This document shows, in pieces, positions 1 to 37,963 of a DNA stretch of 37,963 nucleotides (position 1 is its first letter; every line of letters starts with the position of its first letter). A program made the position numbers and the translations under genes. Source of the stretch: Bacteroidales bacterium (GTDB taxonomy: Bacteria > Bacteroidota > Bacteroidia > Bacteroidales > JAIOZK01); assembly GCA_021740625.1 (NCBI GenBank), contig JAIOZK010000011.1:1-37963 (forward strand). Reading direction: 5' to 3'. Below the pieces are notes generated by a model. The model had not been told where the DNA came from. It made no database searches and saw nothing but the letters and a program-made list of their open reading frames with translations.

Positions 1-82
1 TGACTTCTTTGATGTTGGTTACATCAAAATACTCCAGAATTTCTTTGGGCAAAATGTACTGTAATATATCCTTTGTTTCCAT
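1..82 (-). CDS. Transposase N-terminal region protein, ISAon1-like (partial)
   Basis: The ATG at 80-82 opens a frame of 27 codons that stays open to the window edge. It begins METKDILQYILPKEILEYF. The pattern of an acidic start, an ILP motif and a short helix ending in EYFD is what I know from the short first protein of ISAon1-family elements of Bacteroidota. In those elements this protein precedes a DDE transposase. Only the first residues are visible, so neither a helix-turn-helix nor the catalytic part can be confirmed. The gene lies 23 bases beyond the stop of the truncated glycyl-radical enzyme gene and has the same orientation. Confidence 0.55.
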   Translation of the reverse strand, partial: METKDILQYILPKEILEYFDVTNIKEV

Positions 83-134
83 GGATCTAAGGTAGACTAA
101 ATTCTTATTCCCCACCTAATATTACTGGTGAACC
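1..134 (-). mobile_element. End of an insertion sequence (ISAon1-like), running off the left edge
   Basis: Similarity to a glycyl-radical enzyme stops at about position 135, after the residues LPEDF. The reading frame then continues only nine codons to a stop. A new start codon follows at 82 on the same strand and opens a frame resembling the N-terminal protein of ISAon1-type transposases. The boundary near 132-134 is therefore inferred to be the element end, beginning GGTTCACC in the direction of transcription. The other end and the terminal inverted repeat lie outside the window, so the family assignment rests only on about 27 residues. Confidence 0.6.
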
Positions 135-1487
135 GAAATCTTCGGGTAGTTTTTCATCAAACAATAGACTCAGGGTAGGTTGGGGGGTGTCGCAGCTCAT
201 GGCCGACTCCAGAATCAGCATTTCCAGTTCGTTGGCGGCGCTGTCGCCATTTTTATCCAGTCCGCCGATGCACAAATTGTTAAAGGTATTTCCGCTGAGT
301 ACACCGCCGACAACACCCATGCTGGCAAAACAATCCAGTTCGGTAAATTTCATGCGCATGGCTTCCAGGAGCTCCATGCTCTGGTCGCGGTTCAGGATGC
401 CTTTCTCCATATCCCTTTTCCAGAAGGGATACAAAACCTGGCCCAGGCGGCCTGGCGACAAACCGGAAATGGCATCTTCATTCAGGACGGCAACATGAAA
501 AGTCCATACAAGTTGCAGGGCATCCCGGAAGGAATCAGGTTTATCCTTTGAAATTCTTTCCAGCCTGTCTGCCAGTTCGAGAAATTCGTTCTCTTGTTTT
601 TTATCTTTTTCCAGGGAAGCCATAAACCGGGCTTCCCGTGCATAGTTCAGTATCCAGTTTTGCAGTCCTTCCAGCATAATATGCACGGCCTTGTAGAAAT
701 ACAGGCGATCCATATCAGGGTATCCCGCCGATTCATCGATTTTGTTTCTGCATATCTCCTTAATGCCTTCGATCCCATATTGCAAGGGGTAATAATAATT
801 CATCACTTCCCGTCCCTGGGGCAATGTATAACCCGAGTCGAACATGCAGATGACGGCCCGCATGATCTCTTCCTTGGTATTGTATCCGGGTACCATTTTT
901 TCATATTTGCTGCCAAGATCATCCACGGATTTGTTGAACCACTTTTTTGCCGTCCTGATCAGGATTGGCATTTCCTCCTTACGCAATCCGAATTTTCCTG
1001 CAATGGAGATAACATTGCCGGTACTTTCGGTTACGTTTCCGCCGCCCTTGCCCATGGTGGTGGCTTCATCCGCGCTGGTTTTACCGGATTTGGCCGCCTC
1101 CTTGTACAACTCATCCTCTTTTGCCAGGAAGAAGGCTTCCGACAGCCAGGGCATGGGGTAGGACCCCCGCAGGTAAGAGGCTTTCCTCATGGCGATCAAT
1201 TCTCCGGGAATAATGGCCGGGGTCAAATGTTCAAACCCGGCTTTCAATGCTTCAGCCCTGCGTATGATGGGCACCTCACCTTCCAGTTCTTCCCATTTGC
1301 GGGTATACCAGTAGGGGAATTCCATTGAAGACGAAGACTTGCTATCGAAATACATTTGCCGCATCTTCTCAACCCTGGGTGTGGCTTCTTTTTTCATCTC
1401 CCTTTGCTGAATATCCGAAGTTGGAGTTGAACCATAATAATTGTAAACTTCGTGTGGGCATTCCAGGGTTTCTTTCTGATTCCTCAT
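105..1487 (-). pseudogene. Glycyl-radical enzyme (PFL domain), C-terminally truncated by the insertion
   Basis: The 460 residues match the N-terminal PFL domain of glycyl-radical enzymes. They include the segments NEDAISGLSPGRLGQ and FNNLCIGGLD and the strand PQPTLSLLFDEKLPEDF, which in complete family members is followed by the catalytic cysteine loop. The catalytic Cys loop and the C-terminal glycyl-radical motif are both absent, because the last nine residues come from the inserted element. Family members are usually about 780-900 residues, so roughly the last 40 percent is missing. The product should be inactive. The substrate cannot be fixed. The adjacent ADP-forming acyl-CoA synthetase, 70 bases upstream on the same strand, hints at organic-acid or amino-acid fermentation. 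No dedicated activating enzyme is seen next to it. Confidence 0.8.
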
Positions 1488-1557
1488 GCTAATTTGATTT
1501 GTATAAAGATAAGGGCAAAATTTTTAATTTCTATGTTCCTGCCTGATAATTAGGGAA

Positions 1558-3615
1558 TTATTTTTCAATCCGTATCCTTGCATCTACTGCAGTTATGCTG
1601 TCTTCCGTACCGAGCAGTGGATTCAGGTCCATCTCGAAAATTTCAGGTGCTTCAGTGAGTAACACTGAGATCCTGCTTACGTAATCAGCAAAAATATCTT
1701 CATTCACACCTTCCTGTCCGCGAACACCTTTGACGATGCCATAACCTTTTAAATTCCTGATCATCTTCAGGGCTTCCTTTTTGTTAACCGGTACCAGGGC
1801 CGAGTTTACATCTTTCAGTACTTCGATAAAAATACCGCCCAGGCCGCAAAAGACGAGATGTCCGAATTTGTCCTCTCTTTTGGCTCCTATAAAAATTTCC
1901 GTTCCCGAAAGCATGGATGTGACCAGCACGGCATGGGTGTCTTGAATACGCATCAGTCTTTCGAATTCTTTTTCTGCAGTTGTCTGGTTTTGAATGTTGA
2001 GTACCACACCGCCAACGTCCGATTTGTGCACCGGTCCCACAACTTTCATCACAAGGGGATAACCGATTTCTTCTGCAAAGGCAATGGCTTCTTCTTTTTG
2101 GGTCACCACCTTTTCAGGTGCCCTGCCAATGCCCGTGGCATCCAGGATTCTGTGAATGTCTTCCGTTGAAAGATAACCATTGCCGGCTTTTTCAATTACC
2201 TGCCTGATCATGTCTACTTTCACTTCTGGTAGTCCTGTTATATCTGTCATAGGAGGATTGTTCCGGGCAACTTTGCCCAGGGCATTGCCCAGCACTACTT
2301 CATCTGAAAAGTAAATCCTGCCTCCGGATACAAATTCTTCCACTTCCTTTTCGGCAGTGGTAATGGAAGGGAGCACAGGGTATATCGGCTTTTTCGCCGA
2401 TTTCATTTTTTGATCCAGCATTTGGTAAACGTCAAAGATTTCCGTTAATCCGGGCGTCCCAAATATTACGACCATGCCATCGATCTCATCAAATTTGTTT
2501 TCGACAAAATCGATGATGGTACCCAGTTGTTCCGCTGTCCCGGTGGCCAGGAAGTCGATGGGATTGGCCACAGATGAGCCTGGGAAGAGGTTTTCCAGCA
2601 ATTCATCTGCATCGGGACCTTTGATATGGGGGACTTTCAATCCGCCTTTTTCGAAGGCATCGGTGAGCATTACCGCCGGACCGCCGGCATGGGTGATGAT
2701 TGCCATGTTTTTTCCCTTTAGTTCCTTATGCATAAAAACAGAGGCGACGGCAATAAGCTCGCCTCTGCCGTGGCATCTGACAATTCCGGCTTTTTTAAAA
2801 AGAGCATCCACAGCTACATCAGAAGAGGCAAGGGCACCCGTATGGGAAGAAGCAGCCCGGCTGCCGGCTTCGGAAGCTCCTGCTTTGATGGCTGCTATTT
2901 TGCATCCTTTCCTGATCAGGGATGAAGCATGTTTCAGGAGCATTTTTGGTTTCTGAATGTTTTCTATATAAAGAAGCTTAATATCAGAACTGGCTTTGGG
3001 ATCATAGGTTTCATCCATGTACTTTACGATCTCTTCAATGCCCATCTGAGCACTGTTGCCCACGGTAAAGACACTTGAAAAAGACAGACCCGCCTGAATT
3101 CCGGCTTCCATGATAAAACAGGCCGTTGCCCCGGAACCGGAAACGAGGCTCGCGCCTTTGATATGGAGTTTTGGAATGGGAAGCGTGAAAACACCGTGAT
3201 AGTTTGGAGTTAGCACACCCGTGCAATTCGGCCCGATAAGTGCGCAATTATATTTGTTGCATTGTTCGACCAGTTGCTCCTCCAGTTTCTTTCCTTCTTC
3301 GCTTTCTTCGCTGAAGCCTGCTGAAATGATAATGATGGCTTTTGTGCCTTTTTCTTCGGTGAGCAATTTTACAGTGTCGGGAGTGTATTTGGCGGCAATA
3401 GCAATGATGGCTAGTTCTACATCGGGTATATCCTTTGGGTCTCGGTAGCTCTTTATTCCCTGTACTTCATCTTCTTTGGGATTCCCGACCATCAGTTCGC
3501 CCTTGAAATTTCCGTCGATGAGGTTTTTTAAAACTTTTCCTCCCGGTTTGGTAATATCCTTTGAACCACCAATAACAACAATACTTTTAGGATCAATTAA
3601 CTCCCGCGTGATCAT
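1558..3615 (-). CDS. ADP-forming acyl-CoA synthetase (acetate--CoA ligase, ADP-forming), fused alpha and beta parts
   Basis: The enzyme converts acyl-CoA, ADP and phosphate into free acid, CoA and ATP, and is typically used for substrate-level phosphorylation in fermentation. The 685 residues show an N-terminal CoA-binding Rossmann domain (IVVIGGS near residue 13). A succinyl-CoA-synthetase-like domain follows, with the phosphorylated-histidine segment SSHTGALASSD (His258). A C-terminal ATP-grasp domain runs from about residue 470 to the end (EIGYPLVMKVVGP near 520). Length and order match the fused ACD form. It sits just upstream of the broken glycyl-radical enzyme gene in the same direction, so the two were probably co-transcribed. 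A -7 promoter motif lies 28 bases upstream of the start. The substrate could be acetyl-, branched-chain or arylacetyl-CoA; sequence alone does not decide. Confidence 0.9.
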   Translation of the reverse strand: MITRELIDPKSIVVIGGSKDITKPGGKVLKNLIDGNFKGELMVGNPKEDEVQGIKSYRDPKDIPDVELAIIAIAAKYTPDTVKLLTEEKGTKAIIIISAGFSEESEEGKKLEEQLVEQCNKYNCALIGPNCTGVLTPNYHGVFTLPIPKLHIKGASLVSGSGATACFIMEAGIQAGLSFSSVFTVGNSAQMGIEEIVKYMDETYDPKASSDIKLLYIENIQKPKMLLKHASSLIRKGCKIAAIKAGASEAGSRAASSHTGALASSDVAVDALFKKAGIVRCHGRGELIAVASVFMHKELKGKNMAIITHAGGPAVMLTDAFEKGGLKVPHIKGPDADELLENLFPGSSVANPIDFLATGTAEQLGTIIDFVENKFDEIDGMVVIFGTPGLTEIFDVYQMLDQKMKSAKKPIYPVLPSITTAEKEVEEFVSGGRIYFSDEVVLGNALGKVARNNPPMTDITGLPEVKVDMIRQVIEKAGNGYLSTEDIHRILDATGIGRAPEKVVTQKEEAIAFAEEIGYPLVMKVVGPVHKSDVGGVVLNIQNQTTAEKEFERLMRIQDTHAVLVTSMLSGTEIFIGAKREDKFGHLVFCGLGGIFIEVLKDVNSALVPVNKKEALKMIRNLKGYGIVKGVRGQEGVNEDIFADYVSRISVLLTEAPEIFEMDLNPLLGTEDSITAVDARIRIEK

Positions 3616-3643
3616 ATAAATCCGGTTTTGAAATTTTGTGCGG

Positions 3644-3651
3644 CAAAGGTA
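3644..3651 (-). promoter_or_regulatory. Putative Bacteroidota -7 promoter element for the acyl-CoA synthetase
   Basis: Read on the minus strand this is TACCTTTG, a full match to TAnnTTTG. It would put transcription start near 3637 and give a leader of about 20 bases. The expected -33 TTTG is not recognisable at 19 bp spacing. Confidence 0.45.
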
Positions 3652-3682
3652 GGAATTATTGTTTATTATTTAACAGGAGAAT

Positions 3683-3710
3683 GGATGCTGGATGCGGGAT
3701 GCTTGATCCA
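3683..3710. repeat. Heptamer repeat, unit ggatgcN
   Basis: Four consecutive 7-bp units (ggatgct, ggatgcg, ggatgct, tgatcca) lie in the gap between two minus-strand genes. A weaker second run of 7-bp units based on gttgca occurs at 3774-3801. See the finding on heptamer arrays. Confidence 0.6.
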
Positions 3711-3828
3711 TTTTTAATTGCCTGTGTAAAGATACAGATAAGCATTTTTTGCTGTAAGGAAGATTCATTGAATGTTGCAAATTTCAGGTTGCATGTTAAA
3801 AAATGAAAATGATTGAAATCAAAAACAG

Positions 3829-6591
3829 CTATTCTATTGCATCTTTAACACAACGAAAGCCCACCGTTGCATTCCTGTTAAAAGAAGGGGAGACCAGCAA
3901 AAGCATCTGGTTTTCGTTGACTGCTTTGGGACCTCCCTGTACATACCACCAACTGGCAGTTGGTTTATAATAACTGCCTCCTTTCAGGATGTTGAAATAA
4001 TAGCTGCCATTATCGTATACATCACCGGTCATCTGCCAGACATTCCCCACCATATCTATCAAACCATATTGATTCGCTCCCTGCGGAAAGGAATCTACTG
4101 CAGTGATATAACCAAATGCATTGTTACACCTGGTTGAATCGAACGTATTGCCCCAAGGCCATTTCTGTCCACTGTTTCCGCCCTGGGCAGCATATTGCCA
4201 TTCGATCTCGGTAGGCAGGCGCTTGCCAGCCCATGCTGCATAAGCCCTGGCATCCTTTAAACTTACATGAACCACCGGGAAGTTTTCCATGCCTTTGGGA
4301 TATTTCCCGTTTTTCCAGTGTTTGAGATAATTCACGGTATCATCAGGCTGGTAATTGCTTTTCCTGGTAAATTGATAATACTCCTCGTTTGTGACTGGAT
4401 ATTGATCCATAAAGAATGATCTTACTTCAGCTTTTCTTGCCTTACTGTAATCCGGGTAGGGGATGAATGCGTCTTCCAAATCCACCTGGAATTCATACGT
4501 ACCACCTTCCACCAGGACCATGCCTTCAGGAGTCCGACGGGTGATTTTGGTCTTTTTTGTTGTGCTAATGAGTCGTGGGCTACCTGGCTTGATGTATACA
4601 ATCCTTTCATCTATGATCTCGGTATCATCAAACAGTTGAACAACAAACTTTCCTTCATATCTCCCGAAGAGTTCGTAAAGTTTCACCTTGTGTGAACCGG
4701 ATGTAAATATTCTTGAATCCTTAGAATAGGAGGGATCCCCCGCCCATAAGCGAATCTCCGTTCCTTTTTCAGCAGCCAGAAATAAGGTGTCATAATGCCT
4801 TTCAACACTGAGCAAATCCCTGAAAGCTGCGATACAATCCACATTTCCCTCTCTCCGCGTATTCAGCCAGGAACGATCAAAAGCATGAGTCTTTGCGGGA
4901 ATGCAGAACCTTCCATCGATTGTATCAAAACCCAGTTCTTCATGATGATATAGGCTTACATAATGATGGTTTGTATCGGCCTCAAACAACGCATCATCAA
5001 AACCTTCGGGTTTCAGACTAAAAACAGTATAAATGGTTTTATTTCCCGAGGGCCACCGGTTTACCCAGATGCTATCATAAAAAGTTGGTATCAAGGGTGT
5101 CCAATTCAGAGAATTAAAAGCTTTACTGTTTTCACGGAGCAACATGGTAATTTTACCCAGATATTTGTATTCCTCTTGCATCCAATCCGGGCGGCCTGCT
5201 GCGAAGGTATTCAACTCATTCCCATATCCATTGAAAAAAGAGATGCTGGCTTCTCGATGTATCCTGCCCTGGCTGAGCTGGCAAACCCTGAAAATGGCGA
5301 AATCGGGTTTGATGAGTTTGTTAAGGTTCAGAGGTGGGGGCATGTATATGGCATCGTGAACGCGGCCAGAGATGATACCGGGCATATCTTTGGTCACAGC
5401 CATTCCCTCACTGTACATCACGACACCCTCCTTGATAGAGTCTGCAGCATTTTGCAATTCATAGCTTGATTTCCCCCTTGTATCCAGCACAACGCCATTT
5501 GCATCAGTAGCTTCTATCAGGCGTGCCATGCCTTTGTGAGGATTTTCTTTACGGGTACTTTTATCCCAGGGATTGTATGCAATAAAGAATTTTGTATCAT
5601 TATTCTGCGCCAGGGTAGCAAGTTCATGTAGTTTTTTTAGTCCACCCGGAAGATCGGCATACAGATCCCATTGATTGCGCTGATCCATGCCCAATGCAGG
5701 CCATGTTGGCCAGATACCGTATACATCATAACCTCCAGTGATTTCTTTGGCTTCTTCTAAAAAGTATTTAAAATTGTATTGATCCTCCTTCCAGTCGAAA
5801 AATTTATGATCCCAGCCAAACTGCAGGATCATCAGGTAATCATGGCGAATCCAGGAAAGGTCTTCTCTTTCAAACAAGGTGTTGTCAAATTCCTCCAGGT
5901 CGAATAAGTAATGCTCCTGAAACATCTTTTTTAAACCGTTTTGCCATTCCCCTTCAAAGAGATCAAGATAAAGGGTATACGCAACCGACGAATGCGGATA
6001 CAAAATGGTTTTATATCGTTGCCTTTTCGCTCCTTTGATTTCTGTTCTCCTGGAGATGGCACAAATGGATTTATCAGCATTCGTGGGTATGGAAGCATAT
6101 CCCATTTCCCAGGCATTGTCTGGCAAAATCACACCAAGCGGTATTTTAGCGGGTCGGAATAATTTCGTCCTTGCCAGTGACCATGGACCAGCTCCCGTGA
6201 TATAAATGTGCTGATCCGAAATCCCGAAAGGAAGTACATTTTCCAGTACAAGGGTATCGATACCCGGATTTTCGAACAGAAGCGTGGCTTTCCAGTTTAT
6301 TTTAAATTCCTTGTCAATTTGCAAATATCCCCTAATCCCGGAGGGAAAAGTAAAGTAAATTTTTTCTCCCTGAATTTCAATTGCGGCATTGTTAGAATAG
6401 TGCGTGCTGCCATCCAGATCAAAACTGAACAGGGGTACATTCCGGTAAGGCAAAAGATCACGATCCTGATCTTTAATGACCGAAATGCCAAGTCCGGGCG
6501 GATCGTGAAATTTTAATTCCTGTCCGCTGGCTTTGGCGATAAGGAATACCATTAGCACTATTACAAATAATTCATTGAAAAACGACTTCAT
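3829..6591 (-). CDS. Secreted glycosidase-like protein fused to a cysteine-less formylglycine-enzyme-like domain
   Basis: From the chosen start (MKSFFNELFVIV) the protein has 920 residues and a clear signal peptide ending about SGQ. The 29 residues upstream of this Met are not signal-like, so the longer frame is rejected. Residues of about 240-560 look like a clan-D-type glycosidase barrel, with strands such as YDVYGIWPTW, KFFIAYNPWD, ANGVVLDT and VVMYSEGMAV. The Asp in VVLDT could be the nucleophile (inference). Residues 690-920 are a formylglycine-generating-enzyme-like (SUMF1) domain: EGMVLVEGGTYEF, MDQYPVTNEEYYQF, GKRLPTEIEWQYAA, GNVWQMTGD, ending VGFRC. The two catalytic cysteines of true formylglycine enzymes are replaced in KGGSYYKPTASWWY, so this part probably binds ligand or is structural. 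It is divergent from the neighbouring radical SAM gene. Confidence 0.75.
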   Translation of the reverse strand: MKSFFNELFVIVLMVFLIAKASGQELKFHDPPGLGISVIKDQDRDLLPYRNVPLFSFDLDGSTHYSNNAAIEIQGEKIYFTFPSGIRGYLQIDKEFKINWKATLLFENPGIDTLVLENVLPFGISDQHIYITGAGPWSLARTKLFRPAKIPLGVILPDNAWEMGYASIPTNADKSICAISRRTEIKGAKRQRYKTILYPHSSVAYTLYLDLFEGEWQNGLKKMFQEHYLFDLEEFDNTLFEREDLSWIRHDYLMILQFGWDHKFFDWKEDQYNFKYFLEEAKEITGGYDVYGIWPTWPALGMDQRNQWDLYADLPGGLKKLHELATLAQNNDTKFFIAYNPWDKSTRKENPHKGMARLIEATDANGVVLDTRGKSSYELQNAADSIKEGVVMYSEGMAVTKDMPGIISGRVHDAIYMPPPLNLNKLIKPDFAIFRVCQLSQGRIHREASISFFNGYGNELNTFAAGRPDWMQEEYKYLGKITMLLRENSKAFNSLNWTPLIPTFYDSIWVNRWPSGNKTIYTVFSLKPEGFDDALFEADTNHHYVSLYHHEELGFDTIDGRFCIPAKTHAFDRSWLNTRREGNVDCIAAFRDLLSVERHYDTLFLAAEKGTEIRLWAGDPSYSKDSRIFTSGSHKVKLYELFGRYEGKFVVQLFDDTEIIDERIVYIKPGSPRLISTTKKTKITRRTPEGMVLVEGGTYEFQVDLEDAFIPYPDYSKARKAEVRSFFMDQYPVTNEEYYQFTRKSNYQPDDTVNYLKHWKNGKYPKGMENFPVVHVSLKDARAYAAWAGKRLPTEIEWQYAAQGGNSGQKWPWGNTFDSTRCNNAFGYITAVDSFPQGANQYGLIDMVGNVWQMTGDVYDNGSYYFNILKGGSYYKPTASWWYVQGGPKAVNENQMLLLVSPSFNRNATVGFRCVKDAIE

Positions 6592-6612
6592 GCTGATTGA
6601 TTTTGATTGGAT

Positions 6613-6620
6613 CAAATTTA
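6613..6620 (-). promoter_or_regulatory. Putative -7 element for the glycosidase/FGE-like gene
   Basis: Minus-strand TAAATTTG matches TAnnTTTG, 21 bases upstream of the chosen ATG at 6591. That also supports the shorter start, since the longer frame would begin upstream of this promoter. No clear -33 element is visible. Confidence 0.4.
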
Positions 6621-6655
6621 ATGATAATGCAGAACTATAATTGATGATAACATTA

Positions 6656-6663
6656 TAAGTTTG
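6656..6663 (+). promoter_or_regulatory. Putative -7 element for the PflX-like radical SAM gene
   Basis: Plus-strand TAAGTTTG matches TAnnTTTG. It predicts transcription start near 6669 and a leader of about 27 bases. It is paired with the divergent element at 6613-6620 in the 104-bp intergenic gap. Confidence 0.4.
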
Positions 6664-6695
6664 CATTACGTTTATCAATTGAACCTTATTATTTC

Positions 6696-7673
6696 ATGGA
6701 ACAGAAGCATATTGCAAATATCCTGGATCAATACGATCAAAATGAATTGTATTCCGACTTTGAAGCCTTGTCGGTATGCAATCTTTGTCCCAGAAATTGC
6801 AATACCGACAGGCTTCACAGGAAAAGCGGATATTGTAAAACCGGCAGCGAATTCAAAATCTCATCCATTTGTATCCACAGAGGGGAAGAACCCGTGATCA
6901 GCGGCAGAAAAGGTATTTGTAATATCTTTTTTACCAATTGCAATCTGCAGTGCAAATACTGCCAGAATCACCAAATCAGTTTTAACTGTCTGGATCACAG
7001 TAGGGACGAAATGAGACTTGAAGCAGTACTCGAACAAATTACCCACATCCTTGACCAAGGGATAAAAGCAGTGGGTTTTGTATCCCCCTCGCATGTGATC
7101 CCCCAGGTTAAAGTGATTATCAGAGCATTGAAAGTACTGGGCTACAAGCCAGCCTTCGTATATAATTCCAACGGATATGACAAAGTGGAGGAAATCCGCA
7201 AACTGGAAGGTTTGATCGATGTGTATCTCCCCGATTTTAAATACATGGACAAAGATATAGGCAGGGAATATTCTGATGCACCCGACTATCCTCAGATCGC
7301 TCTGAATGCTATCAAAGAAATGTACCGACAAGTAGGCTCCTCCATCCTCCTGAATGATGATGAACAAGCAGAACGTGGAATGGTCATAAGACACCTTGTC
7401 CTGCCGGGTAATGCCCAAAATAGCATCAAGGTGCTGCAGGAGATTGCCGATAAAATATCACCCCATATCAACATCTCCCTGATGTCGCAGTATTATCCTA
7501 CTTATCATGTGGCCGGTCACAAATTCCTTGGGCGCATCCTGCGAAGAAAGGAATACCAACTGGTGGTAGATGCCATGGAAGACCTGGGTATTAATGACGG
7601 ATGGATACAGGACCTGGACAGCTACGAGAATTACCGGCCGGATTTTGAAAGGAAAGATCATCCCTTTGAATGA
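6696..7673 (+). CDS. Radical SAM protein, PflX-like (COG1313)
   Basis: The 325-residue protein has the radical SAM cluster motif in TNCNLQCKYCQN (C-x3-C-x2-C, about residue 85), which binds the 4Fe-4S cluster and SAM. It is preceded by an N-terminal cysteine-rich segment (CNLCPRNCN and GYCKTG, residues 28-48), typical of the PflX group related to pyruvate-formate-lyase activating enzymes. The conserved segments NSNGYD, DVYLPDFKYMD and MVIRHLVLPGN also fit. The true substrate of the PflX group is unknown. A role in activating the nearby glycyl-radical enzyme is possible, but the two genes are 5 kb apart and not in one operon. It is transcribed divergently from the large secreted protein. Confidence 0.8.
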   Translation: MEQKHIANILDQYDQNELYSDFEALSVCNLCPRNCNTDRLHRKSGYCKTGSEFKISSICIHRGEEPVISGRKGICNIFFTNCNLQCKYCQNHQISFNCLDHSRDEMRLEAVLEQITHILDQGIKAVGFVSPSHVIPQVKVIIRALKVLGYKPAFVYNSNGYDKVEEIRKLEGLIDVYLPDFKYMDKDIGREYSDAPDYPQIALNAIKEMYRQVGSSILLNDDEQAERGMVIRHLVLPGNAQNSIKVLQEIADKISPHINISLMSQYYPTYHVAGHKFLGRILRRKEYQLVVDAMEDLGINDGWIQDLDSYENYRPDFERKDHPFE

Positions 7674-7765
7674 AATTCCAAATGATAAATTCCAATATCT
7701 AATGATCAATGTCTGAAACCTGGATGGAAGCTAAGTGTTTGGAATTTATTTGAAATTTGGAATTT
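7673..7765. repeat. Heptamer repeat pair forming an inverted repeat, units aaattcc / ggaattt
   Basis: Left arm 7673-7714 reads as six 7-bp units (aaattcc, aaatgat, aaattcc, aatatct, aatgatc, aatgtct). Right arm 7738-7765 reads as tttggaa, tttattt, gaaattt, ggaattt. The arms are roughly complementary, so transcripts could fold back. The left arm begins on the last base of the upstream stop codon. Confidence 0.55.
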
Positions 7766-7799
7766 GTTGCTTGATATTTTTTGTTCAGGATCTGCTGCT

Positions 7800-7807
7800 T
7801 ATTTTTG
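7800..7807 (+). promoter_or_regulatory. Putative -7 element very close to the start of the radical SAM gene at 7812
   Basis: TATTTTTG matches TAnnTTTG and ends only 4 bases before the ATG, so transcription from it would yield a leaderless or nearly leaderless mRNA. A TTTG lies at 7780-7783, but its spacing is 16 bp rather than about 19. Confidence 0.35.
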
Positions 7808-7811
7808 CATT

Positions 7812-8702
7812 ATGTTTTATTATCCAATTCAATATGATGAGCCCCTTTTCCGTCCTCCCAGCGAGGCCTATTCATTCATCCTTCAGCTAACATTAGGTTG
7901 TTCATGGAACCGCTGCGCCTTTTGCGAAATGTATACGATGAAGAAATTCAGGGAGCGTTCTTATGAGGAAATTGCTGCAGATATTGCAAAGATGCGGCCT
8001 TATGCAAATGAGATAAGAAAAGTATTTCTTGCCGATGGGAATGCACTGGTTTTGCCAAAGGAAAAACTGGTAAAGATACTGGTTGCATTGAACAACAACT
8101 TTCCCAGGATCAGCAGGATCTCGGCTTACGCCATTGCCAAAGACCTCCAAAACAAATCTGTTGAAGACTTGCAAGAACTACGAGACAAAGGACTCCATTT
8201 GCTTTACGTGGGTATTGAATCAGGTGATAATGCGGTGCTGAAAGCAGTGAACAAAGGCGAAAATTACAAGAGCCAGAAGAATGCATTACTGAAAGCGAAA
8301 GAAGCAGGCATGAAGTTATCGGTTATGATCCTCAACGGACTGGGAGGAGAAGAAATGTCAAAGCAACATGCCATACATTCAGCAGTACTATGCAATGAAA
8401 TACAGCCTGAGTTTCTGTCAACCCTCGTATTAAGCTATCCTCATGGGAAGAACCACTTTATGAAAAGATTCAAAGGAAACTTTTCTTCTCTTGGCACCAT
8501 GGGGCTTATAAAAGAGATGAAAGATTTTATCGAAAACCTGGAGCTTAAGCACTCCATCTTCCGCAGTGATCATGCCTCGAACTATCTCGTGCTGAAAGGA
8601 ACACTGAACAGGGATAAAGCAGAATTGCTGGAAAGGATCGATCATGCATTGAATGCCCCTGACGAGGCCGGGTTGAGAGAAGAATGGATGCGGGGATTAT
8701 AG
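7812..8702 (+). CDS. Radical SAM protein of unknown substrate (CSWNRCAFC type)
   Basis: I chose the start MFYYPIQYDEPLFRPPSEA, because family members begin with a similar E/Y-P-rich segment and the 16 residues upstream look non-coding. This gives 296 residues. The cluster motif LGCSWNRCAFCEMYTMKKF (about residue 30) has C-x4-C-x2-C spacing followed by a MY pair, characteristic of a COG1032-like radical SAM subgroup without a B12-binding domain. Other radical SAM barrel features are VFLADGNALVL, LLYVGIESGDNAVL and GAGMKLSVM-like strands. The reaction is unknown. It follows the PflX-like gene in the same direction after a gap of about 140 bp that holds heptamer repeats. Confidence 0.8.
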   Translation: MFYYPIQYDEPLFRPPSEAYSFILQLTLGCSWNRCAFCEMYTMKKFRERSYEEIAADIAKMRPYANEIRKVFLADGNALVLPKEKLVKILVALNNNFPRISRISAYAIAKDLQNKSVEDLQELRDKGLHLLYVGIESGDNAVLKAVNKGENYKSQKNALLKAKEAGMKLSVMILNGLGGEEMSKQHAIHSAVLCNEIQPEFLSTLVLSYPHGKNHFMKRFKGNFSSLGTMGLIKEMKDFIENLELKHSIFRSDHASNYLVLKGTLNRDKAELLERIDHALNAPDEAGLREEWMRGL

Positions 8703-9034
8703 AACAGTCCTTACCCGGCACTCGATCGTTGGCAGAAGTTAGATAGCAGCTTGCGAAAAACGTTTTGCTTCAAACAGCTTGTCCAGGAATTGCGGTGTTT
8801 CGTCATGCTGAGCGCCATGCCCTTCTGGGGGGCATAGCCTAAAGATCATTGATTATCTGCGCATTTCTGCTTAACTCGGATGTGACCCAAATAGTAACAA
8901 GACACTTTTTGGTCGGCTTCGTTTGAAATGATATAGAAAGTTTTTGCAGTATGCGTCTTATGGGAAATATAAACTTATTGGAACATTAATTGTTAACCGT
9001 TTAATGCAAAATATTTAATACAATAAACGACAAT
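8703..9034. other. Gene-free stretch with remnants of a dispersed intergenic element
   Basis: No reading frame with coding character was found on either strand. It contains a segment TTTCGTCATGCTGAGCG (8799-8815), a motif I recognise as recurring in Bacteroidota intergenic repeats. This is followed by a small hairpin ATGCCC / GGGCAT (8817-8822 with 8830-8835), and near 8917-8935 by CGGCTTCGTTTGAAATGAT, which resembles the opposite end of such repeats. The 3' part upstream of 9035 is AT-rich, but I found no clear TAnnTTTG motif. Confidence 0.4.
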
Positions 9035-11050
9035 ATGACAAAAAAACAGACGAATCATCTTATCAATGAATCCTCACCCTATCTGCTCCAGCATGCCGGC
9101 AACCCGGTCGACTGGTATCCCTGGGGCAAAGAAGCCCTCGAAAAATCCAGGAATGAGAATAAACCCATGATCATCAGTGTGGGTTACGCAGCCTGTCACT
9201 GGTGTCATGTCATGGAAAAAGAATCTTTCGAGGATGAATCTGTGGCAAAGCTGATGAATGATCATTTTGTGTGTATTAAAGTCGACCGTGAAGAACGGCC
9301 TGATATTGATCAGGTTTATATGATAGCTGCCCAGTTGATCACCGGGCGTGGTGGATGGCCGTTGAATGCATTTGCTTTACCAGATGGAAAGCCGTTTTAC
9401 GCCGGTTCCTATTTCCCAAAGGAAAACTGGCGGGATATACTGAACCAGATACATAAATTATGGACCAATGAGCCGGATAAACTTCAGGAGCAGTCTGATT
9501 CGGTGCTGAAAGGATTAAAAGAAACAGAAGTAATCAAAGCACCCGGGGAAAAAGCGAAAATCAATAAAGAAAGAATTGAAAGCGCATGGGAATCATGGAA
9601 AACCAGTGTTGACCTTGAATGGGGTGGACAGAAAGGAGCACCCAAGTTTCCCATGCCTAGCAATTATAATTTTTTATTGACCTATCACTTTTATAACAAA
9701 GATGAAGATGCCTTGCTGGCTGTAAAAACCACACTTGACAGAATGGCCAAGGGTGGTATCTATGATCATGTTGGTGGTGGTTTTGCCCGGTATTCTGTGG
9801 ATAACAAGTGGCATGTTCCGCACTTTGAAAAGATGTTATACGACAATGCCCAGCTTGTCAGTTTGTATGCCCATACATGGCAGGTTATAGAAGAAGACCG
9901 TTATGAGGAAGTGATCGCAGAAACACTGGCCTTTGTGAAAAGAGAACTTACATCTGAGGAAGGAGGATTCTTTTCTTCCCTGGATGCTGACAGTGAAGGA
10001 GAAGAAGGGAAATATTACACATGGACGGAAGATGAACTGAAGGAAATCCTGGATCAGGACTTTGAGCTTATCAAAGATTATTTCAATGTGACCAAAGACG
10101 GTAATTGGGAAGGAACCAATGTGTTCTGGGTTACGCGTAAAAATCTGTGGTTCCTGGATAAGTACAAAATCACACTGAAGGAGTTTAAACAAAAAGTAAA
10201 TTCTGCCAAAGAGAAACTACTGAAGGCCAGGGAAAAAAGAGTGAGGCCCGCACTGGATGACAAGATCCTTACTTCCTGGAATGCCATGATGCTGAAGGCC
10301 TATGTGGATGCTTTCAGGGTTTTTGACAGAAAGGAATACCTTGAAGTGGCCATCAGGAATGCTGAATTCATTGCGGACAAAATGTACCGAAAAGAAGGTG
10401 GCCTTTTTAGGAATTACAAAAACGGAAAGGCCAGTATCAATGCTTTCCTGGATGATTATGCGATGAGTATTCAGGCCATGATATCCCTGTACCAGGCCAC
10501 GTTTGATGAAAAATGGCTTGGGTTTGCCTTAGAACTGAACAGTCACGTAATGCAGCACTTTTTTGATTCCAAAAGCGGAATGTTCTATTACACTTCAGAC
10601 CAGGATGAAGCGCTGGTAGTTCGCAAGATGGAGTTGGCCGATAATGTTATACCGGCTTCAAACTCGGTGATGGCGCACAACCTATTTCTCCTGGGAGCAT
10701 TATACGGTAAGCAGGACTGGATCAATGCCTCTGAAAAGATGATGCAAAACATGTTGCCCGAATTTGAGCAGAACCCTGCTTTTTATACCCACTGGGGTAG
10801 CCTGATGTTGATAAGACTCTTTCCTTTTCATGAAGTGGCCATTGTAGGACCCAAGGCCCATGGCAAGCGCAGGGAGATTGATGAATACTACCTTCCCAAT
10901 ACCATACTGCTAGGAGGAAAAGAAGAAGGTAAACTCCCACTGTTAAAAGACAAATTACGGTCAGGTAAGACCATGATCTATGACTGCGTGGAGAAAACCT
11001 GCAAAATGCCTACAGTGGATGCTGAGAAGGTAATTGATCGGTTGATATGA
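9035..11050 (+). CDS. YyaL/SSP411-type protein: thioredoxin-fold domain plus (alpha/alpha)6 domain
   Basis: The 671 residues match the YyaL family (DUF255). The N-terminal thioredoxin-like domain (residues 1-165) carries NPVDWYPWG, then [18 protein letters not shown] with the CxxC pair, then DREERPDID and [19 protein letters not shown]. The rest is the six-hairpin barrel related to N-acylglucosamine 2-epimerase and cellulase folds, with [33 protein letters not shown] and [16 protein letters not shown]. The length is normal. The cellular function of the family is not established. The gene stands alone, followed by the MITE at 11091. Confidence 0.9.
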
Positions 11051-11084
11051 TGGATCTCACTATTTCCTAATAAAAATTACTCCT

Positions 11085-11256
11085 TAGTTAGAGTCTGTCC
11101 ATAAACTCGCCCTCCTTCGCAAACCCCTCTAACTCTCCGCCTGAGGCGGAGAGAACCATCCAACCCCTTGGTTGTGTGGGGGATTCCCCCTCAGGGGACT
11201 AAAGGGGTGCGGGAGGGTGGTGGTAAAATTGAGACTTTATGGACAAACTCTAGTTA
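11085..11256. mobile_element. MITE, 160 bp, with terminal inverted repeats and TAGTTA target duplication
   Basis: The element spans 11091-11250. Its ends are GAGTCTGTCCATAAA and, read inward from the other side, GAGTTTGTCCATAAA, which agree at 14 of 15 positions. Direct repeats TAGTTA flank it at 11085-11090 and 11251-11256. The inside is G/C-run rich and self-complementary over most of its length, including the near-perfect palindrome CTCTCCGCC / GGCGGAGAG (11133-11153). There is no coding capacity, so movement would need a transposase encoded elsewhere. The ends resemble those of IS5-superfamily elements, which is my inference only. Confidence 0.75.
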
Positions 11257-11337
11257 TGGTGGCCCTGTCAACTGGTCTTGTACTCTGAAGAAGCTATTTC
11301 CAATTAGAACACTATGAGTTAAGTGTTTTACTGAAAT

Positions 11338-11619
11338 CTGAACATTTCAATCAGTGAAGCTGCAAAACTCTTAAGTGTTAATCCAGAAACCTTAAGGAGA
11401 TGGGATAAATCCGGAAAATTTCAGAGTGTAATACATCCAATGAGTAATTTTAGAGTGTATCCTGAAAGTAAGGTATTGTCTCTTGTAGAAGAGTTACAGT
11501 TAGAAATAGAATACCGCAAAAACAAGACAGAAGAACAAACACCCTTTTTTGAATCTAATCTTGGAAAATTATACAGGAAAGATTGTCAGATGAAATTCAT
11601 ATCAAAAGGATTGCTTTAG
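11338..11619 (+). pseudogene. MerR-type helix-turn-helix protein fragment lacking a start codon
   Basis: The frame from CTG at 11338 encodes NISISEAAKLLSVNPETLRR and then WDKSGKF, a classical MerR-like helix-turn-helix with wing. A stop codon lies just upstream (TGA at 11332-11334) and no ATG, GTG or TTG precedes the conserved start of the domain. The original start was probably at the CTG, mutated from ATG. After about 75 residues the sequence loses family character and stops at 11617-11619. This kind of HTH stands alone in regulators but also at the N-terminus of some Bacteroidota DNA methyltransferases. The fragment at 11565-11669 may be the tail of the same gene in another frame. Confidence 0.55.
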
Positions 11620-11669
11620 GAAAAGATGAAGTTGACGCTATTAAAAGACGTAAAGGTTTACGCGGATAA
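11565..11669 (+). pseudogene. C-terminal gene fragment overlapping the HTH fragment in another frame
   Basis: A frame shifted from the HTH fragment reads IQERLSDEIHIKRIALGKDE and VDAIKRRKGLRG before TAA at 11667-11669. It is rich in helix-forming charged residues and keeps codon-like character, in contrast to the end of the HTH frame. I read it as the original C-terminus of the HTH-bearing gene after an internal deletion with a frame change. Its stop overlaps the end of the convergent frame at 11658, a compact arrangement that suggests both ends are genuine. No family could be assigned. Confidence 0.35.
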
Positions 11670-12065
11670 CAATTTGTGTATATCTTGAATCAATAATATA
11701 GAGAGCTTCTGCATATGTTTATTGTATGGGCTTCTGGCGGCATTCAGCGGTGGATCAAGATAGTATATACCATCAAGTTTCGTTAGGAATTTTGTATAAA
11801 CCATAAACAGTCCAGAAACCAATGTATGGGCTATGTTATTTTTTTGTTTTCTTTCTACTTCATTGAAGAATATTCCAACAACCCTGATTCGATGATCTAC
11901 AAATTTTTCAGTACCTGCTATGGTCGAGTAAAAGATCGTATAACTACCTTTTGTCTCTTTTCCACTGATTATCTTTGGTAAGCAATCAAGGACTCTTAAA
12001 GTGAACTCATAAAATTGATGAATGCTGCTTTTCTTTTTTTGCAGGTCTTTATCAAGTGATAGTAT
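11658..12065 (-). pseudogene. Unrecognised gene, 5' truncated or decayed
   Basis: The minus strand is open for about 135 codons between TAA at 12066-12068 and TAA at 11658-11660. The product contains SSIHQFYEFTLRVLDCLPKI, GSYTIFYSTIAGTEKFVDHR, IRVVGIFFNEVERKQKNNIA and YYLDPPLNAARSPYNKHMQK. It looks like real protein with alternating strands and helices. There is no start codon in the first 80 codons, so it is probably the remnant of a longer gene. I do not recognise the family. Its position, tail to tail with a possible methylase fragment, would fit a restriction-endonuclease remnant, but that is inference only. Confidence 0.4.
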
Positions 12066-12143
12066 TTATAATTGTTATTTTTAATCAAAATTATAAATTT
12101 TATTCATCCTTGTTTGATTGGTATTTTAATAAGTTTTTATTTT

Positions 12144-12572
12144 ATGATTCCCAAACTCCTCGTTTTCTTTCAATTCATAGGCATTGCCCTTGTGATTTTA
12201 TCAGGAAGAGTCATTCCTTCCGGTTACGCGTATTTTGCCATCTCAAGCCTTGGTGTAATCTTGGGGCTCTGGGCAATATTTGAACAAAAACCCGGTAATT
12301 TCAATATAACACCTACCAATAAGTCAGGTGCCAGATTTGTTACAAAGGGACCTTATAAATATATACGGCATCCCATGTACCTTGCAATCATCATCGCTTT
12401 TGTTCCTTTGATAATAGATCATTATAATACCTGGCGATTGTTATCGGGATTTTTCCTGCTGATCGTACTGATCATCAAACTGGAATACGAAGAAAAAAAA
12501 CTGATGAAACAGTTTGCTGGCTATAAGGAATACAAGAGAAGGAGTTGGAAAATACTGCCTCCGGTCTATTAA
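12144..12572 (+). CDS. Isoprenylcysteine carboxylmethyltransferase-family membrane protein
   Basis: I chose the start MIPKLLVFFQFIG because the 24 residues upstream are AT-rich and non-conserved. The 142-residue protein has about four hydrophobic segments. The family signature is GPYKYIRHPMYLA (about residue 70), followed by a C-terminal EEKKLMKQF and GYKEYKRR. These bind SAM and the substrate head in the ICMT/PEMT group (SAM-dependent membrane methyltransferases). Bacterial members act on unknown lipids or small molecules. It lies next to the decayed accessory stretch and convergent to pcm. Confidence 0.8.
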   Translation: MIPKLLVFFQFIGIALVILSGRVIPSGYAYFAISSLGVILGLWAIFEQKPGNFNITPTNKSGARFVTKGPYKYIRHPMYLAIIIAFVPLIIDHYNTWRLLSGFFLLIVLIIKLEYEEKKLMKQFAGYKEYKRRSWKILPPVY

Positions 12573-12582
12573 TTCCATATTT

Positions 12583-12690
12583 CAGATTGCAGATTACAGA
12601 TTCCAGATTCCAGATTGGTTTCTAGTGGAATCCTTAATCTGTAATTTGTAATCTGAAATTTGTAATCTGAAATCTGTAACCTGTAATCTT
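12583..12690. repeat. Inverted heptamer array, units cagattN and aatctgN
   Basis: Five units of cagattN (12583-12617) face eight units of aatctgN or aatttgN (12636-12690), the reverse complement of the first set. The period is strictly 7 bp in both arms. The array fills the gap between two convergent genes and could form a long hairpin. The same heptamer recurs at 16367-16422. Confidence 0.75.
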
Positions 12691-12697
12691 CGGTTGA

Positions 12698-13432
12698 TTA
12701 ATATGTCTTTCCTTCTTCATCTATCATCGGCACAAACTGCACGGGCAATACGGCTTTTTGTTTGAGCTTTCCTTTTTCTTTTCTCAAAAGATAGAGTTTC
12801 TGGGTCCATCTTTCACCTACCGGGATGATCATGCGGCCACCTTCGGCAAGTTGCTTTTCCAGTGGTTTGGGAATATCTGTTGGTGCACAGGTGACAATGA
12901 TGGCATCGAAAGGGGCTTTTTCGGGCCAACCCTTATGGCCATCACCAATCCGGGTGTAAATATTGTTGTAATCCAGTTTTGCAAAAGTTTCCATGGCCCG
13001 AACTCCGAGGGGCTCAATGATCTCAATGGTAAAAACCGAATCGCACAACTTTGCAAGAACGGCTGCCTGGTATCCTGATCCTGTTCCGATTTCCAATACC
13101 CTGTCTTTCCTGCTGAGATCAAGTTTTTCGGTCATGTAGGCAACAATATAAGGTTGCGAAATGGTTTGCTCATAACCGATGGGCAGGGGAGAATCGTCAT
13201 AAGCATGTCCTTTATACTGGTCGATAACAAATTCATGACGGGGCACTTCAAGCATGGCATCAGTTACTTTTTCGTCATCAACACCCCGCATTTTGATCTG
13301 TGTCAATACCATCTCTTTTCTCTGATCTTCATAGCTCATATTGTTGCTGGTTTGAGTGAAACATCCCTGGCTTACATTGAGTGTAAAAATGATTAATATT
13401 GCAAACACCCGCTTTGAATTCTTTTTCATCAT
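12698..13432 (-). CDS. pcm: Protein-L-isoaspartate O-methyltransferase, possibly exported
   Basis: The enzyme methylates isoaspartyl residues of damaged proteins using SAM, starting their repair. Typical segments are MVLTQIKMRGV, VPRHEFV, YDDSPLPIGYEQTISQPYIV, the SAM-binding VLEIGTGSGYQAAVLA and GGRMIIPVG. From the ATG at 13432 the protein is 244 residues and begins MMKKNSKRVFAILIIFTLN, a good signal peptide ending near SQGC with a poor lipobox. Internal Met at MSYEDQRKEM would give the normal cytoplasmic length of about 212 residues. Export would be odd, because SAM is not known to be available outside the cytoplasm. Both starts remain open. Confidence 0.85.
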   Translation of the reverse strand: MMKKNSKRVFAILIIFTLNVSQGCFTQTSNNMSYEDQRKEMVLTQIKMRGVDDEKVTDAMLEVPRHEFVIDQYKGHAYDDSPLPIGYEQTISQPYIVAYMTEKLDLSRKDRVLEIGTGSGYQAAVLAKLCDSVFTIEIIEPLGVRAMETFAKLDYNNIYTRIGDGHKGWPEKAPFDAIIVTCAPTDIPKPLEKQLAEGGRMIIPVGERWTQKLYLLRKEKGKLKQKAVLPVQFVPMIDEEGKTY

Positions 13433-13510
13433 AATGTTTAAAATTACAAAAATGCTGAGGATTTTCAAATGGATTTAGCAGGAATCCAAAAGAATATGGT
13501 GCAACATCTC

Positions 13511-14470
13511 TTACCCCCTGACAAACAAATAATACAGATAAGCAATGTACAAACATACAAAGATTAAACCGCTCAAACGGTTGATCCTGGTCTTTCGGTC
13601 AAGGCCAAGGACAAGGATGATGATGGCAGTAGAAAAAACCATCACCAGGATGTCGATGTTGTTGATGACATCGAAGGGTAGGGGTTTGATCAATGCACTG
13701 ATGCCGAGTACCCAGAGCAGGTTGAATATGTTGGAACCGATCACGTTGCCCACGGCAATGTCAACACTTTTCTTCTTTGCCGCGATCACAGAAGTAACCA
13801 GTTCGGGAAGGGAAGTGCCAATGGCCACAACAGTCAGACCGATAAAATCCTGACTGAGCCCCACATCCCTGGCAATTTTACTTGCCCCGGTCACAACCCA
13901 TTCGCCACCGAAGAATAGCATGATCATCCCGAGAAGAACATAAAATGCAGGCTTCTTAAGATTATTCCCTAAGATCTCACTACCTTTCTGCGGTTCATCT
14001 TCTTTCCGGGCGATCTTGAAAATATACAACATGAACATCATAAAAAAGAATAGCAATATGACGCCGTCGGCCCTGTCGATGATCAGGTGACTTTCAGTAT
14101 CAGAAAATGCGGCATTGGCAAGGAATCCAACCAGCAATGCAGCAATAATGGCAAAAGGAATTTCAGAATATATGGTATTTTTTTTCAGGGGAAGGGGGTT
14201 GAATACCGCAGACAAACCCAGGATCAGCAACACATTGGCCACATTGCTGCCGAAAATATTTCCGATGGCAATGGGCGCATTGCCCTTAAAACTTGCAAAA
14301 AGATTGATGATGAGTTCAGGGAGGGAAGTACCCAGTGATACAATGGTCAGACCAATCACAATATCACTTACATGGTAATTACGGGCAATGCGTGTAGCTC
14401 CCTTGATCAGCAATTCCGCACCCTTGATCAGCAGGAAGAATCCTGCGGCAAACAATATATATTGCAACAT
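13511..14470 (-). CDS. Calcium/sodium antiporter (CaCA family, YrbG-like)
   Basis: The 319-residue inner-membrane protein has ten or so hydrophobic segments and the two inverted alpha repeats of the CaCA family. These are GTSLPELIINLFA with GNIFGSNVANVLLILG in the first half and GTSLPELVTSVIA with GNVIGSNIFNLLWVLG in the second. The acidic residues in the two GTSLPEL motifs bind the cation. The length fits YrbG-type proteins, which exchange Na+ or H+ for Ca2+; the actual ion cannot be read from sequence. A TATCTTTA sequence on the minus strand at 14492-14499 may serve as promoter, about 20 bases upstream. Confidence 0.9.
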   Translation of the reverse strand: MLQYILFAAGFFLLIKGAELLIKGATRIARNYHVSDIVIGLTIVSLGTSLPELIINLFASFKGNAPIAIGNIFGSNVANVLLILGLSAVFNPLPLKKNTIYSEIPFAIIAALLVGFLANAAFSDTESHLIIDRADGVILLFFFMMFMLYIFKIARKEDEPQKGSEILGNNLKKPAFYVLLGMIMLFFGGEWVVTGASKIARDVGLSQDFIGLTVVAIGTSLPELVTSVIAAKKKSVDIAVGNVIGSNIFNLLWVLGISALIKPLPFDVINNIDILVMVFSTAIIILVLGLDRKTRINRLSGLIFVCLYIAYLYYLFVRG

Positions 14471-14622
14471 TTTCCTTCGGTTAAAAAGATGTAAAGATAA
14501 GTTATTCGAAAAAATAAAAAAGGAGCGTTAAAACTTATTGGGACTATCAGTTCATATTCATGATTTTTTCCCTTTGCAGGTCAACAACATACTTCAATTC
14601 GACCAAAAGTCACAGCTTTCAT

Positions 14623-14630
14623 TAATTTTG
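14623..14630 (+). promoter_or_regulatory. Putative -7 element for the atypical SDR gene
   Basis: TAATTTTG matches TAnnTTTG and lies 16 bases before the ATG at 14647. A weak -33 candidate TTCG is at 14598-14601. Confidence 0.35.
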
Positions 14631-14646
14631 TAAAAAATGATCTAAG

Positions 14647-15423
14647 ATGAATTTACAGATAAAAAACAAGCGTTTTATTGTTTGCGGAGCTTCCGGTGGT
14701 TTTGGATATTCCGTTGCGAAGGCACTTTTGAAAGAAGGAGCAAAGATTATATCCATTGCAAGAAGTGATAAGAGCCTCAAAGAATTTGAAAAGAACTTTC
14801 CGGATGCAATACAAAACATCAAAGGAGATCTTACAGAGGAGAAGACGCTGGGCGAAATACTGAATGTTATCGGAGATAATTTTCTGGATGGGATCTTTGT
14901 CAATGCTGGTGGCCCGCCGCCAAAATCAGTGGAAGAAACAGAGATGAAAGACTGGGACCAGGCATACCAGCTCGTTTTCAGGTGGAAGGTGGACCTGGTT
15001 AAAAGACTGCTCCCAAAGTTTAAAGAACAGCAATACGGGAGGATTGTTTTCCTGGAAAGCATGTCGGTAAAACAACCTGTAGAAAACCTTGTGTTAAGCA
15101 CTTCTCTTAGGCTTGCCGTTGTAGGCTTTGCCAAAACCCTTGCACAGGAGACAGCACAGAATGGAATTACGGCAAATGTATTGGGACCGGGTTATCATGA
15201 CACCCAGGCCATGCAAAGATTGTATAAAAAAAGGGCAGAGGAACAAGGCATCAGTGTGGAGAAAGCCCGTAATTCTTTCGAAAAGGAAGTTCCGGTTGGC
15301 AAAATGGGAGAGGCCGCCGAACTTTCCTCACTGGCACTATGGCTCTTATCGCCTTTATCAAGATATGTTACAGGGCAAACCTTCAGTGTGGACGGAGGAA
15401 AGAATAAATCTATTTTCGGATAG
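14647..15423 (+). CDS. SDR-family protein lacking the catalytic Tyr and Lys
   Basis: The 258 residues form a Rossmann-type SDR: CGASGGFGYSVAKALL is the cofactor loop, FVNAGGPPP the NAG motif and GQTFSVDGG the C-terminus. The Ser of the active site is present (FLESMSV, Ser138), but the YxxxK pair expected at 151 and 155 reads S151 and R155. Thus the classic proton relay is missing. Related SDR proteins with SVKQP followed by LS and R are known to me as a distinct subgroup usually annotated as 3-oxoacyl-ACP reductase. That name should not be trusted here. The gene ends in a 14-bp tail-to-tail overlap with the EamA transporter. Confidence 0.8.
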   Translation: MNLQIKNKRFIVCGASGGFGYSVAKALLKEGAKIISIARSDKSLKEFEKNFPDAIQNIKGDLTEEKTLGEILNVIGDNFLDGIFVNAGGPPPKSVEETEMKDWDQAYQLVFRWKVDLVKRLLPKFKEQQYGRIVFLESMSVKQPVENLVLSTSLRLAVVGFAKTLAQETAQNGITANVLGPGYHDTQAMQRLYKKRAEEQGISVEKARNSFEKEVPVGKMGEAAELSSLALWLLSPLSRYVTGQTFSVDGGKNKSIFG

Positions 15424-16315
15424 GTCTGCTTTTGCGGATACTTACAAAATAAACCCCGGTAAATACCAGTATGGCTGCGATCCCTTGCTGCCAGATCAGC
15501 ATATCCATGCCAATGGATACAGCCGTGAGAGAAGCAATCACCGGTTGGGAATACATGTATATGCTGGAAACCACAGGACTGACATGTTTCAGAGAATAAT
15601 TGAAAAGCAAATAGGCAAGTATGGTAGTACCGGCAACGACATAAAGCAGGGAAAACCAGAAACGCAGCGGAATAACACTGAAATCAGTTTGCATAAACGG
15701 ACCAATACAAAGTGGAAAAACATATATAAAGCCGAACAAAAAAACCCATTTCATCACGGTGAGTGCTTTATATTTCACCATCATGGGCTTTACAAGCACC
15801 AGGTAAAAGCCGAATGCAGCAGCATTGATGAATACGAGCAGATTTCCCGTGAAAGTACTTGAGGTAAAAGACAGGCTTCCGCCTGATAGGATCAGCAAAC
15901 CGGCCCCACTCAGTCCGATCAGGATCCCGGTGATCTTGTTTTTTGTAATGACCTCATTCAGCAACATATTGGAAAACAACAAAACCAGGATGGGCACTAC
16001 CAGCATAATGATGGATGCATTGATGGGGGTGGTCAGGTTGAGGCCTTCAAAAAACAGGATCTGGTTGGTGGCCACACCGAAAAGCGCACATAAGACTAGG
16101 CGTAAAAGATCTTTCCTTCTGACCTTTTCATTGATCATAAAAAAATGAAAAGCCCAGAAAAAAACAACAGCTCCTGCCACACGGATCAGGATGATGGCCC
16201 TTGGTGCAAAGTACTCGGGCATCATGCCTTTGGCGATCACGTAATTCAGCCCGTAGAGCAAATTTGCCCCCAGCAAAGCCAGATGAGCCTTTAATGTATT
16301 CTTACTGCCATACAT
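15410..16315 (-). CDS. EamA/DMT-family transporter
   Basis: The 301-residue protein has ten hydrophobic segments in two homologous halves of five, as in the drug/metabolite transporter family. Examples are ALLGANLLYGLNYVIAKG at the N-terminus and VAGTTILAYLLFNYSLKHV followed by SSIYMYSQPVIASL in the second half. Such proteins sit in the inner membrane and export metabolites such as amino acids or related compounds; the substrate cannot be predicted. The 3' end overlaps the SDR gene by 14 bases in convergent orientation. Upstream, toward the DUF3127 gene, is a heptamer array. Confidence 0.85.
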   Translation of the reverse strand: MYGSKNTLKAHLALLGANLLYGLNYVIAKGMMPEYFAPRAIILIRVAGAVVFFWAFHFFMINEKVRRKDLLRLVLCALFGVATNQILFFEGLNLTTPINASIIMLVVPILVLLFSNMLLNEVITKNKITGILIGLSGAGLLILSGGSLSFTSSTFTGNLLVFINAAAFGFYLVLVKPMMVKYKALTVMKWVFLFGFIYVFPLCIGPFMQTDFSVIPLRFWFSLLYVVAGTTILAYLLFNYSLKHVSPVVSSIYMYSQPVIASLTAVSIGMDMLIWQQGIAAILVFTGVYFVSIRKSRPIRK

Positions 16316-16366
16316 GAATAGACTTGCAAAAATTGTTTTATCCCAAATCCGAAATCAGCAACCCTA

Positions 16367-16422
16367 AATCTGTAATCTGCAATCTGCAATCTGTAATCTG
16401 TAATTTGTAATCTGCAATCATC
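16367..16422. repeat. Heptamer repeat, unit aatctgN
   Basis: Eight consecutive 7-bp units (aatctgt, aatctgc, aatctgc, aatctgt, aatctgt, aatttgt, aatctgc, aatcatc) fill the gap between the EamA and DUF3127 genes. The unit is the same as at 12636-12690, 3.7 kb away. Confidence 0.75.
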
Positions 16423-16789
16423 AGAATGGCAAATCATCCGGAGCCTCCGGCAAAGGTATTTCTTCGTCCGGTGCCGGTGGAGCAGGGGGCATGCCTTCTC
16501 CGGCTTTTTCGATTTTCCATGCTTCCAGGTTGGTAAAGTAGGAAACCTTGTCATTCTTTTCCCACTTCCTGCCGCGGATATTAAAGCTGATATTCAGCTC
16601 ATCACCTGTATTGAATTTATCGATCAGGTCGCATTTATCATTGGTAAGCTGGAATTTGATATGATCCACGAATTCAAAATTACCCGTGTTCTCTTTTTTC
16701 TCGATGATGAATTCACGCTTGCTGAACTTATCACTGATCTGCTGTGTTTCCCCTATTTCGTATAAAGTACCGCTCAACTCGAAACTCAT
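16421..16789 (-). CDS. DUF3127 protein with SSB-like acidic tail
   Basis: The 122-residue protein matches the Bacteroidota DUF3127 family, with MSFELSGTLYEIGETQQIS, FSKREFIIEK, IKFQLTNDKCDLIDKFN and FNIRGRKWE. The beta-rich pattern fits an OB fold. The tail after residue 100 is proline- and acid-rich and ends PEAPDDLPF. This is very like the DDDIPF tip of single-stranded DNA-binding protein that recruits replication and repair enzymes. The similarity suggests a nucleic-acid role, but the family function is not established. It lies downstream of the T9SS cargo gene on the same strand with a 12-bp gap, so the two may share a transcript. Confidence 0.85.
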   Translation of the reverse strand: MSFELSGTLYEIGETQQISDKFSKREFIIEKKENTGNFEFVDHIKFQLTNDKCDLIDKFNTGDELNISFNIRGRKWEKNDKVSYFTNLEAWKIEKAGEGMPPAPPAPDEEIPLPEAPDDLPF

Positions 16790-16801
16790 AAAATTTCTTT
16801 T

Positions 16802-18283
16802 TTAATGAACAATCAATTTGATGCTTTCGCTTTCTTCTCCGATCGTGAGGGTGCAAATATACAATCCGGGCGGGACTTTTTGGTTGTTTTGTTTCTTTAG
16901 ATTCCAAAAAACTGTTTGCTTTCCGCTTCCCCTGATAAACCATTGCCATTGCCTAATTATTTTTCCTTTGGTATCGCTAATCTTAAGAGAACAATTTCCC
17001 GAATTAAAAGCATAAAATTCAATTGTTGCTTTCGTATTGGCAGGATTAGGGCTTGATTTTAATCCAGTGAGTTTTATGTGTTCATTGTCTTCTATACTAC
17101 CATACAAAAGCATATAAACATATGAATAATAAATTCCCCAGCGACCATTGGCAAAGGATTCCCAGAAGACCAGGAATTTACCATAGGGCAAAATTGGCGG
17201 ACCGGCATAAATTACGGGATTTCTGTCGGGAACATCGTTGTTGGAAATATTGACAAAATGATCCGGCCACTCATAAGTATCATTTGCATAGATCTCAGTA
17301 CTGCCAACACTGTCCAGCACAAGGGATGCCACAGCCAGATAATCGCAAAAAGGATCATAATCTACACCAAACCCCTGGGCAACCGAACTCGGGCTATATT
17401 TATTGAACCCATTACGAAAATCGAGCTGACAGAGAATGGTATCATCATCGCTAAACTGGTGATAAAAAATTTCCCAGGTTTCATCCTGAATGTTTTGCCA
17501 GAAAATATATGGCATTTCAAAGAAAAGGATGCCATGACCAGAAGAGGAAGGGGCGATATTTTTACCGGGTACATCAAGCAGGACCGGTTCCGACCATTGA
17601 TTGGCTACTTTTTCTGTTTTGAAAATTTTCGATTCATTTGAAACCATTTTCTGGTAAGCAACATAGGTTTCATAGACCTGGCTCAAACTGGGGTTGAAAC
17701 ATGAGCCCGAGTCTATCGTAATGATATCCGTATGTTGAATATATCCATCCGCAAAAAAGAATCGTGTTGATTTTATTGAACTGTCGCTTTGCCATACAAT
17801 ATTTAGAGAACTATTTTCCGGATGATTGCTCACCGAAATATTATGATCTACGGCATCGGAAACCAAAAATGGTATGGGCGGACCGAAAGATATATTGTTG
17901 CGGAATTCCTTATAATACAGGTCAATGTCGTTATCATGATGATGTTCATAAAACAAGAAAAAGGAAGTATCATAAGAGGGTGGGGTTATCGGCCGGATAT
18001 CAAGCATTTTGGGATTTTTGTAATGGGTATTGGCTTTTAGTAAAACTTCGGATGTGGCTCCCGGAGGATGGATTTTTTTAAAATAAATACCAGTGGCAGA
18101 AATATCCCAGGATTTTTCCCAGACCAGGTACTCCGCCTCAAAAGGGTATTCGATTGAATAAAGGTAATGAGCATTTTTGTTATCTGACCATGTATCGGTT
18201 AACAGGATAGGCTCACACCAGGAAAAATTCTGGGATATGCCCGCATGAGATAAAAAGATCAATATGATAAATATTTTTTTCAT
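16802..18283 (-). CDS. Secreted protein with type IX secretion C-terminal sorting domain
   Basis: The chosen start MKKIFIILIFLSHAGISQ gives a signal peptide and 493 residues in total. The body (about 20-400) is a beta-rich repeat region with aromatic strands, such as YLVWEKSWD, IVWQSDSS, IFWQNIQDETWEIFYHQ and FLVFWESFANGRWGIYYSY, resembling beta-propeller blades. The last 80 residues are a type A T9SS sorting domain: SSPNPANTKATIEFY, SLKISDTKGKII and PPGLYICTLTIG, ending SIKLIVH. Such proteins cross the outer membrane by the type IX machinery and are attached or released. The ligand or enzymatic role is unknown, and no catalytic motif was seen. Confidence 0.8.
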   Translation of the reverse strand: MKKIFIILIFLSHAGISQNFSWCEPILLTDTWSDNKNAHYLYSIEYPFEAEYLVWEKSWDISATGIYFKKIHPPGATSEVLLKANTHYKNPKMLDIRPITPPSYDTSFFLFYEHHHDNDIDLYYKEFRNNISFGPPIPFLVSDAVDHNISVSNHPENSSLNIVWQSDSSIKSTRFFFADGYIQHTDIITIDSGSCFNPSLSQVYETYVAYQKMVSNESKIFKTEKVANQWSEPVLLDVPGKNIAPSSSGHGILFFEMPYIFWQNIQDETWEIFYHQFSDDDTILCQLDFRNGFNKYSPSSVAQGFGVDYDPFCDYLAVASLVLDSVGSTEIYANDTYEWPDHFVNISNNDVPDRNPVIYAGPPILPYGKFLVFWESFANGRWGIYYSYVYMLLYGSIEDNEHIKLTGLKSSPNPANTKATIEFYAFNSGNCSLKISDTKGKIIRQWQWFIRGSGKQTVFWNLKKQNNQKVPPGLYICTLTIGEESESIKLIVH

Positions 18284-18380
18284 GATATATGGTTTTGGTT
18301 GCAAGAATAAAAGTAAGAAAAAACTGATTCAATATCATAACTTGTTAACAACAGAGAAATTCCCAACACTTCGTGTTTTT

Positions 18381-18443
18381 ACTTTTTGCCCTTTACCTAT
18401 TTACTTTTGCCTTTTGCCTTTTGCCTTTATACTTTTACCCCTT
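18381..18443. repeat. Heptamer repeat, units gcctttt / tactttt
   Basis: Nine consecutive 7-bp units (acttttt, gcccttt, acctatt, tactttt, gcctttt, gcctttt, gccttta, tactttt, acccctt) occupy the gap between the T9SS cargo gene and guaD. The period is the same as at the other arrays, but the heptamer is different. Confidence 0.7.
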
Positions 18444-18450
18444 TTCATTC

Positions 18451-18942
18451 TCAATACGGCGTCTTCTGCTCATTCTCCATCCACCGCAAAAAAACCCCGA
18501 TGGCCTTGTTGCGATGCATTTGTTTAAATGGTATCCTGCGCTTGTGAATCTCCGTATTACATTCACTGTAGATGTGAGCATCATCAAAATAAGCCCGGGC
18601 AGCATCTTTTCTATCGGCTGCAAAATATACAGCTTTGGGGCGGGCCCAGTAGATAGCCCCCAGGCACATGGGACATGGTTCACAACTGGCATATAATTCA
18701 CAATCGCTGAGCTGATGACTGTTCAGCACCTTGCAGGCTTTTCGAATGGCATTAATCTCTGCGTGAGCTGTAGGATCGTTTTCCTTGACAACAGTATTTT
18801 TACCTTCGGCAATGATTTGCCCGTCCTTAACTACTACGGCACCAAAAGGACCTCCATGATTCTCATGCACGTTTTCCATGGCCAGGTCGATGGCCCTCAG
18901 CATAAATGCTTCCTTGTCTTTAATTTCCCTTTCCATCATCAT
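18451..18942 (-). CDS. guaD: Guanine deaminase (cytidine-deaminase-fold, GuaD-like)
   Basis: The 163-residue zinc enzyme carries HAE (His60, Glu62) in NDPTAHAEINAIRKACKVL and PCPMC (Cys90, Cys93) in CEPCPMCLGAIYWARPKAV, the metal- and water-binding set of the family. The extended similarity around these motifs and the ending KTPY agree with what I know of the Bacillus guanine deaminase, which converts guanine to xanthine. A broader nucleoside-deaminase role is possible. The start region reads ATGATGATG. I keep the first ATG, which overlaps the end of aat by 23 bases and suggests translational coupling. Confidence 0.8.
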   Translation of the reverse strand: MMMEREIKDKEAFMLRAIDLAMENVHENHGGPFGAVVVKDGQIIAEGKNTVVKENDPTAHAEINAIRKACKVLNSHQLSDCELYASCEPCPMCLGAIYWARPKAVYFAADRKDAARAYFDDAHIYSECNTEIHKRRIPFKQMHRNKAIGVFLRWMENEQKTPY

Positions 18943-19615
18943 TCCAATTACCTGTTCTATCCGGATGTTGTAAACTTTCTTTGAGTAAAGTTAAAAATTT
19001 ATTGCGGGATAACGGTCGCGCACCCAACGATCTTAAATGTTGCGTGTCCTGTTGCACATCGATAAAATCAAAATTCCATGCCTGCAGTTTTTTAACCAGG
19101 TAATAAAGTGCTACTTTCGAAGCATCGCGCATGGTATGGAACATGGACTCACCAAAAAAGGCTTTTCCCAGGGAAACACCGTAAAGTCCGCCTACAAGTT
19201 TATTCTGATGGTAGATTTCTGCAGAATGGCAATAACCGCTTTCATGCAGCCGGATATAAGCCTTCATCATCTGGGGGGTAATCCATGTATCTTCCTGATC
19301 CTTTCTTTTTACTTGTGCACATAATTTTATCACTTCCCTGAAGTTTGTATCGAAGCGGACTTCATAGGTATTCTTATTTAAGGTATTGCGCAAGCTTTTT
19401 CTCAGAATAAAATTATCTGGAAGAAGGATCATGCGGGGATCAGGCGACCACCAGAGTATAGGACAATCACTTGAATACCAGGGAAAGATACCCTGCCTGT
19501 ATGCTGAGATAAGCCTGTTGATATTGAGATCACCACCCACAGCCAACAGGCCTTCCCGACCTGCATACTCAACAGGGGGAAAAGAATTTTCGTCATCCAA
19601 AAGAAAAATACTCAT
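18920..19615 (-). CDS. aat: Leucyl/phenylalanyl-tRNA--protein transferase
   Basis: The enzyme moves Leu or Phe from tRNA onto N-terminal Lys or Arg of proteins, marking them for ClpS and ClpAP. The 231 residues have all the family landmarks: EGLLAVGGDL, YRQGIFPWY, ILWWSPDPRMIL, GYCHSAEIYHQNKLVGGLYG and GKAFFGESMFH, then FIDVQQDTQHLRSLGARPLS. The length is normal. It overlaps guaD at its 3' end. A TAnnTTTG motif is only 5 bases upstream of the ATG. The partner adaptor clpS is present at 35508 in this window. Confidence 0.92.
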   Translation of the reverse strand: MSIFLLDDENSFPPVEYAGREGLLAVGGDLNINRLISAYRQGIFPWYSSDCPILWWSPDPRMILLPDNFILRKSLRNTLNKNTYEVRFDTNFREVIKLCAQVKRKDQEDTWITPQMMKAYIRLHESGYCHSAEIYHQNKLVGGLYGVSLGKAFFGESMFHTMRDASKVALYYLVKKLQAWNFDFIDVQQDTQHLRSLGARPLSRNKFLTLLKESLQHPDRTGNWNDDGKGN

Positions 19616-19620
19616 TTATA

Positions 19621-19628
19621 CAAAATTA
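19621..19628 (-). promoter_or_regulatory. Putative -7 element next to the aat start codon
   Basis: Minus-strand TAATTTTG matches TAnnTTTG and ends 5 bases before the ATG. If used, the aat mRNA would be leaderless or almost so. The -33 element is not visible at the usual spacing. Confidence 0.35.
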
Positions 19629-19645
19629 AAGAATAATTGCCGGCA

Positions 19646-19666
19646 GCAGGAAGGCAATTTTCCTGC
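19646..19666 (-). terminator. Hairpin between hsp20 and aat, possible weak terminator
   Basis: A perfect 7-bp stem GCAGGAA / TTCCTGC with a 7-base loop lies downstream of the hsp20 stop. There is no good U-run directly after it, so termination is uncertain. Confidence 0.35.
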
Positions 19667-19708
19667 AATGAAGGATTCAATCACTAATTTTGCATAAAAC
19701 CGGGATTG

Positions 19709-20098
19709 CTACGCTTTTGGTATGCTGATCCTGTAAATTCCGTCAATGTAGTCGAGCTCGATGTCTTTTTCATCCACATCAACAGGCAGGTTTACCAGCC
19801 GCTGGAATGTGCTGAATTCGTATTCCTGCCGGATGTAATCGTTGCTTACATCTTCAAGTTCTTTACCCGTTCTGGCCACAATGCTCAATACATTATTGTT
19901 GATGGAAACGTCGAAGTTCTCTTTTTTAAGACCGGGTGCGGCCAGTTCCACGATATATCGATCATCCCTTTCAAGAATGTTCAAGGCTGGGATATTCACA
20001 CCAAGGTGTTCACCGGTTTGCGAATTGTATAAGTCATCTTTGTGCAGTTCTTTCCAATCAGTAGGGATTGTTGACCATCTTTTAACAATAGGAAACAT
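19709..20098 (-). CDS. Small heat-shock protein, Hsp20/alpha-crystallin family
   Basis: The 129-residue chaperone binds unfolding proteins without ATP. The alpha-crystallin domain spans about residues 35-125: NILERDDRYIVELAAPGL, FDVSINNNVLSIVA, EFSTFQRLVNLPVDVD and DIELDYIDGIYRISIPK, which carries the I-x-I-type tail. The start is chosen at the second ATG (MFPIVKRW), because a GGAGG lies 8 bases upstream of it but only 2 bases from the first ATG. That makes it one of few genes here with a Shine-Dalgarno sequence. It precedes aat on the same strand, separated by a small hairpin. Confidence 0.9.
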   Translation of the reverse strand: MFPIVKRWSTIPTDWKELHKDDLYNSQTGEHLGVNIPALNILERDDRYIVELAAPGLKKENFDVSINNNVLSIVARTGKELEDVSNDYIRQEYEFSTFQRLVNLPVDVDEKDIELDYIDGIYRISIPKA

Positions 20099-20180
20099 AT
20101 GCATTACCTCCGTTTTTTTTCCAATTTTGTCTTTTTATAATTTAAACGGGTCAAGTTGTATGCCATGGGAAACAGTTCTC

Positions 20181-21371
20181 TTATGACAATTTATCCAGGC
20201 AGGATAGGACTGCTTTTGCGGTTTCACGTATTTGTTCCTCGTTGATGATCAGAGGAGGAGCGATCCTGAAAGCATCGGCTTTAAAAAGAAAACGATCGAC
20301 GATGATTCTGTTCCTGCGAAAACAATCCACAAGCCGGGTAGTTTTTTCCACACTTTCCAAATCGATTCCAAGCATCAATCCTTTGCATCTAATCTTTTTT
20401 ATGCAAGGGTGATCTTGCAGCAGTGAAACAAACAAGTTCCCTTTTGGCTGCGCCCCTTCTATAAGGTTCATTTTTTCCATTTCATTGATTGCGGCAAGGG
20501 AAGCTGCACAGCTAACAGGATGACCGCCAAAAGTAGTTATATGTCCAAGTGCGGGATTGTGGGTTAATGTATTCATGATCTTTTTCGATGAGATAAATGC
20601 GCCCAGGGGCATTCCGCCTCCAAAAGCTTTTGCCAGGCAAAGTATATCAGGGATGACCTCAAAATGTTCATAACAAAACATTTTACCGGTCCGGCCCATG
20701 CCCATCTGGATTTCGTCAAACAACAGCAGGGAACCGGTTTCATCACATCGGTTGCGCAATTTTTTTAAATAATTACGATCCGGAATGATAATGCCGGCCT
20801 CAGCTTGTATAGGTTCTAAAAGGACGCAAGCTGTTCTATCCGTGATTTGATCAATATCATCCGTCTCGTTAAAGTTCAGTTGTCTTATGTCCGGCAAAAG
20901 CGGCCTGAAAGCATATTTCATTTCTTCATTGCCACCCACACTGAGTGCTCCGTGTGTTCCACCATGATATGCATTTTTGAAAGATATGATCTCTGTTCTT
21001 CCTGTGTAACGTTTGGCCAGTTTCAGCGCTCCTTCGATGGCTTCGCTACCGGAGTTGACAAAATATGTACAATCCAGTTTTTCGGGCATTCGTTCAGCGA
21101 GTTTTGATGCCAGCCTTGTTTGTGGAGATTGAATGTATTTCCCGTACACCATCAGGTGCATATAAGCATCAAGCTGTTCGGTGATGGCCTGTTTAACGGC
21201 TTTGTTGCCATGCCCAAGGTTGCTGACGGAAACACCAGAAACAAGATCCGTATAGCGGTTTCCCTGATCATCCCATAAATAAATCCCTTCGGCTTTAACT
21301 ATTTCCAGTGCCAGCGGAACATCCGAAGGCAAACCAAGGTGTTGGTAAAAAACCTGCCTGTTTGTCAGCAT
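20181..21371 (-). CDS. Class III PLP aminotransferase (acetylornithine/ornithine-aminotransferase-like)
   Basis: The 396 residues match class III omega-aminotransferases: VSGVSVSNLGHGN, NSGSEAIEGALKLAKRYTG, the Asp219 of LLFDEIQMGMGRTGKM that contacts the PLP ring nitrogen, and the PLP Lys248 in LAKAFGGGMPLGAF. These transfer an amino group from ornithine, acetylornithine, 4-aminobutyrate or similar to 2-oxoglutarate. The precise donor is undecided. If it makes glutamate semialdehyde from ornithine, PruA at 32314 would take the product, but they are not linked in an operon. A strong promoter is upstream at 21388-21418. Confidence 0.85.
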   Translation of the reverse strand: MLTNRQVFYQHLGLPSDVPLALEIVKAEGIYLWDDQGNRYTDLVSGVSVSNLGHGNKAVKQAITEQLDAYMHLMVYGKYIQSPQTRLASKLAERMPEKLDCTYFVNSGSEAIEGALKLAKRYTGRTEIISFKNAYHGGTHGALSVGGNEEMKYAFRPLLPDIRQLNFNETDDIDQITDRTACVLLEPIQAEAGIIIPDRNYLKKLRNRCDETGSLLLFDEIQMGMGRTGKMFCYEHFEVIPDILCLAKAFGGGMPLGAFISSKKIMNTLTHNPALGHITTFGGHPVSCAASLAAINEMEKMNLIEGAQPKGNLFVSLLQDHPCIKKIRCKGLMLGIDLESVEKTTRLVDCFRRNRIIVDRFLFKADAFRIAPPLIINEEQIRETAKAVLSCLDKLS

Positions 21372-21387
21372 AGTTGCATTTTTAAGA

Positions 21388-21418
21388 CAAAGATATGGAT
21401 TTGGAACTTGGGGATAAA
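21388..21418 (-). promoter_or_regulatory. Promoter of the aminotransferase gene
   Basis: On the minus strand TTTA (21415-21418), a 19-base spacer and TATCTTTG (21388-21395) match the Bacteroidota consensus TTTG-N19-TAnnTTTG except for one base in the -33 box. Transcription would begin near 21382, giving a short leader before the ATG at 21371. Confidence 0.6.
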
Positions 21419-21486
21419 TAGTTTATAAAAAATTTGGTTTGTTCAATAAATTTAAGTTATCATTGCATCCAGTCATTTATTCAGCT

Positions 21487-22293
21487 ATGGAACAGAAAGT
21501 AGTAATCATTACAGGGGCTTCCTCGGGCATCGGAAGAGCCCTGGCAAGGGAATTCGCCCGGCCAGCGTTCAAACTGGTGCTGGCAGCACGCAACAAAGAA
21601 CGCCTCAACGAGATAGGCCATGAGGCAGGAAAAAAAGCAGATAAAGTGCTGACCGTATCGACGGATGTCAGCAAAGAAAATGATTGTAAAAACCTGATCT
21701 TGCAAGCAATTGAAGCATTCGGAAGAATTGATATTTTGATCAACAATGCAGGTATTTCGATGCGGGCGCTTTTCGAAGAGCTAAACCTGGATGTGATCCG
21801 CAAACTAATGGATGTTAATTTCTGGGGTACTGTTTACTGCACAAAATATGCTTTACCCCATTTGCTAAAATCCAAAGGATCTGTTGTGGGTGTTTCTTCG
21901 ATTGCAGGATACAAGGGATTGCCGGGCAGGACAGGATATTCAGCATCAAAATTTGCCATGCATGGTTTCCTGGAAACATTGCGAATCGAAAACCTGAAAA
22001 AAGGATTGCATGTTATGATCGCATGTCCCGGTTTTACTGCAAGCAATATCCGGAATACTGCTCTTGGCAGCGATGGTACACAACAAGGCGAATCTCCGAG
22101 GGATGAAGGCAGCATGATGTCGGCAGAAGAAGTGGCAAAAAAAATCAAAAATGCTGTCGATAAAAGAAAAAGAACATTAACTTTAACCTCGCAGGGAAAA
22201 CTCACTGTATTGTTGAACAAGTTCATCCCTGCCTATCTTGACAAAGTGGTTTATAAGCATATGGCAAAAGAACCCGATTCACCATTTAAATAA
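21487..22293 (+). CDS. SDR-family oxidoreductase
   Basis: From the chosen start MEQKVVIITGASSGIG the protein has 268 residues. It is a classical SDR with TGASSGIG for NAD(P) binding, NNAG in DILINNAGISMRALFEEL, the active-site Ser in VGVSSIAGYKGLPG and the YxxxK pair in GYSASKFAMHGF. The tail has DKVVYKHMAK after a region rich in Lys and Arg. The 16 residues before this Met in the longer frame are AT-rich and not conserved. The substrate is unknown; members of this type often act on lipids, steroids or sugars. It probably shares a transcript with the acidic protein 23 bases downstream. Confidence 0.85.
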   Translation: MEQKVVIITGASSGIGRALAREFARPAFKLVLAARNKERLNEIGHEAGKKADKVLTVSTDVSKENDCKNLILQAIEAFGRIDILINNAGISMRALFEELNLDVIRKLMDVNFWGTVYCTKYALPHLLKSKGSVVGVSSIAGYKGLPGRTGYSASKFAMHGFLETLRIENLKKGLHVMIACPGFTASNIRNTALGSDGTQQGESPRDEGSMMSAEEVAKKIKNAVDKRKRTLTLTSQGKLTVLLNKFIPAYLDKVVYKHMAKEPDSPFK

Positions 22294-22316
22294 TAAAAAC
22301 GAAAACATTCAAGAAT

Positions 22317-22775
22317 ATGAAAGCGCTAACACTTGAAATTAAACCTAAGGAAGGACTGGGGGAACTCAAATTCGGCGAGTCTTCCGAAAAACTTATTTCC
22401 ATGTTGGGAGAGGCAGAAGAAATGGAAGATATTGAAGATGAAGATGAATTTAATACCGTTATATTGAATTATTGGGACAAAGGGATTTCTGCCTTTTTCG
22501 AAGGGAAGGAAAACTCAGTATTATCCTGCTTCGAGGTGGATAACCCGGAAACAATACTTTTTGGCCAGAAAGTTTTTGAATTGTCAGAAAATGAGATCAT
22601 CGAGCTGATGAAAGAAAATGGCTATTCCGATATAGATACAGATGTAGAAGAAAACGGGGAAAAACGGCTTTCCTTCGAAGACGGCATGATCGATTTCTTT
22701 TTCGATGATGATTCTCTCCTGGCCGTTAACTGGGGTGTTCTGGTAAATGACCAGGGAGAAATTGAACATTATTAA
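22317..22775 (+). CDS. Acidic hypothetical protein
   Basis: The 152-residue cytoplasmic protein has no signal peptide or membrane segment. It is very acidic, with a DIEDEDEF run near residue 40 and DIDTDVEENGE near 105. The N-terminus EGLGELKFGESSEKLISMLG resembles the loop-helix found in several small proteins of the form GLG-x-x-x-FGxS. I do not recognise a family with a known function. It follows the SDR gene after 23 bases and is terminated by the hairpin at 22821-22839, so it looks like the second gene of a two-gene operon. Confidence 0.7.
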   Translation: MKALTLEIKPKEGLGELKFGESSEKLISMLGEAEEMEDIEDEDEFNTVILNYWDKGISAFFEGKENSVLSCFEVDNPETILFGQKVFELSENEIIELMKENGYSDIDTDVEENGEKRLSFEDGMIDFFFDDDSLLAVNWGVLVNDQGEIEHY

Positions 22776-22820
22776 GCCTTTTCCAGTATTATTCATACTC
22801 TTATATTCTGATTGCAAACC

Positions 22821-22849
22821 AAACCCGTTTTCCGGGTTTCATTTTTTAT
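22821..22849 (+). terminator. Rho-independent terminator between convergent genes
   Basis: AAACCCG (22821-22827) pairs with CGGGTTT (22833-22839) around a 5-base loop. A T-rich stretch follows on the plus strand. It lies between the ends of the acidic-protein gene and xerD. Confidence 0.65.
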
Positions 22850-23751
22850 TATGAACCTCTCGGATGGTATTTCTCAATCATATTTTTTAAATACTTTTTC
22901 TCAAGATGCGTATAGATCTCCGTAGTGGTGATAGAAATATGTCCGAGCATTTCTTGCACAGCCCGCAAGTCTGCCCCGCCTTCCACCAGGTGGGAAGCAA
23001 ATGAATGCCTGAAGGTATGCGGACTAACCTTTTTTCTGATTCCTGCTTTTTGTGCCAGTTGCCGGATGATGACAAAGATCATTTCTCTTGTCAGGCGCTT
23101 TCCCCGCTTGCTGATAAACAGGTAATCTTCCTCTCCTTTCAGGGGACGAATATGCACCCTAACTTCCTCCATGTAAATTTTGATATGCCGGGCAGCAATC
23201 TCCCCCAGCGGGACCAGCCTCTCCTTCCTGCCCTTTCCCAATATCCTGATGAACCCATCCCTGAAATAAATATTGGATATTTTCATGTTGATCAGCTCTG
23301 AGACCCGCAAACCGCAACCATACAGCACTTCAAGTATGCAACGGTTTCTTTCTCCTTCAGCTTTGCTTCTGTCAATGCTTTCAAACATTTTTTCTATTTC
23401 AACTATGTTTAAGGTATCGGGAAGCTTGCGGCTGATACGCGGGGCTTCGAGCAATTCCGTGGGATCTGATTCAATGATCTTTTCGATCAGCAAATATTTG
23501 TAAAATGTTTTCAAACCGGATATGATCCTTGCCTGGGAACTTGCACGCAAACCCAATTCATTGACGAATGCAATGAAATCCCTGAAATCCGATAAGGTCA
23601 AATCTTCAGGGCCTTTTTCAATGGCATTGTCTCTCAGGTAAGAAACCAGTTTTTTAACATCGCGCAGGTAATTGCTGATGGAGTTGGTAGAAAGTGATTT
23701 CTCCAGTTGTAAGAAGTTTTGGAAGCCTTTGAGGTAAATCTGCCAGTTCAT
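22849..23751 (-). CDS. xerD: Tyrosine recombinase XerD
   Basis: With XerC it resolves chromosome dimers at dif. The 300 residues have a SAM-like N-terminal core-binding domain (1-100) and a catalytic domain carrying R149 (GCGLRVSEL), K173 (GKGRKERLVPLG), H245 and R248 (PHTFRHSFA), H271 (LGHISITTTEIYTH) and the nucleophile Y280, the complete set. The length is standard for chromosomal XerC/D. The start MNWQIYLKGFQNFL fits the family. It is divergent from the secreted protein at 23805 and has no integration-site or phage genes beside it, so it is housekeeping rather than a mobile-element integrase. Confidence 0.9.
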   Translation of the reverse strand: MNWQIYLKGFQNFLQLEKSLSTNSISNYLRDVKKLVSYLRDNAIEKGPEDLTLSDFRDFIAFVNELGLRASSQARIISGLKTFYKYLLIEKIIESDPTELLEAPRISRKLPDTLNIVEIEKMFESIDRSKAEGERNRCILEVLYGCGLRVSELINMKISNIYFRDGFIRILGKGRKERLVPLGEIAARHIKIYMEEVRVHIRPLKGEEDYLFISKRGKRLTREMIFVIIRQLAQKAGIRKKVSPHTFRHSFASHLVEGGADLRAVQEMLGHISITTTEIYTHLEKKYLKNMIEKYHPRGS

Positions 23752-23775
23752 GGTGTAAACCTAAAAAAAAATCCG

Positions 23776-23783
23776 TAGGTTTG
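23776..23783 (+). promoter_or_regulatory. Putative -7 element for the secreted protein gene at 23805
   Basis: TAGGTTTG matches TAnnTTTG; the leader would be about 15 bases. The -33 element is not obvious. Confidence 0.45.
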
Positions 23784-23804
23784 GAAACATAAATTTTTAG
23801 CCCA

Positions 23805-24302
23805 ATGATTATGGAAAGTTTGAAAAGAAATTTTAAAGCAAATCTGTTACTTGTCGCTCTGGTTTTCTTTGCCTTAGCCATATCCGCCCAGGAATACCCG
23901 GTTAATTTCGACAAAAACGGACTAAAGGAGTTTAAGGATGGCAATGACTACTGGAACTTCCGGACCACTGCTCTGGAAGGAAGCATTCAGTCCATACACA
24001 GTCAACCTGATAAAAATATTTTCATTTTGCTTGATATGGAAGGAAATGATGTTTGGCTGAACCTATCACACCAAATGGATGAAATGAATTTGAAAGAAGG
24101 TGATCAGATAAAGGCGCTTGGTTTTTTGAAACATGGAGATGGACACGGAAGAGGACAAAATCAGCACAATAATACCGGATTTTATTTGCTGACCTTTGGA
24201 ATTCTTAACCTGCAGACCATGGAGTTGACATGTCTTGAAAGCAATACCCATTTCTGTGATCAGTGGAAATATAATGGAGAACTTCCTGAAGTACTGCCTT
24301 AG
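23805..24302 (+). CDS. Secreted hypothetical protein
   Basis: The 165-residue protein starts with a signal peptide (ANLLLVALVFFALAISAQ). An alternative start two codons later (23811) is possible. The mature part is about 135 residues, with a beta-rich segment TALEGSIQSIHSQPDKNIF, ILLDMEGNDVWLNLSHQ and GDQIKALGFLKHGDGHGRG. The last is suggestive of an OB-like bacterial stress-protein fold with a His/Gly loop (HGDGHGRGQNQHN) that could bind metal. Two cysteines near the end (LTCLESNTHFC) could form a disulfide. I do not know a family. It precedes rpmG by 81 bases, where the related gene rpmB would often sit. Confidence 0.65.
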   Translation: MIMESLKRNFKANLLLVALVFFALAISAQEYPVNFDKNGLKEFKDGNDYWNFRTTALEGSIQSIHSQPDKNIFILLDMEGNDVWLNLSHQMDEMNLKEGDQIKALGFLKHGDGHGRGQNQHNNTGFYLLTFGILNLQTMELTCLESNTHFCDQWKYNGELPEVLP

Positions 24303-24322
24303 AAAAATTATTGAAAATCGTT

Positions 24323-24353
24323 TTTGATATTTCAATGAAAAACAATATCTTTG
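24323..24353 (+). promoter_or_regulatory. Promoter of the rpmG-DUF4295-ftsY-rimO operon
   Basis: TTTG (24323-24326), a 19-base spacer and TATCTTTG (24346-24353) fully match the Bacteroidota consensus. Transcription would start near 24360. The leader contains AGGAGA at 24371-24376, 7 bases before the rpmG ATG. Confidence 0.75.
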
Positions 24354-24383
24354 CACCCCTGAAAATTAATAGGAGATAGTGAT

Positions 24384-24572
24384 ATGGCCAAAAAGACCAA
24401 AGATCAAAGGGTTCAGGTTATTCTGGAGTGTACGGAACATAAGAATTCCGGCAAGCCCGGAACATCGCGGTATGTTACAAAAAAGAATAAGAAGAACACT
24501 CCCGAGCGTTTGGAGTTGAAAAAGTACAATCCCATCCTGAAAAAGTATACGATTCATAAAGAAATTAAATAA
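24384..24572 (+). CDS. rpmG: 50S ribosomal protein bL33
   Basis: The 62-residue protein [20 protein letters not shown] with [20 protein letters not shown], ending YTIHKEIK, is a typical bL33 of the zinc-free type; the usual CxxC pairs are absent and only one cysteine remains. It sits in the large subunit near the E site. A rare Shine-Dalgarno sequence (AGGAGA) is 7 bases upstream of the ATG, and the best promoter of the window precedes it. The usual Bacteroidota partner rpmB is not upstream here. The gene leads the cluster with DUF4295, ftsY and rimO. Confidence 0.95.
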
Positions 24573-24579
24573 TTGAGTT

Positions 24580-24732
24580 ATGGCTAAGAAAGTAGTTGCT
24601 TCATTACAAACAGGCGGAAAAGATTTTGCAAAAGTGATCCGCATGGTAAAATCAGAAAAGAGCGGTGCCTACGCCTTTAAGGAAGATGTTGTACCCAACG
24701 AAAAAGTAAAAGAATTTCTCAGCAAGAAATAA
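24580..24732 (+). CDS. DUF4295 small basic protein, probably ribosome-associated
   Basis: The 50-residue protein reads MAKKVVASLQTGGKDFAKVI and continues with RMVKSEKSGAYAFKEDVV to KEFLSKK. It is the DUF4295 family, found only in Bacteroidota and nearly always between rpmG and ftsY. The size, basic charge and linkage to rpmG point to the ribosome. I recall it as proposed to be a lineage-specific ribosomal protein (bL38), but I am not certain of that name. It starts 7 bases after the rpmG stop. A hairpin with a U-run follows, before ftsY. Confidence 0.85.
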   Translation: MAKKVVASLQTGGKDFAKVIRMVKSEKSGAYAFKEDVVPNEKVKEFLSKK

Positions 24733-24755
24733 ATCTTATAAAATATTATAACTGA

Positions 24756-24788
24756 AGGCTTTTTCCTTCGCTGGGAGAAAGCTTTTTT
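24756..24788 (+). terminator. Hairpin with T-run between the DUF4295 gene and ftsY (attenuator)
   Basis: GGCTTTTTC (24757-24765) can pair, with G-U contacts, with GAGAAAGCT (24775-24783), followed by a run of seven T. It lies inside the operon, so it probably lowers rather than ends transcription. This would give high ribosomal-protein and lower ftsY output. Confidence 0.5.
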
Positions 24789-24812
24789 TGTATAAACAAA
24801 TGAACAACAGCC

Positions 24813-25763
24813 ATGTTTGGTTTTTTTTCAAAAGATAAAAAGGAAAAACTCGATAAGGGTCTTGAAAAGACCAAGCAAAGTGTTTTTTCAAAAATATCCA
24901 AAGCCGTTGTCGGTAAATCCCGGGTTGACGACGAAGTACTGGATAAGCTGGAAGAAGTTCTCGTAACCTCAGATGTTGGCGTAAATACTACCCTGAAGAT
25001 TATTGAAAGAATTGAAGAGAGAGTTGCCAGGGATAAATATCTCGGAACTTCAGAACTCAACCAAATCCTGAAGGAAGAAATTGCCGCTCTGCTGCAGGAG
25101 AACAATGTGAAAGACAATGTTGATTTTTCCCTGCCTGCCGACAAAAAGCCATATGTGATCATGGTTGTGGGAGTGAATGGTGTTGGGAAAACCACCACCA
25201 TCGGCAAACTTGCCTCACAATATAAAAAAGCTGGAAAATCAGTGATACTTGGAGCTGCGGATACATTCAGGGCTGCTGCCATAGAGCAGATCGAGATATG
25301 GTCGCAAAGGGCTGGCGTTCCTCTCGTTAAACAAAGCATGGGATCAGACCCGGCCAGCGTTGCATACGATACCCTCAATTCCGCTATTAAAAGCGATGCG
25401 GACGTCGTGATCATCGATACTGCAGGACGTTTGCACAACAAAGTAAACCTGATGAATGAGCTATCGAAGGTAAAGCGGGTGATGCAAAAGCTTATTGCTG
25501 ATGCACCCCATGAAATACTGCTGATCCTCGATGCTTCTACCGGCCAGAATGCAATTGAGCAAGCCCGCCAGTTTACCGCAGCTACCGAAGTAAATGCCAT
25601 TGCACTAACAAAGCTGGATGGCACTGCCAAAGGAGGCGTGGTACTGGGAATTTCGGACCAGTTTAAAATTCCTGTAAAATATATTGGTGTAGGTGAAAAA
25701 ATAGAAGACCTGCAAATATTCAATCGTTTCGAATTTGTTGACAGTTTGTTCAGTAATTCCTGA
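24813..25763 (+). CDS. ftsY: Signal recognition particle receptor FtsY
   Basis: FtsY is the membrane-associated GTPase that receives SRP-ribosome complexes. The 316 residues comprise a short N domain (LDKLEEVLVTSDVGVNTTLK) and the G domain with GVNGVGKTTTIGKLA (P-loop), DTFRAAAIEQ, DTAGRLHNK, and TKLDGTAKGG (guanine specificity and closing loop), ending near EKIEDLQIFN. The acidic A domain found in Escherichia coli is absent, as usual for this phylum. Its start MFGFFSKDKKEK has a hydrophobic, basic tip for membrane contact. It is followed by rimO after 6 bases. Confidence 0.95.
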   Translation: MFGFFSKDKKEKLDKGLEKTKQSVFSKISKAVVGKSRVDDEVLDKLEEVLVTSDVGVNTTLKIIERIEERVARDKYLGTSELNQILKEEIAALLQENNVKDNVDFSLPADKKPYVIMVVGVNGVGKTTTIGKLASQYKKAGKSVILGAADTFRAAAIEQIEIWSQRAGVPLVKQSMGSDPASVAYDTLNSAIKSDADVVIIDTAGRLHNKVNLMNELSKVKRVMQKLIADAPHEILLILDASTGQNAIEQARQFTAATEVNAIALTKLDGTAKGGVVLGISDQFKIPVKYIGVGEKIEDLQIFNRFEFVDSLFSNS

Positions 25764-25769
25764 TTGTAA

Positions 25770-27071
25770 GTGCATCATCCCTCAAATACCCATAAGATAA
25801 ATCTGGTTACACTGGGTTGTTCCAAAAATCTTGTGGATTCGGAAGTATTGATGCGGCAGATCAAGGCAAACAACATCGAAATCCTCCACGATTCCAACGA
25901 AATCACAGAAACAGTCATCATCAACACCTGTGGTTTTATCCTTGATGCCAAGCAGGAATCCATCGATACCATATTGCAATTTGCTGATGCCCGTAAGAAA
26001 GGAATTGTTAAAAACCTGCTTGTCATGGGTTGCCTCTCCGAACGATATAAAAGCGAGCTCATTACAGAAATTCCGGAAGTGGATGCTTTTTATGGTGTTA
26101 GCGATTTTGCCCGGATCATCAACGACCTCGGCTTCGATTTCAGGAAAGACCTGCTGGGTGAGAGGTTGTTGACTACACCTGCGCACTATGCCTACCTTAA
26201 AATTGCAGAAGGATGCAATCAGCATTGTTCATTTTGTGCAATACCCGCCATCAGGGGTAATCATCAGTCCAGAAATATCGAGGAAATTATTCGTGAGGTG
26301 GAGAAGCTTGCTGCAAAGGGCGTAAAAGAATTGATTCTGATATCACAAGACCTTACTTATTATGGACTGGACCTTTATAAATCCAGGAAACTTCCCGAAC
26401 TTGTCGATACACTTTGCAAAATAGAGGGCATTGAATGGATCAGATTACATTACCTGCACCCGGCCGGATTTCCGCAAGACCTGATCCCGGTAATACGCGA
26501 CAATAAAAAGGTCTGTAACTACATTGACATCCCACTGCAACACATCAATACCAATATACTTAGATCCATGAGGCGGGGTGTCGACAAAAAGCAGACGATC
26601 GAACTGATTCGTAAAATCAGAGAAGAAATCCCAGAGGCTTATATCAGAACTGCATTCATAATTGGTTACCCCGGTGAAACCTCAAAAAGATATGAGGAAT
26701 TAAAAGAATTCATCCATGAAATGAAATTCGAAAGACTCGGGCTTTTCGCCTATTCACCCGAAGAAGGTACATCCTCTTTTTCAATGAGAAATATTGTCAG
26801 CAAAAAAGTGGTTCAAACCAGAATTGACGAATTGATGAGCTTGCAGCAATCTATTTCCCATGAAAAAAATATGAACCGGATTGGACATACACTAAAGGTG
26901 ATGATCGACCGGAAGGAGGGAGAATATTATATTGGCAGAACAGAATATGATTCACCTGAAGTTGACAATGAAGTCTTAATTGAATCTAAAGCAAAAAACC
27001 TGAGCGGCCACTTGCTTGATGTAAGAATAAATGGTGCCGATACTTTTGATCTTTTCGGCAATATTGTATAA
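25770..27071 (+). CDS. rimO: Ribosomal protein S12 methylthiotransferase RimO
   Basis: RimO adds a methylthio group to Asp of ribosomal protein uS12 using two 4Fe-4S clusters. The 433 residues show the UPF0004 domain with cysteines in VTLGCSKNLVDSE, INTCGFI and MGCLSERY, then the radical SAM motif EGCNQHCSFCAIPAIRG, and a C-terminal TRAM domain ending in GADTFDLFGNIV. The start is a GTG at 25770, since there is no in-frame ATG between the ftsY stop and the first conserved residues. It is the last gene of the rpmG operon. Confidence 0.95.
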   Translation: MHHPSNTHKINLVTLGCSKNLVDSEVLMRQIKANNIEILHDSNEITETVIINTCGFILDAKQESIDTILQFADARKKGIVKNLLVMGCLSERYKSELITEIPEVDAFYGVSDFARIINDLGFDFRKDLLGERLLTTPAHYAYLKIAEGCNQHCSFCAIPAIRGNHQSRNIEEIIREVEKLAAKGVKELILISQDLTYYGLDLYKSRKLPELVDTLCKIEGIEWIRLHYLHPAGFPQDLIPVIRDNKKVCNYIDIPLQHINTNILRSMRRGVDKKQTIELIRKIREEIPEAYIRTAFIIGYPGETSKRYEELKEFIHEMKFERLGLFAYSPEEGTSSFSMRNIVSKKVVQTRIDELMSLQQSISHEKNMNRIGHTLKVMIDRKEGEYYIGRTEYDSPEVDNEVLIESKAKNLSGHLLDVRINGADTFDLFGNIV

Positions 27072-27261
27072 TTTTCCCACATTTGGTAAAGAAAGTTTTC
27101 ATTCTGGGAAAAAATATATTGCACAAGAAAAAACAGAAAAGAGCGTTAAATTTTTAATATCTGGATTTCCCCATATATACTGCAATTATCTATTTAACAT
27201 ATTTTATGATTTTGTTTTTGAATCGCTTACAATAATTGGCATAATAATTGGTTATTATAAT
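27072..27261. other. AT-rich gene-free stretch downstream of rimO
   Basis: No coding sequence is supported here. The stretch is AT-rich with many short runs and no obvious terminator right after rimO. The only structured part follows at 27262. Confidence 0.4.
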
Positions 27262-27390
27262 GTAAGTTCGCAATATTTTGGTTAATAATTAAAGAACTTA
27301 CTTCCGTCCCCGGTGAGGGGACAACTTTCTCATAATTAATAAATTTGGTTTTGGTTGGAGAACCGGGGACGCAAAGTCCCCGGTTTTCTT
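27262..27390 (+). ncRNA. Structured RNA element or attenuator with competing hairpins
   Basis: Three stems are visible: GTAAGTTC / GAACTTAC (27262-27269 with 27294-27301), GTCCCC / GGGGAC (27306-27311 with 27317-27322), and ACCGGGGAC / GTCCCCGGT (27362-27370 with 27376-27384). The third is followed by TTTTCTTTTT, so it has terminator form. The strand CGTCCCCGGT (27305-27314) is exactly complementary to ACCGGGGACG (27362-27371), so stem 2 and stem 3 can both be replaced by a long-range pairing. No known RNA class was recognised. The promoter at 27412 for the next gene lies downstream, so this may be a separate small RNA or the rimO 3' region. Confidence 0.5.
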
Positions 27391-27411
27391 TTTATACATA
27401 TGGATATTTTC

Positions 27412-27419
27412 TACATTTG
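27412..27419 (+). promoter_or_regulatory. -7 element for the MORN-repeat protein gene
   Basis: TACATTTG matches TAnnTTTG, with TTTT at 27389-27392 (19-base spacing) as a partial -33 box. Transcription would start near 27425, 15 bases before the ATG at 27440, and would support MTRSIISF as the true start. Confidence 0.5.
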
Positions 27420-27439
27420 CATTGTTAAAATTTAGCCTT

Positions 27440-28183
27440 ATGACACGCAGTATTATTTCCTTCATCATTTTTGTCTTTATAGCTTCATCACTTTCAGCTC
27501 AAAGTCAAACAGAAAACAACACGGATACGATTAAGAACGGTTTTTACAAAGAAGAAAACGGCCGGTATCACATGGAAGGCTATTATGAAGATGGCATTAA
27601 AGACGGTCTCTGGATTACTTTTCACCCCAACAATATGATCTATAAAGTCCAGAATTATGTAGATGGAATAAAAGATGGTATCGAGATCATTTTAAACCAA
27701 CGTGGATATATCGAATCTCAAAGGCACTATATAAACGGAAAACTGAATGGTCCATTTATTAAATATCGCTATGGCAGCAGACTTGAATCAGAAATTGACT
27801 ATAAAGATGACAAGATTCACGGGATCAAGAAATTATATTATGAGAACGGCAAAGTACAGGAGGAATCTCAATATGTTGAAGGTAAAAAGGAAGGCTATTC
27901 GAAATGGTATACCATGCGCGGTAATTTAATTGCCGAGTACAATTATAAAAATGATGCATTTGAAGGGATCCAGAAAACCTATCATGATAATGACAGCCTG
28001 ATGTCTGTTTCTTATTATGAAAATAATGTGCAGGTGGGAGACTACAAAGAGTATTATGAAAATGGCAACTTAAAAATAGCAGGTCAATACAAAAATGGTA
28101 AAAAGGACGGGAACTGGAAGTATTATGATGAAAATGGAAAACTTAGTGAAGAAGTAAAATACAAAAAAGGGGAGAAGAGATAG
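27440..28183 (+). CDS. Secreted MORN-repeat (YwqK-type) protein
   Basis: The 247-residue protein has a signal peptide (SIISFIIFVFIASSLSAQ). A series of about nine beta-hairpin units of the MORN/YwqK type follows, with the recurring pattern Y-x-(D/N)G-x-x-x-G-x-W, such as GYYEDGIKDGLWITFHP, NYVDGIKDG, YYENGKVQEES, YYENGNLKIAGQYKNGKKDG and YYDENGKLSEEVKYKKGEK. Databases call this family YwqK antitoxin, but no toxin gene is present here and the protein is exported. A structural or surface role is more likely. The stop codon is directly followed by the ATG of the thioesterase gene, so the two are one operon. Confidence 0.8.
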   Translation: MTRSIISFIIFVFIASSLSAQSQTENNTDTIKNGFYKEENGRYHMEGYYEDGIKDGLWITFHPNNMIYKVQNYVDGIKDGIEIILNQRGYIESQRHYINGKLNGPFIKYRYGSRLESEIDYKDDKIHGIKKLYYENGKVQEESQYVEGKKEGYSKWYTMRGNLIAEYNYKNDAFEGIQKTYHDNDSLMSVSYYENNVQVGDYKEYYENGNLKIAGQYKNGKKDGNWKYYDENGKLSEEVKYKKGEKR

Positions 28184-28660
28184 ATGAAGCGGATCATAAA
28201 TCCATACAGGAGACTGGAAGGTTACGATTGTTTCGGGTGTTCACCCGATAATCCCATAGGCCTGCAGATGGAATTTTATGAAGAAGGGGAGGAGATCCTG
28301 TGTAAATGGCATCCTGGCAATCATTACCAAGGATATCATAATATACTTCACGGCGGAATACAAGCCACGCTGATGGATGAGATTGCAAGCTGGGTGGTAC
28401 AAATAAAGTTAAAAACAGCCGGTGTAACTTCCAGGATGAACATCAGATATCGCAACCAGGTACTGGTAACGGATGATGAAATTACGCTCAGGGCACGTCT
28501 CAAAGGAATGCGACGAAACCTTGCAGATATAAATACCGAACTGTACGATTCCAGCGGAAAATGTTGTGCCGAGGCATGTGTGACCTATTATACCTTTTCT
28601 GAAGAAGAGGCCAGGAAAAAGTTGAATTATCCAGCACATGAAACTTTTCACAAAGAATGA
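28184..28660 (+). CDS. PaaI-type hotdog thioesterase
   Basis: The 158-residue protein has the hotdog fold of acyl-CoA thioesterases: YQGYHNILHGGIQATLMDEIASWVV carries the HGG motif at the start of the long central helix with the catalytic Asp/Glu position (DE). The N-terminal CFGCSPDNPIGLQ segment and the C-terminal CAEACVTYYTF are typical of the group. It would hydrolyse a CoA thioester, substrate unknown. The start codon touches the MORN gene stop, which indicates coupled translation. A serine hydrolase gene is convergent with a 1-base gap. Confidence 0.8.
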   Translation: MKRIINPYRRLEGYDCFGCSPDNPIGLQMEFYEEGEEILCKWHPGNHYQGYHNILHGGIQATLMDEIASWVVQIKLKTAGVTSRMNIRYRNQVLVTDDEITLRARLKGMRRNLADINTELYDSSGKCCAEACVTYYTFSEEEARKKLNYPAHETFHKE

Positions 28661-28661
28661 A

Positions 28662-29777
28662 TCACTTGATTTCCGAACCGATCTGGCTGAATAATTCCAC
28701 CCATTCCACTTTTTTGTTTTTTTTTCCGAACCGCAGGATAATCAGCTTTTTAGATCGGTCAATGTAAATATACTGGCCCAGAATCCCTTTGGCAAAAAGT
28801 ATATTACCATCGATCACACGCCAACCGAAATGATAGGGATAGTTTTGCGAATCCCTCGAATCTGTTGTATTTTGAAGGGTTTTCCGGATCCATTCTTCAG
28901 GAATTACTGCTGTACCCTCAAAGCGCCCATCAGCCAGATACAATCGTGCAAATCTTGCAAAATCCCTGGAACGTGCATTCAGGCAACAATAGGCTTTTGT
29001 ATTTTTATGCTTGCGGCTGTCCATGTTCCAGGTAGCTTCATATTTCATCCCTGCTTTTTTCCAGATATATGTTTCAAGTATTTCAGGAAGTTTTTTTCCA
29101 CTGGATCGTTCCAGGATCATGCCCAGGATTTGTGTGTTGGCACTCTGATATTTATAGTTTTTTCCCGCTTGACTTTTTACTTTCAGTTTTCTGACATACT
29201 TTGCCAGGTTCTTGCCGTAATAGAACTTGGCCATCTTGCCAAAGGGATTGTAATAGCCTTCGCTGTAATTTATCCCTGATCGCATGTTCAAAAGATTTCG
29301 GATGCTAACCCGATCAAATCCATTTTTCGCCAGTTCAGGCAAATAATCGCTGACCTTGTCATCCACTCCGGCAATCCACCCCTCTGCTATGCCAATACCA
29401 ACCAGCGCAGATACAATGGATTTGGTGACTGAGAAAGAAGGTAGTATACTTTTCCGGTTAAAACCATCGAAATACTTTTCGTACAAGATTGTGTCATTCC
29501 GGATTACCAGGAAAGCGAGTGTTTTTTTTTCTCGCAAAAAATCCTCAAAGTCATTATCCCGAAAAGTTATATTAGCTCGTGGAACAATATTAATTTCCGG
29601 GACTGCATGTTTGAATTCAAAATTGTGATTCCCGGGGTAAACGGTATCTGCAGGAAATCTTTTAAAATCTTTAACATCGGCTGTATTTAAGGTAAAATAG
29701 CGCACCACATGACATGAATTTAAACCTCCCAAAACAAAGAAAACACAAAAAATCAGAATTGCTTTTTTAAACCTCAT
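28662..29777 (-). CDS. Lipoprotein serine hydrolase, class C beta-lactamase/DD-peptidase fold
   Basis: The 371 residues begin with a lipoprotein signal (FFVLGGLNSC) and carry SxxK in SFSVTKSIVSALVG and the Y-x-N-like YQSANTQILG in place of YxN, as in the beta-lactamase-related serine hydrolase family. The substrate could be a peptidoglycan peptide or an ester. True beta-lactamase activity cannot be claimed, because the KTG motif region is not clear. The lipobox Cys places it in the outer or inner membrane facing the periplasm. It is convergent with the thioesterase gene. Confidence 0.85.
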   Translation of the reverse strand: MRFKKAILIFCVFFVLGGLNSCHVVRYFTLNTADVKDFKRFPADTVYPGNHNFEFKHAVPEINIVPRANITFRDNDFEDFLREKKTLAFLVIRNDTILYEKYFDGFNRKSILPSFSVTKSIVSALVGIGIAEGWIAGVDDKVSDYLPELAKNGFDRVSIRNLLNMRSGINYSEGYYNPFGKMAKFYYGKNLAKYVRKLKVKSQAGKNYKYQSANTQILGMILERSSGKKLPEILETYIWKKAGMKYEATWNMDSRKHKNTKAYCCLNARSRDFARFARLYLADGRFEGTAVIPEEWIRKTLQNTTDSRDSQNYPYHFGWRVIDGNILFAKGILGQYIYIDRSKKLIILRFGKKNKKVEWVELFSQIGSEIK

Positions 29778-29856
29778 TCTAAATCTTCAAGAGTTATCCG
29801 CACAATGGCATTTGTTCTTTCCCCAAATTTACAATGATTTTCAAAATCAGCGCTGT

Positions 29857-32091
29857 TTATTTCAATTCAAGGTTCGTGATTTTTGAAGTATTTTCATAAT
29901 GATATTTCGGATACTCATATACCGGCATTCTTTCTTCTGTTTCACCAATGGAATAGGTGAAAACAGATTCATAATCATTGATATCTTCCTCCATGTCGTA
30001 CAGTTGTTTCAGATAGCTTCCGATCGATTTGGATTCAATGATCACCACTTTGCCCATTTTATTGATAATCGGACTGTGCCGGCGTGTATGGTCATGATCA
30101 AATTCCAGGATTCTTCTCCCATCATGTGTAATACCAATGGTCCTGTAAGTAAGGCTTTTGCCTACACCAGGCAAATTCAACACATTCCGGTCGGTTGCCA
30201 TGAAAGGGATGTTTTCTTGCTGCCTCAGGCTTTTTATTCTGGAGATCAGGTTTTCAGCATCCTGAGGAAACTCCTTGATCTTTTCATAATTATCAGGTGA
30301 TATGGTTCCGAATACTTTCTCTTCTATTTGCTCCTGCACTGCACGTTCGTTGGTGGCAAAATTATGCGTATTTTCCATATAACCTTTTACAGTAAAAGTG
30401 TAATAAGTCATCACCCCAACATCATTCAGCGCTTTTCTAAGCTTGGCCGTATGTCCCCGGCGGGAAGCTGCAGAAGTAAAAACCTGCTGGTTGGTGATGA
30501 TCCAACCTGCCGACAGCAGTTTACGGATCGCTTCTTTTGCTTCCGGACTAATCTCCATGGCAGATTCGAAATGCGTTTGTATCACAAATTGCTTCATTCC
30601 GATTTTGGATGCCTTCTCTTTGAAGTCCGACAGAACCTGCACAAGTTCCGCGCTTATTCGTTGCGGAAGATAAACAGGAAGTCTTGTACCCAGTCGCACA
30701 CGGATCATTTCAGCATATTTATCTCCATCTTTCCTGTTTTTGTTCGCCTTGATCTTGTTTTGGGCAATCCTGTAAACTCCATCCAGGATTCTTTTCAGGG
30801 ATTTATCTGAACTCATCAGTGCATCCCCGCCGGTAATCAGTATATCTCTTAGCTGGCTGTCTTCTTCAAAATACCTTAGCAATCGCTCCAGTTTTTGCGG
30901 CCATGTTTCCCGGGGCATTAATTTGTCGAGGTTGAAATTTAAATGTCCGTTCTGGAAATCATACATCCGCTGACATGAGGCACACAAACCACCGCATGCC
31001 CTGCCAACGGTATCCGGTATCAAAATAGCAACTTCCGGGTATCGACGATGTATGTTGTGTCCATGCGGAAGTAGCCATCCCGCGGCATTGGGTTTGCCCG
31101 GTTCCACTACATCCTCCTTCTCCCAGGCAACGATGTGACCGTATTCATCAATCAATTCTTCACTGTAGATCACATAATCACGTATGGCCAGGTCGGTGTT
31201 TTTTTTGATACTTCCCTGGTCTTTCGTATTCAGCAGAGATAAATAATACGGATTGACGAAAAACGGGATTCCACCACTCTTGGCCCTGCGCAGCAGATCC
31301 ATGGTTTCTGTGTCCAGGGAATGATCCAACATTTCATTCAGCAATTCGGGACTTCTGATTGCAAATCTCAGGTGGAAAAGTCGCTCATTCCACCAGGACA
31401 ACATTTTATTGACCTTATCTTCCTGGGTATCATCTTTTTCAAACCCGTAATGTTTGTCTTTGATCTCCCCTTCATCGATTTTCCTGATAAAAATCCTGAT
31501 AATCCTTTCCTTATTCTTTTTCCTGATGCTAACGATATCTTCATCCAAACCGGAGGGATGCTCATCCATCCATTGAAAAAGCTCTTCCTGGCTTGGTTTG
31601 TGAAATTCAAGCTTTCCGGTAAATTGACGGAACAGGTAAATAAAGTCGATTACGAAGTTGGGGTCTATATCAACAGATCCACTGATTAAGGCATCCCAGA
31701 GTAAATTCAGGGGCCGGTTTATGATCATTTCACCGCGCAAATTCAGGTCCTCATATTTTTCACCATCCCGTTGAATATAATCGTGTAAACGAATGGCAGC
31801 AATATCTTGTTCGCTCAGTTTTTCGTAAGCTTCCCGCCCCTTTACTTCATGCTTGCAATATTGATGGGCATGCTGCCGCTCAGCAAAATAGTTCTCCACC
31901 CAATCTTTTATCTGTGATTTGAATTCCTGATAATCATCTGATTTACTTATCAAATCATTTAATTCAGGAATTTCATTGAGCAATTGCTTCAACAAAACTT
32001 TTGATTCATCCGAGGTCTTGCCATCGGCTGATGCTTTCATTGGCTTTTTTTCTTGTTTGATAATGATGTCAAATAATTCTTTCTGAATCAT
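29857..32091 (-). CDS. KamA-family radical SAM aminomutase-like protein, long form
   Basis: The 744 residues contain the radical SAM site ACGGLCASCQRMYDF (C-x3-C-x2-C) and the LAM core signatures DILITGGDALMSSDKSL, VRLGTRLPVYLPQRIS and LPGVGKS, whose Lys matches the PLP-binding Lys of lysine 2,3-aminomutase. About 340 residues precede the cluster, far more than in true KamA (about 420 aa in total), and the front part is rich in charged helices. This long form is common in Bacteroidota, with no proven substrate. Lysine to beta-lysine is one possibility, glutamate another. It is divergent from pruA across 222 AT-rich bases. Confidence 0.8.
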   Translation of the reverse strand: MIQKELFDIIIKQEKKPMKASADGKTSDESKVLLKQLLNEIPELNDLISKSDDYQEFKSQIKDWVENYFAERQHAHQYCKHEVKGREAYEKLSEQDIAAIRLHDYIQRDGEKYEDLNLRGEMIINRPLNLLWDALISGSVDIDPNFVIDFIYLFRQFTGKLEFHKPSQEELFQWMDEHPSGLDEDIVSIRKKNKERIIRIFIRKIDEGEIKDKHYGFEKDDTQEDKVNKMLSWWNERLFHLRFAIRSPELLNEMLDHSLDTETMDLLRRAKSGGIPFFVNPYYLSLLNTKDQGSIKKNTDLAIRDYVIYSEELIDEYGHIVAWEKEDVVEPGKPNAAGWLLPHGHNIHRRYPEVAILIPDTVGRACGGLCASCQRMYDFQNGHLNFNLDKLMPRETWPQKLERLLRYFEEDSQLRDILITGGDALMSSDKSLKRILDGVYRIAQNKIKANKNRKDGDKYAEMIRVRLGTRLPVYLPQRISAELVQVLSDFKEKASKIGMKQFVIQTHFESAMEISPEAKEAIRKLLSAGWIITNQQVFTSAASRRGHTAKLRKALNDVGVMTYYTFTVKGYMENTHNFATNERAVQEQIEEKVFGTISPDNYEKIKEFPQDAENLISRIKSLRQQENIPFMATDRNVLNLPGVGKSLTYRTIGITHDGRRILEFDHDHTRRHSPIINKMGKVVIIESKSIGSYLKQLYDMEEDINDYESVFTYSIGETEERMPVYEYPKYHYENTSKITNLELK

Positions 32092-32262
32092 ATGTTAAAA
32101 AATTAGCAAAATCATAGATTGTTAAAAAAATAGATATGGCATATTACAAAAATAATAATTTTGAAAGTAATATCATAGTTAACTTATCAAATCCCTGTTA
32201 TGATTAAGCTTTTAAAAGATTGTTAAAATTTGTTTAGATAAATTCTAAATTGATAATTTGTT

Positions 32263-32270
32263 TAATTTTG
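32263..32270 (+). promoter_or_regulatory. Putative -7 element for pruA
   Basis: TAATTTTG matches TAnnTTTG, about 44 bases before the ATG. The -33 box is not clear at 19 bp. Confidence 0.35.
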
Positions 32271-32313
32271 TATGCTGATGGTTTGATATGTTTTACGTTT
32301 AAATATTAAGTAT

Positions 32314-33945
32314 ATGTCAATCGGTATTTATAATGTCCCTGGAGTAAGCAACGAAAAAGTCTTACGTTATGCACCTGGCTCACCGGAGCGAAGCCATTTA
32401 AAATCTGTGCTTTCCGGTATGCAATCTAGCGTAATTGATGTACCCATGTACATTGGTGGTATGGAAATAAGAACGGATGAGCAGCATGAGATCAGGGCTC
32501 CTCATGATCTCTCCAGGCTGCTGGGGCATTATTATATGGGAACGGCAGAACACGTTGAGCACGCCATAGATTCTGCTTTGGCAGTTCGGCCCAAATGGCA
32601 GGCATTATCCTGGGAGCAGCGGGCATCCATTTTTCTGAAAGCAGCCAATCTTATTGCCGGACCCTATCGCGCCAAAATCAATGCAGCTACCATGCTGGGG
32701 CAATCAAAGAATGTATTCCAGGCCGAAATTGATGCTGCATGCGAACTGGCAGATTTTCTCCGGTACAATGTAAATTTCATGGAGGAAATTTACAGGCAAC
32801 AGCCAGATTCTGAGATAGGTGTCTGGAATCGCATGGAACAAAGACCGCTCGAAGGATTTGTATATGCATTGACCCCTTTTAATTTTACATCAATTGCCGG
32901 AAACCTCCCAACAGCCCCCGCACTCATGGGCAATGTTGTGGTTTGGAAGCCTGCCCAAACACAACTGTATTCGGCCCGGGTGATCATAGAAATATTGAAG
33001 CTGGCCGGACTACCCGATGGTGTGATCAACATGATCAGTGTACCCGGAGCTGTAGGCGGAAAAGTTATGTCGACCCACCCTGATTTTGTAGGTGTACATT
33101 TTACCGGCTCCACAGAAGTTTTTAAGAAAATCTGGAAAGCCATAGGGGAAAATGTGATGCTGCACAATACTTATCCCAAAATCGTGGGAGAAACGGGAGG
33201 GAAAGATTTTGTAATGGTTCATAAATCTGCGAATCCACAACAGTTAACTACAGCCCTGACAAGGGGAGCTTTTGAATACCAGGGACAAAAGTGCTCGGCT
33301 GCTTCAAGAGCTTATATCCCCGATAACCTTTGGAAGGAGACCAAGGCCATGATTGTACGGGATTTGAAAATGATAAAAATGGGAGTGGTTGAGGATTTTA
33401 CGAATTTTATGAATGCTGTGATTGATGAAACTGCCTTCGACAAGATTACCGGATATATTGAGCGCGCAAAAAAATCTTCCGTTTGTGAAATTATTGCAGG
33501 TGGAGGATTTGATAAGACCAATGGATATTTTATTGAACCAACTGTCATTCTCACAGAAGATCCAAAATATGAAAGTATGCAGGAAGAGATCTTTGGCCCT
33601 GTATTAACGATCTATGTTTACGACAAAAACAAATACGAAGAAACGCTTCACCTGCTTGATCAGACTTCCCCTTATGCACTGACAGGTTCCATTTTCGCGC
33701 TCGACAGATATGCCATTGATCAGGCAACCAAAGCACTTATCAATGCTGCTGGCAACTTTTATATCAATGACAAACCAACAGGTGCAGTCGTTGGGCAACA
33801 ACCCTTTGGTGGAGCAAGGGCTTCGGGAACCAATGACAAATCCGGTTCCATGTTGAACTTATTGCGATGGGTTTCACCCAGGGTGATCAAGGAAAACTTC
33901 GTACCTCCCGAAGATTTTCGGTATCCATTCATGGATGCAAAATAA
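32314..33945 (+). CDS. pruA: L-glutamate gamma-semialdehyde dehydrogenase
   Basis: The enzyme oxidises glutamate semialdehyde (from proline or ornithine) to glutamate with NAD. The 543 residues show the aldehyde dehydrogenase layout: PLEGFVYALTPFNFTSIAGN, the general-base Glu293 in IVGETGGKDF, the nucleophile Cys327 in GQKCSAASR, FTGSTEV for cofactor binding, EEIFGPVLTIYVY, and PFGGARASGTNDKSG. The length fits the PruA-type P5C dehydrogenase alone, so it is not fused with proline dehydrogenase. Ornithine could be supplied by the aminotransferase at 20181. It is divergent from the KamA-type gene. Confidence 0.92.
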   Translation: MSIGIYNVPGVSNEKVLRYAPGSPERSHLKSVLSGMQSSVIDVPMYIGGMEIRTDEQHEIRAPHDLSRLLGHYYMGTAEHVEHAIDSALAVRPKWQALSWEQRASIFLKAANLIAGPYRAKINAATMLGQSKNVFQAEIDAACELADFLRYNVNFMEEIYRQQPDSEIGVWNRMEQRPLEGFVYALTPFNFTSIAGNLPTAPALMGNVVVWKPAQTQLYSARVIIEILKLAGLPDGVINMISVPGAVGGKVMSTHPDFVGVHFTGSTEVFKKIWKAIGENVMLHNTYPKIVGETGGKDFVMVHKSANPQQLTTALTRGAFEYQGQKCSAASRAYIPDNLWKETKAMIVRDLKMIKMGVVEDFTNFMNAVIDETAFDKITGYIERAKKSSVCEIIAGGGFDKTNGYFIEPTVILTEDPKYESMQEEIFGPVLTIYVYDKNKYEETLHLLDQTSPYALTGSIFALDRYAIDQATKALINAAGNFYINDKPTGAVVGQQPFGGARASGTNDKSGSMLNLLRWVSPRVIKENFVPPEDFRYPFMDAK

Positions 33946-33955
33946 GAAAGACTTT

Positions 33956-34201
33956 TTATTTGATGATGGGTTTGCGCTTTTTATCGATGATCCATTTTTT
34001 CTTAACAGGCGAATCATGTTTAAAAGAGGATGGACGGTAATGCAGGTTGGATCCGTCTCTTTTTCTTTTCTTCTGGTATCTGGAGGCAGAATAATAACAA
34101 TCATCCGAACCCGAGCAGGAAGAAAATAATAGTGATAATGGTAGTGCGATCAATGCAGCCAGGATAAATAACTGAGTTCCTTTTAATAACTTCAAAAACA
34201 T
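33956..34201 (-). CDS. Small basic lipoprotein
   Basis: I chose the start MFLKLLKGTQLFILAAL rather than the upstream Met, since it gives a clean signal with lipobox LFSSC (Cys about residue 29). The mature part is 52 residues, highly basic (QKKRKR, KHDSPVKKKWIIDKKRKP) and ends PIIK. No family is known to me. It is convergent with pruA, 10 bases apart, and could be a cell-envelope or peptidoglycan-bound protein. Expression is unproven. Confidence 0.5.
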   Translation of the reverse strand: MFLKLLKGTQLFILAALIALPLSLLFSSCSGSDDCYYSASRYQKKRKRDGSNLHYRPSSFKHDSPVKKKWIIDKKRKPIIK

Positions 34202-34297
34202 TGTTTTCGTCCTTTTAGTTTGAGTGCATAAAATTACAAAAATTATATCAAAGCAAAACAAGAAGCTGACAACACCGTCAATGACAGCTTATATTGG

Positions 34298-34305
34298 TAT
34301 ATTTG
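34298..34305 (+). promoter_or_regulatory. Putative -7 element for the OsmC gene
   Basis: TATATTTG matches TAnnTTTG. It lies inside the longest open frame and upstream of the preferred ATG at 34347, which supports the shorter OsmC start. Confidence 0.35.
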
Positions 34306-34346
34306 TTGATAAGCTGCTGCACAAAATAACAAACAGAGTTTTAAGT

Positions 34347-34763
34347 ATGAATGAAAAAGTTGACATTAGCTGGAAAGATAAAATGGCATTCGAGGCCATA
34401 GTAAATGATCATAAAATCACCATTGATGCCAGAGCGGAAGTAGGCGGTGAAGACAAAGGGCCAAGGCCCAAACCTCTGTTGCTTGCTTCGCTTGGAGGTT
34501 GCACGGGCATGGATGTTATCAGCATCCTGAAGAAGATGCGGGTTGAACCTGAACAGTTCAATGTGTCGGTGGAAGGTCATAACACCGATGAACACCCCAA
34601 ACATTATGATAAATTGCATATCAAATATTTCTTTAAAGGCAAAGACCTGCCCATGAAAAAACTGGAAAAAGCAGTCAATTTGTCACAGGAAAGATATTGC
34701 GGGGTCAGTTACTTGCTTGGAAAAGGTGCTGAAATAACACATGAAATTATTGTTGAAGATTGA
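34347..34763 (+). CDS. OsmC-family peroxidase-like protein
   Basis: OsmC proteins reduce organic hydroperoxides with two cysteines. From MNEKVDISWKDK the protein is 138 residues and has SLGGCTGMDVISILKKM (Cys about 50) and QERYCGVSYLLGKGAEI (Cys near 115), the expected pair. The longer frame (41 extra residues) would start upstream of the promoter element at 34298 and is AT-rich, so it is rejected. It is convergent with the Nudix gene, 14 bases apart. Confidence 0.85.
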   Translation: MNEKVDISWKDKMAFEAIVNDHKITIDARAEVGGEDKGPRPKPLLLASLGGCTGMDVISILKKMRVEPEQFNVSVEGHNTDEHPKHYDKLHIKYFFKGKDLPMKKLEKAVNLSQERYCGVSYLLGKGAEITHEIIVED

Positions 34764-34777
34764 TAAAGCGGACTGTT

Positions 34778-35419
34778 TTATAAGCCGGCCTTTTCAATAA
34801 TATCCGTCATTTCACTCAGGATCATTGCGGTAGCGCCCCAAATAATATGATCCCTAATCAGGTAACAGGGCGTTTTAAAAATCCGCCCATCACTCATGGG
34901 GATTTCTTTTTCCGTAATCGATCGCACATCCGTAATTTCGCTGAGCTTGAAATTTAACAAATAGTCTACTTCTGCTTTGTCAATTTCAAATTCGGGTTTT
35001 TCTCTGCTGTATGCAACTACAGGCAAAACATTGTAATTACTTGGCGGAATGTACAGGGAAGTAAGATAACCGATCACTTCTATCTGGTCCGGGTTAATGC
35101 CAATTTCTTCATTCGCTTCGCGAATTGCTGTATGCATGAGGTCGGGATCATGCTCCTCATATTTTCCACCGGGGAAAGCAATCTGCCCGCTGTGAACACC
35201 ATCATATTGCTGTCGTCGGATAAAAGGAATAAAAATTTCTCCATCATCGGGATAAAACAAAATTAAAACACTGCTTTTGATTCCTTTTCCTGTATCCGAA
35301 ACCTTCTTCATTTGATCCCTGCGCACCAGCGGAGCCATTTTATATTGTGCAACTGGCCCGGGAAGTTTGTCGGCCAGGCGCAATCTGATCATTTCAATAT
35401 TTGTTGTAAACCTGTGCAT
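34778..35419 (-). CDS. Nudix hydrolase, CoA pyrophosphatase (NudL-like)
   Basis: The 213 residues carry the Nudix box GGKYEEHDPDLMHTAIREAN followed by EEIGI, preceded by HSGQIAFPGG. This longer H-x-GQ-x-x-FPGG pattern is the UPF0035 motif that goes with CoA and acyl-CoA hydrolysis to 3',5'-ADP and phosphopantetheine. A second start at MIRLRLADK (35392) is possible. The start is 88 bases from the clpS start in divergent orientation. Confidence 0.85.
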   Translation of the reverse strand: MHRFTTNIEMIRLRLADKLPGPVAQYKMAPLVRRDQMKKVSDTGKGIKSSVLILFYPDDGEIFIPFIRRQQYDGVHSGQIAFPGGKYEEHDPDLMHTAIREANEEIGINPDQIEVIGYLTSLYIPPSNYNVLPVVAYSREKPEFEIDKAEVDYLLNFKLSEITDVRSITEKEIPMSDGRIFKTPCYLIRDHIIWGATAMILSEMTDIIEKAGL

Positions 35420-35491
35420 TCAGAACCAGCGTTCTTTCCTTTTTTTTGCAAATTTAACCTACAGGATTCATTTATTCATTAATTTTGATTA

Positions 35492-35499
35492 TATATTTG
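35492..35499 (+). promoter_or_regulatory. Putative -7 element close to the clpS start codon
   Basis: TATATTTG matches TAnnTTTG and ends 8 bases before the ATG, so the mRNA would have almost no leader. The -33 box is not visible. Confidence 0.4.
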
Positions 35500-35507
35500 T
35501 CGGTGAT

Positions 35508-35780
35508 ATGGTCAAGGAAAAAACGATCACGAAAAAAGATATACAGGATCAAAATCTGGAAGAACGGGAATTGATCCTTTACAATGACGAAGTAAACACT
35601 TTTGATTTCGTCATTGAAACCCTGATCGAAGTTTGTAAGCACGAGCCTGAGCAGGCGGAACAATGCACTTTGATCGTACATTACAATGGAAAGTGTGCTG
35701 TAAAATCAGGCACTTTTGATGAATTAAAGCCAATACATGAAGAAATGTCGAATCGTACATTAACAGTTTCAATAGAATAA
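35508..35780 (+). CDS. clpS: ClpS adaptor of the Clp protease
   Basis: ClpS binds bulky N-terminal residues and delivers N-degron substrates to ClpA with ClpP. The 90 residues contain ILYNDEVNTFDFVIETLIEV (the NDE-type version of the N-degron pocket) and LIVHYNGKCAVKSG, with the His of the pocket. The chosen start MVKEKTITKKD removes 47 non-conserved upstream residues of the longest frame and agrees with the promoter element at 35492. The enzyme that makes the degrons, Aat, is encoded at 18920. The nfeD and floA genes follow in the same direction, 4 bases behind and overlapping respectively. Confidence 0.92.
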   Translation: MVKEKTITKKDIQDQNLEERELILYNDEVNTFDFVIETLIEVCKHEPEQAEQCTLIVHYNGKCAVKSGTFDELKPIHEEMSNRTLTVSIE

Positions 35781-35784
35781 TCGC

Positions 35785-36261
35785 ATGATCTGGGTAGTTG
35801 TAGCATTAATAGCCATTGGGCTGCTTTTTTTGATACTGGAAATCCTGGTTTTTCCCGGACAGGCTGTGGCAGGCATTATCGGCATCGCATTGCTGATTAT
35901 CGGTATCTGGCAATCTTATCTTGTGCTGGGCAGCACAACTGGCAACTGGATACTGGTCGGTACGCTGGCTGCTTCCATTGGTTTACTCATTTTTGCACTT
36001 CGCTCCAAAACCTGGAAGCGTGCCATGCTGAGTGATGATATTGACGGAAAAGTGAATGTTATCGATCAATTGAAGATAAAAGTCGGTGATGAAGGCAAAA
36101 CCATTTCAAGACTCAACCCTGTTGGCAAGGCATTGATCAATGATGATTATTATGAAGTGCATACCCAGGGGGATTTTGTTGATCCGGGCACAGAAGTTAT
36201 TGTTACGAAAATAAGCTTTAATAAAATATATGTAAAACGAAAAATAGATAAAAATGAATGA
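35785..36261 (+). CDS. NfeD-family membrane protein
   Basis: The 158-residue protein has two to three transmembrane segments ([29 protein letters not shown] and [15 protein letters not shown]) and a C-terminal OB-fold domain of the NfeD type: [39 protein letters not shown] and ending in a basic tail. NfeD proteins sit with flotillin-like proteins in the same membrane complex. The gene follows clpS after 4 bases and overlaps floA by 8 bases, which suggests one operon. Confidence 0.85.
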
Positions 36262-37264
36262 TGCTAGTGTTTGGATTATCATAGCCATCGGGCTTGGATC
36301 CATCTTCTTATTATGGTTGCTGTTTTATTTTATCCCTGTAGGATTATGGTTTACAGCGCTTTTATCAGGTGTTAGAATTTCTTTGATCCAGCTTGTTTTC
36401 ATGCGTTGGAGAAAGATTCCGCCACAAGTGATTGTGCGGAGCATGATCGCCTCAACCAAAGCCGGATTGAATCTTACCAGGAACAACCTGGAGGCCCATT
36501 ATCTTGCGGGAGGTCATGTTAAAGAAGTTGTTTCTGCGCTGATATCTGCAGACAAGGCCAATATGGACCTTGAATTCAAAGTGGCTGCTGCCATCGACCT
36601 GGCAGGACGCGATGTGCTGGAAGCAGTGCAGATGTCAGTTAATCCCAAAGTGATCGATACACCGCCTGTTACCGCTGTTGCAAAGGATGGTATTCAGCTC
36701 ATCTGTAAAGCGCGTGTTACGGTGCGTGCCAACATCAGGCAACTTGTGGGTGGTGCAGGAGAAGAAACGGTGCTGGCCAGGGTAGGCGAGGGTGTTGTCT
36801 CTTCTATCGGTTCAGCAGATTCGCATAAATCCGTACTGGAAAATCCCGATTCCATTTCTAAAGTGGTACTGGAAAAGGGACTTGATTCAGGAACGGCCTT
36901 TGAGATTCTCTCCATCGATATTGCTGATATCGATATTGGTAAGAACATTGGTGCCGTGCTGCAAATGGATCAGGCCAATGCCGATAAAAATATTGCACAG
37001 GCCAAGGCCGAAGAAAGAAGAGCCATGGCTGTTGCACAAGAACAAGAGATGCGGGCCAAGGCTCAGGAAGCCAGGGCCAATGTTATTCAGGCCGAAGCGG
37101 AGATACCCAAAGCCATTTCCGAAGCCTTCAGAAGCGGAAATCTGGGAATCATGGATTACTACAAATTCAAGAACATACAGGCGGATACGAAAATGCGGGA
37201 ATCCATTTCAGAACCACCAAAAGACAAACCTTCGGACGATAGTACGAAGTCGGATAAAAAGTAA
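36254..37264 (+). CDS. floA: Flotillin-like protein FloA
   Basis: FloA organises membrane microdomains. The 336 residues have an N-terminal hydrophobic segment ([20 protein letters not shown]), an SPFH/PHB-like core with [40 protein letters not shown] and [14 protein letters not shown], and a coiled coil rich in Ala, Glu and Gln (residues about 250-300: [20 protein letters not shown]). The length is normal for FloA. The start overlaps nfeD by 8 bases. A clear terminator follows at 37286. Confidence 0.93.
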
Positions 37265-37285
37265 TGAAACCGCACAATATTTCGC

Positions 37286-37320
37286 AAAAAGCGTCCTTTT
37301 CATTTAGGACGCTTTTTTTT
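37286..37320 (+). terminator. Rho-independent terminator after floA
   Basis: AAAAAGCGTCC (37286-37296) pairs with GGACGCTTTTT (37307-37317) around a 10-base loop and runs into T8. Confidence 0.85.
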
Positions 37321-37348
37321 ATTATAAAAATTCCCTATTTTTATAAAA

Positions 37349-37963
37349 ATGGTTTTGATGATTGATGAAAAGAGAAGAAATAAGGTAAACGAACGATACC
37401 TTAAATTAATTGAAATATCGAAACCGTATCTGCAGAAGAAAGATTTAAGGCTGATCAACAAGGCCTATGAACTTGCAGTGAAGTATGAATTTGAAAACCC
37501 CCAGGCTCAGGATGCCCCAACCATAGAACATGCCATAGAAGTAGCCATCATTGCCATTGAAAAAATCGGTCTGGGCAATGTATCGGTAATCTGTTCGCTG
37601 CTTCACAGTGTTTACGAAAAGGGAGGGATTTCCCGCGAAGAGGTTGAAAAGAGATTTAATAACAACACCGTACTGATCCTGGATGGCTTATTGAAACTCA
37701 GTGGTATCAGTACAAAAAAGGTATCCTTTCAATCAGAAAAATTCAGGAAGCTTTACCTCTCCCTGGTGGGTGATATCAGGGTTGTACTCATCAAACTTGC
37801 CCACAGGCTATACGACCTCAGGCATTTGAAAAAATACAACAGCGAGAAGCAGAAAACCTTCGTTTCAGAGGTAAAATATATTTACATTCCCATTGCACAC
37901 CGGCTCGGCCTTTACAATATCAAGGAAGAACTGGAAGAACTTGTCATGCATCATGAACATCCT
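37349..37963 (+). CDS. RelA/SpoT-family (p)ppGpp synthetase with degenerate hydrolase domain (5' part)
   Basis: The frame is open from ATG 37349 to the window edge (205 residues), giving the N-terminal HD region of a long Rel enzyme. In active hydrolases the HD motif reads H..D and is followed by an EDT loop. Here His61 (TIEHAIEVAI) is kept, but the second motif is LLHSVYEKGG with Ser87 in place of Asp, and the later site is KLAHRLYDLRHL, with His in place of the Asp of KLADRLHNMR. The hydrolase should be inactive, so the full protein is probably a synthetase-only RelA. The synthetase, TGS and ACT parts lie outside the window. Possible alternative start: Met4. Confidence 0.85.
   Translation, partial: MVLMIDEKRRNKVNERYLKLIEISKPYLQKKDLRLINKAYELAVKYEFENPQAQDAPTIEHAIEVAIIAIEKIGLGNVSVICSLLHSVYEKGGISREEVEKRFNNNTVLILDGLLKLSGISTKKVSFQSEKFRKLYLSLVGDIRVVLIKLAHRLYDLRHLKKYNSEKQKTFVSEVKYIYIPIAHRLGLYNIKEELEELVMHHEHP

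Follow-up and report, generated by a model that had tools for sequence, protein, structure and literature searches.

The interval between a rimO-type gene and a MORN_2-repeat protein gene of a little-studied Bacteroidales bacterium probably holds a single-copy gene for a trans-acting small RNA, which would repress a susC-type importer by pairing with the start of its mRNA. In the mechanism that we propose from sequence comparison, an RNA of roughly 105-140 nt would be made from this interval and ended by its own terminator; its positions 27323-27350 would form a 28-nt duplex with the susC mRNA around the site of translation initiation, spanning leader, AUG and first codons, and this pairing would block ribosome entry and shut off the importer. 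A GFO/IDH/MocA oxidoreductase gene, whose start is less perfectly complementary to the same core, may be a second partner. We infer that the element is transcribed, that its effect is repression and that this effect is exerted at the level of translation. Positions are those of the window, the whole 37,963-nt stretch of DNA that was analysed, and a plus sign marks its forward strand.

The genome that carries the window (G000) is a 4.0-Mb draft in 52 contigs; the sole same-genus relative compared (G001) is a MAG, and the comparison of the element rests on these two genomes. The upstream neighbour is the rimO-type gene (UPF0004, Radical_SAM and TRAM_2 domains; 25770-27071, +), which has a counterpart upstream in G001, and the downstream neighbour is the MORN_2-repeat protein gene (27440-28183, +), directly followed by a 4HBT thioesterase gene (28184-28660). 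The order rimO, element, MORN_2, 4HBT is the same in G001, with the element at the matching place. Neither genome has a frame of more than 26 codons in its element, and the ATG frames opposite the element, of 11 and 26 codons, are unalike between the genomes. The reading as a coding small ORF was rejected, as none is common to the window and G001. A mechanical frame of 84 aa (27031-27285) overlaps the end of rimO and stops within the first hairpin of the element.

The conserved part of the interval is a core of 37 nt between the hairpins, CAACTTTCTCATAATTAATAAATTTGGTTTTGGTTGG (27322-27358, +), which is identical in the window genome and G001 and went unmentioned in the original prediction for this DNA. 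Outside the core, 172 of the 295 ungapped aligned columns are identical (58%), and the longest identical run is 9 nt. With up to three mismatches allowed, a 30-mer of the core was found in none of 294 other genomes of the class (own genome only, 1/295, with G001 outside the sample). A search of the GTDB-220 contigs with the pattern TYTCATAATTAAWAAATTTGGTTTTG returned one record, JAIPBS010000013.1, which probably belongs to the MAG G001; records of the own genome may have been left out of this set. On present data the RNA appears to be confined to the genus of the window. The element is single-copy, as judged from a search of the own genome with positions 27200-27420, which gave three matches besides itself, one exact over 28 nt and two of 88% over 32 nt, all of them gene start regions read from the opposite strand.

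The exact match (BLAST E 2.3e-7 in the own genome) identifies the candidate target. The seed within the core (27323-27350, +) is the antisense of a susC start in 28 of 28 nt, of which 17 belong to the leader, 3 are the ATG and 8 belong to the coding sequence. This target site lies on another contig (G000:C43:74474-74501), and the same 28 nt are present at a syntenic susC gene in the relative (G001:C25:56722-56749), which has neighbours of the same kinds on both sides; we take one of these neighbours to be a histidine ammonia-lyase gene. The candidate target susC encodes a protein of 1076 aa that scores above the cut-off of TIGR04056 and contains plug, barrel and CarboxypepD_reg domains, and a SusD gene follows it. 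At the susC start, 39 nt are common to both species despite a protein identity of 41.6%; as a control for start regions, 23 further frame pairs matched by BLAST in these loci have 5-22 nt in common, these being mechanical frames of which several have doubtful starts and some lie on the wrong strand. The longest match of the susC start region to the window outside the element is 12 nt.

Binding calculations that take self-folding of the RNA into account gave a predicted net energy for the susC start of -28.7 kcal/mol in the own genome and -24.3 kcal/mol in G001. The susC gene ranked first among 35 start regions of the own genome (26 genes behind 31 TIGR04056 hits, 5 chosen by pattern and 4 from the window, with starts picked by eye), with the oxidoreductase second (-23.8), a further SusC third (-19.7) and a gene of contig C47 fourth (-18.5), and the median was -6.2 kcal/mol. 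In the predicted full-length fold of the G001 RNA most of the seed's 5' half is base-paired, with an unpaired probability of 0.01-0.26 over 14 positions; parts of the seed are also predicted to be paired in the window RNA, less so than in G001. Because the seed is partly paired in these predicted full-length folds, access to it may require processing to a shorter RNA or the help of a protein.

The 129-nt element folds at -50.1 kcal/mol, compared with -28.7 kcal/mol (sd 3.7) for 200 dinucleotide shuffles, none of which folds as well (0/200; z -5.78). The original prediction described two arms, each with a local partner, and a downstream hairpin followed by a run of T, and we recovered this arrangement. 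The downstream hairpin is an intrinsic terminator of 14 bp with the loop GCAAA (27357-27389, +; stem 27357-27370/27376-27389), and its T tract, TTTTCTTTTT, occupies 27384-27393. The terminator of G001 has another sequence at the same place and a folding energy of -21.2 kcal/mol, as against -26.3 kcal/mol for the window in the same test. Immediately 5' of the seed, the predicted hairpin 2, GTCCCC-GGTGA-GGGGAC (27306-27322, +), is formed by GTCCCC at 27306-27311 and GGGGAC at 27317-27322; G001 has a hairpin of other letters at this place, in a different column register. Further upstream, the predicted hairpin 1, GTAAGTTC...GAACTTAC (27262-27301, +), has 8 bp and is not conserved; since the fold of G001 differs there, this hairpin may not be needed, or the true 5' end of the RNA may be downstream of it.

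A candidate promoter block, TTGGCATAATAATTGG (27236-27251, +), precedes the hairpins; it can be read as having the -24/-12 spacing of sigma-54 promoters or as a poor -7 region of the sigma-ABfr type. ATGGCACAAGATTTGA is aligned with it in G001, and both genomes contain an RpoN-type gene. The pattern TGGCAYN5TTG occurs twice in the window against 1.20 expected, and 33 of 100 shuffles reach two, so that it is not rarer here than by chance. When the interval was scanned with a -7 matrix trained on 18 promoters like those of the FopS small RNAs of Bacteroides, no strong box common to both genomes was found, the sigma-ABfr-like boxes being poor or unshared, and just ahead of the seed there was no FopS-like -7 box. 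By this matrix the best -7-like box of the interval is CACATTTG (window 27078-27085), right after the rimO stop, and its counterpart is not among the best boxes of G001. Separately, window positions 27200-27255 match a stretch of another genome (L006 in G079) at 80% over 56 nt (E 1.4e-6), where the core is absent and the match precedes a gene that is presumably nifN-like; we set this match aside as unexplained or due to chance.

The lack of a good promoter box bears on where the RNA would come from. It could be cut from the 3' region of the rimO mRNA without a promoter of its own and act on susC in the same way, and FopS-14 of B. thetaiotaomicron is described as 3'UTR-derived (PMC11697453); however, about 190 nt separate the rimO stop from hairpin 1, and the TTTTGAA and TGGCAY..TTG blocks hold their spacing in G001. 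This origin, which is compatible with the proposed function, is possible and in our view somewhat doubtful. If, instead, the element were simply the 3' end of the rimO transcript, in which an inverted copy of a susC start happens to stand before a terminator and has no regulatory role, its place downstream of rimO on the same strand, the want of a convincing promoter box and the identity of the core, read backwards, to a start region would all be accounted for. A functionless copy would not, however, be expected to stay identical over 37 nt while its neighbourhood drifted to 58%, and we judge this explanation unlikely.

The start of the GFO/IDH/MocA oxidoreductase gene may be a second target, a weaker candidate with less perfect pairing. 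In what looks like a sugar-type operon, the gene occupies the third place, behind a xylose-isomerase-like TIM-barrel gene and a further GFO/IDH gene, and in both genomes it has CAAAACCAAAT before its start and ATTATGGAAA at the start. The end of the core, GGTTTTGG (27347-27354, +), can pair with CAAAACC before this start, and such pairing would explain why the GGTTTTGG end is kept beyond the susC match. The duplex energies with the window seed are -31.3 and -31.7 kcal/mol, and the predicted net binding is -23.8 kcal/mol in the own genome and -26.4 kcal/mol in G001. This candidate was found by pattern and there are three differences inside the site; given 90% identity of the oxidoreductase protein between the species, there has been little time for the start of its gene to diverge.

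Were the susC 5' region to serve as a sponge or decoy, titrating the RNA or an RNA-binding protein whose true targets are others, the RRM_1 protein genes of both genomes (one in the own genome, two in G001) would offer a possible partner, and the oxidoreductase start of G001 does bind slightly better than susC (-26.4 against -24.3 kcal/mol, with two start regions tested there). The match is, however, centred on the AUG, and repression is the usual outcome of pairing at an AUG; we consider the decoy quite unlikely and retain repression of susC as the preferred reading.

The original prediction had put forward an attenuator or riboswitch with two exclusive foldings, and had offered a stand-alone small RNA as a further option. 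Its pairing holds: CGTCCCCGGT (27305-27314) is the exact reverse complement of ACCGGGGACG (27362-27371). The foldings differ in strength, as the 143-nt stretch has an energy of -34.3 kcal/mol when the alternative helix is forced, against -50.2 kcal/mol otherwise. The alternative helix is also missing in G001, where the terminator part and the stretch ahead of the core have no Watson-Crick complement longer than 5 nt, as against 10 nt in the window. The promoter-like box that had been placed ahead of the downstream gene, TACATTTG (27412-27419, +), is likewise present; it is the likely -7 box of that gene, and TACTTTTG is aligned with it in G001. It is very unlikely that the two foldings choose between terminator and antiterminator in a leader of the downstream MORN gene: the alternative complementarity is exact over 10 nt and a strong terminator stands about 45 nt ahead of that gene, but the alternative fold is weaker by 16 kcal/mol, both genomes have a promoter-like box downstream of the terminator, and conservation lies between the arms and not within them. 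An attenuator would not tolerate arms that are free to change between genomes. Of the two options, the stand-alone RNA is the better one, and the switch does not stand.

Comparison with known RNA families, the other check on the original prediction, gave no Rfam match at the gathering score in the window, in a wider 19-kb stretch or in G001. The best weak matches were L20_leader and ncS16, both of which end on the terminator; L20_leader (RF00558) was rejected at 25.0 bits against a gathering score of 58.7, with a downstream gene that encodes a MORN_2 protein and not a ribosomal protein.

Sites resembling the core were also sought elsewhere. For a 20-nt version, with up to three mismatches allowed, the own genome has 19 occurrences and G001 has 21, compared with 12 and 4 for the reversed control. 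Many of these weak matches are ordinary start contexts of an A+T-rich genome, and we draw no list of targets from them. Start contexts that resemble the core are common, so that it may have originated as the copy of a start region. Across the order, a 22-nt version with up to two mismatches was found in 61 of 393 genomes. Among 81 core-like sites, a set that includes the own genome and G001 and leaves out some of the order-wide matches (for example G368:C66, G362:C83, G097:C96 and G050:C458), none of the 52 gene starts and five of the 29 non-starts, the own element and that of G001 included, are followed by a terminator; a site was classed as a start when it had a correctly placed CAT and an opposite frame that was 80 aa or longer or ran open to the edge of the stretch. 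When the own genome and G001 are set aside, 3 of 27 non-start sites have a terminator, compared with 50 of 3000 random places, which is suggestive only.

Five sites in other families (L144, L165, L122, L147 and L179) are possible sister RNAs. The best of them, L144:501-522 (G215:C91:12288-12309), has no long frame opposite and a terminator behind its core-like seed, and the seed reads AAAAAA instead of AATAAA, like the susC-like starts of its own genome, G215. Three other genomes of its genus yielded only start-site look-alikes and weak matches, so that L144 is a lead and lends no support to sister RNAs. At L165 (G182:C132:4762-4783, minus strand) a core-like seed lies just past a frame of 669 aa and is followed by a terminator of -21.5 kcal/mol, possibly a small RNA of the 3'UTR type in a genome that also has FopS copies. 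At the core-like sites L147 (G158:C39:11720-11741) and L179 (G362:C103:1023-1044), hairpins are visible by eye at a greater distance downstream; both failed the terminator test, and L147 was counted as a start through a frame of 88 aa. A separate group of sites, L125-L127, L140, L142 and L143 (genus label g117), marks paired genes that lie about 8-12 kb from each other and encode SusC-like N-termini (MRKFTIWLTC...); the start regions within a pair hardly differ, as though something held them to the same sequence.

Among the papers surveyed, trans-acting small RNAs directed at susC are described for Bacteroides thetaiotaomicron. An RNA with the same aim that scores far below the FopS model, in a genus outside FopS, suggests an older origin, or repeated origins, for the control of sugar-importer translation by small RNAs. 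We tentatively propose that the susC start is a landing site for small RNAs across much of the Bacteroidales, with lineages carrying different RNAs (FopS, the RNA described here and others unnamed) whose seeds follow the local site, and that in the present genus import by SusC and GFO/IDH breakdown of a sugar would come under one regulator. The preferred reading predicts that seed and susC start should change together.

FopS is the closest known system. In B. thetaiotaomicron, FopS RNAs bind susC mRNAs near the start codon, inhibit in vitro translation of SusC and are opposed in their action by the RRM protein RbpB, and the R1' consensus of the family, which is discussed for the Bacteroidaceae, is GTGTTTTTCATAGTATTAGATTTAAGGTTAACAAA, with a CAT in a place like that of the window seed (PMC11697453). 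Like FopS (RF04319), the element has a seed antisense to a susC-type start-codon region with an intrinsic terminator behind it, and the RF04319 model aligns end to end, weakly, with window positions 27318-27394, which comprise seed and terminator (16.6 bits, E 2). Unlike members of the family, it falls well below the Rfam gathering cut-off of 56 bits, it occurs in one copy as opposed to the 12-15 reported per Bacteroides genome, and the letters of its seed fit its own susC. The FopS seed is single-stranded at the 5' end and has the terminator behind it; here the terminator likewise follows the seed, and in both genomes the seed is preceded by a predicted hairpin, which may or may not be part of the RNA.

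No RF04319 match at E <= 1 was obtained in the own genome, where 150 of 457 first-look candidates were scored; G001 gave two weak matches (E 0.38 and 0.59), both on contigs other than that of the element, and the positive controls L180, L182, L183, L188 and L198 scored 63.2-82.1 bits. The element would be FopS-like in its working and by this test, on Rfam score, is not a FopS member; the two may share a remote common descent. In the order at large, the FopS-type seed motif (up to three mismatches) is present in 77 of 393 Bacteroidales genomes, with 22 family labels by our count. All 20 FopS-type loci examined (L180-L199) have a terminator-like hairpin behind the motif, and RF04319 scored above the cut-off in each of the three motif-bearing genomes tested (G060, G109 and G182).

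GibS of B. thetaiotaomicron binds translation initiation regions through a seed that it has in common with FopS, with a glucan-branching enzyme and a hypothetical protein as the targets reported for it (PMC11697453). The element would be like GibS in being aimed at a translation initiation region, and GibS is set apart by these targets. DonS-type cis-antisense RNAs, encoded in polysaccharide loci opposite their susC-type targets, repress these through antisense pairing, whereas the RNA gene proposed here lies next to rimO with its candidate target on another contig. Finally, the MicA/RybB-type small RNAs of enterobacteria are trans-acting, Hfq-dependent and controlled by sigma-E, and cover the ribosome site of mRNAs for outer-membrane proteins. 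They belong to another phylum and no common sequence is claimed; the proposed likeness of the element to them is one of aim.
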